Below, in pieces: positions 1 through 44,427 of a DNA stretch of 44,427 nucleotides. The DNA is from a virus. The stretch spans positions 1-44,427 of the IMG/VR virus record IMGVR_UViG_3300046500_000048; one strand, given 5' to 3'. Position 1 is the first letter of the stretch. Each line of letters opens with the position of its first letter. The translations under genes and the position numbers were made by a program. Under the pieces are notes generated by a model. It ran no database searches. It was not told the DNA's origin and saw only the letters and a list, made by a program, of their open reading frames with translations.

Positions 1-248
1 TGGAAGGGTAGTAGCTCAGGTTGTTAACAATATTGATCAGACCATCCATAGTGCGGAACGGTTGACCATTGCGAGTACCTTGCGACTTCTGTCCAAAGAA
101 CAGAGCTTTCTCAATATCAGCTGCGTGGAAAGCTGCGCAATCCTGACGCGATTCAGCATCGTTAGATTCACCAGCAATCATCAGAGTAGCACGGATGGTA
201 TCAGTGATAGCCCAAGTATTACGGAAAATCTGAGTCAGGTTAGTGATA
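1..248. repeat. Terminal redundancy, left copy
   Basis: These 248 bases are repeated at 44180-44427. The only difference is G at 128 against A at 44307. In the capsid frame this changes a Phe codon TTC to TTT, so it is silent. The repeat lies inside the capsid gene and cutting it out restores that gene, so it is the overlap of a circular or circularly permuted assembly rather than a biological direct terminal repeat. Confidence 0.93.
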
Positions 249-709
249 CGAACAGGATTGATAATCAGCGAGTTCGGACGAACAGAACCTTCTTCGTATG
301 CATTACCAATCTGGTTAATAACAACCGAGTTGCTAATAGCAGCAGCAGCCACAGTACCAACACCACGAGTAACAGTAACGTGAGTAGCGTCAGTCACGCT
401 GTTAACGATAACGTTCTCGTTAGTAGTTGGAACCTGCATGATCATACCCGGCAGAACGTTAGCAGTGCTAACAACCGTCAGAGTAGTATCAGTGCTAAGT
501 GCCGATGCTGACAGAGTCAGCGAGGGGAACAGCATAGTCTTAGTGAAGAAGCCATGTTCAACTTGAACAGCAGTTTCCGCAGTAAGCATTGCAGACATAC
601 CAAATAGCGGAGCAGAACCGTTAGGCATCAGGCGAGTAATCATACCCGCAAACGACTTAGCTGCCAGATCCTGAGTAAGCTGGGCAGTAGTAAAAGTACC
701 AGTAGACAT
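1..709 (-). CDS. Major capsid protein, N-terminal part (continues at the other end of the window)
   Basis: ATG at 709 reads leftward off the window start. Joined to the frame ending at 43671, after removing the 248-base duplication, it gives one uninterrupted 405-aa protein. Features such as the stretch reading NPVRITNLTQIFRNTW resemble the SU10-type major capsid family (DUF5309), which forms the icosahedral shell; that is recognition from memory. It lies directly after the scaffold-like gene, the usual order. A good ribosome site (TAGGAATA) precedes the start. Codons are strongly biased to CTG, GTT and CGT, unlike most neighbours, as expected for the most abundant virion protein. The fragment is an artefact of where the circle was cut, not a broken gene. 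Confidence 0.9.
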   Translation of the reverse strand, partial: MSTGTFTTAQLTQDLAAKSFAGMITRLMPNGSAPLFGMSAMLTAETAVQVEHGFFTKTMLFPSLTLSASALSTDTTLTVVSTANVLPGMIMQVPTTNENVIVNSVTDATHVTVTRGVGTVAAAAISNSVVINQIGNAYEEGSVRPNSLIINPVRITNLTQIFRNTWAITDTIRATLMIAGESNDAESRQDCAAFHAADIEKALFFGQKSQGTRNGQPFRTMDGLINIVNNLSYYPS

Positions 710-749
710 ATTATATTCCTATAAAGTTTATAAAATTAAGTATTACTAA

Positions 750-1493
750 TTAATTAAAGAACTTACTCCAATCTTCACCTTGTGCAGCCTGAGCTTGAGC
801 TTGTTGCTGTTGCTGAGTTTGTGGAGTAGTGACTGCGTTAGCAAAACCAATAAGATAGTCTTGAGCCATCTTAGTAAGTTCTGCTGGGGTAGCATTAGGA
901 TATTTAACCAAGAACTGATTCCTAGCCATATCCAACATTGGGGCCACTGCAGGGTTGGAGAAAATTGGGTTATCTTGCTTTAGTGCGTTATCCACGCTCA
1001 GAGACTTGAAACGAGTATCTAGATCGGCAGATCGTGCAAAACCAGACTTATCCAGTGCACCTTCAATAAGCTTAGTACCAGCAAATGCAGATTGTGCATA
1101 AACGTTCTGACCGACAGTATTAATAAGTTCGATCATAGCTTGCACACCTTCTTGGCCACCAGCAGCTACCTTAGCAATAAGTTCTGGATTAAGGCCAGAA
1201 GCAAAGTTCTGCTTACGGGCAGCTTCCATCATCTTAGTCTGATCAACATTAAACAGTGGTTGACCTTGCGCACCCGGCTTATTTTCAGTATTCCAGATAT
1301 CTTTAAACTGATCAAGCGGATCAGTTACAGTAGGATTATTAGGAACAACACCGTTAGGTGCAGTACCGCTAGTAGCTACTGGAGTATTAGCAGGTGCGTT
1401 AGCTGGCATATTGCCGGGAGTTGCAGGAGCTGGTTGAGCAACAGGAGCTGGTGCAGGTTGCGGATTACCGAACAACTTTTCAAAAATAGACAT
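750..1493 (-). CDS. Putative scaffolding protein
   Basis: 247 aa. The N-terminal 60 residues are Pro/Ala-rich low complexity. A mostly helical middle follows, and the C-terminus has a Gln-rich run (about residues 225-240) ending in a short charged tail (EDWSKFFN). A short basic or amphipathic tail after a flexible helical body is typical of scaffolds that bind the capsid protein during prohead assembly. The position between portal and major capsid supports this. The start has a CGGAGA ribosome site 7 nt upstream. No protease domain is visible. Function is inferred from position and composition, not from a firm family match. Confidence 0.7.
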   Translation of the reverse strand: MSIFEKLFGNPQPAPAPVAQPAPATPGNMPANAPANTPVATSGTAPNGVVPNNPTVTDPLDQFKDIWNTENKPGAQGQPLFNVDQTKMMEAARKQNFASGLNPELIAKVAAGGQEGVQAMIELINTVGQNVYAQSAFAGTKLIEGALDKSGFARSADLDTRFKSLSVDNALKQDNPIFSNPAVAPMLDMARNQFLVKYPNATPAELTKMAQDYLIGFANAVTTPQTQQQQQAQAQAAQGEDWSKFFN

Positions 1494-1584
1494 TTAAAAT
1501 CTCCGAGTTTTGGATGAGTTACTAGTGTGGGTTTTGTTACTTAGAGCAGGTTGAATCATAAAGGTCGGCTATTAATCTGTCACC

Positions 1585-1875
1585 TCAGGATTGGCCATTG
1601 TTATTATTAGCAGCAGCTACGGCTTCAATACGAGCAGCTTCATTGCAATCAAGAACGTAAGTAATACAATTAACCCAACCCATAATTTCTGCTTCTTGTT
1701 GAAGGAATACTTGTGGGTTAATCGGATCATAAGTAAGATTAAGTTTCTTGTGCGCATACTCAGCACGAAGATTCTGAAGAATCATAATTTGATTCATATT
1801 CAGAGTTTGTCCAGAAATACGTTCTTGATCACTGAGATCAAATTCTGCAAAATGATTAAGTTTAGGAGTTGCCAT
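1585..1875 (-). CDS. Conserved head-region hypothetical protein
   Basis: 96 aa, acidic and mostly helical, between the structured RNA-like element and the scaffold gene. It reads with late-gene spacing and has a TGAGGATATC ribosome site before ATG at 1875. It contains SDQERISGQTLNMNQIMIL and ends in an Asn run. I do not recognise a family. Being inside the portal-scaffold-capsid block, it could be a small head-assembly or minor virion protein; that is inference from place only. Confidence 0.7.
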   Translation of the reverse strand: MATPKLNHFAEFDLSDQERISGQTLNMNQIMILQNLRAEYAHKKLNLTYDPINPQVFLQQEAEIMGWVNCITYVLDCNEAARIEAVAAANNNNGQS

Positions 1876-1946
1876 GATATCCTCAATAGTTATAAATTAT
1901 AGATAATAAATGTTCCGCTGCTCTTTGCTCCTCACCGGGGCTTTAT

Positions 1947-2070
1947 CAGGGGATGATAACTTAACACAGTAGGTACCAAGGGTAGTTCACCCGGTGCTCG
2001 CCTTATGGCGATCCTGCGGCTTCCTACTATTTCCTTGGTATCCATCTGCTTATAAGTTTATCAGCCCCTG
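1947..2070 (-). ncRNA. Candidate structured RNA element with pseudoknot, between portal and next gene
   Basis: Read as minus-strand RNA. Helix A closes the element: 2070-2053 pairs with 1963-1947 (about 16 bp, one mismatch and one bulge). Inside it, helix B (UACCAAGG at 2040-2033 with CCUUGGUA at 1981-1974, 8 bp perfect) and helix C (AGUAGG at 2028-2023 with CCUACU at 1973-1968, 6 bp perfect) cross each other, which is a pseudoknot. The two 3' strands are contiguous, allowing coaxial stacking. The 41-nt interior also holds small hairpins (CGCC-AUAA-GGCG). The whole 255-nt gap 1876-2130 has no plausible gene. It could be a cis-acting mRNA element, a processed small RNA or a cis-acting DNA site; no known RNA family is recognised. 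Confidence 0.55.
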
Positions 2071-2130
2071 CGCCCAGCGATACGCGACGATCAGCTAAGT
2101 GTTAGTGTTGCTGTCGGTACTGGCGGCCGA

Positions 2131-4134
2131 TTACTGTTGCTGGCTCTGAGCATTACCGGGATTGTTACCTTGTGGCTGATAACCAAACTGTTGCGGAGTA
2201 GGTTGTGGTGGGAACTGTTCTGGCTTAATATCTGGATTCTGTTTAGCCAGTTGCATAACAAGTTGTTGCCACTGTCCCACTGCCTGCTCATAAGCCATCT
2301 GTTCTGGTGATTTCTCGAAAGCAGAAAGATCAGCGCCCTGAGTATTCATAAGGTATGTGAACAATGGAGCTACATTATATCCAGCCGCCACAGGAGAGTT
2401 AGGAGTACCAATCTGCTGGAAAGCTACTGCCAGAACATCACCATTAATAAGCTTATCAGTTGGAGTCAGGCCATCAGAGATTTTAAATTCCAGAGATGCC
2501 TTACGAAGAGCAACTGGATCAATATTAACTTGTGTACGTTTCTGAGGGTTATAAACCTGAGAAGCGCCCTGATACTGAAGGATATTAAGTTTTAACATCT
2601 CCTTAGCAGGAGTGAAGAACTGAGCTTCCAGCAGCATAGATGTAGCTTGATCTCGGCCATTAGCATTCCCCATAACAGTATCAAATTCATGAGTGGTTTT
2701 ATTACCCTTCACAAACTGACCTTGTTTAGCCGGATTCTGACCACTAATCTGATTAGCAAATTGTCCCAGCAATCCAATCTGTTGCATCATCAATGGAGAC
2801 TGATCATCTTTGAATGGAATAGAATAGTAAGCTTCTCCTAATGGCTTACCATAAGCAGAGGGCTTAACTGGAATCTTAGCAGATGGATTTACACTATTAA
2901 TATGTGCAGAGTCTACACGACTTGGATCATATAGGCCACGGTCGCTAATGGCGCGACGACGAGCTGCAAGTACCGAGTTCATAAGGGCACTGCTAATATC
3001 CTGAATTGGCTCCACATTCTTAGCAAGCGATTTAGTCTGATACTGCAAGCCATCTTCATTAGGCTGCATAAACAGAATAGGCAGCATGTTATGAGCATTA
3101 GTCTGGCGCTCAGCATAAACAATAACTTCATTGTTCACGATGATAAACTTCCAGATTTGCGGCGTATTAGACTGCGGTACGAACATTGCGAAATCAGATG
3201 GCAAGATACGAGCATAGAGAACAGTAACATCATACATGTTCTTATACTGAATCTTATTAGTATCTGCACCAGACAATCCTGCCCAGCTCATCCAATCCAT
3301 ACCTTGATTAACAGCATCTAAAAGGCCACCAGCTACATTGATATCTGGAACATAATAGGTAAAGATACTGTTGGAATTAACAAGGCTACCAGCCGCTGAA
3401 CCAGCACCAGATTCCAAGGCTGCTTTAACATTGGAGATAATCTTATCTGGCAACTCATTGAGGAAACTCTTGAGTTTAATTCTAGACATCAGACGCTTAT
3501 AACCAACGAACTCACCATCAACATGAATAGCAGTTGGTGCTACACGCAGATCCCAGAATGTATTATAAAGATCCATTCGCCTAAATACATTACCTTCCCA
3601 ATTAATTTCTTTAGGCTTACCAACCTTACCATTACCAAAATTAACATCAGTATCAAAGCTAGCAGATACCTTACGTTCCCAAACTAATTCAACTGCTGCG
3701 AGATTGTATTTAAATCCATCACGGAATGCCATTTGCAGTTCACGAACCCAGCCGCCTTTGGTCTGGTTATCTGCAATGACTGATTCCATTTGCAGACCTT
3801 GAGAACTGTATTGCGGGGAAGGAGCAACACCAAAGATAGGAGAGCCTTGCAGAAACACAGAAGATTGATATACAACTGCGGCCTCAACCTGTGGCATAAC
3901 AACAGGAATTGTAAGGTCTTGATAGCGATTCTGATCACCGTATCTATTAGCTTGCTTAGCTTTGCGATTCTCTTCTAGCTGATTCTTTTCACGATTATAA
4001 GCTAGGTCCATATCACGCAACTTAGCACGAATATTGATACCCTTATTATAAAGATTGAAACACTGCTTAAGGTATTCAATAATTGCTGCTTGTGATTTAT
4101 GGCTAAGATTAAATGGGGTATTGGCTGTAGTCAT
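2131..4134 (-). CDS. Portal protein
   Basis: 667 aa. Builds the dodecameric ring at the unique vertex through which DNA is packaged and ejected, and docks the terminase and tail. Evidence: position two genes after the large terminase and before the scaffold and capsid genes; length typical of podovirus portals; an N-terminal helical region, a long mixed alpha/beta core, and a Pro/Gln-rich C-terminal tail (last 40 residues, QPQGNNPGNAQSQQQ). Such disordered tails are common after the portal barrel. ATG at 4134. The downstream 255-nt untranslated stretch is unusual in this otherwise tightly packed operon. Confidence 0.85.
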   Translation of the reverse strand: MTTANTPFNLSHKSQAAIIEYLKQCFNLYNKGINIRAKLRDMDLAYNREKNQLEENRKAKQANRYGDQNRYQDLTIPVVMPQVEAAVVYQSSVFLQGSPIFGVAPSPQYSSQGLQMESVIADNQTKGGWVRELQMAFRDGFKYNLAAVELVWERKVSASFDTDVNFGNGKVGKPKEINWEGNVFRRMDLYNTFWDLRVAPTAIHVDGEFVGYKRLMSRIKLKSFLNELPDKIISNVKAALESGAGSAAGSLVNSNSIFTYYVPDINVAGGLLDAVNQGMDWMSWAGLSGADTNKIQYKNMYDVTVLYARILPSDFAMFVPQSNTPQIWKFIIVNNEVIVYAERQTNAHNMLPILFMQPNEDGLQYQTKSLAKNVEPIQDISSALMNSVLAARRRAISDRGLYDPSRVDSAHINSVNPSAKIPVKPSAYGKPLGEAYYSIPFKDDQSPLMMQQIGLLGQFANQISGQNPAKQGQFVKGNKTTHEFDTVMGNANGRDQATSMLLEAQFFTPAKEMLKLNILQYQGASQVYNPQKRTQVNIDPVALRKASLEFKISDGLTPTDKLINGDVLAVAFQQIGTPNSPVAAGYNVAPLFTYLMNTQGADLSAFEKSPEQMAYEQAVGQWQQLVMQLAKQNPDIKPEQFPPQPTPQQFGYQPQGNNPGNAQSQQQ

Positions 4135-4173
4135 GGTTGTTATTCCTAGTTATGGAAATTAGTATTTAGAGAT

Positions 4174-4446
4174 TTAGGGAATGAACATTGATGTGATAAA
4201 ATCTGTGACTGAATCTTTCATAGTGTCTAGCATATTATTTCCAGAATTATCTACTAGATCACCTTCATTATTTTCATTATCTTTGTCTCCATTCTCCTTA
4301 TTCTCTTCAGCAGATTTATCCGCATTGGTTCTGATAGCTTCTCGGAGAATGTTTCCTTTATTAGCTTCATCAGCGGGTGTCTGGCTTTCAGGAAGAATGC
4401 TATTAAGTGTTTTAATTAATTGTGTTGCATCAAATGTGAAGTTCAT
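4174..4446 (-). CDS. Small acidic hypothetical protein between terminase and portal
   Basis: 90 aa. The centre (about residues 45-70) is rich in Asp, Glu, Asn and Lys and probably disordered. The ends look helical, and the C-terminus (DFITSMFIP) is hydrophobic. It sits 13 nt after the large terminase stop, with a GGAACAAAAT ribosome site before ATG at 4446. No family is recognised. A role in packaging or portal assembly is only suggested by place. Confidence 0.65.
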   Translation of the reverse strand: MNFTFDATQLIKTLNSILPESQTPADEANKGNILREAIRTNADKSAEENKENGDKDNENNEGDLVDNSGNNMLDTMKDSVTDFITSMFIP

Positions 4447-4459
4447 ATTTTGTTCCTAA

Positions 4460-6040
4460 TTAATAACAGCAGTTATCAATTTCAACATCAATCACTGAAT
4501 GCTCAAGTTCTCTGATCTCACCAATAGAAACTACATACTGACCAAACTCAGCTTGTACGCGTGGAGCATAACAGAGAAGGTCAAGAATATCATCACTATT
4601 ATCTAGCTTCATTGGATTGAAAGTTACCATCTGTGCGTGAACTTCAGCTCTCAGATCACCATGGATAACAATGTCTCCAGCTTGATAATCTTTAAACATC
4701 TGAAGGATACGAGAGTTCTTAGAGTTACCACCGGGGTAAATCTCTACACATTGAATACCGATGATACCCATTTGCTCACAGATGAACTTAAACCAATAGA
4801 GAAGAGTAGCTTGATACGCTACAGATTCAATTGCTACTAGCCTGCAATTATTCTCAAGGCAGAATTTAATCGCAGTTCTAATTGTATCAACAGGACTTAA
4901 CCTATCACTTCTGAGCTTTCTCAATACTGGCTTAGTTGCATGAACTTCGAAATAGCCAACTGCTACTTCATCTGATTTCTTTTTCCAACCAGATGGATCG
5001 ACAATAACAAAGTTCCCTTCTGGGATTTGATCATTAGGCCACTGATAATCTTGGATCTTAGAGAAATCAATAAGGTTATTAGACGCAGCGTTTTCATCAT
5101 TAAGAACTTCTGAATAAAATACTTCTGGCCGACCCATTGCAAGGTCATTCTCAAATTCTCTTGTTAACTGTTCAATAGGTTGTAGCTCTTCCCAAAGAGA
5201 AGTACCGTCCGCAAGAATGCCACCAGCAATGAATTTAGCCCAGTTAGGATTGGCTTTTAATCTCCTAAGAATTGACCACTTAGTAGGATACATATTAGCC
5301 ACAAACAAGAACATGCAACCAGCAGGTGACTTGGCTTTCATAGCAGTACCAACCATCCACTGCTCTAGTGCATTAGAAAGGATCTCACTATCAGCTTCTT
5401 CACGAGATTGAATATCTTCAAAGATCATCACATCTGGACGTTCATTGTTAATATTCATACCACGAAGGCTAGTACCGGCGCCAATACCTGCCAGAACTAT
5501 GTTCCTTCCACGGAAACCAAACTTCTTCATTGCTTGGGTATCTTGTACTAACCCTTGTCTCCAATCTCCAAATACCTTCTTGATATTTGGTTCATCTAGA
5601 AAGGCTGCAATGTCGAAGATAATATTCTCAGCTAGTTTAGCTGTATTGGAAATAACAAGGATAAACTTCTTATTAGTGAAGAGAATGCAATAGAGTACAA
5701 ATAGTTTGATAACAGTAGTCTTACCAAAGCCACGAGGAAGACCTAATGCTAGTTGCGGAAAACTACGGGGCTTTTTAAGTTCATCTAATAACCATAGCCA
5801 TACACTTACAAATACCGGTGGAAAGCAGAAGCGAAAGACAACCGGAGCTGCAAGTGCTGCAAGGAAGTCAAGGGATGTTCTTGCAAGGTTATGGACTTGC
5901 TCTGCTTCGAAAGCAGCTTCTTGAACTGGGATTTCTTCTTCTTTATAGTTAGATCCATAACTGGCAATCTCTGTATCCGCTTTTGCTGCTTTGATTTCTT
6001 CATCTGTAGCTCCCAAAGATTCCAATAAAGTCTTACCCAT
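4460..6040 (-). CDS. Terminase large subunit (DNA-packaging ATPase and nuclease)
   Basis: 526 aa. Pumps DNA into the prohead and cuts the concatemer. The ATPase domain has Walker A LPRGFGKTT (about 101-109), Walker B PDVMIFEDI (202-210, catalytic Glu after the Asp-like pair) and a coupling segment near FVANMY (246-251). The RNase H-fold nuclease has candidate metal ligands Asp348 (VIVDPS), Glu405 (VAIES) and an Asp around 483-487 (SDDILD). Length is normal for large terminases. A strong GCAGGAGCTATT site precedes ATG at 6040. It follows the small terminase, the usual order. From sequence alone I cannot tell headful from site-specific cutting. Confidence 0.93.
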   Translation of the reverse strand: MGKTLLESLGATDEEIKAAKADTEIASYGSNYKEEEIPVQEAAFEAEQVHNLARTSLDFLAALAAPVVFRFCFPPVFVSVWLWLLDELKKPRSFPQLALGLPRGFGKTTVIKLFVLYCILFTNKKFILVISNTAKLAENIIFDIAAFLDEPNIKKVFGDWRQGLVQDTQAMKKFGFRGRNIVLAGIGAGTSLRGMNINNERPDVMIFEDIQSREEADSEILSNALEQWMVGTAMKAKSPAGCMFLFVANMYPTKWSILRRLKANPNWAKFIAGGILADGTSLWEELQPIEQLTREFENDLAMGRPEVFYSEVLNDENAASNNLIDFSKIQDYQWPNDQIPEGNFVIVDPSGWKKKSDEVAVGYFEVHATKPVLRKLRSDRLSPVDTIRTAIKFCLENNCRLVAIESVAYQATLLYWFKFICEQMGIIGIQCVEIYPGGNSKNSRILQMFKDYQAGDIVIHGDLRAEVHAQMVTFNPMKLDNSDDILDLLCYAPRVQAEFGQYVVSIGEIRELEHSVIDVEIDNCCY

Positions 6041-6088
6041 AATAGCTCCTGCTATTCATAATTATTTCCTTTCTTAACTGTCACAGAA

Positions 6089-6805
6089 CTAACTTCCAAT
6101 TGTCGGCTCATAGACAGCAGCAGTTCCATTGCCCTTATCTTGTTCTGATCTTGTAGCTTCTGCTGATTTTGTAATTTCTGAGACTCTTTGTTGTATGAGT
6201 TCAATTGAAGCTCTTGGGGAGTTATTGGAGTGGGTGATGGCTTTGGTTTCAACATAGTCTGTACTCTGATTGTGTAAGCCTGCTCCATGCTCATTAACTA
6301 CTTGAGACTTAGCTTTAGCTGCTGCTAACAGTTGCGAGCCTTGGATAGTTTCAAGTGTTTGATTACCAGCATGGATAACTTGGTTGTTTACATTGGTTGT
6401 GAACTTCTGGGTGATAACAGTAGGCATAAGGAGTTGCACTACTTGATTCTGATTTACCATTTGTTCTGGTGCGCTAGAACCTCTGCGCTTCATGCCATTA
6501 ATAACAGATGCTGCTTTTAACAATTCCATTGGCCTTGTCATCAATGGTAACATCTCTTCTAATTGAGTGGCAACTTTCTTTTCCATTCTATCATAAGCAT
6601 TGTCCATCTCATTATGCTTTTGAAGATTCTGGAATCTAATAGTTGCAACTTCATCTGCAAAGTCTTTCTGTGCCATTAGTTGCGAGATGCGAGATTCACT
6701 GACTCCAATAGCTGTAGCTACTGTGGCCGCCGAGAGTCCAGAACCTAACAGTTCAATAGCTCTCTTTTCTGTTGTACTCCTAGCAGTTTGAATTTGAGTG
6801 CTCAT
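6089..6805 (-). CDS. Terminase small subunit (putative)
   Basis: 238 aa and the first gene of the late unit. The N-terminus (about 10-45) has a helix-turn-helix pattern (ATVATAIGVSESRISQLM), as in small terminases that recognise phage DNA. The middle is helical and could oligomerise. The C-terminal 70 residues are polar and low complexity. Its place directly before the large terminase supports the call. No clear Shine-Dalgarno sequence precedes ATG at 6805. An 80-aa out-of-frame ORF (6052-6294) overlaps the C-terminal third; I do not treat it as established. Confidence 0.8.
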   Translation of the reverse strand: MSTQIQTARSTTEKRAIELLGSGLSAATVATAIGVSESRISQLMAQKDFADEVATIRFQNLQKHNEMDNAYDRMEKKVATQLEEMLPLMTRPMELLKAASVINGMKRRGSSAPEQMVNQNQVVQLLMPTVITQKFTTNVNNQVIHAGNQTLETIQGSQLLAAAKAKSQVVNEHGAGLHNQSTDYVETKAITHSNNSPRASIELIQQRVSEITKSAEATRSEQDKGNGTAAVYEPTIGS

Positions 6806-7259
6806 GATTGGATGTGAGTGAGAGTATATAATATAGTGATTATGATTGAGGTCATTAGTTATAACTAGGGAGGATTGAGATTAAAAAACTTTAGTAATTT
6901 TTTAGGAGTGCCTTAGGACTAGGACAGCGATGGCGATCAAAAAAGGTCCCATCCCCCCGCATGCGATTAGTTATTATGATAAGTAATTGTGAGGATAATG
7001 ATATTGATGATAATGATTGGGAAGGTAAGCATTGGGAGACTACCTACTAGTAGATAGGCTTGAAGCTGGGACGCTTACTGACATACATGAATGTATGTAT
7101 AGCTGTAGCTGGCATGATTATTGCCAATAGCTTTTGGCTATAGGGTTGATAGTTAAATACAATGATGAAAAGCTATTCTCTTTTTCTTTATTCTTGATAT
7201 AATGCCTTTAAGCGCTGGCAACGTGATGATGATTACTAACTAGTAAGGAGTAAGACAGA
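6806..7259. promoter_or_regulatory. Divergent control region between late (-) and early (+) units
   Basis: 454 bases without a gene. It contains a perfect 8-bp inverted repeat ACATACAT-GA-ATGTATGT (7081-7098), a 10-bp palindrome CTACTAGTAG (7044-7053) lying between GTAAGC (7025-7030) and its complement GCTTAC (7073-7078), and a hairpin CC-A-ATAGC/GCTAT-A-GG (7124-7144). An A6...T6 inverted repeat lies near 6885-6905. The plus-strand promoter is listed separately. I find no convincing sigma70 promoter for the minus-strand late unit here; the best -10-like sequence is TATTAT near 6825-6835 without a good -35. The palindromes could bind a phage or host regulator. Confidence 0.6.
7195..7203 (+). 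promoter_or_regulatory. Extended -10 promoter of the early unit
   Basis: TGATATAAT gives a consensus TATAAT (7198-7203) preceded by the TGn extension. The 17-nt-distant -35 position reads ATTCTC, a poor match, which fits an extended -10 promoter. A pyrimidine-rich tract (CTCTTTTTCTTTATTC) fills the spacer. The expected start is near 7210, giving a leader of about 50 nt before the first early gene at 7260. Confidence 0.65.
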
Positions 7260-7463
7260 ATGAAACTGGTAGATAAACGTGAGCAAGGTAATGTGATGGT
7301 AGCTATCTATGAGCAAACTATCAAATTCAATCCTAACCCTTACTATGAAGTGTTTAGTTTCATTGACGGCGTTAAGCAGCGATACACTAATGCGGGTTGG
7401 AGCTTAGAGCATATGCGTATGGATATGGACAATATCTTTAATCTTATTACTAAAGGAAATTAA
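7260..7463 (+). CDS. Early hypothetical protein 1
   Basis: 67 aa, first gene behind the early promoter, with an AGTAAGGAGT ribosome site 10 nt before ATG. Beta-rich at the start, helical at the end (SLEHMRMDMDNIF). The family is not recognised. First-transcribed small phage genes often encode host-takeover factors, but nothing in the sequence shows that here. Confidence 0.75.
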   Translation: MKLVDKREQGNVMVAIYEQTIKFNPNPYYEVFSFIDGVKQRYTNAGWSLEHMRMDMDNIFNLITKGN

Positions 7464-7465
7464 TC

Positions 7466-7624
7466 ATGACTCACCTGTTAGTTGATACTGTAGATGGATT
7501 GAGGATTGTTAAAGCTACCGAAGCTAATTACTTTTACTCGGACTATGCTGTACAGATGGTAGGTACTAAGTCTGAGTGTGAAGCTGAAAAGCAAAGGCTA
7601 ATGAACTATCAACCTAGTTTCTAA
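7466..7624 (+). CDS. Early hypothetical protein 2
   Basis: 52 aa beginning MTHLLVDTVDGL and ending NYQPSF. It starts 2 nt after the previous stop with AAAGGAAATTAATC as ribosome site, so it is very probably co-translated. It has a short beta start and a helical, charged C-terminal half (SECEAEKQRLMNYQ). Its function is unknown. Confidence 0.65.
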   Translation: MTHLLVDTVDGLRIVKATEANYFYSDYAVQMVGTKSECEAEKQRLMNYQPSF

Positions 7625-7633
7625 TTTTAACTA

Positions 7634-7693
7634 GGGTATTGCAGGCAGTTTGCATCTAATTAGTAGGAAAAATGCAGATTGCCTAGAGTATCC
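7634..7693 (+). other. Long hairpin in the gap after early gene 2
   Basis: Three stacked helices: 7634-7639 with 7688-7693 (6 bp, two G-U), 7643-7647 with 7680-7684 (AGGCA/TGCCT), and 7651-7655 with 7672-7676 (TGCAT/ATGCA). They are separated by symmetrical 3x3 internal loops and there is a 16-nt apical loop. No U-run follows, so it is not a normal terminator. It could be an RNase III processing site or an mRNA-stability element. Its outer arms resemble those of the hairpin at 8418-8475. Confidence 0.55.
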
Positions 7694-7736
7694 TTATCAA
7701 CCCGTAGTTCCCATTGACCAAGTAGGAGTATTAATT

Positions 7737-8414
7737 ATGAGCATTATTGACCAAGCTAATCACAGTGTTGTTAAGTATGATCCGAAGACTTCTAAACCTT
7801 TCACTGGCCAAAGGCTGGCTAAGGTAACTTATAAGACTATTAATGATAAAGATAATCCAATGTATGGAATTAAGAGGGATAGTCAGTGTGTAAGTATCCC
7901 AATGATTGCCGTGGGCGATATCCGTAATAACCTGACTGCACTTGAACCACATGTGATTGAGTATCTCCAAAGTGTACAAGATAAGATTATCAGGGAAAAG
8001 ATTGATGCTGGAAGTAAGAGCATCAGTACTGAGGAAATTAGTGTTGCAAGCATGATTGAATGGTTAGAATCCAACAATGAATCAGGACGACTGACTAAAG
8101 AGAGTGTTGGCAAATGGTTTGATGAAAGTATCGGTGAGATGCTTGCTGTAGTTCTGGCGGATAAGCTTGGTGTTAGCAGCACTCCTAGTGATAAAGAATC
8201 TGCACAGATTATGGCTGTAGTGGGAACCTTTAAAGATAAGGTAAGTTCCCTAGCAGGTGGTAAGACTAGCTATGAACCTAAGATGTGTGATAGCCTGATT
8301 AAGTGTCTTGAACTGGCACCGGCTGGGGATGCTCTTGCATCAAGGTTCATGGTGAGACTCAATAAGATGAAGGAAGATGCGTCTAAGAATGTTGATCTTA
8401 TTGATCTGCTCTAA
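7737..8414 (+). CDS. Early hypothetical protein 3
   Basis: 225 aa. ATG at 7737 is chosen because AGGAG (7724-7728) sits 8 nt upstream. An in-frame start at 7650 would put the coding region across the upstream hairpin and has no ribosome site. The N-terminal 60 residues look beta-rich and the rest is largely helical (AVVLADKLGVSSTPSDKESA). No catalytic motif or signal peptide was found. Not a family I can name. It is the largest gene of the first early cluster. Confidence 0.75.
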   Translation: MSIIDQANHSVVKYDPKTSKPFTGQRLAKVTYKTINDKDNPMYGIKRDSQCVSIPMIAVGDIRNNLTALEPHVIEYLQSVQDKIIREKIDAGSKSISTEEISVASMIEWLESNNESGRLTKESVGKWFDESIGEMLAVVLADKLGVSSTPSDKESAQIMAVVGTFKDKVSSLAGGKTSYEPKMCDSLIKCLELAPAGDALASRFMVRLNKMKEDASKNVDLIDLL

Positions 8415-8417
8415 AGT

Positions 8418-8475
8418 GTAGTCTCATTTAATAGGGTATTGGCTAGATGCTAGTATCCTATTGAGTAGAGATTAC
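8418..8475 (+). other. Long hairpin after early gene 3
   Basis: GTAGTCTC (8418-8425) pairs with GAGATTAC (8468-8475), 8 bp with one G-U. AATAGGGTA (8430-8438) pairs with TATCCTATT (8454-8462), 9 bp with one G-U. The tip is CTAG-ATG-CTAG (8443-8453). It begins 3 nt after the stop codon and has no U-tract. The AGGGTATTG...GTATCCT arms are shared with the hairpin at 7634-7693, suggesting a repeated regulatory or processing element. Confidence 0.6.
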
Positions 8476-8515
8476 TGTGATCTTTACAATTACCTAAACC
8501 TGAAAGGATATAATT

Positions 8516-8674
8516 ATGTGCGCTAAGATTCAGATCAATCCTCATCATAAGAGAACACCCATTGAACAAGCTAGATTCATCGCCGGTACTCTTGGTGTTT
8601 ACACTGCTGCTAAGTATCTTAGGAACCGTGGCTGGAGCGAAGAAGCTGCAATGTATATTCTTTTGGGGAAATGA
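8516..8674 (+). CDS. Early small hypothetical protein 4
   Basis: 52 aa (begins MCAKIQINPHHKRTP, ends YILLGK), too short for most gene callers. GAAAGGATA precedes ATG at 8516. The centre is helical (ARFIAGTLGVYTAAKYL), with RGWSEEAAMYILL after it; this could be a small helix-turn-helix-like fold, but that is speculation. It is co-oriented and spaced like its neighbours. Confidence 0.65.
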   Translation: MCAKIQINPHHKRTPIEQARFIAGTLGVYTAAKYLRNRGWSEEAAMYILLGK

Positions 8675-8686
8675 AAGGTAATTATC

Positions 8687-8938
8687 ATGAATAAGAACTT
8701 ATATGTAGTTGCCTATATTGTGCGGCTGAATACAGAGGGGAGAGTAGGAACTACCTTTGCTAAACTTAATCTTGGCATCTATCCTGTTGATGTAGCTAAT
8801 GCTAAAGCTGAAGAACTAGCTAATATGGTATTTACTAAGAATGGATCATCGCTTATTGAGAAATGGTTGCGATTAGTTGGTGATCTTTATCCTAATGATG
8901 AACTGCATATTAGGTTTAAAGCATCTAAGACTATCTGA
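8687..8938 (+). CDS. Early hypothetical protein 5
   Basis: 83 aa; the GAAAGG ribosome site lies in the end of the preceding gene. A beta-rich N-terminus (NLYVVAYIVRLN) is followed by a helical middle (DVANAKAEELANMVF) and a final beta segment. Family unknown. It lies in a run of small early genes with 10-25 nt gaps. Confidence 0.7.
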   Translation: MNKNLYVVAYIVRLNTEGRVGTTFAKLNLGIYPVDVANAKAEELANMVFTKNGSSLIEKWLRLVGDLYPNDELHIRFKASKTI

Positions 8939-8963
8939 AAGGAACTAACTATCACACATAAAC

Positions 8964-9185
8964 ATGTACACTATCATCCTATTAGCTACTGCTAACACTT
9001 ACTGGCAATCCATATTGATACTGATACTTACCATCTTCCTATCCATTATTGGAATGATGGCTGCTATTAGTGAATGGAAATATATCACTAACTATCAATC
9101 GCTTAAACCTGATTCAGGTATTGATTATGTTAAATGGTATAAGAAGTGGGAACATAAATCTCGCAATCGTAATCTCAAAGGATAA
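8964..9185 (+). CDS. Small membrane protein
   Basis: 73 aa. Residues about 3-35 form one long or two short hydrophobic segments (SILILILTIFLSIIGMMAA). A basic soluble tail with several Lys/Arg/Trp residues follows (YKKWEHKSRNRNL). Positive-inside reasoning puts the tail in the cytoplasm. Early phage membrane proteins of this size can block superinfection or alter the host membrane; nothing here proves that role. The ribosome site is weak (GGAACTAAC, far upstream). Confidence 0.65.
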   Translation: MYTIILLATANTYWQSILILILTIFLSIIGMMAAISEWKYITNYQSLKPDSGIDYVKWYKKWEHKSRNRNLKG

Positions 9186-9198
9186 AGGAATAAATATC

Positions 9199-9435
9199 AT
9201 GGCACATTATAATATCTATGCAAGCTTTCGTTCTATCAGCGGCATTGAACTTGGTAAGCTTGTTGTAGCTGCTGAGAATGATTCAATAGCTGCTGAAGCA
9301 TTCATTGAAAGATACAGCAGAGGAGAACAAGAATTCTGTACTGTAGATAATCTGGCATTGGATGCTATGCAGATGGCTATTGAATGTTGGATGCCTGATG
9401 TTAGTATGGTGCTGATGAAAGAACTCATTAGTTAG
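9199..9435 (+). CDS. Early hypothetical protein 7
   Basis: 78 aa. ATG at 9199 is preferred because AAAGGAATAAATATC precedes it; an in-frame start at 9070 would overlap most of the membrane-protein gene. The protein is acidic, beta then helical, with IAAEAFIERYSRGEQEF in the centre. No family recognised. It is the last gene before the 482-base non-coding region. Confidence 0.7.
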   Translation: MAHYNIYASFRSISGIELGKLVVAAENDSIAAEAFIERYSRGEQEFCTVDNLALDAMQMAIECWMPDVSMVLMKELIS

Positions 9436-9456
9436 AACTTAAAATCCAATTCGGCA

Positions 9457-9491
9457 AAATGCCTGATTGCCTAAATGGTGATTGGGCATTT
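9457..9491 (+). other. 15-bp hairpin closing the first early cluster
   Basis: AAATGCCTGATTGCC (9457-9471) pairs with GGTGATTGGGCATTT (9477-9491): 15 consecutive pairs including four G-U, with a 5-nt loop TAAAT. Only a short T stretch follows, so it would be a weak intrinsic terminator at best. It lies 21 nt after the last gene of the cluster. Confidence 0.6.
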
Positions 9492-9529
9492 CGGTGTTTC
9501 GGTTCTGCCCCTATCCTGCCTATCCCGAT

Positions 9530-9760
9530 GCCTAACTGTTCCTACTTATAACTATCTATCTCCATCTATGCCTATAACTAACAAGTACCTATCTCATACT
9601 TATCCCTATCTATCCCCTTTAAAATTATAAGTAACAGTTTTTAAATATAATATTAATTTTAAATTTTAATAGGGGTAATATTGATGCCGCTATGTAGTGA
9701 TATAAGTAAGTAAGAATAGATAGATAGGAGATAGTAACTACTATTGTATAGCTCCACATA
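9530..9760. other. Candidate replication origin: AT-rich inverted repeat between strand-asymmetric CTATC/GATAG tracts
   Basis: The 482 bases 9436-9917 carry no gene. The left part (9530-9617) is full of CTATC/CTATCTATC pyrimidine motifs. The right part (9700-9745) carries the complementary sense, GATAGATAGGAGATAG. Between them is a very AT-rich segment (9618-9671). CCCC-TTT-AAAATT (9614-9626) and AATTTTAATA-GGGG (9662-9675) form an imperfect inverted repeat around it. An easily melted core flanked by opposed short repeats is a common origin layout. This is inference; no initiator protein is identified in the window. Confidence 0.35.
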
Positions 9761-9834
9761 ACTAACAATGAGTGTACAACAGTAGATACTAATAACTAGG
9801 TGGACAATGAGTGAGGGAGATTGGCAGGGAGGGC

Positions 9835-9863
9835 TTGACACCGAAATGACTAAATGGCATAAT
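9835..9863 (+). promoter_or_regulatory. Strong sigma70-type promoter
   Basis: TTGACA (9835-9840), 17-nt spacer, CATAAT (9858-9863), with the extended -10 TGG directly before it. The -10 lies inside the perfect palindrome GGCATAATGCC (9856-9866), and ATTCGG/CCGAAT (9868-9886) forms a hairpin at the expected start near 9870. Both palindromes could serve as operators. It drives the gene cluster starting at 9918. Confidence 0.85.
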
Positions 9864-9917
9864 GCCGATTCGGTTCTCTGCCGAATTGCCTATTTCATTT
9901 TAACTAAGGACTATATC

Positions 9918-10439
9918 ATGGCCACTCCTACTTATCGCATCACTCTCACTATTGATGAGATCAATGATCTTATATTTGATATCTGCCTATTGAATACAAC
10001 TGGCAATGGCTTACAGCCTAACTCTAAATCAGCACTAACTAAGCTACAACAAACAGCATTTAAAGATAAGATTGGTGCAGCTACTCCTGCTTATGTACAA
10101 ACTGGTAGGAATATTAAACCCACAATTAATATTGCTAATCTTACTGAGATGGACCCAAGTATTCCTAAAGATAAGATAGTTGCTACTCCTGAATACCTTG
10201 GCATTGAGCGCCGCAATCAGGGAGATAGCATTCCTAACTATACTGCTGAACAAATTGAAGAAGCTAAGTTTGCAGCAGCAGATCACTTCATTAGCACTGG
10301 TGAACATAAAGATTATAAAGAGTTCTTACCTATCATCACCAAACATGCTGAACTTATTGAAGCTGAAAAAGAAAGGAGGCAGGCAGAACTAAATAGCAAT
10401 GATGGAATTAATGATGATGCATTGTTTAAGATGCTTTGA
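9918..10439 (+). CDS. Hypothetical protein behind the 9.85-kb promoter
   Basis: 173 aa. ATG at 9918 (AAGGACTATATC upstream) is chosen because an in-frame upstream start at 9807 lies before the promoter and so could not be on its transcript. The N-terminus is MATPTYRITLTIDEINDL. The C-terminal third is charged and helical (EAEKERRQAELNSNDG). No recognised domain. It is the first gene of the second early transcript, co-directional with the replication genes. Confidence 0.75.
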   Translation: MATPTYRITLTIDEINDLIFDICLLNTTGNGLQPNSKSALTKLQQTAFKDKIGAATPAYVQTGRNIKPTINIANLTEMDPSIPKDKIVATPEYLGIERRNQGDSIPNYTAEQIEEAKFAAADHFISTGEHKDYKEFLPIITKHAELIEAEKERRQAELNSNDGINDDALFKML

Positions 10440-10461
10440 TATTTAATCAGGAGATTAGCAC

Positions 10462-10656
10462 ATGAAAATAGTAGCTACGTTTGGCTTTGCATATAAAGTA
10501 AGCGATCGTAAGTATAAGTTACTTATGCAAGCAATCGCTGAGGATAAACAAATTGATTTATCTAACTACGGTACGCCTCTTGGACACATAGTTAATATTA
10601 CTGATATGCCACCTGAATTAGCTAAGGAAGAATTAGAAGATTTAGCTAGAAATTGA
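10462..10656 (+). CDS. Small hypothetical protein
   Basis: 64 aa, preceded by CAGGAGATTAGCAC, one of the best ribosome sites in the cluster. The N-terminal half is beta-rich (MKIVATFGFAYKVSDRKYKLL) and the C-terminus is acidic and helical (PPELAKEELEDLARN). Function unknown. Confidence 0.7.
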   Translation: MKIVATFGFAYKVSDRKYKLLMQAIAEDKQIDLSNYGTPLGHIVNITDMPPELAKEELEDLARN

Positions 10657-10683
10657 ACACTAATACTAAAGGGAGAAACTAAC

Positions 10684-10863
10684 ATGAATGTAACCGCAGA
10701 TAACAATCATGATCACATCATTACTCTCACTCTGGGTGAAGCTAGTAAGCTATTTGCTATATTAACTTATTATTCAGATAGCAATGAAGACTCCATGGAT
10801 AAGGGTGTACTCAATAGGGTGGAGTTTGCTAAACTGTTAGCAACAGCAATGGTAGTAGCTTAG
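10684..10863 (+). CDS. Small hypothetical protein
   Basis: 59 aa (MNVTADNNHDHIITLTLGEA..., ending LLATAMVVA), preceded by GGGAGAAACTAAC. The centre has a hydrophobic helix (ASKLFAILTYYS) and the C-terminus a second one, too short and polar-flanked to be confident membrane spans. Its spacing to the previous gene is 27 nt. No family recognised. Confidence 0.6.
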   Translation: MNVTADNNHDHIITLTLGEASKLFAILTYYSDSNEDSMDKGVLNRVEFAKLLATAMVVA

Positions 10864-10928
10864 ATAGCTGTGATATCCAAGACCATAGACCAAGACTTAT
10901 CTATTCCAAATAACAGGAAATAAAAACC

Positions 10929-11993
10929 ATGGCCAAAGTTCTCTGTTCTATCTCCGGCATAGAATTTAATACCGATCATTTCAATATCGGTTTATTCTCC
11001 CGTGAATATTCTCATCCAATATTTCACATCAATTCCCAGCGCCTGATTGAACTAACACCTAGGTGGCTCGATCAATCTCTAACTCCTACTGAAAACTATC
11101 TCCTATATATAGCTCTCTTTAAATCAACAGGACTTATGGATTTCAGAGTACCTGCTGAATATAGTCCTGATATTATCCCAGTTATTGCACAGAACATGCA
11201 TCATCTTGTGCAAATGGTTGAGAAGATATTAGATGCAACAGATGCTAGGAAACAGGAGATTCTGCATCTTCCTACATTTGTTATTACACCAGATACTAAA
11301 CACTTTCTTGATTCTGCTGAGTGGATTAAGATCTGGCATAATAATTATAAAGAGTATCTTGATAGCTACAAGACAGCGACACTAGCACAAAAGATCAATC
11401 AGAAAGAATCTATACTTGAACGCCATATTAAAGATCGCACTAAAGATATCAGTGTCTATGCTCACCAGTTAGCATCATGGGCTGCATTAGCTGGTAAGTT
11501 CCCTGATTTCGATGTTGATGTATCTGATCTATCCGCATTTAAACAAACACCAACAATCAAGATGTCTCAGTACTGGCAATATATTATTAAATCCTGTGCT
11601 AAGACTGAATCTATCTGGGACATTCCGCAGGTTGATCTTGATGATCTGATTGAACACTGTGAACTTAACATTGACCATGGTTCTATCTATGCTCATACAT
11701 TAATGTCCCTTCTTAGGGCTGGTTCTGAAAGGAAAAAGGATTTCTTTGATCTTGGTGATTTTAATATTGGTGCTAATGGTACTACCTTCCGAATCTTAGA
11801 TGCATCTGCATCCATTGAAGATGCTAACAAACTAGCAGCTATTGATTCTGCACCAATTGAGATGCCAAATGAAAAAGATTATCCTAATAAGCTAGCATTC
11901 ATTAAAGCTAAACTTAATTTCAAACTGGCTCAGGATTATAAGAACCAACAGCTGATTGCACAGAAGATTAAAGATGAAGGACTTGGAGATTAA
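10929..11993 (+). CDS. Conserved phage protein of unknown function (354 aa)
   Basis: 354 aa, mostly helical, with an opening CSISGIEF that has the look of a degenerate Cys motif and a compact beta start. Proteins of similar length with this opening are, from memory, found near replication genes of other phages, but I cannot name the family. Long charged helices (about 125-180) suggest an elongated or multi-protein-binding fold. No nucleotide-binding or nuclease motif was seen. The leader carries AAGACCATAGACCAA (10879-10893), also found before the gene near 16.9 kb. Confidence 0.75.
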   Translation: MAKVLCSISGIEFNTDHFNIGLFSREYSHPIFHINSQRLIELTPRWLDQSLTPTENYLLYIALFKSTGLMDFRVPAEYSPDIIPVIAQNMHHLVQMVEKILDATDARKQEILHLPTFVITPDTKHFLDSAEWIKIWHNNYKEYLDSYKTATLAQKINQKESILERHIKDRTKDISVYAHQLASWAALAGKFPDFDVDVSDLSAFKQTPTIKMSQYWQYIIKSCAKTESIWDIPQVDLDDLIEHCELNIDHGSIYAHTLMSLLRAGSERKKDFFDLGDFNIGANGTTFRILDASASIEDANKLAAIDSAPIEMPNEKDYPNKLAFIKAKLNFKLAQDYKNQQLIAQKIKDEGLGD

Positions 11994-11994
11994 G

Positions 11995-12360
11995 ATGCCC
12001 ATTAATCTGAATGAATGCAAAGAAATTATTAACCTTGATCTAGCTGCTGTTGAGCGGAGGATGATTATGAATATTAAATACAAACTAGCAGATCACATGC
12101 GTAACTCAATGCATATGCCAAATGATATGCTGGAGCATCTTGATTGTTATTATCTCAAACACTTACATGTTCCTGAATTTAAGAATGCATTAGTTGATGG
12201 ACAAGTATTTATGTATGGCCACAATTTCAATGTAATCTACCATCAATGCACTCCTGCTGCTGCTAAAGCTGCTAAAGAAATTCGTCTTTCCTTCCGAAAA
12301 GCTAAGCCTGAATTCAATATCGAACCATATGTGCTAGTTCAAATCGTATCAATGGAATGA
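11995..12360 (+). CDS. Hypothetical protein
   Basis: 121 aa. ATG at 11995 starts one base after the previous stop, with TTGGAGATTAAG as ribosome site inside the preceding gene, so coupling is likely. An in-frame start at 11956 is less well placed. Helical throughout the first half (ECKEIINLDLAAVERRMIM), with an Ala/Lys-rich helix (AAAKAAKEIRLSFRKAK) near the end. Function unknown. Confidence 0.7.
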   Translation: MPINLNECKEIINLDLAAVERRMIMNIKYKLADHMRNSMHMPNDMLEHLDCYYLKHLHVPEFKNALVDGQVFMYGHNFNVIYHQCTPAAAKAAKEIRLSFRKAKPEFNIEPYVLVQIVSME

Positions 12361-12369
12361 GAGATAACC

Positions 12370-12540
12370 ATGGATACTTACATTCAATATAGCTGGAATA
12401 GTATGGACTTTGAGTTTCTTGAAGCAGCAGTTACTCATACAGAAAACTGTTTTCCTGAACTAACTGAGATAGATGATTTAGTAGATTCAGACCTGATGCA
12501 ACTAATGGGCGGTGAACCCTATAGACATCCATCGGAATAA
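12370..12540 (+). CDS. Small acidic hypothetical protein
   Basis: 56 aa (MDTYIQYSWNSMDFEFLEAA...), strongly acidic (ELTEIDDLVDSDLM), 9 nt after the previous gene. It has only a modest ribosome site (GAGATAACC). Small acidic early phage proteins sometimes mimic DNA or bind host RNA polymerase; no evidence separates those options here. Confidence 0.6.
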   Translation: MDTYIQYSWNSMDFEFLEAAVTHTENCFPELTEIDDLVDSDLMQLMGGEPYRHPSE

Positions 12541-12551
12541 AGGATATACTC

Positions 12552-12686
12552 ATGCACTCACTTAGAGATCACAACAGACATCACTATATTTTATTATTCC
12601 GAGGAGAAGGAGTAGCAGTATATAGCTGTGCTTTCTGTGGACATAAATACTATATTTATAAACAACGCACAGTTTATCCTTTTTAA
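12552..12686 (+). CDS. Micro-protein with a single CxxC knuckle
   Basis: 44 aa. Contains SCAFCGHKYY (Cys at about 26 and 29), followed by a basic tail (YKQRTVYPF). The N-terminus has several His residues (RDHNRHHY) that could complete a zinc site. AAAGGATATACTC precedes ATG at 12552. One CxxC plus His residues would suit a tiny zinc-binding protein, but whether it folds alone is unclear. Too short for standard gene callers. Confidence 0.55.
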   Translation: MHSLRDHNRHHYILLFRGEGVAVYSCAFCGHKYYIYKQRTVYPF

Positions 12687-12733
12687 TATCCATTCAACAC
12701 TGACCAAGAATCACCTAACAGAAAGAACAAATC

Positions 12734-14581
12734 ATGGTTACTAAACCAACACAAACAACTATCTCCAAAGAACGCTTAGCAGAATTACTAGCTAAAGCTC
12801 GTGCTAATAACCCAGCTCTTGAACGTAGGCATAATGAAGTTGAAACAGCTGGCTATTCTCCTAAGCGCATATCAGATCAGATGAATAAGGATGCGAGGGA
12901 CGAGCTCAATAGCAACTCTCACTCCCACTCTCAACATCCCATCAATACCAATGCTACAAGAACTACCACCATTACCAATGCAATCACATCGCTCAATACT
13001 CTTACTTCGCATGACTCCGCAAACATTGGAGTTGATAGATCCACAGGGAAAGCCATTACATATAACGAGAAACAACTTCAGTTCGTACAACTTGCATCTA
13101 GTGGACAATCAGCAGTTCTTATTGGTGCTGCGGGTTCGGGCAAAACAACTTGTCAGCGCGGAGTTATATCCTCACTCATTCAAACCGGTAAAGCTGGAAT
13201 TCTCGAAGCTGATGGACACAAATACTTACGTGATGGCTCTCCCGGAATTATTATCGTTTCATTTACCAGACGTGCAGTCTCAAATATTCGTAAAGCGGTA
13301 TCAGATGACATGAAACATAACTGTCTCACTATTCATGCAGCACTAGAATATGAGCCTGTTTATCATGAAGTATTTGATACTAACACTGGTGAGATGCGAA
13401 ACACTATGTCCTTTGAACCAACTAGGACTAAGGATCGCCCACTATCACATACCATTAGAACTTGTGTGATTGAAGAATCATCCATGGTATCTGTTGAATT
13501 GTTTACGGAGCTTAAAGATGCACTTCCAAGTAACTGTCAATTTATCTTTCTCGGTGATATTCAGCAGCTTCCTCCTGTATTTGGTGCTGCGATTCTTGGA
13601 TACAAAATGCTTGAACTTCCTGTCATTGAGCTTACTGAGATTTATCGACAAGCACTGGAATCTCCAATCATTCGTTTGGCTCACAGAATCCTTAGCGGTG
13701 ACACTATTCCTGTTACTGAATACCCTGAATGGAAATATCCAAATCAACTAACTCTGCATCCTTGGAAGAAGAAACTAGATGCTGATCTTGCACTACAAAC
13801 TATTGCTAAGTTCCTCAAAGTAGCAATGGATTCTGGTGCCTATGATCCTTATGAAGATATGGTTCTTATCCCATTCAATAAAGCATGTGGAACTATTGAA
13901 CTTAACAAACATCTAGCACAGCATATTGCAAGAAAGAATAACCGAGTTGTTTGGGAGATTATCGGTGGCTTTGAAAAATCCTATTTCAGTGTTGGTGATA
14001 AGATTCTTTATGATAAAGAAGATGCTATTATCACTAAGATTCAACCTAATCCAGCGTATGAAGGGGCAGCAGCACAACCAGAATCAATTCATCTGGACTA
14101 CTGGGGATATAATTGTGCTACTGGTGGGGATTCTCAACACCATATTTCTGATACTGAATCTGATAATATTGATTTTCTCTTGATGCAATCAGTTAAAGGT
14201 GGCTCTGGTGAAGATCGTGTTAGACAATCATCTCATGAAATAACTATTAAACTTCTGGAGAATGATCGTGAGATTATCCTTAATACAGCAGGACAGCTTA
14301 ACTCCCTCCTTTTATCGTTCGCTCTTACGGTTCACAAGTCACAAGGTTCTGAGTTCAGAAAAGTCTTTCTTATGCTCCATCAAAGCCATGCAACTATGCT
14401 CAGCAGGGAGTTACTATATACTGCCGTTACTCGTGCTAAGGAGGAACTCTATGTCATTTGTGAACCAGAAAGTTTTACTAAGGGTATTAACTCTCAGCGA
14501 ATTAAAGGCAATACTCTTGCTGAGAAAGCAGAATACTTTAAAGGTAAAGTGAATGGCATGAATGGGAATGGGAGTATGTAA
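12734..14581 (+). CDS. SF1 DNA helicase, RecD-like
   Basis: 615 aa. Walker A GAAGSGKTT (131-139), Walker B CVIEESS (244-250), motif III FLGDIQQLPP (272-281), motif V/VI region SFALTVHKSQGSEF (528-541) and AVTRAKEELYV (564-574). These are the signatures of SF1B helicases with the UvrD_C_2 C-terminal motif (RecD/Dda type, 5'-3'). The first about 100 residues are polar, Ser/Thr/Asn-rich and probably flexible. It likely unwinds DNA for replication or recombination. The stop codon TAA shares a base with the next ATG. Confidence 0.9.
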   Translation: MVTKPTQTTISKERLAELLAKARANNPALERRHNEVETAGYSPKRISDQMNKDARDELNSNSHSHSQHPINTNATRTTTITNAITSLNTLTSHDSANIGVDRSTGKAITYNEKQLQFVQLASSGQSAVLIGAAGSGKTTCQRGVISSLIQTGKAGILEADGHKYLRDGSPGIIIVSFTRRAVSNIRKAVSDDMKHNCLTIHAALEYEPVYHEVFDTNTGEMRNTMSFEPTRTKDRPLSHTIRTCVIEESSMVSVELFTELKDALPSNCQFIFLGDIQQLPPVFGAAILGYKMLELPVIELTEIYRQALESPIIRLAHRILSGDTIPVTEYPEWKYPNQLTLHPWKKKLDADLALQTIAKFLKVAMDSGAYDPYEDMVLIPFNKACGTIELNKHLAQHIARKNNRVVWEIIGGFEKSYFSVGDKILYDKEDAIITKIQPNPAYEGAAAQPESIHLDYWGYNCATGGDSQHHISDTESDNIDFLLMQSVKGGSGEDRVRQSSHEITIKLLENDREIILNTAGQLNSLLLSFALTVHKSQGSEFRKVFLMLHQSHATMLSRELLYTAVTRAKEELYVICEPESFTKGINSQRIKGNTLAEKAEYFKGKVNGMNGNGSM

Positions 14582-14724
14582 TGATAGCTAGGAGATTAAT
14601 TCTCCTTGCACTTCTTGAAGCCTACAATCTTATTAGAGACTTAGCTAGTGCAGGTTGTGGGCCAAGAGAAGATGCAACTATGGAGAAACTAAAACGTATA
14701 CTTAAGCACGAAGGCTTGCTATGA
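14581..14724 (+). CDS. Small basic hypothetical protein after helicase
   Basis: 47 aa. Its ATG overlaps the helicase stop by one base (TAATG) and its TGA overlaps the next gene's ATG (ATGA), so it is clearly part of a translationally coupled chain. Helical and basic (MIARRLILLALLEAYNLIRD..., KLKRILKHEGLL). The first 15 residues are hydrophobic enough for membrane or helix packing. Function unknown. Confidence 0.65.
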   Translation: MIARRLILLALLEAYNLIRDLASAGCGPREDATMEKLKRILKHEGLL

Positions 14725-15017
14725 GAAACACTAGATCACCTACTAATGCAGTACCTGCTACTTACACTGATAACTTACTCCAAGAAATCATATCCTTAGA
14801 AGTACAAGATATCACACAACTTAATCTTTCTATCAGCCGGTTAAGTGCAGAAGACTTCACTCAGCTAACTATTAGAATGGAAGCTATCCGTACTCACATG
14901 AATCATGTACGTGCTAGAGATCATTTCAAGGGTGAAGTATATAAGCTTAAACTTGAAAGACGGAACATGCAAAGACGAGAAGCTAGGAAGGAAAAACAAA
15001 ATGACATCCCCGTTTAG
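14721..15017 (+). CDS. Hypothetical protein, basic helical C-terminus
   Basis: 98 aa, starting in an ATGA overlap. The C-terminal third is strongly basic (KLERRNMQRREARKEKQ), and the middle forms amphipathic helices with Leu/Ile spacing like a coiled coil. A nucleic-acid or protein-partner role is plausible but not shown. It overlaps the next gene by 17 nt. Confidence 0.7.
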   Translation: MRNTRSPTNAVPATYTDNLLQEIISLEVQDITQLNLSISRLSAEDFTQLTIRMEAIRTHMNHVRARDHFKGEVYKLKLERRNMQRREARKEKQNDIPV

Positions 15018-15318
15018 TGCCTTATTTAATAAAGACTCTATCTCCAAAGCTCAGGAAGATAATCTCAGAATCATGATGCTTTGTCTTAAGGATTATTATA
15101 GATTTAAGAATGATCCATATGTTAAAGATATCATCTGGCGAGAACTAACTGGACTATCTCCTGAACAGCTATCAGAATTTATCTCCACTCTCCAATCACT
15201 AACCAATATCGCAAGGAGAAAGCTTAACTCTCAGAAGAATCTAATCACTGAGAATAAAGAGAAAGCTAGGCAACGATATTATCGTAGGAAGAAAGATTCT
15301 GAAGAGGAGGAAGATTAA
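15001..15318 (+). CDS. Hypothetical helical protein
   Basis: 105 aa from ATG at 15001, preceded by AGGAAGGAAAAACAAA; an in-frame start at 14905 would overlap the previous gene by more than 100 nt. The sequence is helical (QLSEFISTLQSLTNIARRKL), ends in an RRKK basic patch and then an acidic tail DSEEEED. Such a basic-acidic end may regulate nucleic-acid binding. Not recognised. Confidence 0.65.
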   Translation: MTSPFSALFNKDSISKAQEDNLRIMMLCLKDYYRFKNDPYVKDIIWRELTGLSPEQLSEFISTLQSLTNIARRKLNSQKNLITENKEKARQRYYRRKKDSEEEED

Positions 15319-15320
15319 TC

Positions 15321-15584
15321 ATGACTATCATTCTTAATGGTGTTGAGATTAATGAAGGCGCTATGCGAGAAGTATATACTAAAGAGGAGCTAGCCAAGAG
15401 AGTTCATTCTATAATTCATAGTCCATTTGCTAGCATGACAATGAAGCATAAAGGAAGCTCAATAAAAGAGGGACTAATTACTATTGGACCATACAATACT
15501 TACGATGATTGCTACCCAATCAGACATAACAATGAACGTGTAGGATATGTAATACCCTTGAGTCTGAAGATAGTTCTAACTTAG
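15321..15584 (+). CDS. Hypothetical protein
   Basis: 87 aa, preceded by GAGGAGGAAGATTAATC, a strong ribosome site in the end of the previous gene. Mixed beta/alpha (TIILNGVEINEGAM at the start, RVGYVIPLSLKIVL at the end). It is the last gene of the helicase cluster; the next promoter begins 15 nt after its stop. Function unknown. Confidence 0.7.
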   Translation: MTIILNGVEINEGAMREVYTKEELAKRVHSIIHSPFASMTMKHKGSSIKEGLITIGPYNTYDDCYPIRHNNERVGYVIPLSLKIVLT

Positions 15585-15598
15585 ATTATCGAAAGGGG

Positions 15599-15627
15599 TT
15601 GACACGGAATGCTGTCTCTGGCATAAT
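15599..15627 (+). promoter_or_regulatory. Strong sigma70-type promoter of the 273-aa gene
   Basis: TTGACA (15599-15604), 17-nt spacer, CATAAT (15622-15627) with an extended -10 TGG. It shares TTGACAC, GAA and TGGCATAATGC with the promoter at 9835-9863, so the two form a family. The leader of about 100 nt contains GGCG/CGCC and TAGGT/ACCTA inverted repeats and ends with TGAGGAAATAAAT before ATG at 15735. Confidence 0.88.
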
Positions 15628-15734
15628 GCAATCTCTGGTGGCGCTCTCCGATCCGCCGAGCAGTTAGTTAGGTACTGATGACAAAAACCTAGCACCATCC
15701 ATATCAATTCAATTAAATAACTGAGGAAATAAAT

Positions 15735-16556
15735 ATGAAACAACTGTCCCGCAATCTTCGTCTGGCTGCTATGTTCGGTGCTGTTTATATGATGGCTGCT
15801 GTTGATGACCAAGCTCTTGCTGCTGCTGGCGGTACTGCTACTGGTGTTGCTGCTACTGATGCGCCGGAACTGACGCCGGAACAAAAAGCTGCTAACGAAG
15901 CTGCTGCTACTGCTGCTCGTGAAGCTCTGCATACCACCATCAAAGCTAACTTTAATAACCAAGTGGATGTGCTGGAAACTAACTTCCATTTCCGTAAAGT
16001 TAAAGATGAAGCCAGCGGCGTTGAAACTAAGCGTCCTACTGTTACCATCCCGGTGCCAGCTCCGAGTGTTGAAGGTCTGATTGCTATCATCGAGAAAGGT
16101 GGTAAGGGTCTGGATCTGCTGCTGGAAGCTGTTCGTGATAAAGTTGTTGAGCAAGCTCGTGAGCAAGTTAACGATAAAGAAGATATCAATGCTGATAACT
16201 TCGATTACGCTAAGCTTGAATGGGAATTCATTGCTAACCTGCCGAAAGCTGAACGTCGCGGTGGTGGTATCAGCAAAGAACTGTGGGATGACTTCGCAGC
16301 TGATTACATTTCTGTCATGCCGGGTGTTACTGGTAAGAAGAAAGAGTCTGTGGAACTGGCAGCTAAAGTCTTCACTAGCAAGTTCGCTAACGCTAAGACC
16401 AATAAGCCTGTGCTGAAAGTCCTGCAAGAACAGCTCGCCATCTACATCAATAACACTACTCGCGGTGAAGAAGTTGCTCCGGTTGTGGAATGGCTGTCGA
16501 ACAAGGTTGATACCCTGCTGAAGACTGATGAAACCAACCTGCTGCTGTCGCTGTAA
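15735..16556 (+). CDS. Probably abundant early/middle protein of unknown function
   Basis: 273 aa. It has its own near-consensus promoter, a good ribosome site (GAGGAAATAAAT) and CTG/GTT/CGT-biased codons quite unlike the CTT/CTA-rich genes around it, so high expression is expected. The first 33 residues resemble a Sec signal peptide: basic MKQLSRNLR, hydrophobic LAAMFGAVYMMAAV, then DDQALA/AA. An Asp pair before the cleavage-like site is unusual. The rest is helical and charged, with conserved-looking VPAPSVEGLIAIIEKGGKG and WEFIANLPKAERRGGGI. I believe related proteins occur in other phages, but I cannot name a family. It could be a secreted, membrane-linked or DNA-associated protein. A structured 3' region follows. 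Confidence 0.8.
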   Translation: MKQLSRNLRLAAMFGAVYMMAAVDDQALAAAGGTATGVAATDAPELTPEQKAANEAAATAAREALHTTIKANFNNQVDVLETNFHFRKVKDEASGVETKRPTVTIPVPAPSVEGLIAIIEKGGKGLDLLLEAVRDKVVEQAREQVNDKEDINADNFDYAKLEWEFIANLPKAERRGGGISKELWDDFAADYISVMPGVTGKKKESVELAAKVFTSKFANAKTNKPVLKVLQEQLAIYINNTTRGEEVAPVVEWLSNKVDTLLKTDETNLLLSL

Positions 16557-16904
16557 TAGTTAGAATATCCTTGCTGACTGTGGTATATATTCACGAACAT
16601 GTCAGGGTAGGTTTGCTAGTTCCGGGATAAAAACTAGCACTAAAGATTATGCTCCCTTGATCGGTCGGGCATATCAACAAGGTTCCTAGTTCCTTGCTAA
16701 CACAATACTAGGATTGGCATCTCAAGACACTCATAGTACCTAACTGCGGGTTAGGATGAGAGATGCCTCTTATATAGTTCCTCTTGACTTCAATCATTAG
16801 AGCTAACTCCTCAGCCAAGTTTATCTAATCCGGTTGAGAGGGACTATATAAGATTCATGCATCACATCTAAAGACCATGGACCAATTTAATAATAACTAT
16901 ATCC
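16557..16904 (+). ncRNA. Candidate structured RNA downstream of the 273-aa gene
   Basis: No gene in about 350-380 bases, but nearly continuous base pairing. CTGAC/GTCAG (16574-16605). GCTAGTT/AACTAGC (16615-16638, 7 bp). TATGC-T-CC/GG-GCATA (16648-16673). CCTAGT/ACTAGG (16685-16712). A composite 18-bp hairpin, GGCATCT/AGATGCC plus CTCAT/ATGAG plus CCTAAC/GTTAGG (16716-16767), has all bulges on its 5' side. Directly adjoining it is a 22-bp stem with four G-U pairs (16768-16789 with 16832-16853), enclosing ATTAGA/TCTAAT. No U-run follows. It is likely the 3' UTR of the abundant upstream mRNA or a processed small RNA. No known family recognised. Confidence 0.55.
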
Positions 16905-16937
16905 ATGCCCTCTGTCCTGATAATCACACCAATAACT

Positions 16938-17192
16938 ATGGCATCTAAATATGATTCAATTTGGGCTGCTCTCAAACTAAGGGGAGAAGTCAAACTAGCA
17001 GTACCACCATCTATTCAGCGGCGAGTAATTAAAGCAGTCATCAATCTTAAAGATCAAGATACTTGCCGAAAGATTGAACTGAATATTAAATTAAAAAAAG
17101 AAAAGATTGAATATACTAGGGATGCAGCAATGGTAACTATGAAGCTTATTACTTATGACAACCTAAATGCTATTGGCATTGGAGATTTATAA
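16938..17192 (+). CDS. Hypothetical protein
   Basis: 84 aa if it starts at ATG 16938 (MASKYDSIWAALK); an in-frame ATG at 16905 would give 95 aa. Neither has a clear ribosome site. I prefer 16938 because the extra residues (MPSVLIITPIT) look unlike a natural start. Basic and mixed alpha/beta (RRVIKAVINLKDQD, ELNIKLKKEKIEY), suggestive of a small nucleic-acid-binding fold but without a recognised motif. Upstream lies AAGACCATGGACCAA (16871-16885). Confidence 0.65.
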   Translation: MASKYDSIWAALKLRGEVKLAVPPSIQRRVIKAVINLKDQDTCRKIELNIKLKKEKIEYTRDAAMVTMKLITYDNLNAIGIGDL

Positions 17193-17194
17193 TC

Positions 17195-17674
17195 ATGGCA
17201 TACAATAATGTTTATCGTGGTCTTGAAGGTGAGATCATTAAAGATACAGGTAAAGCTATTCTATTCAGGGTAGTTGATCCTAAAACATCTGAAACTATCA
17301 AACAAGAATGGTTCCCGAAATCTCAGCTATCTTCCTTCGGTGGAAAATACGATGAGGTTGACGGAACCTTTAATTACATCTTGGCTAGTGAGTGGATCTT
17401 AGGTCAGAAATCGTTACTATCGTTGAGTGTACCAAGGGATCTTATCCGTATTGAAGGTAAGCCGAAAGAACTTGCAGCTCCTTATACGGGAACTACTAAT
17501 CCTGATTTGAATACCTTGGCTAGTATTAGCACAGAATATCTTAAAGCTAATAGACCATATACTGGTACTACTAAACAGGATAAAGCTGATCGTGCTCCTT
17601 ATCAAGATCGTGAGCAAGATAGTGACAATCCAGATGATTACTTTGCTCCCTATGGCTTTCCGGAGGATGAATAA
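17195..17674 (+). CDS. Hypothetical protein with beta N-domain and repeat tail
   Basis: 159 aa, starting 2 nt after the previous stop. The first 95 residues are beta-rich (GKAILFRVVDPKTSETIKQ). The tail is polar and contains two copies of PYTGTT (about residues 95-100 and 121-126), ending very acidic (DSDNPDDYFAPYGFPEDE). The tail may be a docking segment for a partner such as SSB or polymerase; that is inference. Family unknown. Confidence 0.7.
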   Translation: MAYNNVYRGLEGEIIKDTGKAILFRVVDPKTSETIKQEWFPKSQLSSFGGKYDEVDGTFNYILASEWILGQKSLLSLSVPRDLIRIEGKPKELAAPYTGTTNPDLNTLASISTEYLKANRPYTGTTKQDKADRAPYQDREQDSDNPDDYFAPYGFPEDE

Positions 17675-17676
17675 CT

Positions 17677-18207
17677 ATGGACATTCAAGCTAAACTTGCA
17701 GAGCTTCGCAAAAAGAAACAAGAAGAAGCTAATCAGAATCAGGAGATTCAGAATGCGCAAAGCCAAGTTGCGGAAATTAAAACTGCTGATGTGGCAGTTC
17801 CAGTTAGTAGAGTGCATCTGGAAAATAACAACAATCAAAACAAAGAAGTATCAGTTCCAAAGACTGAAACGAATAGTCTGGAACAGACGAATCAAAAAGC
17901 TAACAGTGTAGTTCAGACTATCGGCACAGCTAGAACTTCTGAAATAGACCACATGGACTTTATGTCCAAGATGCAGGAACTTCAGGAAGCTATTCATCAT
18001 CAACATCCTAAGATGCCTGTTCTTCTAATGATGATCCATAAGCAGCTGCGCAATGATCCTGAGTTAGTTACAACTCTTAGTGAAGAAGAGATTGGTGTGA
18101 TTGTTAATGGTCTTAAGATTCAGACTAAGACAGAACTTGTTGGTACTGTAGCTAAGCAAGCTAAGTCTCGTGATAAAAAGACTGCACTATCTTCTGACAT
18201 GTTCTGA
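17677..18207 (+). CDS. Hypothetical protein, coiled-coil N-terminus
   Basis: 176 aa with GGAGGATGAATAACT just upstream. Residues 1-50 are a charged, Gln-rich helix (AKLAELRKKKQEEANQN), 50-95 are Asn/Thr-rich and flexible, and 95-160 form a compact helical domain (PKMPVLLMMIHKQLRNDPE, LSEEEIGVIVNGL) that looks like the conserved part. Not a family I can name. It sits upstream of the Cas4-like nuclease and ATPase genes. Confidence 0.7.
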   Translation: MDIQAKLAELRKKKQEEANQNQEIQNAQSQVAEIKTADVAVPVSRVHLENNNNQNKEVSVPKTETNSLEQTNQKANSVVQTIGTARTSEIDHMDFMSKMQELQEAIHHQHPKMPVLLMMIHKQLRNDPELVTTLSEEEIGVIVNGLKIQTKTELVGTVAKQAKSRDKKTALSSDMF

Positions 18208-18220
18208 TTGGAGAATAATA

Positions 18221-18427
18221 ATGGCACGTATTGTAAACACTGATAATTTCGACAGTGACTATCCTGATGAGGAGTTTGTTACTGGACTTCCTAGGTTGTC
18301 AGAAGCTAAGCTACAAATGCTTTGCAAGGTAATTAATGATCTTAATGACCCCGGTGATGGAAGTCAGGCTCGTTATTATAAAGTAGTTCCTGATGACTAC
18401 AAACTTCAACCCGGCTTTGAGCCTTAA
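18221..18427 (+). CDS. Small acidic hypothetical protein
   Basis: 68 aa from ATG 18221, preceded by GGAGAATAATA; an in-frame start at 18170 would overlap the previous gene. Acidic N-terminus (NTDNFDSDYPDEEFV) followed by an amphipathic helix (SEAKLQMLCKVINDLND) and a Tyr/Asp-rich end. Function unknown. Confidence 0.68.
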   Translation: MARIVNTDNFDSDYPDEEFVTGLPRLSEAKLQMLCKVINDLNDPGDGSQARYYKVVPDDYKLQPGFEP

Positions 18428-18438
18428 CAGGATTAACA

Positions 18439-18783
18439 ATGGATACCTTTCCAGTAGAAACTGTTAGTTCTCCTGAAGTTGGAACATTTAAAATCACTGT
18501 TCTAGATGACAAACCAGTTCTCTGGAATGGTGACTATCAAGCAGGTAAGCTCTGTGTCTACTGGGCAGATATAGTTGAAGGTACTCCACTTCAGCCATGC
18601 ATTCCTATTATGTACACTCTATATAATCAGGATATTCCAGAAGCTAACTTCTTTGGGTATGAAGTTTACTCTGCTGATAGTTCCATTGGTGGCATCATTG
18701 ATGCGTTGTTAAAAGTTATTAATGACTTCTACGCCAAGACACTTATGGAAATAAGGGATGGACAACAGTTGCCACTCCATTGA
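18439..18783 (+). CDS. Hypothetical protein
   Basis: 114 aa, acidic, beta-rich first two thirds (FKITVLDDKPVLWNGDY) and a final helix (IDALLKVINDFYAKTLM). It starts 11 nt after the previous stop and overlaps the following gene by 26 nt in another frame. No motif recognised. Confidence 0.7.
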   Translation: MDTFPVETVSSPEVGTFKITVLDDKPVLWNGDYQAGKLCVYWADIVEGTPLQPCIPIMYTLYNQDIPEANFFGYEVYSADSSIGGIIDALLKVINDFYAKTLMEIRDGQQLPLH

Positions 18784-19057
18784 AACACAATACTTTCCAC
18801 TTGAAGCACTGCTAAAACTGTACGGTAATTTAGAATCTAGAAACCATGGCCCTAACAGACTTTACCTTAATTACTTTGAAGAGTTCAAGTTATTGGTGAA
18901 GTTTCTAGGGCCATTCTCATATACTCAGCCAAAGAGAATGAGGAAGTTACCATGGTTTGCTGGTAGTTATCAGTTACAAGAACTGTCACGGCATCTTCGA
19001 ATGGATCAGAATACTTTATACTCCATACTATGTGAAATGTATGAAGGGGAAGATTAA
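18758..19057 (+). CDS. Hypothetical protein, possible helix-turn-helix end
   Basis: 99 aa. ATG at 18758 lies within the end of the preceding gene, with AATAAGGG as ribosome site. Basic overall; the C-terminal segment YQLQELSRHLRMDQNTLYSILCEM has the spacing of a helix-turn-helix but no strong family signature. Its stop is immediately followed by the nuclease ATG, so the two are probably co-translated. Confidence 0.68.
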   Translation: MDNSCHSIETQYFPLEALLKLYGNLESRNHGPNRLYLNYFEEFKLLVKFLGPFSYTQPKRMRKLPWFAGSYQLQELSRHLRMDQNTLYSILCEMYEGED

Positions 19058-20131
19058 ATGAGTGAAGATATTATAGACATGGATGCGCTATTAGATGCGC
19101 CTCTAGATAATGAAACAACTGCGCCGAAACAATATGTAACCTTTGAGGGTATTGATCCTCGTATTAAGTTGCTCTCTTATAGCTCATTACTTACATTGCA
19201 TTCCTGTCCTCGTAAGTTTGAACTGTATCGTAAGAAAGCTGTTGATGATGAGATGAATGCTGATGCTGCATCCAATCAGAATTTAACTTTCGCATTTGGA
19301 CATATTGTTGGTGAAGGAATTCAAGATGTATTCGATGGCGTGGAAGAAGATGCAATCATCTGGAAGATGTTCCTTGGTTGGCATGCGTCGCTTGCAGACA
19401 ACAACCCAAAACAAAATAAGAGTTTCTATCTCGCAGTCCTTGCGATCCAAAGGCTTATCGCTCTCCGTAGGTCAGGATTTCTGGAAGAGTACGAACTACT
19501 CCAGTATAATGGCAGAAGTGCTAAAGAACTTAGCTTCCGCATTGAATTACCCGATGGATTCTTTTTCCGTGGCTCTGTCGATGCTGTTCTTAGGCACAAA
19601 GTCACAGGTAAGATTCTCGTCTTGGAATGTAAAACTTCTAGTTCTACAAATCTCAACCCCACTACATTTAAAAACTCTAGCCAAGCTGTAGGTTATTCTG
19701 TAGTACTAGATGTTATCGCACCTGATATCTCTAACTATGAAGTTCTGTATCTAGTATATCTTACAAAGGATATGAGTTATGAAGTCCTGAGATTTCCTAA
19801 AACTTATCTCCAAAGGGCACAGTGGATTCAAGAACTCATGCTCGATGTCGAAGTTATTAGTCTTTATGATAGAACTGGCGTGTATCCGATGCGCGGTGAA
19901 AGTTGTTACTCATGGTTCAGAGATTGTGAATATCTCAACCAATGCACACTTTCTACCGACCTTATCACCGAACCACCAACAGGGGAATCAGTCACAGATA
20001 CTAAGGTGTATGACATTCAAGTCTCACTTGCCGATCTTATTGAAGCACAAATGAAAAAGGTTATTCCGATTGTTCCTGTTGAATGGAATAACTCCGATGC
20101 TAAACCTATGGACGGGGATGAAATGTTATGA
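19058..20131 (+). CDS. PD-(D/E)XK nuclease, Cas4/RecB-like with probable Fe-S cluster
   Basis: 357 aa. Nuclease core: His82 in GHIVGEG, Asp175 in GSVDAVL, Glu190-x-Lys192 in LVLECKTSS, and a QxxxY motif at 209-213 (QAVGY). One Cys near the N-terminus (LHSCPRKF, Cys50) and three at the C-terminus (Cys283, Cys290 and Cys296 in SCYSWFRDCEYLNQC) match the four-Cys iron-sulphur pattern of Cas4 and AddB. It probably resects DNA ends to give single strands for the neighbouring Sak4-like ATPase and SSB-like protein. No CRISPR array or other cas gene is present. It ends in an ATGA overlap with the next gene. Confidence 0.88.
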   Translation: MSEDIIDMDALLDAPLDNETTAPKQYVTFEGIDPRIKLLSYSSLLTLHSCPRKFELYRKKAVDDEMNADAASNQNLTFAFGHIVGEGIQDVFDGVEEDAIIWKMFLGWHASLADNNPKQNKSFYLAVLAIQRLIALRRSGFLEEYELLQYNGRSAKELSFRIELPDGFFFRGSVDAVLRHKVTGKILVLECKTSSSTNLNPTTFKNSSQAVGYSVVLDVIAPDISNYEVLYLVYLTKDMSYEVLRFPKTYLQRAQWIQELMLDVEVISLYDRTGVYPMRGESCYSWFRDCEYLNQCTLSTDLITEPPTGESVTDTKVYDIQVSLADLIEAQMKKVIPIVPVEWNNSDAKPMDGDEML

Positions 20132-20265
20132 TTAAAAAGTTTATTGACGCCTTTAATAAAAATCTCGATATGGCTCTTGCTGAGAAGACTAGCTGGGGCC
20201 GTAACGATCTTAAACTCCTGATTGCTAAAGTTATCAATGACAGCCTAGCGGAGATTATGGAATGA
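20128..20265 (+). CDS. Small hypothetical protein in recombination operon
   Basis: 45 aa, joined to both neighbours by ATGA overlaps, so translation is coupled with the nuclease upstream and the 86-aa protein downstream. Helical (MIKKFIDAFNKNLDMALAEK..., LLIAKVINDSLAEIME). Its place suggests a partner or regulator in DNA recombination, without direct evidence. Confidence 0.65.
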   Translation: MIKKFIDAFNKNLDMALAEKTSWGRNDLKLLIAKVINDSLAEIME

Positions 20266-20522
20266 GCATCGTAGAAACTAGGGCTGAACTGCCTAAGAAT
20301 AAAACTGAACGCAGAACTAATAAACTGCAAACAGAAAACCAACGTATCGCCAGTGATGAGAACTTTGCTATCTTCCTTCTCAGAGGAATGAAAGCTAATC
20401 TTGCTAACGAACGAGCACAAAAGAATATCTCCCGCACTGCAAGTAAAAGGATTATGGAAACGATTGAGTGGGAGATTGATAGGATTAAAGATGTACAAGA
20501 ACTTAGAAAGAAAGGGAAATAA
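20262..20522 (+). CDS. Hypothetical basic coiled-coil protein
   Basis: 86 aa, starting in an ATGA overlap. Highly charged, helical, net basic (KNKTERRTNKLQTENQRIA, EIDRIKDVQELRKKGK). Such small basic helices often bind DNA or act as clamps on partners. It is followed after 2 nt by the Sak4-like ATPase. Family unknown. Confidence 0.68.
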   Translation: MSIVETRAELPKNKTERRTNKLQTENQRIASDENFAIFLLRGMKANLANERAQKNISRTASKRIMETIEWEIDRIKDVQELRKKGK

Positions 20523-20524
20523 TA

Positions 20525-21550
20525 ATGGCTAAGATGTCACAGATTGGAAATGTTGCAGAGCAACGAGTAATGGTATTCGGTCCACCTAAGACTGGTAAGA
20601 CTGAACTTGTTGGTAAGCTTGCTGAATATTATAAGATTCTTTATTTCTCGCTAGAGAATGGACACATGACTTTCAAGAAGCTGCCTATTGAATGGCAAGA
20701 GCGTATTGAAGTTATTAACATTCGTGATAGTCGAGTGTATCCAATCGCTATTGAAACCATGATGAAGGTTATCAAAGGTGATGAAGTCTTTATTTGTGTT
20801 GCTCACTCTAAGGTAGCTTGTCCTATTTGTAAGAAAGCTGGGGCAGAACAAGAGCGTGTATGTCTCAAAGAGCTTGGCCCGGATTGGGTTGTTGGTATTG
20901 ATTCCCTCACACAGCTTACCAATAGCGGTATCGCGCACATCACTAAGAACCAACCTGATGATTATAAGCTTCAGCTTGATGATTGGGGTGCTCTTAAGGT
21001 GCTTATGGATAAGTTTCTATCTCAAGTTCAAGTAGCTCCTTATAACATTGTCTGCATTAGCCATGAAGAGGAGGTTAAATTTGAAGACGGAAGAACCAAG
21101 ATTGTACCAGTTGCTGGGTCTAGTAATAGCAGCAGGAATACTGCTAAGTATTTTGACCACGTGGTGTACTGTAATGTGGTTAACAAAAAACACGTTGTTG
21201 GTTCAGCTACTGACTATAGTATGTCTGTGCTTACAGGCTCTCGTACTGATGTTAAGTTGGAAGCATCTAAAGAAGGTGGGTCACTTCTCGATATGTTTAC
21301 TACTTGGAAGCTCCCTAATTTCGGTATGCCAATCAGCGATGTTGATGTATCTATTGGCAGTAAGGATTCTCCAGAGCTTGAATCAGTAAGTCCAACTCGT
21401 GATGCAGCTAATCAGATTCAGCAGGAGAAAATTGCAGCATCTAATGATGGAGAGTTTAAAGAATTGAATGCACAGGAACTTGCTGCTCTTAATCCGGGAC
21501 AGCGAGCTATCTATAATATGAAACTTAAGAGACATCAACAAGGAGCGTAA
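20525..21550 (+). CDS. Sak4-like RecA-fold recombination ATPase
   Basis: 341 aa. Walker A GPPKTGKT (19-26), Walker B WVVGIDSLTQL (121-131) and the AAA_24/RecA-core layout without RecA's C-terminal domain, as in phage Sak4 single-strand annealing proteins. A Cys cluster (CPICKK at 99-104 and Cys113) between the Walker motifs may bind zinc. Sak4 proteins work with a phage SSB, and a candidate is two genes downstream. The C-terminal 70 residues are polar and likely flexible. GAAAGGGAAATAATA precedes ATG. Likely role: strand annealing or exchange in replication-linked recombination. Confidence 0.82.
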   Translation: MAKMSQIGNVAEQRVMVFGPPKTGKTELVGKLAEYYKILYFSLENGHMTFKKLPIEWQERIEVINIRDSRVYPIAIETMMKVIKGDEVFICVAHSKVACPICKKAGAEQERVCLKELGPDWVVGIDSLTQLTNSGIAHITKNQPDDYKLQLDDWGALKVLMDKFLSQVQVAPYNIVCISHEEEVKFEDGRTKIVPVAGSSNSSRNTAKYFDHVVYCNVVNKKHVVGSATDYSMSVLTGSRTDVKLEASKEGGSLLDMFTTWKLPNFGMPISDVDVSIGSKDSPELESVSPTRDAANQIQQEKIAASNDGEFKELNAQELAALNPGQRAIYNMKLKRHQQGA

Positions 21551-21552
21551 GT

Positions 21553-21942
21553 ATGAAAGAGGAAGAGCTATATTCCCTTAATAAGGGAGCTTCTGAAACA
21601 ACCAATGAGTTTAAACCAACACTAGCTAAACCACTCACTGCAATCGAAGAAGCTACTAAGGTAATCTACGGTGACAGAGAAAAGACTTACGGTGATCCTA
21701 GTAAGAATCTCAGAACGATTGCAGAATATTGGACTACTCATCTTAAAGCTAAATACGGCTATCAAGCCCCCTTGACAACGGATGACGTCTGTGTTATGAT
21801 GGTGTTACTGAAGCAAGCAAGGTTAGCAAACACACCTAAGCATCGCGACAGTATTACTGATACGATTGGTTATATGGCACTAGCTGATCGTATCAATATA
21901 GCAGAGCATGAAGCTGATAATGCAGCTTTCGTTACTGAGTAG
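21553..21942 (+). CDS. DUF6378-like protein
   Basis: 129 aa. Contains YGDREKTYGDPSKN and a helical core (DDVCVMMVLLKQARL, DSITDTIGYMALADRI) that match what I remember of the phage DUF6378 family; the helical bundle with Asp/Glu residues resembles all-alpha NTP pyrophosphohydrolases, but activity is unproven. It starts 2 nt after the ATPase gene. A strong promoter for the next gene lies inside its coding sequence (21772-21800). Confidence 0.72.
   Translation: MKEEELYSLNKGASETTNEFKPTLAKPLTAIEEATKVIYGDREKTYGDPSKNLRTIAEYWTTHLKAKYGYQAPLTTDDVCVMMVLLKQARLANTPKHRDSITDTIGYMALADRINIAEHEADNAAFVTE
21772..21800 (+). promoter_or_regulatory. Intragenic sigma70-type promoter for the SSB-like gene
   Basis: TTGACA (21772-21777), 17-nt spacer, TATGAT (21795-21800) with extended -10 TGT. 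It lies within the DUF6378-like gene and would start transcripts near 21807, about 210 nt before the SSB-like ATG at 22017. A terminator right after that gene makes a short separate transcription unit likely. Confidence 0.78.
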
Positions 21943-22016
21943 TATCAATCAGTATCAACTAGTAGTAACCTAGAATCACAACAAACCAAATCATTTAATT
22001 AAGAGGAATTAATATT

Positions 22017-22481
22017 ATGAACGCAGCTACCCAAAACGCTAACATCGACGACCTGCTGGACGGTACTCTGGATGATCTGGCTGATGCTCCCCAGTTTAAA
22101 CCTTTCCCTGCTGGTGCTCATGTTGTTAAGCTGAACTGGGATGTTAAGAACATTGGTAACAGCCCTGCTATTGAAGCTAAGTTCACTCATCAAAGCACTG
22201 CTGAACTGGCTAACCCTGATGATGAACTGCCGAAGCCGGGCGATACTTGCAGCACTGCCTTTATCCTGAAAGATAAAGAAGGTAAGAAGAATGAACTGGC
22301 TGAAGGTCAGTGGAAAGAAATTCTGAAGAATCTGAAAGAAGGTGGTGTTGCTGGTGAAACTAACCGCGAAATCATGGATGCTTCTAACGGTATGGAAGTT
22401 ATGCTGGTTAGCGCACTGCGTAAAGATAAGAACGATCCTTCCAAGTTCTATCTGGTTATCAAATCGGTGAACGTGATCTAA
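22017..22481 (+). CDS. Putative single-stranded-DNA-binding protein
   Basis: 154 aa. Own promoter, AAGAGGAATTAATATT ribosome site, CTG-rich codons and an immediate downstream terminator all point to a stoichiometrically abundant protein. The fold looks beta-rich with an acidic N-terminal stretch (NIDDLLDGTLDDLADAPQF), and its place between the Sak4-like ATPase and DNA polymerase suits a phage SSB. No aromatic OB-fold signature is decisive, and it lacks the usual acidic C-terminal tip, so the call rests mainly on context. Alternative: another abundant replication accessory factor. Confidence 0.6.
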   Translation: MNAATQNANIDDLLDGTLDDLADAPQFKPFPAGAHVVKLNWDVKNIGNSPAIEAKFTHQSTAELANPDDELPKPGDTCSTAFILKDKEGKKNELAEGQWKEILKNLKEGGVAGETNREIMDASNGMEVMLVSALRKDKNDPSKFYLVIKSVNVI

Positions 22482-22503
22482 TCATCTGAGTATATAAATA
22501 AAG

Positions 22504-22550
22504 AACCCTCCTTATCAGTGTCTTATCAACATTGGTTCGGAGGGTTTTTC
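22504..22550 (+). terminator. Intrinsic terminator after SSB-like gene
   Basis: AACCCTCC (22504-22511) pairs with GGAGGGTT (22539-22546) across a 27-nt loop, followed by a T run to 22549. It separates the abundant SSB-like gene from DNA polymerase. Some read-through must supply the polymerase unless an unseen promoter exists. Confidence 0.88.
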
Positions 22551-22579
22551 AGTTTGTATATTCCCTAGGATTTATACGT

Positions 22580-24973
22580 ATGAGCGATAACAATATCCCA
22601 ATTAAATCTGAAGTGCTACTCTTCCTTGGTACTCCAGAGGATGCAGGCTATAAGCATTCACTGAAACCATTGGTAGGTAACGCAACAGTATTCACAGTCT
22701 TTGGTGAAGTCAGTACTCTCACTGAGATTGTTAACTTCTGCAAGAAGCGGAACATTACTGGTGTTATCTGCACTCAGATTCCTGTGCTCTTAAAGCTGCT
22801 AGCAATTAAAGGCAACCATAAAGATAAGGCTAACCTAGATGACTATCAGGGTTCATACTTCCTGTATTCCAGTATCGAATTTGTATTCATTCAGAAGCTT
22901 GAACTTCTCAAGACAGGTGCCGACTATCAGCCATTCATTACTAGACGATTCATTAGTAAGTTGGCTGCTCCGAACGAATGGTATTCTGTCCCTGCATTTC
23001 AGTTTGAAATCCTAACTACTAGAAACTATCAAGAGATATTCAATGAATTCTCTAAGGCTATTGCAATCTCAGTTGACATTGAAACTCTGCGTGATCATCT
23101 TCGCATTAGGTGTATTGGATATACTGCTCTTTTCTATGATGGAGTTTCATTCCGTACTAAATCAGTAGTCCTTCCAATCAAAGATATGTTCGCAGTTAGT
23201 ATCATGCGAAAATTCAATTGGGAACTCAAAGCACCTAAGGTACTACAAAATGGCAAATATGATATATCGTACCTGTCCCGTTATAACGCTGTACTGTATA
23301 ACTATCTCTGGGACACGGTCAATATGTTTCATAGTTGGTATAGCGAACTCCCCAAAGACCTTGCGTTCCTTGGAGCGTTCTTTGTTCGGGAAGCCATGTA
23401 CTGGAAGGATCTTGCGGACACCCAAAACGAATACGAATACTATCGTTATAATGCGCTTGATACGTGGACTACTATTCACGTCTTTATGGCATGGATTCTC
23501 CAAGCCCCAGATTGGGCTAAGCGTAACTATAAACAAGAGTTTCCGGTTGTATTCCCTTGTCATCTTTCGGAAATGACTGGACTTAAACGAGACATGGAAC
23601 GTCTTGTTACTGTAGCTGCTGATGTTAACAAACTGATTGAGAAGGATAATATCTCCCTCTCTAAGATGCTGGGTACTTATCCTAACATCTACAATGTTAA
23701 CAGCGCACCTCAGAATACAGCACTTAGAACTGTACTTGGTTGTAAAGATATTGATTCTTCCGATGAGAAGAGCTTAAAGAAAATAGCAAACCGTCATCCA
23801 CTAAATGCTAGGATCGCTAATAAGATTCTTGATATTCGTGGCAATAGAAAACTAGAATCAACTTATCTTGTTATTGGTACGCCTGAACATCTTGTTCCTA
23901 CCACTAAAAAGAAAGACCTGAAAATTGGAGCAGAGTTAAATGGCCGAATCTTATACAGCATTAATCCACATGGAACAGACACAGGCAGGATGGCTAGTAG
24001 AGAGCATGCTTTCTGGTGCGGCTTCAACATTCAAAACATCCCACGCGGACCAGAAGTTAAACAAACAATTATTGCTGATGCAGGTTTCAGGATTGCAGAA
24101 GCTGATCTTAAGCAAGCCGAAACTAGAGACACTGCCTACGTGTCTGGAGATCCTGCCTTACTTGCAGCAATCAATTCTCCCAGAGATTTTCATGCACTTA
24201 ATGCATCTGCATTCTTTGGTGTGCCTTATGAAAGTGTGTATTGTGACGCCACTGGAAAAACTCTCGATAAAGCATTGCGAGACCTCAGTAAAAGGACCAA
24301 TCACGGTGCTAACTATCTCATGGGAGAAGGAGTCCTAGTAGATACGATGGGAGAAGATAAAGTTTGGGAAGCTAAAAGATTACTAAGACTTCCTAGACAT
24401 TATGAACTTAAAGATGTAGCCCATCATCTTCTTGAAGGTTTCCATCATACCTATAAGACACTGAGACTTAAATACTATCCTGCTGTAGTTCATGAAGTTA
24501 TGTCTACTAACATGCTAGTATCTCACACTGCATTTGCTGTACCAGAAACTTGGCATATCTGTGACCATAATGAGCCAGCTCTTGATTGGGACCAGAAGCC
24601 ACTAGAAGGTTGGACCCGTTATTGTTTCGGTAATCCACAAAAGAATAAGCTTGATAAAAACTCGTTAGTCGCCCACGTATCACAATCCCTAAATGCTAAA
24701 GCTCTGAACGAAGCTTACATCCGAGTCTTCTATGAGATAGCACTTAACCCAAAGTACTCTCAACACTTTAAACTCTGCGCACAGATTCATGACTCCATTC
24801 TATTCCAGTTCAGGGAAGGACATGAGTATCTAATGGATATGGTAGCAGAACGTATGCAAGTCCCAATTAGGTGTCTTGGTTACGATGGAGTCATTAGGAC
24901 TTTCACAGTTCCTGCTGACGTTAAGAATGGTAAAGATGGCAAAGGTGCGTTGCGCTGGAGCGAAACAGAATGA
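22580..24973 (+). CDS. DNA polymerase I family (family A) with 3'-5' exonuclease
   Basis: 797 aa from ATG 22580; an in-frame start at 22532 falls within the terminator and is rejected. Exonuclease: DIET (Asp166, Glu168), NGKYD (Asn224-Asp228) and YNALD (Tyr290-Asp294). Polymerase: motif A EADLKQAETR (Asp509), motif B KRTNHGANYLMG (571-582) and motif C QIHDSI (His737-Asp738). The usual Glu of the HDE motif is Ser739 here. No 5'-3' exonuclease domain. It is the replicative polymerase, acting with the SF1 helicase, the DUF3987-type ATPase and the SSB-like protein. The first 150 residues match nothing I recognise. Confidence 0.93.
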   Translation: MSDNNIPIKSEVLLFLGTPEDAGYKHSLKPLVGNATVFTVFGEVSTLTEIVNFCKKRNITGVICTQIPVLLKLLAIKGNHKDKANLDDYQGSYFLYSSIEFVFIQKLELLKTGADYQPFITRRFISKLAAPNEWYSVPAFQFEILTTRNYQEIFNEFSKAIAISVDIETLRDHLRIRCIGYTALFYDGVSFRTKSVVLPIKDMFAVSIMRKFNWELKAPKVLQNGKYDISYLSRYNAVLYNYLWDTVNMFHSWYSELPKDLAFLGAFFVREAMYWKDLADTQNEYEYYRYNALDTWTTIHVFMAWILQAPDWAKRNYKQEFPVVFPCHLSEMTGLKRDMERLVTVAADVNKLIEKDNISLSKMLGTYPNIYNVNSAPQNTALRTVLGCKDIDSSDEKSLKKIANRHPLNARIANKILDIRGNRKLESTYLVIGTPEHLVPTTKKKDLKIGAELNGRILYSINPHGTDTGRMASREHAFWCGFNIQNIPRGPEVKQTIIADAGFRIAEADLKQAETRDTAYVSGDPALLAAINSPRDFHALNASAFFGVPYESVYCDATGKTLDKALRDLSKRTNHGANYLMGEGVLVDTMGEDKVWEAKRLLRLPRHYELKDVAHHLLEGFHHTYKTLRLKYYPAVVHEVMSTNMLVSHTAFAVPETWHICDHNEPALDWDQKPLEGWTRYCFGNPQKNKLDKNSLVAHVSQSLNAKALNEAYIRVFYEIALNPKYSQHFKLCAQIHDSILFQFREGHEYLMDMVAERMQVPIRCLGYDGVIRTFTVPADVKNGKDGKGALRWSETE

Positions 24974-24981
24974 GGTGAATA

Positions 24982-25341
24982 ATGATTAGTGTTATCGAAC
25001 AGGCAGATGGTTCATTTGATATTATAGTACCACAAGAACATGCTGCTGAATTTAAACAGATGGTAGCAAGAGCAAGTAACACTTGGCAAGATAAGTCTCA
25101 AGCTATGATTGATTTTGTAGATAAAATCAGTGGCTTGCATGGCTTATTGGAAAGTACTAAGAATAGTAAGTGGGATATTCCTGCTGAAGATGCTTATGCT
25201 ATTGCTGAAGTTAATACAGCTACAGAAGGTGTACTGTTAAAAACTAATGATGCAGATTCAATGGAAGTGGTTAAGCTCAAGCAAGGAGATAAGTTAATCA
25301 TTCTTGGTATTATTCCACAAGAGTCTGAGTATAATCGGTAA
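24982..25341 (+). CDS. Hypothetical protein between polymerase and ATPase
   Basis: 119 aa, 8 nt after the polymerase stop with GAGGTGAATA as ribosome site. Beta-rich start (MISVIEQADGSFDIIVP), helical middle (QDKSQAMIDFVDKISGLHG), beta end. Function unknown; the position suggests a replication accessory role. Confidence 0.7.
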   Translation: MISVIEQADGSFDIIVPQEHAAEFKQMVARASNTWQDKSQAMIDFVDKISGLHGLLESTKNSKWDIPAEDAYAIAEVNTATEGVLLKTNDADSMEVVKLKQGDKLIILGIIPQESEYNR

Positions 25342-25346
25342 GCGGC

Positions 25347-26633
25347 ATGGAACTTATGAGAGATAGCTTCCTGCGACAATATCTCTCTTACGTTGGTGAG
25401 ACTGAAGCTCCTATCTTTTATCACAGATGGTCAGCAATATCTATGGTAGGAGCTTATCTAGGGAGACAGTATTCATTCTCTCTTGGCCACTTTGAGTTAT
25501 ATACTAACATGTATATTATGCTCATTGGAGAACCCGGCACCCGTAAGAGTACAGCGATTAAGATTGCCAAGAAGATTATTACCGCTGCTGGTTTTGATAA
25601 GATCAGTGGCGATAAAACTTCTAAAGAAAAATTCATGCTTGATCTTGCGGGCATTGAAGATGGTAGTCTTGAAAATAATAACGGATATAAAAAGAAAGGT
25701 AAGAGCTTAGAAGAATTACTAGATGAGAATCTTGGATTTAATTCTGAGGAGATAGGAGAAGATTGTGAGATGTACATTGCATGCGATGAGTTTAATGATT
25801 TCATCGGGATCGGTAATCTGGAGTTTATTAGTCTGCTTGGTAATATGTGGGATTATAATGGTGTTTTTAAGAATCGTATTAAAACCGGAAAATCAGTCTC
25901 GATTCTTAACCCCACTGTCAGTATCCTTGGCGGTAACACTTCCACTAGCTTTGCCAATGCTTTCCCCCCTGATACGCTCGGGCAAGGATTCTTTTCTCGT
26001 CTGCTTTTAATCTACGGGGAAGAAACTGGAAAGAAGATTACATTCCCAGTGATGCCAACTGCTGAAGCTACTAACAAAATCATTAGTGCCCTTCAAAGAA
26101 TTAAGATGACTGTCAAAGGAAAGGCAGAACTAAGTGAAGATGCTAAGATATTGCTTGAGAAGATTTATGTTAATGGTAAGAAGATGGATGATGTTCGTTT
26201 TGCGTCCTATTCTAACCGCCGCTTTACCCATCTGCTCAAGCTATGTCTTATTATCAGTGCTTGCGATTATAGTTCCACGATTGAACATTGCCACGTTATC
26301 GAAGCTAATACCATTCTAACTCACACTGAAAGCTTGATGCCTAAAGCGTTAGGTCAATTCGGTAGGGCGCGGAATAGTGATGTAACTCATAAGATCATGA
26401 GCATCCTTAATAATTCTAACAGGGCTATGAGTCTGAAAGAATTGTGGGCGTTCTGTATTAGTGATATGGATAAGGTTGATGACCTTGCCAATCAGCTTAG
26501 GAATCTTATGACAGCAGATATGATCTTTGTAGTTGAAGGTAAGTATTTGGCGAAAGCTAAAAGAGTTCAAGAAGTTGACAGTGATACTGTTGATTATAAT
26601 TATCTCACAGATGAAGAAAGGAATATGGTATAA
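25347..26633 (+). CDS. P-loop ATPase, DUF3987-like (putative primase/helicase component)
   Basis: 428 aa. N-terminal segment with SFLRQYLSYVGETEAPIFYHRW, Walker A GEPGTRKST (61-69), Walker B MYIACDEF (142-149) and a conserved-looking SFANAFPPDTLGQGFFSRLLLIYG typical of the DUF3987 group of phage and mobile-element ATPases, usually linked to helicase-primase functions. A C-terminal winged-helix-like part (MSILNNSNRAMSLKELWAF) may bind DNA. Start at 25347 or 9 nt later. The stop shares a base with the MazG-like ATG. Likely the replicative helicase or its loader. Confidence 0.8.
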   Translation: MELMRDSFLRQYLSYVGETEAPIFYHRWSAISMVGAYLGRQYSFSLGHFELYTNMYIMLIGEPGTRKSTAIKIAKKIITAAGFDKISGDKTSKEKFMLDLAGIEDGSLENNNGYKKKGKSLEELLDENLGFNSEEIGEDCEMYIACDEFNDFIGIGNLEFISLLGNMWDYNGVFKNRIKTGKSVSILNPTVSILGGNTSTSFANAFPPDTLGQGFFSRLLLIYGEETGKKITFPVMPTAEATNKIISALQRIKMTVKGKAELSEDAKILLEKIYVNGKKMDDVRFASYSNRRFTHLLKLCLIISACDYSSTIEHCHVIEANTILTHTESLMPKALGQFGRARNSDVTHKIMSILNNSNRAMSLKELWAFCISDMDKVDDLANQLRNLMTADMIFVVEGKYLAKAKRVQEVDSDTVDYNYLTDEERNMV

Positions 26634-27076
26634 TGCATACTCATAATGGAACTAGGCCTGCAATGGTATTTGTATCTAGTGTTAATAAAGAAATGACTTA
26701 CAGTGATTTTGTATGTAAGCTGTTTAAACAACAAACAGATGATATGGAAATGCTTCATGCTGCACTTGGAGTATGCGGAGAAGCTGGTGAACTTGGTGAC
26801 GCTATTAAGAAGCATGTGATCTATGAGAAAGAACTAGATCGTAAGAATGTTGTTGAAGAACTTGGGGATCTTCGTTTCTATATGCAAGCACTGATGAATA
26901 AGCTTGGTATTAGTGAAGAAGAACTCTTGCAACATAATGTTGAAAAGCTTCAGGAACGCTATAAAAAACTTAGCTATTCTAATGAAGCTGCAATTGCTAG
27001 GGCTGATAAAGAAGAGGAAAACCCAATGACTATCGGAAGTATTAATGATCCGATAAAATACGTATCTGGTGCTTAA
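26633..27076 (+). CDS. MazG-like nucleotide pyrophosphohydrolase
   Basis: 147 aa. ExxE...ExxD metal-binding pattern: CGEAGEL (Glu50, Glu53) and VEELGDL (Glu76, Asp79), in a helical bundle as in MazG. It hydrolyses NTPs or dNTPs, and phage versions may adjust nucleotide or alarmone pools. It overlaps the ATPase stop by one base (TAATG). The C-terminal 40 residues are charged and less conserved-looking. An intrinsic terminator follows 12 nt after the stop. Confidence 0.85.
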   Translation: MHTHNGTRPAMVFVSSVNKEMTYSDFVCKLFKQQTDDMEMLHAALGVCGEAGELGDAIKKHVIYEKELDRKNVVEELGDLRFYMQALMNKLGISEEELLQHNVEKLQERYKKLSYSNEAAIARADKEEENPMTIGSINDPIKYVSGA

Positions 27077-27088
27077 TAAACTTTCCAA

Positions 27089-27124
27089 CTCCCAGTCTCT
27101 ATTATTGAGCTGGGAGATTTTTCT
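27089..27124 (+). terminator. Intrinsic terminator after MazG-like gene
   Basis: CTCCCAG (27089-27095) pairs with CTGGGAG (27110-27116) with a 14-nt loop, followed by ATTTTTC. A perfect 7-bp GC-rich stem plus T run ends the replication operon. Confidence 0.88.
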
Positions 27125-27148
27125 TATCCACGCTAGGGAGTATATACT

Positions 27149-27673
27149 GTGGACATTATGATAGACACAGAAACATTAGGACTTAAACCTGGCTGCAAGA
27201 TTCTATCAATCAGTGCGGTTACATTCAACGCTAAGATTAAACGTCAGTTTGATGTGTTCATTCAGATTGGATCACAAGTTCAACTGTTTGCAGAAGAAGA
27301 TACTTATTATTGGTGGCTGCAACAGGATGAAACTCTGAGGGACTTTACATTTAATAATAGAAGTGCTGTTCCATTAGAAGCTGCGCTCAACATGCTAACT
27401 GCTTGGTACCTATCATTACCAGAGAAATGTGATGTGTGGGCCAATGGTGCTAATTTTGATTTTGGTATTATCCGTGCAGCTTATACATCACTAGGGCTAG
27501 AACCACCTTGGACCTATAGACAAGAGATGTGTTATAGGACACTGAAGAAACAGTTTGGTTATCTCATTAGAGAACCACAATTTGCAGGTATCCCCCATCG
27601 TTCCCTCCATGATGCACAACACCAAGCTAATTACGCAGAAATGCTACTCCATACTATTCACAACCTGAAATAA
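27149..27673 (+). CDS. DEDDh 3'-5' exonuclease (Rv2179c-like exoribonuclease family)
   Basis: 174 aa with a GTG start at 27149, chosen because TAGGGAG sits 8 nt upstream; ATG at 27158 would leave 17 nt. Catalytic residues: MIDTET (Asp6, Glu8), ANFDFG (Asp104) and HRSLHDA (His150, Asp155), the DEDDh set. It closely fits the short phage and bacterial Rv2179c-like family (3' exoribonuclease, DUF5051). It may trim RNA or recycle nucleotides. It lies just after a terminator, so it needs read-through or its own weak promoter (TATATACT is too close to the start to be one). Confidence 0.85.
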   Translation: MDIMIDTETLGLKPGCKILSISAVTFNAKIKRQFDVFIQIGSQVQLFAEEDTYYWWLQQDETLRDFTFNNRSAVPLEAALNMLTAWYLSLPEKCDVWANGANFDFGIIRAAYTSLGLEPPWTYRQEMCYRTLKKQFGYLIREPQFAGIPHRSLHDAQHQANYAEMLLHTIHNLK

Positions 27674-27677
27674 CACC

Positions 27678-27983
27678 ATGAACAAACTACCTGAACAATT
27701 CCGTAACTATGGTAACGGTAAGATGATCTTTGAAGTATTCCCACAAGAGTATATTGATCTTGATAGGGAGCTTCAAACTGAATATCATCCGAAGCTTGCA
27801 TTCATTGCTAAATACAGCATGGATGATATTGATATTAAGCTAGCACAAATTGCAGCTTACTGTGAAGTTATGCTTGATGGTGATTATCGAATTGATGATC
27901 GTGTGAAGCTTGCTGGTATCTTGTGTAAGAAGTTGCAAGAGAAACGTGAGTATCCGGGAGCACAAGTAATTATTCTTCCCTAA
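27678..27983 (+). CDS. Hypothetical protein
   Basis: 101 aa, 4 nt after the exonuclease stop. Begins MNKLPEQFRNYGNGKMIFEV; middle helical with many acidic residues (DDIDIKLAQIAAYCEVML), ends beta (GAQVIILP). Probably acts with the exonuclease given the spacing, but the family is not recognised. Confidence 0.7.
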   Translation: MNKLPEQFRNYGNGKMIFEVFPQEYIDLDRELQTEYHPKLAFIAKYSMDDIDIKLAQIAAYCEVMLDGDYRIDDRVKLAGILCKKLQEKREYPGAQVIILP

Positions 27984-27998
27984 CTGAAAGGAACGAGA

Positions 27999-28262
27999 AT
28001 GAAAACTAAACTTACCATCGAAGATATTAAAGCTGTTGTGGTTAAAGAACAATATCATGTGTTTCCAGAAACTACGCTGACTGTGTGTTGTCTGCATCTT
28101 GAGAACGGTTACACAGTTACAGGTGAATCCGCCTGTGTTGATCCAGCTAGCTTCAATAAAGAGCTTGGCGAAAAATATGCTAAAGAAGATGCAGTCGAAA
28201 AGATTTGGCAACTTGAAGGATATCTTCTTAAGCATAAGATGCATCTAGTCAGCAAGCACTAA
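27999..28262 (+). CDS. N4 gp49 / Sf6 gp66 family protein
   Basis: 87 aa. TTLTVCCLHLENGYTVTGESACVDP and DAVEKIWQLEGYLL are close to the signature I recall for the phage N4 gp49 / Sf6 gene 66 family, a small widespread phage protein of unknown role. GAAAGGAACGAGA precedes ATG. It is the last gene of the early unit; the bidirectional terminator begins 3 nt after its stop. Confidence 0.82.
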   Translation: MKTKLTIEDIKAVVVKEQYHVFPETTLTVCCLHLENGYTVTGESACVDPASFNKELGEKYAKEDAVEKIWQLEGYLLKHKMHLVSKH

Positions 28263-28264
28263 AA

Positions 28265-28305
28265 ATAAAGCCCGGCTACCTAATTATAGGTACCGGGCCT
28301 TTTTG
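28265..28305. terminator. Bidirectional intrinsic terminator between converging units
   Basis: GCCCGG-C-TACC (28270-28280) pairs with GGTA-CCGGGC (28289-28298), 10 bp with one bulged C. T-rich on the right (CTTTTTG) and A-rich on the left (AAAAATAAA), so it works for plus-strand early transcripts and minus-strand late transcripts alike. Confidence 0.92.
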
Positions 28306-28326
28306 TTGCCTATTACTTTTTACATC

Positions 28327-31300
28327 TTACTGTTCCAACATACCACCCTGAAGCACAGAGCTATCCAATCCCAGAGTACCACCCATAATCATTTGCATGT
28401 TCTGGGACATAGGATTCTTAAGGTTCATCATGATAGCATTAGCCTGATTGGTATTGGCGGCTTTAATTTCCCTGATCATGAACTTGTTGAAGTTCTGCTG
28501 CTTACCTCCAATTGCAGCATACTGTGCAGCGAACTTATCAACTTGTTCAGGACTAATGCTTGCAGCTCCAGATCCAATACCAGCAGTCTTGATTGCAGTT
28601 GCTAGCTTCTGCATCCTATCAGTATCTACTGCCTTGTAAGCATTAATACGATATACTGAATCATTAGCAATGGCATCATCAAATGGCTTACCACCAGCCA
28701 ATCGTGCAGCAGTTGCCCAGCTCAGAAGATCATTACCTCCGTTGAGAGAGTTAATACTTCCTTTACTAGTAGTACTAAACACTTGGCCACCATTGCTCAA
28801 TGCTTGCAGAGTTTGTGCAACACCAGCAAGTGGGCGAGAGATACCATTGTGTTCAATACCTTGCAACAGTGTTTGCCAGATAGGAGCACCATTAGCAGCA
28901 CGACCAATACTCTGTGCTACATTATCATAGAACTTCATCGTAGCATTCACAAATGGAATATCAACAGGATTAACTGGAACAATAGATACCTGCCTTGGAT
29001 TGATATCACCACGGCTATAAAGGTTAGCTCTCAGCATATTGGAGGGCAGACCATAGAGAAGCAAATCACCAACACTCTTACCAGCAATGCCATATGTAGT
29101 ACTATACAAATCCTTATGCTGCGGATTAGAAGACATAGTACCAACAATGTGAGTGTTAAGGTAATTGAATCCCGGCAGACCGTTCATACCATACATAGTA
29201 CCTTGAAGTCCTAGCAACATGGCAGCATCTTTCTTACCACCTTCTGCTACATGCCTGAACAACTGTTGCATCATGTTGAACTGGTAAGTCTGGAACAATC
29301 CAATAGCTTGGCCAACTGCACCTTGGAACATTAACGGTCTTTGGGACGCAATGATGTTTCCCTGAGTACGGTTAACAAACGTGTTAATATAACCCAGTGC
29401 TTCCTGCTCAGTAATCTTTCCTGCTTGCACACCAAGATCAGTAAGTTGGCGCATACTATCAGCACTAATGAAACGGTTAAACTCCTCAGCGTATTTGTTA
29501 CCTGTAAGGACTTCACCTTTATCAGCAAGCTCTTTGAACTTAGAGAATGCACTGTTAAGTTTCTGATTAATGATGCCAACATCTTCTCTACCTTGTAATG
29601 TTAGATCCTCCAAGATGCTCTGAGCTTGATCCACTAAGCGAGTACTGAAACCATTCTGCTTATAATACTCTTTGAGCTTAACACCACTGAGAGTTGTAGC
29701 TTCTGGATCAAACCAATTTTTAATTGCATTGGTCAGAATTTTACCAGCCGTTGTTACCTGATCAGTTGCTTCACCAGAAAGATTAGCTTGTGATGGACGA
29801 TCCATCTTAAGCAACCCACTCAACTTACCTGCCAATTCAGTATCATCATTTCCCATGGCCCGAATAAAACTCTTAAGTTCCGTGCCATAAAGAATAGTGC
29901 TACCAACCGCATTGTTAATTGCATTCAGTGGATCAAGCCTCAGTGTCAGAGTACTGAGCATAGCATTGGCCTTACGAACGAAGTTAGTTAGAACTCCTTT
30001 CGGCGCCGTATGATTTGCAAGCATATCAGTTGCAGCATCATAGTATGCAGTCTTAACTCCCATCTTATTGAGACTAGCATTAATCTTATCCAGATCATCA
30101 GTGCTCTTAAGAGTACCAATAGTATCCTGAATAGCATTCCACATCTTAGACACACCTGCATCCAGCTTGGTATTTAAACCTTGCAGATAAGGATGCTCAC
30201 TCATTTGGGAGATGTTAAGTGCTGTTTTAACATAGTTAAGATAAGGATTGTTGACCGTGTTCTCGATATCCCTAAAGCTGCCAGTGTATTTAGATGTTGC
30301 TGTATTGGTATATTGGGAACCTTGCTGTCTGAGGAATCCAAACTCTTTTTCGTATTTGGCATTGACTAACTCCCTAGCAAAGATATCGTCACTCTTAAGG
30401 TGATCGTTCAAAAGAGATTGTGCAATCTTCTGAGGATCAGTCTTAATAAAGAATGGATTGTTAACACCAGTCTTCTTCAGATCAGCATCAATATAGTTTT
30501 CATGGAGAGTACTTTCATAATCAAATTCCCCATGAGCTTTAAAGAATTCCTTAAGCTGATCACCTTTATAAACTTCATACTTGCCCGGAACTTTAGCAAT
30601 CATACCTTCCAGCTCTTTAGGGCTAGCAGCGTGGATCATGCTCTTATGTCCAACACCAGTAACAGTAGGATCAACTACAACAGCATAGTAAGGATAGTCT
30701 CTTGGATCAGGACGAATAGGACGAAGGGCGCGAACATCCTTCATATCTTCCAGACCTTGAGCATTGCGAATATCAATAAATCCTTGAGTCCTGCTATTAG
30801 TTTGTTCAGTCCTCATGATCCAAGCTTCACGTGCATCAGCTAATTTAAACTCATATCTAGCAACTGCACCTTCCTGAAGAACAGGAACATCCACTCGCTT
30901 ACCAGCTTTAACAGCAGCTTGATAATCTAGAAGCTTAAGGGGAACAAGACTCATGCCATCAGGAGCAATACCATATTGTTCACTGGTAGATTGCAGCATC
31001 TTATTCACAGATTCAAACTCAATAGCAGCTTCCTGATTGTTTACCAGCTTATACAGAACTGGTTGCAAGCGATCAGAAGTTTTACCTTTGAGATCCTTTT
31101 GCAATGCTTGAGTAGCAGAGCCAATAGCTTCAGCCCAAGATTCAGGAGTATGATAGCCGCCATTGGCAAAACTAGTAAGTCCCGGACCAGCACCAAAGCG
31201 ATTAGTCTTTAGCATCATATCATCGCCCGGATGCCAGAAGCGATTCATAATCTCCTCAGGTACATGAGCTGCAAAGACATTATCAACACCTTGCTGATAC

Positions 31301-33267
31301 AGTTTCTGTTGAGCTTTAAGATATGCCATACCTGCAACTTGATGATCATCCATTGCCTTAAGAATGCTAGTATCATATGCAGTCTTAACATAAGATGGAT
31401 TATAGTAGAAGTTATCAACCTTATCTTGAGAGAACAAACCTTTATCCCTCAGCATCTTTTCATATTCAGACTTGGCACCTTGTCGTGCAAATAGATCCTT
31501 ATACAGTTCCTGAGAGTGTTCACCTTCAAGATAGCTCATCTTAACATTGGTGATCTTTGCAATTTCCTCAGTAGTAATGCCAGTACCAGCTTTGCGACCA
31601 GCCAGAAGATTAGCAGCTACTTCTTGTTTCGATACCTGAATATGCTTAACCAGATCATCGAAAGTATTAATTGTATAATCACCAGCAGTAGATGATACAG
31701 TAATGTTATTGAGTTTGTTTTCCAGAGCACGTTCCAACAGTGGGATATCATGCTCACCAATTTTCATTCCATCTTCAACTTTAGCAGTATCAGCCCAGAG
31801 ATATCGAGCTTCAGCTTCCGTATGATTAGCAGTCTTGGCATCCCAGAGTTTGTTCTCTTTAAAGCCAAAGCTCTTAACCTTAGCTTCAATCTGTGCACGA
31901 TTACCTAACTGATCACCAAGATTCAGAACCTTAGGAGCATCAAAGCTAACATCACCAAGTCCTTCACCAGAGAGCTTAACATAGCCAATTTTAAATGGAA
32001 CTTGTGGAGCTTCTTCATCCAGAACATTAGTGATATCTTTAGTTACCTTCTTGAAGAAACCAGTGACAGCAGTTTCAGCTTTAAGCTTACTGTTAACCCT
32101 ACCAACTTCAGCAAGTCCTTCCATGTTAGCCATAAGCTGATCGCCATTCAGGCCAACACTCATATCAGCCAGATGGTTAGCAAGATCCTTGTCACTAGAT
32201 GCCAGCTCTTGGAAGTCCATGCGATTCTTATTAGCCAGAGTCGTCATGGTTTCATCTTTAAGCCTAGTGAGGCGGCCTTCCAGTTTCATAGCTACAGCTT
32301 GTTGCTGATCAGAAGATAGATCATTCAGCAGACTCTTAGCCCAAGGATAACCACCACTAACAATATTCTCTGCCGTTGGTACTTCTGGCATATTAGTGAG
32401 AGTATCGTTCCTAGCAATAATCCTTTGTGCTGGAGTCAAGCTAGTAAGATCACTGGTATCTGCAAATTGTTTCTCTGCTGGATTGAAACCCTTAACTGCT
32501 GATTTGATTTTAAAGATAGTGCTAGCGTGGCTAATAGCTCCACCAATAACGCCACCAACAGCAGTACCTACCAACATGTTCTTAGCAATATCTGCACCAT
32601 CTTGACCATCAAGAATGGGAGACTTAAACATAGTAGCTTGTACTGCAATTTCAAATGCAGCAGATTCCAGAGCTGCCTGTCCATACCCGGCCGCAATAGC
32701 TTTAATAGCTCCAGAATTAATAGCACTAAAGGTTGCAGAAGATTGTGCAATATCAGCAGCAGCGAGACTGGAAAGTGCTTTAACATTTGGCGTCAACAGT
32801 CCAGTAATACGAGACATGTTGGAACCAATCATACCAGTCTTCTGTGCAACACTCAGTGCTTTCTGTCCAGCGTTCAGCAGCTTAACACCGCCAAGACCCG
32901 GAACGATACTACCCATAATAAAGCCAGCAGTATCTACAGCTTCTTTGTTCTGAGAATAATACTGACCCAGGTCATCATCAAGAGATGTAATCCATGCACC
33001 AGTATCATTTTCTTTAGCATCTGCTCCCAACCAGTTACCAACAGTAACAGCGGAGTTATAAAAACTATTAGCTCCACTAAGGATAGCAGTGGCTACGAAC
33101 TTGCCAGCATTATCAAGCCCAGTAGCCCAAGTGCTTGGATCAGTAATAGCAAAATTGCCATTGCCATAATTATGATTATCTGCCGCGTACATATAGGCAG
33201 GCATCTCATTAGCCTGTTCAGCTGACTGCTGATCTTGTTGGAAAACACCATAGTTAAGTTCTGCCAT
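28327..33267 (-). CDS. Giant internal virion / DNA-ejection protein (putative)
   Basis: 1646 aa, the largest gene and last of the late unit. N-terminal 250 residues contain Gly/Ala-rich hydrophobic stretches (VGTAVGGVIGGAISHA). The long middle is helical and charged. The C-terminal part includes GLFQTYQFNMMQQLFRHV and glycine-rich hydrophobic runs. Size, position after two other large helical proteins and absence of a classic tape measure fit the inner-core proteins that short-tailed phages eject into the host envelope. I see no certain transglycosylase or polymerase motif. A tape-measure-like role cannot be excluded. ATG at 33267 follows GAGGATAGC. Confidence 0.7.
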   Translation of the reverse strand: MAELNYGVFQQDQQSAEQANEMPAYMYAADNHNYGNGNFAITDPSTWATGLDNAGKFVATAILSGANSFYNSAVTVGNWLGADAKENDTGAWITSLDDDLGQYYSQNKEAVDTAGFIMGSIVPGLGGVKLLNAGQKALSVAQKTGMIGSNMSRITGLLTPNVKALSSLAAADIAQSSATFSAINSGAIKAIAAGYGQAALESAAFEIAVQATMFKSPILDGQDGADIAKNMLVGTAVGGVIGGAISHASTIFKIKSAVKGFNPAEKQFADTSDLTSLTPAQRIIARNDTLTNMPEVPTAENIVSGGYPWAKSLLNDLSSDQQQAVAMKLEGRLTRLKDETMTTLANKNRMDFQELASSDKDLANHLADMSVGLNGDQLMANMEGLAEVGRVNSKLKAETAVTGFFKKVTKDITNVLDEEAPQVPFKIGYVKLSGEGLGDVSFDAPKVLNLGDQLGNRAQIEAKVKSFGFKENKLWDAKTANHTEAEARYLWADTAKVEDGMKIGEHDIPLLERALENKLNNITVSSTAGDYTINTFDDLVKHIQVSKQEVAANLLAGRKAGTGITTEEIAKITNVKMSYLEGEHSQELYKDLFARQGAKSEYEKMLRDKGLFSQDKVDNFYYNPSYVKTAYDTSILKAMDDHQVAGMAYLKAQQKLYQQGVDNVFAAHVPEEIMNRFWHPGDDMMLKTNRFGAGPGLTSFANGGYHTPESWAEAIGSATQALQKDLKGKTSDRLQPVLYKLVNNQEAAIEFESVNKMLQSTSEQYGIAPDGMSLVPLKLLDYQAAVKAGKRVDVPVLQEGAVARYEFKLADAREAWIMRTEQTNSRTQGFIDIRNAQGLEDMKDVRALRPIRPDPRDYPYYAVVVDPTVTGVGHKSMIHAASPKELEGMIAKVPGKYEVYKGDQLKEFFKAHGEFDYESTLHENYIDADLKKTGVNNPFFIKTDPQKIAQSLLNDHLKSDDIFARELVNAKYEKEFGFLRQQGSQYTNTATSKYTGSFRDIENTVNNPYLNYVKTALNISQMSEHPYLQGLNTKLDAGVSKMWNAIQDTIGTLKSTDDLDKINASLNKMGVKTAYYDAATDMLANHTAPKGVLTNFVRKANAMLSTLTLRLDPLNAINNAVGSTILYGTELKSFIRAMGNDDTELAGKLSGLLKMDRPSQANLSGEATDQVTTAGKILTNAIKNWFDPEATTLSGVKLKEYYKQNGFSTRLVDQAQSILEDLTLQGREDVGIINQKLNSAFSKFKELADKGEVLTGNKYAEEFNRFISADSMRQLTDLGVQAGKITEQEALGYINTFVNRTQGNIIASQRPLMFQGAVGQAIGLFQTYQFNMMQQLFRHVAEGGKKDAAMLLGLQGTMYGMNGLPGFNYLNTHIVGTMSSNPQHKDLYSTTYGIAGKSVGDLLLYGLPSNMLRANLYSRGDINPRQVSIVPVNPVDIPFVNATMKFYDNVAQSIGRAANGAPIWQTLLQGIEHNGISRPLAGVAQTLQALSNGGQVFSTTSKGSINSLNGGNDLLSWATAARLAGGKPFDDAIANDSVYRINAYKAVDTDRMQKLATAIKTAGIGSGAASISPEQVDKFAAQYAAIGGKQQNFNKFMIREIKAANTNQANAIMMNLKNPMSQNMQMIMGGTLGLDSSVLQGGMLEQ

Positions 33268-33294
33268 GCTATCCTCTGATATTGTGGATATTAG

Positions 33295-34935
33295 TTATTG
33301 AGTTGGGAAGTTACTATAAATGATTGCACGCTGCTCTGCATTCATACGAGCCATAAGAATACTAGATACACCTTGTGCAGTACTCATGTCATACGTGCGT
33401 GGGTTTTGAAACCCCGGAGTTGGAGATAGCATCAACTTAAAACTATTTTGAAGTGGAAGACCAAAACCACTAAAGTTCTTAGTAGTATTATTAATGTGGG
33501 CTGCACCACTATGCATACCTTGTAATCCCTCAACAGCATCTTTAAAAGTAATATTGCCTGCTTTAATTTGAGCAGTAGTGAGTCCCAGCAGTTGATCAGA
33601 ATTGAATTCCTTAAGCTCCCCAGTTGCCATGTGTGGAGCAAGTACCTTAGAATACCAAGGACTATTTTTAATAGCAGGAAGTGCAGTCACAGATTGCAAT
33701 GGCGGGGCAGCATAGATATTAGAACCATCTTTCGGATCAATGTTATTTTGCATCTTAGTTGCTTCCACTACTGCGAACTTGCCAGCAGCCGCAGTTACTT
33801 GATCTTTTTTAGTGTTATCATACTGTCCAGTACGCCCACCTTCAGTACTGCCAGCCTTAGTCCAGATATTTTGCATAAAGGTTTTAAGTGTACTTTGTTC
33901 TGGCCTTAGTGGTGCTCCAGACTCAGCAACAACTTTAATAGCTTCACCTGCGTTATCAGAGATAATAGGACGACCAGCAGAATTAGAACGTACACCAGAT
34001 TTGAACCAATCCATGTAGCCATCATTCTTCATATTAATCATAGTGATGATCTTGCTGTCACTATCTGGCAATTGGATACCAGCAGCTGCTGCACCAGAAC
34101 GAACGAAGTCAGCAACATTCTTCATATCTTCTTTAGCTACTTTTTTATCTTCCATCTTCTGCTGGAATTCTTTCATTTGCAAGTCAGCAGATTGTTCAGC
34201 AAGCTTCAGATGTTTCCTAGAAATATCCATCTGTTCAGCTTGGTTCTTAGCAGAGAAGGCAGTACTAATATTATTAACCTGATTCAGAGTCATAGAATTA
34301 AGATCCCTCAATCCTTGAATCTGGATACCGCCATTCTGTAACCTTAACGATGCACGCTTGGCATCAACTTCAGCAGCAACCTTATCCAAACTAGCTTCAA
34401 GCGTTGCAGCAGTAACGGTACTTTTAAGCGCAGCATTAGTAGCTGCTGCAAGTTGAGTGGCTTGGTGTACTTGTGACAAAGCTTGAAAGTCACTATCCCT
34501 GTGTGCCTTAGCTGCATCAGCTTGTGCAACAGTCTTATCCATATTGATCTGTGCTGCAATATAATCAATAGGATGATCAAAGAAACTAATACTCAGATCA
34601 TGCTCAAGCTTAGCTGCCTTATCATCTGCATTAGCTGCTGACCTTTGCCAGCTTTCAGAAAGCTTAGCAACGATATCACCAGATGCATCTGGATTAACAC
34701 CAAGTTGTGCAGCACGTTTCTGGGTATTAGCCTCAGCGTTCATCTGAGCTACACCTTGTGCACGAGCTACAATAACATCATCCTTACCAGCACGAGTTAC
34801 TGCATCTTCTGCATCTTGAGATGCTTGTGCCTGATTAGCTGCAATTTCTTTAGCTGCTGCAGAGTTCTTAACTAATTCCTCATTAGCCAAACCAACTGCA
34901 TTGAGCAGATCAGCTAGTCCATTATCACCCGGCAT
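33295..34935 (-). CDS. Internal virion protein (putative), coiled-coil rich
   Basis: 546 aa. Ala-, Gln- and Lys-rich long helices over about residues 15-290 (e.g. AAKEIAANQAQASQDAEDA, KLAEQSADLQMKEFQQKMED), followed by a more globular second half ending NAEQRAIIYSNFPTQ. Extended helices suit a stacked inner core or an ejected channel protein. It overlaps the upstream 350-aa gene by 11 nt and is followed by the 1646-aa gene, the usual trio of ejection proteins. No enzymatic motif seen. Confidence 0.72.
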   Translation of the reverse strand: MPGDNGLADLLNAVGLANEELVKNSAAAKEIAANQAQASQDAEDAVTRAGKDDVIVARAQGVAQMNAEANTQKRAAQLGVNPDASGDIVAKLSESWQRSAANADDKAAKLEHDLSISFFDHPIDYIAAQINMDKTVAQADAAKAHRDSDFQALSQVHQATQLAAATNAALKSTVTAATLEASLDKVAAEVDAKRASLRLQNGGIQIQGLRDLNSMTLNQVNNISTAFSAKNQAEQMDISRKHLKLAEQSADLQMKEFQQKMEDKKVAKEDMKNVADFVRSGAAAAGIQLPDSDSKIITMINMKNDGYMDWFKSGVRSNSAGRPIISDNAGEAIKVVAESGAPLRPEQSTLKTFMQNIWTKAGSTEGGRTGQYDNTKKDQVTAAAGKFAVVEATKMQNNIDPKDGSNIYAAPPLQSVTALPAIKNSPWYSKVLAPHMATGELKEFNSDQLLGLTTAQIKAGNITFKDAVEGLQGMHSGAAHINNTTKNFSGFGLPLQNSFKLMLSPTPGFQNPRTYDMSTAQGVSSILMARMNAEQRAIIYSNFPTQ

Positions 34936-35977
34936 ACGTCACCTCATCTGGAGATTTAACAGTTTGATTCCTAGCTAGGGTGCGAGACAGAATCCAGCAA
35001 ACACCATAGAGAACATGCTTAGCAAGGAAACCACCAACAGTCTTACGAGCAAAGTTATAACCGGCATCAGCTGCAAGTTGCTCAGCACGAGCGCACATAA
35101 CCTTTTCAAGTACAAGAGACAGGAAAGAATTAGGTTTAGCTCGCAGATGTTTAACAGCAGGAACAGCCCAGTAATAATAGCCTTTCTTACCGCGCTCATC
35201 ATAGCTATCGAATACTTTCAAACCAAAGTAATAATATTTAACAGGCATACGGTGTTGTTTGACTAGCTCAGTACAAACAATCCAACCACCTTTAGCTTCC
35301 TGTTTATTGTTATTCTCAGTAGAGTCTTTAGCAGAAGTGCTAACACCAGTCATATCTTCCAGAGTCTTATTAATGGAAGTGCCGGTAGTTGTTCCCTGAG
35401 TGCTGCTAGTGCTGGCCCCAATATTCTGCAAAGTATCAGAGCTGCTGTAGTTCTCAGTTGCGCCAATATTTTGAGTAGTAGTCTTGCCAGAATTGGTAGT
35501 AGTACTGGAGCTGGAACCAATAGTATTAACAGTCTTAGCGCCACGAACAGCTACTTCACCTGCAACATTAGCTAGCAGATCATTAGTCAGAAGAGAAGTA
35601 GCAGTTGAGTTATAACCACCAGCTGCTTTCTGTCCACTGGATACAGCAGCAAGTCCCTGATTAGAAGACAGCATTTGGTTGACAAGGTGATTAACTGCGT
35701 CTTGCGTCAGCATCACTTGGCTAGTATCAACACGTCCAGAGTTAGAAGTATGGCTGCTACTAGGTCCCTCTACAATAGTATTAGTAGAGGCAGCAGTTCC
35801 ACCTTTGGTGGTTGTGTTGCTAGTATTCTGACTACCTGAATTCTGAGTAACAGAATTAGTAGTAGCATTGTTTGTAGTAGTACCTTCAACAATCTTACTT
35901 GTGTCAATGGTGCTTTCTTCATCTGTACTATTAGAAGTACCAGAATGAGATACACCAGCAGAAGCAAACAAACTCAT
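34925..35977 (-). CDS. Virion-associated protein: Ser/Thr/Asn-rich N-half, conserved C-domain
   Basis: 350 aa. Residues 1-225 are extremely rich in Ser, Thr, Asn and Gly, with repeated IGA(T/S)/QNIGA-type patterns and no hydrophobic core. The C-terminal 120 residues are ordered (WIVCTELVKQHRMPVKYYY, KGYYYWAVPAVKHLRAKPN, AEQLAADAGYN). From memory, that C-domain type occurs in proteins encoded beside phage ejection proteins. The disordered half may thread through the portal. A strong AGGAGATTAAAT site precedes ATG at 35977. Exact role unknown. Confidence 0.72.
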   Translation of the reverse strand: MSLFASAGVSHSGTSNSTDEESTIDTSKIVEGTTTNNATTNSVTQNSGSQNTSNTTTKGGTAASTNTIVEGPSSSHTSNSGRVDTSQVMLTQDAVNHLVNQMLSSNQGLAAVSSGQKAAGGYNSTATSLLTNDLLANVAGEVAVRGAKTVNTIGSSSSTTTNSGKTTTQNIGATENYSSSDTLQNIGASTSSTQGTTTGTSINKTLEDMTGVSTSAKDSTENNNKQEAKGGWIVCTELVKQHRMPVKYYYFGLKVFDSYDERGKKGYYYWAVPAVKHLRAKPNSFLSLVLEKVMCARAEQLAADAGYNFARKTVGGFLAKHVLYGVCWILSRTLARNQTVKSPDEVTYAG

Positions 35978-35988
35978 ATTTAATCTCC

Positions 35989-36498
35989 TTAACCTAATGA
36001 ACTAGCAGTTCCATTAACTTGTGCTTTACCACGATACCAACTAGCTACTCCAAGGATAGCTCCCCAAGCAAGCCATACCGATTCTGGAATACTTGGGACA
36101 GGAACCTTACACAAAGGCAGCAAGAAGTACGTGCAAAAAATAGTAGTACCAAACAGGAAGCCATTATACGGACGCCAGCTATAAGTAGGCCAGTGTTCAG
36201 CACTAGCTTCAGACTGCATGGTTTTATTAACTGCTTCAATATTCCTAGTTTCTAATTCAGCAAGAGCTTCTTTATCTTTAAATCCAAGCTCAGCCATCTT
36301 AAGTTGGAATTCATTCTCAGCTTGTTTAAGCTTAAGAGCATCTTCTGGACTCATATTATTGAGCACAGCTTTAATTGTATCTACGCTCTTATCACTAAGA
36401 TTAAGTTTATCAGCAACAAAGCTAGCTGCAATACCTCCAAACGGACCAGTTAATGCAGTGGTTAGCCAAGGTAATAGAGTTTTAATTGTATCGTTCAT
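35989..36498 (-). CDS. Holin, 3TM (GTA-type) family
   Basis: 169 aa. Hydrophobic segments at about 5-27 (LLPWLTTALTGPFGGIAASF), 114-134 (NGFLFGTTIFCTYFLLPLC) and 138-155 (ESVWLAWGAILGVASW) are separated by a long charged helix. WRPYNG before the second span is characteristic of the three-TM holin family first described in gene-transfer-agent release. It makes holes in the inner membrane so that the endolysin reaches the wall. It starts 1 nt after the 69-aa membrane protein and near the M15 peptidase, forming the lysis cassette. Confidence 0.85.
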   Translation of the reverse strand: MNDTIKTLLPWLTTALTGPFGGIAASFVADKLNLSDKSVDTIKAVLNNMSPEDALKLKQAENEFQLKMAELGFKDKEALAELETRNIEAVNKTMQSEASAEHWPTYSWRPYNGFLFGTTIFCTYFLLPLCKVPVPSIPESVWLAWGAILGVASWYRGKAQVNGTASSLG

Positions 36499-36499
36499 A

Positions 36500-36709
36500 T
36501 TACTTCACCCCTTTCAGGAAAGCATACACACTAGCACTAGCTGCGATAAAGCCGGACAGCCATTTAACAAACGATGTAACTCCCTTAGCAGTGTTCCACG
36601 CTTCTATTAATTCTTTAATATCAGTGCGAAGTTCTTTAACTTCTGATTTAAGTTCTGCTATTTCTACATCATATGATCTACGATCATGTTCATTCTGGCT
36701 GTCCTGCAT
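36500..36709 (-). CDS. Small coiled-coil membrane protein (XhlA-like lysis accessory)
   Basis: 69 aa. Charged helix with heptad spacing (YDVEIAELKSEVKELRTDIKELI, split here as about residues 13-38), then one membrane span at about 48-66 (VKWLSGFIAASASVYAFL). This layout resembles haemolysin XhlA and related holin partners. Its place between the M15 endolysin and the 3TM holin supports a lysis role; a second holin or antiholin is possible. Confidence 0.72.
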   Translation of the reverse strand: MQDSQNEHDRRSYDVEIAELKSEVKELRTDIKELIEAWNTAKGVTSFVKWLSGFIAASASVYAFLKGVK

Positions 36710-36731
36710 AGTTAATCCCTAGTTTGTATTA

Positions 36732-37223
36732 TTAAAAATATGGCTTACCATCAGGATCAGTTAATCCTACTGCGTAGTGGCCACTGCGAAGCAAGGATAA
36801 CACCTGCCTCCGTGGCTGCCCAGATCGGATTGCGAATGAGATATGAACCCAGCTATGCTCAAGGATGAGTTGATCAAAAGGTATATTACCGCCATGATCT
36901 TGAATAAATTTACATATCAGCCTAGGAATACCAAACTTAGGGGATACAAAATCAACAGCCTCACCAACAACATGTTGAGACGTGTCTTTAGAGCCGAGTG
37001 CTCTATTAAGTGGAATAGAACGATACCAAGAATTCACTTCAATTGGAGTTCCTAGCATTGCCCTAAGAATCTCCATTTCCTGTGCAGTGCTTCGCATAGT
37101 AGCAATGACTGAAGTAGGTGGAGTGTTATCAATATGCAGACGTTCAGCTGTATCTGATTTAACAGCCTCCCTCAAAAAGAAGTGAGGAGAGAGCTTAACA
37201 ATAAATTGATCCATGGTTCCCAT
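36732..37223 (-). CDS. Endolysin, M15-family zinc peptidase
   Basis: 163 aa. Peptidase M15_3 pattern: SQHVVGEAVDF (zinc ligands His84 and Asp91) and EHSWVHIS (His127, with Glu122 nearby as catalytic base). It cleaves peptidoglycan stem peptides from the inside once the holin opens the membrane. No signal peptide, so export depends on the holin. GTG/ATG alternatives are not needed; GAAAGAGATAATC precedes ATG at 37223, and an in-frame ATG lies 9 nt further on. Confidence 0.87.
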   Translation of the reverse strand: MGTMDQFIVKLSPHFFLREAVKSDTAERLHIDNTPPTSVIATMRSTAQEMEILRAMLGTPIEVNSWYRSIPLNRALGSKDTSQHVVGEAVDFVSPKFGIPRLICKFIQDHGGNIPFDQLILEHSWVHISFAIRSGQPRRQVLSLLRSGHYAVGLTDPDGKPYF

Positions 37224-37253
37224 GATTATCTCTTTCAGAGTGTGTTATTAATA

Positions 37254-37433
37254 TTATGGATGCGCTGTATTATATGCTTCTAGTGCTGCAATCCGTTGCT
37301 TAGCTGCTGATAGCTCTCTTTGCAATATCTGTATTGATTGGTAAACAACAAGCATCTGAGCGAACATTTCTTTATCAGTTGTCTTAGGAGTTAATGGCAG
37401 TCCTAACTGAATGTCACTATTAATATCGCTCAT
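37254..37433 (-). CDS. Small coiled-coil protein upstream of endolysin
   Basis: 59 aa (MSDINSDIQLGLPLTPKTTD...). Its ATG overlaps the stop of the tail-nozzle-like gene (ATGA at 37430-37433), so it is translationally coupled. The C-terminal half has clear heptads (VYQSIQILQRELSAAKQRIAAL, within residues 30-52), as in small tail or lysis-linked phage coiled coils. Too short for most gene callers. Confidence 0.7.
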   Translation of the reverse strand: MSDINSDIQLGLPLTPKTTDKEMFAQMLVVYQSIQILQRELSAAKQRIAALEAYNTAHP

Positions 37434-38968
37434 CGAACAGAACCTCCATCATTGAATTGAATCTCTAATGAGTGAGCATGGAAAGCACCCGCTAACACGA
37501 TAGTATGGTTCATACCCATAGCACGGCAGCGATATTGTCTGAAAGTTCCTTGATCAATAGAGAGTACTGGGTCTGTGATCCTAGAGTTATTCTTACCATC
37601 AATCGTAGTCATTAGTTTCACAACCAGATTATTGCCTGCCTTGATACTCTCAATTGCAATACCTTGCATATCAATATATCTATTGCGATCCAATTGATAC
37701 TTACCGCAGAGGATAACACCATTCGATCCAGTGGTATCATAAGATAGTGCTACGATCTTAACGGTACCATCATTATCAAGGAATCCAATACTCTTTCTTG
37801 GAGCATCTACGATATCTGGAGAAGGATAGGAATATTCAAAACAATCTACATGATTAACTTTCAGTTTACCCCAGCGAGCAAGACCAATATCATAATAGAG
37901 CGCATGGGTTAATCGAGTCTTGCCATAGGAGATAACAAGATACCGATTAGAGATAACAGTTACTTTCTTAACCATTGCAGTAGAGATTGCATCTACCGTA
38001 AGTGTGAGTGTCTTTTCATCGAAGTCTTCAAACTGGGAACCAGCTAAGAAGTCAGTAACCTGAGGGAATGCAATAGCTGCTGAGGAGAGACTTAATTCCT
38101 GCAAACCATCCGTAGTATATGCAGTAAGATTGTCTGCATTACCATCGAATCCAAGCATTGATGGATTAGAGATACCACCAGAACCACCAAGTTCTTTGAA
38201 ATTAAATGGATATTGTGCATTGCTGGTATAGGTAACACCAACAACATTCCTCTTAGTGCAGATAACGAATCCACCATTTTGAGGAGCACAGAAGGTAATT
38301 TCTGCTTTAGCTTCCTGTACACTAGCTCCACCTGCACCTGTAACAGTAGAAGGAGTGAAGTCAGTTGGATCAATAGTACTAGACCATTTAACACTAGTAG
38401 CTGTCCATGCAATCATGTAACCACTGGATGCACAGATACCAAGAATCTGAAGTGGATCAAGACCAGTAAGATTAACTAGGTCCAATGCCTTGGTTGTGCC
38501 ATTGTATTTATAAGTACCTGCGCCGCCAAAACAGACATAACTCTGACCGTTTACATGAGCTGTAGTTACAAATCGTTTAGCAGCTGGGGACTTATCAATT
38601 GTCCTTACCCAGCCAATACTAACATCAGTCAGAATATAATTCCTACCGCTACTGGTAATACCTAGATAAGCTACATTCTCATTGCTATCTCGAAGAAAGA
38701 AAACATCTGTAAATGTGGCATCCGTATCAGCAGGTGCTTTAGCGATCTGTGAGTAAGCAACAGTACACACACCAGCATCCGTAGGAATTACATTATGCAT
38801 GTAATAGATTTGAGGAATACCCACATCACGATCTTTATTCTTAGAGCTAGCTAACTGCCTAGAGAAGTTTTGATCAATGGCGCCTACAATTACATTCCTT
38901 CCTTGAAGCTCTGAAAGAAATGGAAATTCAGCACTAGTAAGATTGCCGCGATAAGTTTGTGATCTCAT
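37430..38968 (-). CDS. Tail nozzle / tubular protein B-like (putative beta-propeller)
   Basis: 512 aa. ATG at 38968 is chosen because GAGGAATATC lies just upstream; a TTG 18 nt earlier in frame contains that ribosome site. The sequence is beta-rich with repeated aromatic-glycine blades (SYVCFGGAGTYKYNG, GYMIAWTATSVKWSS, GGFVICTKRNVVGVTY) like the propeller of podovirus tail nozzles and DNA-stabilisation proteins. It probably closes the tail and holds the DNA. It lies after the spike-like gene and before the lysis genes. No catalytic motif. Confidence 0.68.
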   Translation of the reverse strand: MRSQTYRGNLTSAEFPFLSELQGRNVIVGAIDQNFSRQLASSKNKDRDVGIPQIYYMHNVIPTDAGVCTVAYSQIAKAPADTDATFTDVFFLRDSNENVAYLGITSSGRNYILTDVSIGWVRTIDKSPAAKRFVTTAHVNGQSYVCFGGAGTYKYNGTTKALDLVNLTGLDPLQILGICASSGYMIAWTATSVKWSSTIDPTDFTPSTVTGAGGASVQEAKAEITFCAPQNGGFVICTKRNVVGVTYTSNAQYPFNFKELGGSGGISNPSMLGFDGNADNLTAYTTDGLQELSLSSAAIAFPQVTDFLAGSQFEDFDEKTLTLTVDAISTAMVKKVTVISNRYLVISYGKTRLTHALYYDIGLARWGKLKVNHVDCFEYSYPSPDIVDAPRKSIGFLDNDGTVKIVALSYDTTGSNGVILCGKYQLDRNRYIDMQGIAIESIKAGNNLVVKLMTTIDGKNNSRITDPVLSIDQGTFRQYRCRAMGMNHTIVLAGAFHAHSLEIQFNDGGSVR

Positions 38969-38999
38969 GATAAAGATATTCCTCAAAGTCTTTTAACAG

Positions 39000-39980
39000 T
39001 TACGCAATGAAGGAATTAGCCCCTACTTTGGTTACTGCATTGTTGCCATTACTAGCTACGATATTATAAATGAAACCATTGTAATTAGGAGTAGCTCCAT
39101 TAATAACTTCCCTAATACCATAGCCAGCATTATTCTTGATTGACATAGAATTGAATCGGCAATTAATTACATCACCTTCAATCCTAACACCATCAGTAGT
39201 ACTATTCTTGCTGAAGCCACCATTGATGATAACAGTATCAGCACTCAAGATATGAATATTATAGTTATTGCTATATGAAACCTTAGGTGCACTGATTGTG
39301 ATATCAGATACATTCCTTGCTCCATTACCAATAACAGCAATACCGCGGCCATTATTAGTTTTAACAACAGGGTTAATCAGGTGCACATTAGAGATTGTGC
39401 TACCATCTGAGATAATAGAAATGCCATCACCAGTTGCAATAGGATCACTATTAACAGCCCTTGGTACGAGAAGTGTAAGATCGCTACCACTTACAATCTT
39501 AAAGCCACTCTCAGTATAATTATTGGCGTTACAGTTAGTAAGCACCAATCCATCAGTATTGTTACTAACAACAAAACCAGAACCTTGAGTATTGGTTACT
39601 GTAACATTCTCAGCTTTAGATTTATTCGCAAGAGAGAAATCAATACCATTTACACCGCCTGCTGATTGATTATTCTTATTTCCATCAATAGCAAAATTAG
39701 ACAGGAAACAGCTATCACCAACAGTAACAGTAGTCACATTGGCATTGTCTTTAGCCTTAAGAATACTCCTAGGACCAAAGCCAATAATGGTACTTCCAGA
39801 TGGAAGTGTGATTTGGGATACAATCCATGTACCTGCACTAATAAGAATTGGAGTACCTGCTAATAGTGCAGCAGTCATCTGTGCAGTGATATCAGTATTC
39901 TGGGGACCCATATCCGCAGTACTAATAGCACCACACAGATCAATGGTATTAATACTAACACCTTTAACCCGTGTGGTCAT
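39000..39980 (-). CDS. Parallel beta-helix tail spike-like protein (pectate-lyase fold)
   Basis: 326 aa. Repeating short beta rungs with Asn/Gly/Ser turns (ENVTVTNTQGSGFVVSNN, ISIISDGSTISNVHLINP, ADTVIINGGFSKNSTTDGV), the hallmark of pectate-lyase-like beta helices. N-terminal ISAGTWIVSQITLPSGSTI is the usual lead-in of phage spike helices. It probably binds or degrades host surface polysaccharide. It lacks a long N-terminal adaptor domain, so attachment may use neighbouring proteins (247 or 233 aa). Catalytic residues cannot be assigned. Confidence 0.8.
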   Translation of the reverse strand: MTTRVKGVSINTIDLCGAISTADMGPQNTDITAQMTAALLAGTPILISAGTWIVSQITLPSGSTIIGFGPRSILKAKDNANVTTVTVGDSCFLSNFAIDGNKNNQSAGGVNGIDFSLANKSKAENVTVTNTQGSGFVVSNNTDGLVLTNCNANNYTESGFKIVSGSDLTLLVPRAVNSDPIATGDGISIISDGSTISNVHLINPVVKTNNGRGIAVIGNGARNVSDITISAPKVSYSNNYNIHILSADTVIINGGFSKNSTTDGVRIEGDVINCRFNSMSIKNNAGYGIREVINGATPNYNGFIYNIVASNGNNAVTKVGANSFIA

Positions 39981-39986
39981 ATACAG

Positions 39987-40589
39987 TTACTCCCAAGTCA
40001 GTTCTGGCAGGTTTGGAATATCATCAACAGATGCAGGAATTTCTACTTCATAGATGAAGACAAGCTGAAAGTAATCAAAGAATGCACGCCACGTTTGTTC
40101 TCGCAGCTGAATAACTTTAAGACCTTCTGCTTTATATTCTGGGTCAGTACCAAGAGCGTATGATGCAGCAGTGGTTGCATCCTTGTAACTCTTAGTAGCT
40201 GCGAATTCATCAAGACGCTTTTCAAGTTCAACGATAGTATCGAATTTAAACTTCTGAACTTGTGCTGCCTTATAGGTAGCAATTTCTTCAGCAGTCCAAG
40301 GAACAATAACAAAGCGTTGCTCAATGTATTGATTGCCCTGCTCATTGTGAAGAGTAAGAATCTCTTGATTCAGATCCAGTTTCATCCACTGATCAAGTTC
40401 CTGTTCGATATTATAAACAGGCCACCAACCATAAGGAGCGAACCGCTCATCAGCAGAACCTGCTAACCAATAAAGATCAGTAAGCATTGAAGGTGGAATG
40501 GATGCTACTTGTGGATCGACTGGGATTTTATCAATAGTGAGTGTTGCGATAGTTACTCGCCAGCTTTCGCCTGTAGGTGTCATGTTCAT
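39987..40589 (-). CDS. Tail fibre/spike assembly-like protein
   Basis: 200 aa from ATG 40589; a TTG 12 nt earlier in frame lies within the ribosome site and is rejected. The C-terminal half (ELEKRLDEFAATKSYKDA, REQTWRAFFDYFQLV, ending PNLPELTWE) has the helical layout I recall for small proteins next to tail-fibre genes (DUF4376-like). It ends 6 nt before the beta-helix spike gene. Likely a chaperone or minor fibre component. Confidence 0.65.
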   Translation of the reverse strand: MNMTPTGESWRVTIATLTIDKIPVDPQVASIPPSMLTDLYWLAGSADERFAPYGWWPVYNIEQELDQWMKLDLNQEILTLHNEQGNQYIEQRFVIVPWTAEEIATYKAAQVQKFKFDTIVELEKRLDEFAATKSYKDATTAASYALGTDPEYKAEGLKVIQLREQTWRAFFDYFQLVFIYEVEIPASVDDIPNLPELTWE

Positions 40590-40611
40590 ATAGTGTTCCA
40601 ATTTATATTAA

Positions 40612-41355
40612 TTAATAAAATTCCATAATGAAGAAACTTGCTACTACGTTTGCAGTCACCTCAACAGTATCAGCGTTTCTAACTGCTACCATAGATGGAG
40701 TAGTAGAGCCACTTGTATTCATATGCCCCTCCCAGTAGTTAAGATTATAATCAGCAGCTCCAATAAACATATCTATAAATGCGCCACCGTTATTTCCAAC
40801 TATTGCATCATCCATTATGTTTAACCACGTTTTTTGTGGGTTAACAATAGCTGTAGGTATCTTTGCAGTAGTATTAGCAAAGCTAAATTTATTTACACTT
40901 CTTACTTTTCGCTTTCTGCGTGTAACAGTTAAGATACCACTAGTGTTAAGTTGATTACTAGAGCCAGCAGATGCTATGACCCGCACAAGAATAGATTTAG
41001 TAGCGACTTGATAGCATACTTGAACTGTCTGTGTTCCGATACTTAAGTTAAAAGTCTGCTGCGCCATCCCATTACCCTCAGGAGTAAAGGATGTAACAAG
41101 TCTGACAGGAGCACAATTTCCAACTGCTTGTTGTGAAGATGTAAATATAGCTTCTAGTTCAGAAGGATCATTATAGGGAAAAGGAATAACAAAATTAGTA
41201 GTAAGGGTAGCACCTGCTGCAGGAGGAACAACGCCTATATGAGTTGCAGTATAGGCAAGGATCTTATTAAAATCATCACCATTATCTTTTTTAACAGGGC
41301 CACCAAATGATCTAGCGCCCTTAGGATAAGAAGTAAAATCAGTGGCGCTAGCCAT
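40612..41355 (-). CDS. Putative tail protein, beta-rich
   Basis: 247 aa. Beta-strand dominated, with a basic patch TRRKRKVRS in the middle and no low-complexity linker. It has no recognisable domain, but lies between fibre-like and fibre-assembly-like genes. It could be a receptor-binding or adaptor component. The start overlaps nothing and lies 2 nt from the 137-aa gene stop. Codon use is slightly different from neighbours (more ATA and TTA), hinting at exchange of this host-range segment. Confidence 0.65.
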   Translation of the reverse strand: MASATDFTSYPKGARSFGGPVKKDNGDDFNKILAYTATHIGVVPPAAGATLTTNFVIPFPYNDPSELEAIFTSSQQAVGNCAPVRLVTSFTPEGNGMAQQTFNLSIGTQTVQVCYQVATKSILVRVIASAGSSNQLNTSGILTVTRRKRKVRSVNKFSFANTTAKIPTAIVNPQKTWLNIMDDAIVGNNGGAFIDMFIGAADYNLNYWEGHMNTSGSTTPSMVAVRNADTVEVTANVVASFFIMEFY

Positions 41356-41357
41356 AA

Positions 41358-41771
41358 TTAATAGTCTCCCTGACGAGCAGTAAAGATAATACCAGCGGCA
41401 ATTGCAACCTGCGAACCAACATACAGTTTCTGTCCAGAGCCAAGACGAATCGGATCATCAAGAGTAATGTCTGCGAACTTAGCTTTAGTAATTGCAGCAG
41501 TAGTGGTAAAGGTAGAAGCTGCCAGCAGCACAGAATCAATAGGATCAAAGGTTACGCCATTGTCATCACTCTTATAGAGCACAAGGCTGGTAGTACCTGA
41601 TGCACGAGCCAGAGCACTAAGTGCAGTAATGATGGAACCATCAGCAGATCCAGTGGCCAGCAGAATCAAACCTGTTGGACTAGCAGTTCCGATGTTACCA
41701 ATAGCTCCAGTAACAACAGCAGTTACAAGCTTAGAGTTTTGAATATAGGGAGCAACGAATGTTTTAGACAT
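41358..41771 (-). CDS. Small beta-rich virion protein (putative)
   Basis: 137 aa, rich in Ala, Thr, Gly and Ser, with alternating hydrophobic residues (LVTAVVTGAIGNIGTASPTG, KLYVGSQVAIAAGIIFTA) as in capsid-decoration or tail-ring proteins. A GGAAACTATATT site precedes ATG at 41771. No family recognised; its place between fibre and spike genes favours a tail role. Confidence 0.65.
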   Translation of the reverse strand: MSKTFVAPYIQNSKLVTAVVTGAIGNIGTASPTGLILLATGSADGSIITALSALARASGTTSLVLYKSDDNGVTFDPIDSVLLAASTFTTTAAITKAKFADITLDDPIRLGSGQKLYVGSQVAIAAGIIFTARQGDY

Positions 41772-41783
41772 AATATAGTTTCC

Positions 41784-42485
41784 TTACTGAAGAAGAGCAA
41801 TTGCGTTAACTTGTGCCAATAGGTTTAAATCTGTGAAAATATTGGTAGCAGCAGGTACTGGCTGAGGAACACCAGTAAGTGACACATTCCAACCAGCGAA
41901 CGTACCTGCACCTTCAAGCTTGGTTACGTTAATAGTAAGAATGCCTCCAACATAGGAAGTCACTTGGCCTACCATATATCGAATAGGATTAGCAGTAACA
42001 GCTGCCATAACCCATTGACCGTTCTGGAATTGCTTACCTGCACCGACATCAAAAGATTTAGGACCAGCATCAATGGTGTTATTAGTAGCACTGGTGGCAA
42101 TAAAAACATTGCTCACACCGAGAACAGCATCTTTAGCATCTTGTGCTTGCTGTGCACTAACAGCTGCGTTGGCTGCACTAACAGCTGCTGATTGAGAATT
42201 CTCACTACCAATCAACGCACGAACCTTAACAAGGTCTGCTACATCAGCACCTTCAAGCAGTGTGATGCTAGTACCGCTGGACTCAATATAGTCTTTAGTA
42301 ATCGTCTGCTCAACACCATTGATGAATACCTGAATAGATTCAGCACCAACAGCATAAGCAAACTTAGTTAGTCCAAATATAGTCTGACCTTGCGTAGCTA
42401 CAAAGTATTCTGATTTATAGGTGTTATCCCCACTAATAGTAGTGCCTTCACTACCAGATGGATCACCTTGCCAGATAGATGTCAT
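41784..42485 (-). CDS. Tail fibre-like structural protein
   Basis: 233 aa. The N-terminal domain (about 25-95: YFVATQGQTIFGLTKFAY, ESIQVFINGVEQ, SGTSITLLEGADVADLVKVRA) matches a beta-sandwich commonly seen at the start of phage tail-fibre proteins. An Ala/Gln helix (SAAVSAANAAVSAQQAQDAKD, about 98-120) follows as a likely trimer coiled coil, then a beta C-domain. It is short for a full fibre, so it may be a fibre base joined to separate spikes. Confidence 0.72.
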   Translation of the reverse strand: MTSIWQGDPSGSEGTTISGDNTYKSEYFVATQGQTIFGLTKFAYAVGAESIQVFINGVEQTITKDYIESSGTSITLLEGADVADLVKVRALIGSENSQSAAVSAANAAVSAQQAQDAKDAVLGVSNVFIATSATNNTIDAGPKSFDVGAGKQFQNGQWVMAAVTANPIRYMVGQVTSYVGGILTINVTKLEGAGTFAGWNVSLTGVPQPVPAATNIFTDLNLLAQVNAIALLQ

Positions 42486-42487
42486 AA

Positions 42488-43090
42488 TTAATATCCTTGT
42501 GCAACAATGTTAGAATTGCGTACTTCTTGGAATTCAACGTTTGCCATTGCATCATTAGTTTGCATTCGTGCAGTATCTCCAAGCACAGTACCGAATACAA
42601 TAGATGCTGCTTTATATACAACAGCATACATAGATTCATCTGCAATCCAGCTACTATAATTAGCAGGATCTACGTTTGGATTCTGATAGATGCCAATGAT
42701 TGCGTACTCAAGTTCAGTGGAAGAACGAAGTTGAATAACTGAGCCTGCCACATAACAGATATCATTCTTTTGAATGCCATAAGAATCTAGCACTTCATCT
42801 GGTGTACTGATATTGATGAATGCGCCAACTCCATCAGATCCTTTAGAAGGATCAAATTTACGAAGATACTTAAGAGCACGATACCTAGGGAATAGCGCAC
42901 GATAGTCAATAGTTTGCAGATAGTCCTTAGTATCGAATTTTAATGCAATCTCTAAAATATCTTTGTAAAAGAACTCTGATCGGTGAAGCTGCAACGTGGC
43001 AGACTTAACAGCCAATTGCGTCTCTTTTACCAGATCAGGACGATTAGTAATTGTAAATACTTCACTCACAATGGTGTTAAAGTCTGCCAT
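42488..43090 (-). CDS. Head-tail adaptor (putative)
   Basis: 200 aa. Helical N-terminus (NTIVSEVFTITNRPDLVKE), central beta part and a C-terminal helix after WIADESMYAVVYKAA. This is the arrangement and size of podovirus adaptor/tubular A proteins that form a ring under the portal. It is the first tail gene after the head genes. TTCGGTGAAAAC precedes ATG at 43090. Assigned mainly by position and size. Confidence 0.68.
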   Translation of the reverse strand: MADFNTIVSEVFTITNRPDLVKETQLAVKSATLQLHRSEFFYKDILEIALKFDTKDYLQTIDYRALFPRYRALKYLRKFDPSKGSDGVGAFINISTPDEVLDSYGIQKNDICYVAGSVIQLRSSTELEYAIIGIYQNPNVDPANYSSWIADESMYAVVYKAASIVFGTVLGDTARMQTNDAMANVEFQEVRNSNIVAQGY

Positions 43091-43124
43091 GTTTTCACCG
43101 AACCAAATTAATGGATATTAATAA

Positions 43125-43583
43125 TTAACCGCGAGGACCTGCAACAATCTTAGCAGTCGAAGCCGCACCACTGGACGAACCAGAAGCAGCAGCTGCAACA
43201 TCAGCACTCGATGCTACATTCAGCTTACCTTGTTCGCTAGTACCATAGTCAGCATTACCTGCTTGGATAGCATTCTGCGATGCGATGTGTTCTGCGATAA
43301 TCCTGCGACGCAGTGCTTCCATCGGATCAAGTTCTTTCTTATCCATCATGAACTTTTCTTTCTTCAGATAGATGTGCGGATTACCTGCACTAATCTCAGC
43401 CAGCAGTTCTTTAATTTCGTCCACATTGCTAGTAGCGAATTCACCATTCATGAAGATGCACTCTTTACCATTCTTCAGCGAGAAACGCGAATGCAGCAGC
43501 GTATTGTGAAAAACAACTACAGCATCTTCAGTGTTAGCAACTTGGTTAACGATAGAATCAATCTGGTCTTGTGCGATGAACAT
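43125..43583 (-). CDS. Abundant small virion protein (putative)
   Basis: 152 aa, directly after the capsid gene's terminator. Codon use is CTG/GTT/ATC-biased like the capsid gene, so it should be made in quantity. N-terminal half alpha/beta (EDAVVVFHNTLLHSRFSL); centre charged helix with EALRRRIIAEHIASQN; C-terminal 40 residues Ala/Ser/Gly-rich and flexible (AAAASGSSSGAASTAK). It could be a head-decoration, head-completion or internal protein. Function unknown. Confidence 0.72.
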   Translation of the reverse strand: MFIAQDQIDSIVNQVANTEDAVVVFHNTLLHSRFSLKNGKECIFMNGEFATSNVDEIKELLAEISAGNPHIYLKKEKFMMDKKELDPMEALRRRIIAEHIASQNAIQAGNADYGTSEQGKLNVASSADVAAAASGSSSGAASTAKIVAGPRG

Positions 43584-43604
43584 ATAAAACTCCGAATATT
43601 TAGG

Positions 43605-43654
43605 ATATAAAAAAGCAGTGAGCTGATAGCTGTTTAAACTAACAGACTCACTGC
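43605..43654 (-). terminator. Intrinsic terminator after the major capsid gene
   Basis: On the minus strand GCAGTGAG (43654-43647) pairs with CTCACTGC (43622-43615), 8 bp perfect, enclosing an inner CTGTT/AACAG helix, followed by six U residues (A run 43609-43614 on plus). It begins 16 nt after the capsid stop. It would lower expression of tail genes relative to capsid. Confidence 0.88.
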
Positions 43655-43670
43655 AAGAGGAGAAACAATA

Positions 43671-44427
43671 TTAACCCTGTGCGCCAGCAGTCAGGTTATA
43701 GACAACCGAGTTAGCCGGCGGGTTCTTGACAACGCAAGTCAGTTCGGTAGTAAGAGTACCACCAACAGCATCAATACCATTATCCGACACATCACCTTTC
43801 TGGTTGAATTCCTTATTCTGAGTCTTACGATCACCCAGATAAGCAACACGGAAAGTAGACAGATCGACGCCAACTGCCATCTTCTGCCAAGTCGGGTTAG
43901 TATTAAACAGCGGGTGCTCAATCAGACGGAAAGTACCACGGCTAGTTTTAAAGGTCGAGAATTGCAGACCATAGCTAGTAGCACCATCAACCATCATGTA
44001 AGTACCATTCAGCTGACCAATCTTATTGATCACCTTCTTAGCACCGCCACCAACAAACAGCACGCGTTCATTAGCTACTTTAGGATCAGTAGTCTGGTTG
44101 AACATCGGGTCCAGCATAGTTTCCAGCTGGGTGTAGTTGGTAGTAGCACCAGCAGTATTAACGTTAGGTGCAACGTAGCTGGAAGGGTAGTAGCTCAGGT
44201 TGTTAACAATATTGATCAGACCATCCATAGTGCGGAACGGTTGACCATTGCGAGTACCTTGCGACTTCTGTCCAAAGAACAGAGCTTTCTCAATATCAGC
44301 TGCGTGAAAAGCTGCGCAATCCTGACGCGATTCAGCATCGTTAGATTCACCAGCAATCATCAGAGTAGCACGGATGGTATCAGTGATAGCCCAAGTATTA
44401 CGGAAAATCTGAGTCAGGTTAGTGATA
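43671..44427 (-). CDS. Major capsid protein, C-terminal part (continues from window start)
   Basis: Open to the window edge; the stop TAA is at 43671. Bases 44180-44427 duplicate 1-248, so the unique part is 43671-44179 (509 nt), which with 709 nt at the start makes 1218 nt, 406 codons. Contains VNTAGATTNYTQLETMLDP, NERVLFVGGGAKKVINKI and LSTFRVAYLGDRKTQNKEF, consistent with an SU10/DUF5309-type capsid fold, and ends LTAGAQG. CTG/GTT-rich codons as in the other half. An apparent internal start at 44360 is not real. Confidence 0.9.
   Translation of the reverse strand, partial: ITNLTQIFRNTWAITDTIRATLMIAGESNDAESRQDCAAFHAADIEKALFFGQKSQGTRNGQPFRTMDGLINIVNNLSYYPSSYVAPNVNTAGATTNYTQLETMLDPMFNQTTDPKVANERVLFVGGGAKKVINKIGQLNGTYMMVDGATSYGLQFSTFKTSRGTFRLIEHPLFNTNPTWQKMAVGVDLSTFRVAYLGDRKTQNKEFNQKGDVSDNGIDAVGGTLTTELTCVVKNPPANSVVYNLTAGAQG
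44180..44427. repeat. Terminal redundancy, right copy
   Basis: Same 248 bases as 1-248 apart from A at 44307 (G at 128). Assembly overlap of a circular map within the capsid gene. Confidence 0.93.

Follow-up and report, generated by a model that had tools for sequence, protein, structure and literature searches.

A foldback rod with covarying nested helices beside the portal gene of uncultured podoviruses

The window, that is the whole stretch of DNA analysed, is a 44.4-kb virus record from an uncultured, podovirus-like phage which has its own DNA polymerase and primase genes. Close relatives are mostly IMG/VR contigs, and the closest isolates (EBPR podovirus 3, Polaromonas phage Tiera, Aeromonas phage P5 and the Pseudomonas PaP2 group) are far off, at 22-35% in the portal. 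The head operon runs on the minus strand, and includes the terminase large subunit gene (4460-6040), a 90-aa ORF, the portal gene (2131-4134, 667 aa; PHROG portal, E 1.3e-78), a 96-aa ORF (1585-1875) which has no PHROG or Pfam match, and a 247-aa ORF (750-1493) which, judged by position, is likely the scaffold. An earlier reading, made from the sequence alone, reported 255 non-coding nucleotides between the portal and the next gene; the figure is exact, and the gap spans 1876-2130. GAGGA at 1880-1884 (minus strand) is the predicted ribosome-binding site of the 96-aa gene, and lies outside the structure described below. A second non-coding gap of the window (16595-16894) hosts several strong stems in the minus-strand fold (z -3.5).

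The feature residing in the portal gap is an irregular hairpin rod of about 190 nt (1912-2098, minus strand), built of nested helices that bulges interrupt, and capped at its tip. In the MFE fold the whole foldback measures about 187 nt and runs from UUAGCUGAUCG to GCAGCGGAAC. The segment 1930-2085 folds at -68.3 kcal/mol (z -5.8), a value reached by none of 200 dinucleotide shuffles, and the entire gap departs from dinucleotide shuffles at z -4.3 to -5.1. The proposal of the sequence-only reading that a structured element separates portal and the next head gene is supported, and the element is conserved in homologues. The rod core (1949-2071, minus strand; 123 nt, 41 nested pairs) is matched by the covariance model R3 at 141.4 bits.

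All helices are given on the minus strand. The outer helix pairs UCGCUGGG (2073-2080) with CCCGGUGA (1932-1939) in the MFE fold; both arms are unchanged in the related phage L003, and two pairs are G-U on the sense strand. The closing helix of the earlier reading holds as complementarity between CAGGGGCUGAUAAACUUA and UAAGUUAUCAUCCCCUG, but not as a continuous stem, being broken up by bulges: AGGGG c UGAUAA a CUUA (2053-2069) faces UAAG UUAUCA u CCCCU (1948-1963). In helix 1 of R3 (columns 4-19) both sides are changed in A12 at 9 of 14 pairs. Further in, GCAG a UGG (2042-2049) pairs with 1966-1972, with 89% of cells paired and two double changes. Helix A follows, UACCAAGG (2033-2040) with CCUUGGUA (1974-1981), paired in 97% of cells and again doubly changed at two places, and encloses a short inner helix, GUAG (2024-2027) with CUAC (1982-1985), in which three of the four pairs exhibit double changes. 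The tip hairpin, GCAG..UCGCC auaa GGCGA, maps at 1998-2017, and the pattern GCAG..UAAG..(G)ACC is conserved in the alignment of the window, L003, L018 and L090.

The inner helix takes the place of a helix B (6 bp, 2028-2023 with 1973-1968) which had been thought to cross helix A (8 bp, 2040-2033 with 1981-1974) in an enclosed pseudoknot. A and B are indeed perfect complements. Their crossing had been deemed improbable by chance, but when helix A is held fixed and the flanking stretches are shuffled, 45% of the shuffles contain a Watson-Crick helix that crosses A and is 6 bp or longer. Over four homologues the pairing of helix B amounts to 70.8%, with 65.7% in shuffled sequences (132 of 500 as high); the helix counts one double-change pair, and is not maintained in three homologues. 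Both strands are contested by conserved nested pairs: the 3' strand (1968-1973), most of which falls in the 3' arm 1966-1972, by the UGG of GCAGAUGG, the 5' strand (2023-2028) by GUAG:CUAC (2027-2024/1985-1982). In L003 a change of AGUAGG to AGUGUG disrupts helix B, and GUAG:CUAC is replaced by GUGU:ACAC through two double compensations; since pairing was kept here and lost in B, the inner strand pairs inside A, not across it. The H-type pseudoknot A x B was rejected, B being at shuffle level across homologues while the nested alternatives covary, and a pseudoknot role is supported for neither B strand. Among the three helices drawn by the sequence-only reading, the closing helix and A covary within the nested rod; B does not.

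Four members, the window, L003, L090 and L018, form what we call the window group. L003 is 83% identical in the portal and carries the element at the same place. Identity between the two phages reaches 87% over the region 1910-2098; for the next gene it is 76%, and for portal third codon positions 62%. The excess over third codon positions suggests purifying selection on the element. The outer parts are near-invariant, the inner loop has diverged. Within the group, 89% of the cells of the nested rod are paired, and 19 of the 41 pairs are double-changed. Nested-rod covariation in the four phages is 0.553, against 0.258 in shuffled alignments (none of 500 as high) and 0.05-0.17 in slid controls, in an alignment that leans towards structure since it was fitted to a model built from three of its members; a three-sequence MAFFT alignment agrees (13 of 41 pairs double-changed, 0/500). 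R3, trained on three sequences, detects the untrained L018 at E = 8e-14. In L018 the element is displaced downstream by one gene, with a 168-aa ORF ahead of it and a 93-aa counterpart of the 96-aa gene behind. The 168-aa ORF (L018 5035-5542) is not found at that place in the window or in L003, and looks like an inserted gene.

In most relatives there is little space after the portal: 122 of 142 distinct portal loci have <40 nt to the next gene, and a long structured gap occurs in a handful. A scan of other gaps revealed comparable rods in further relatives, placed between the terminase and portal genes; these rods, herein called the sister group, have GUCAA, CUAGCGNAGCGG and UAAGCU in common. 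In 19 sister-group sequences, one of which (L074) entered the model at only E 0.1-0.4, 84% of the cells are paired and 18 of 24 pairs are double-changed. Covariation in this set is 0.507, against 0.154 shuffled (0/500), and in a set of 10 sequences 0.566 against 0.191. Model R1 detects the untrained L162 (2e-10), L176 (1e-9), L091 (6e-8) and L033 (2e-4), model R2 the untrained L020 (E 2e-6); the untrained members found by sister-group models lie on the operon-sense strand, adjoining the portal. Further loci gave no match at E up to 1 to R3 (100 loci) or R2 (83 loci). The covarying nested helices, and the recovery of untrained members by the models, indicate that the nested rods make up a family. 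With the sister group, for which separate models were built, about 24 members are supported by covariance models. The groups are likely of common descent. The link is weak in terms of score: L090 matches the sister-group model at 11.4 bits (E 0.0043 in a 216-nt test), and the window scores 1 bit on its own strand. L090 combines the window-group fold with a GUCAAG/CUUUAC stem. Similar-looking gaps occur in L118 before the portal, and in L123 and phage P5 after it; their model scores are not significant.

The members all belong to one clade of uncultured podoviruses, are always in operon sense, and are found at junctions around the portal. The element lies directly after the portal in the window, L003, L020, L033, L044, L074, L090, L094, L176 and L199; it precedes the portal, or a small ORF preceding the portal, in L091, L162, L166, L167, L177, L179, L180, L184, L197, L198, L238 and L245, and is one gene further than the portal junction in L018 and L173. 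ORFs of 121-122 aa without a Pfam match separate element and portal in L167 (2614-2979) and L091 (252-620); they are possibly cargo, or ordinary small genes. Carriers host a single copy per genome, and none was seen away from the head operon in the contigs searched. In many contigs of 42-46 kb without an element near the portal the models find none elsewhere, though other subgroups could be missed. An IMG/VR-wide motif scan retrieved only this podovirus clade, plus matches judged to be due to chance, and the motif is absent from bacterial genomes. Portal relatives in bacterial genomes sit on MAG contigs, several of 42-55 kb, read as unintegrated phage, and no convincing DNA-level relatives were found in isolate phages or plasmids.

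The distribution is patchy. In a quick portal tree, which marks L018 as a non-carrier as its copy was detected later, carriers are scattered among non-carriers, and carrier and non-carrier stand side by side in several cases (L074 by L099 and L122, L162 by L161, L176 by L182 and L187). The portal gene of L074 ends with ATGA, followed by the element; in L102, a relative, the ATGA forms an overlap with the gene that follows. In L162 the element is placed between the terminase stop and the portal leader; in the sister L161 the spacer there measures about 28 nt. The overlap and the short spacer of the relatives make insertion the likelier direction in L074 and L162; losses may have occurred elsewhere. 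The window clade alone does not show insertion, since L018 carries the element as well. Presence or absence in close sisters, and the choice of insertion points, provide a natural experiment, with matched phages with and without the element.

The sequence-only reading took the minus, operon-sense strand as the one that folds, and strand asymmetry favors this choice, as expected of RNA in the late head mRNA. Compared with the antisense, the sense strand gives the better fold in 21 of 25 elements under RNA parameters, and in 22 of the 25 under DNA parameters. G-U exceed A-C combinations by 20:9 and 12:4 in the alignments of the two groups; isolated G-U are 14 and isolated A-C 7, beside 1315 Watson-Crick columns. 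Folding from the operon-sense strand makes the element, most simply, a part of the late head mRNA, and a role as RNA is favored over one as single-stranded DNA; isolated G-U pairs are few, and a single-stranded DNA foldback would thus be compatible as well.

The rod family is unnamed and matches no Rfam family. Rfam 15 gave no match above the gathering cut-off in the window, none at E<=10 in the interval 1800-2200 (6S included), and none at the gathering cut-off in six related loci. At E<=10, two sub-threshold matches emerged in seven loci, both outside the elements, and neither to 6S. No tRNA or tmRNA was found, nor was a description of the element in the open literature searched on phage structured RNAs, an absence which is not proof of novelty. 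To our knowledge, few conserved RNA structures reside inside phage structural operons. The packaging RNA (pRNA) of phi29-type phages is, like the rod, phage-encoded, conserved in fold and variable in sequence, and the rod adjoins the portal. Yet the rod is a simple nested structure lying in the head operon, has no Rfam match, and is not present throughout the clade, as a pRNA should be. Its absence from most near relatives marks it as dispensable, and speaks against a packaging RNA that the phage could not do without. Of the three roles raised by the sequence-only reading (a cis-RNA controlling portal:scaffold:capsid ratios, an RNase-resistant small RNA and a packaging-linked RNA), the last is thus disfavored, while a cis-element or a small RNA of accessory character may fit. 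RNase III sites in T7-type late mRNAs are irregular intercistronic stems of a late operon as well; the rod is larger, features constant sequence motifs, and is patchy among close relatives.

We tentatively prefer, at somewhat less than even confidence, the hypothesis that the rod is an accessory RNA cassette of the late head mRNA, an intercistronic cis-element which would uncouple neighbouring genes and tune their yields via a specific partner. The rod has a head-gene stop codon upstream and the ribosome-binding site of the following head gene downstream, and comparison with relatives indicates that it separates genes whose reading frames there touch or overlap. The constant motifs are probably recognised by a specific partner, be it an RNase, a translation factor or a phage protein. 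Portions of the message upstream and downstream of the rod may then be translated, and decay, at different rates, and the level of the portal would be retuned against those of the 96-aa protein, scaffold and capsid. Should the element tune portal or scaffold dosage, it would be relevant to how phages provide each capsid with a single portal. A stem with no sequence-specific partner, acting as an RNase III cleavage site or an intergenic decay barrier, could be envisaged as well, given the long, irregular double-stranded structure shortly after a stop codon. We deem this quite unlikely: motifs are constant while stems diverge, and the element is better conserved than portal synonymous sites. A generic cis stem should have no need for the constant GUCAA, CUAGCGNAGCGG and UAAGCU of the sister group, and these hint that the role is more specific and may be exerted in trans. 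The rod could be processed out of the late mRNA as a small RNA binding a host or phage protein, as a decoy or in counter-defence, the operon supplying transcription only. The exact position of the element (before the portal, after it, or one gene on) seems unimportant, as such a role would allow, and single copy, patchiness and constant motifs at tip and stem fit with it. The element is however always beside the portal in the head operon and nowhere else in the contigs searched, and processing would be a hypothetical step; we consider a trans-acting RNA unlikely.

A role for host RNA polymerase was weighed along with these. The foldback may be recognised through a promoter on its 3' arm, active either as folded single-stranded DNA, as in Frpo and single-strand origins, or as a 6S-like RNA. 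Folding of Frpo lets polymerase read single strands (PMC11541004). The sister-group rods resemble such polymerase-recognised origins in being long imperfect foldbacks, one arm of which carries -35- and -10-like boxes; TAAGCT is nearly invariant though its fold partner varies, about 14 of 25 elements have their best-scoring sense promoter at this homologous position (TTGACA or TTTACA, 15-17 nt, TAAGCT), and the -35 box near the tip with the -10 box towards the base reproduces the topology of a folded promoter. In contrast, promoter scores are modest (mean shuffle p 0.22, from members which are not independent), the -10 is weak, in the sister group the -35-like 3' strand varies more than the 5' strand GTCAA, and the window group has different hexamers (TTGGTA-15-TATCAT). 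These dsDNA phages have no known single-stranded stage, the phage encodes DNA polymerase and primase, and covariation and G-U bias also fit RNA. The rod shares with 6S RNA a size of about 190 nt and a promoter-like topology, but has no large central bubble and no 6S match in Rfam, and lies in a phage mRNA. On the whole, recognition by polymerase is a doubtful alternative. By a strict definition the promoter was too weak to be proven. Patchiness, the several insertion points and the insertion into an ancestrally overlapping gene pair recall mobile DNA hairpins of the MITE or REP type, with no role for the phage. Carriers, however, have a single element, confined to the head operon and always operon-sense; no common terminal sequence or target duplication was detected by eye, and base-pair covariation and slow divergence also make this very improbable. 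A new class of selfish or accessory phage RNA cassette, in which a foldback with a built-in polymerase- or protein-recognition code would spread through related phages, land each time at a portal junction and serve as a portable regulator or decoy, is in our view rather doubtful. An element binding polymerase or a defence protein would represent a new phage RNA tactic. Splicing was discarded, as inspection revealed in each carrier examined a ribosome-binding site of its own after the element, and no excision is needed.

Some additional foldbacks and motifs deserve mention. GCGNAGC words are repeated at the tip and elsewhere in rods of the sister group (e.g. L179 2776-2994); such words form unusually stable DNA mini-hairpins. 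Many tips resemble the CS-6 motif of single-strand origins, TAGCGA/T (PMC10378824); the similarity is explained by GCGNAGCG words, is absent from the window, and was dropped. A scan of whole loci for foldbacks with mononucleotide shuffles was too noisy to be used. Aeromonas phage P5 (L230, OM519319) has a 112-nt gap after the portal (4816-4927) with a smaller foldback (z about -3), in which GUCAUAGGGG/CCCCUUUAC resemble the family stem; the model score (12.4 bits, E 4.8) is not significant. A GC-rich, very stable foldback (z -6.2) follows gp09 in Pseudomonas phage PaP2 (L231, NC_005884; 5288-5462). It does not match the rod-family models; PaP2, being an isolate, would lend itself to tests of a head-region foldback. 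Finally, L004 carries at 1823-2123, about 6 kb upstream of the portal stop, a very long near-perfect inverted repeat (z -5.6) with GACTATC-like words.
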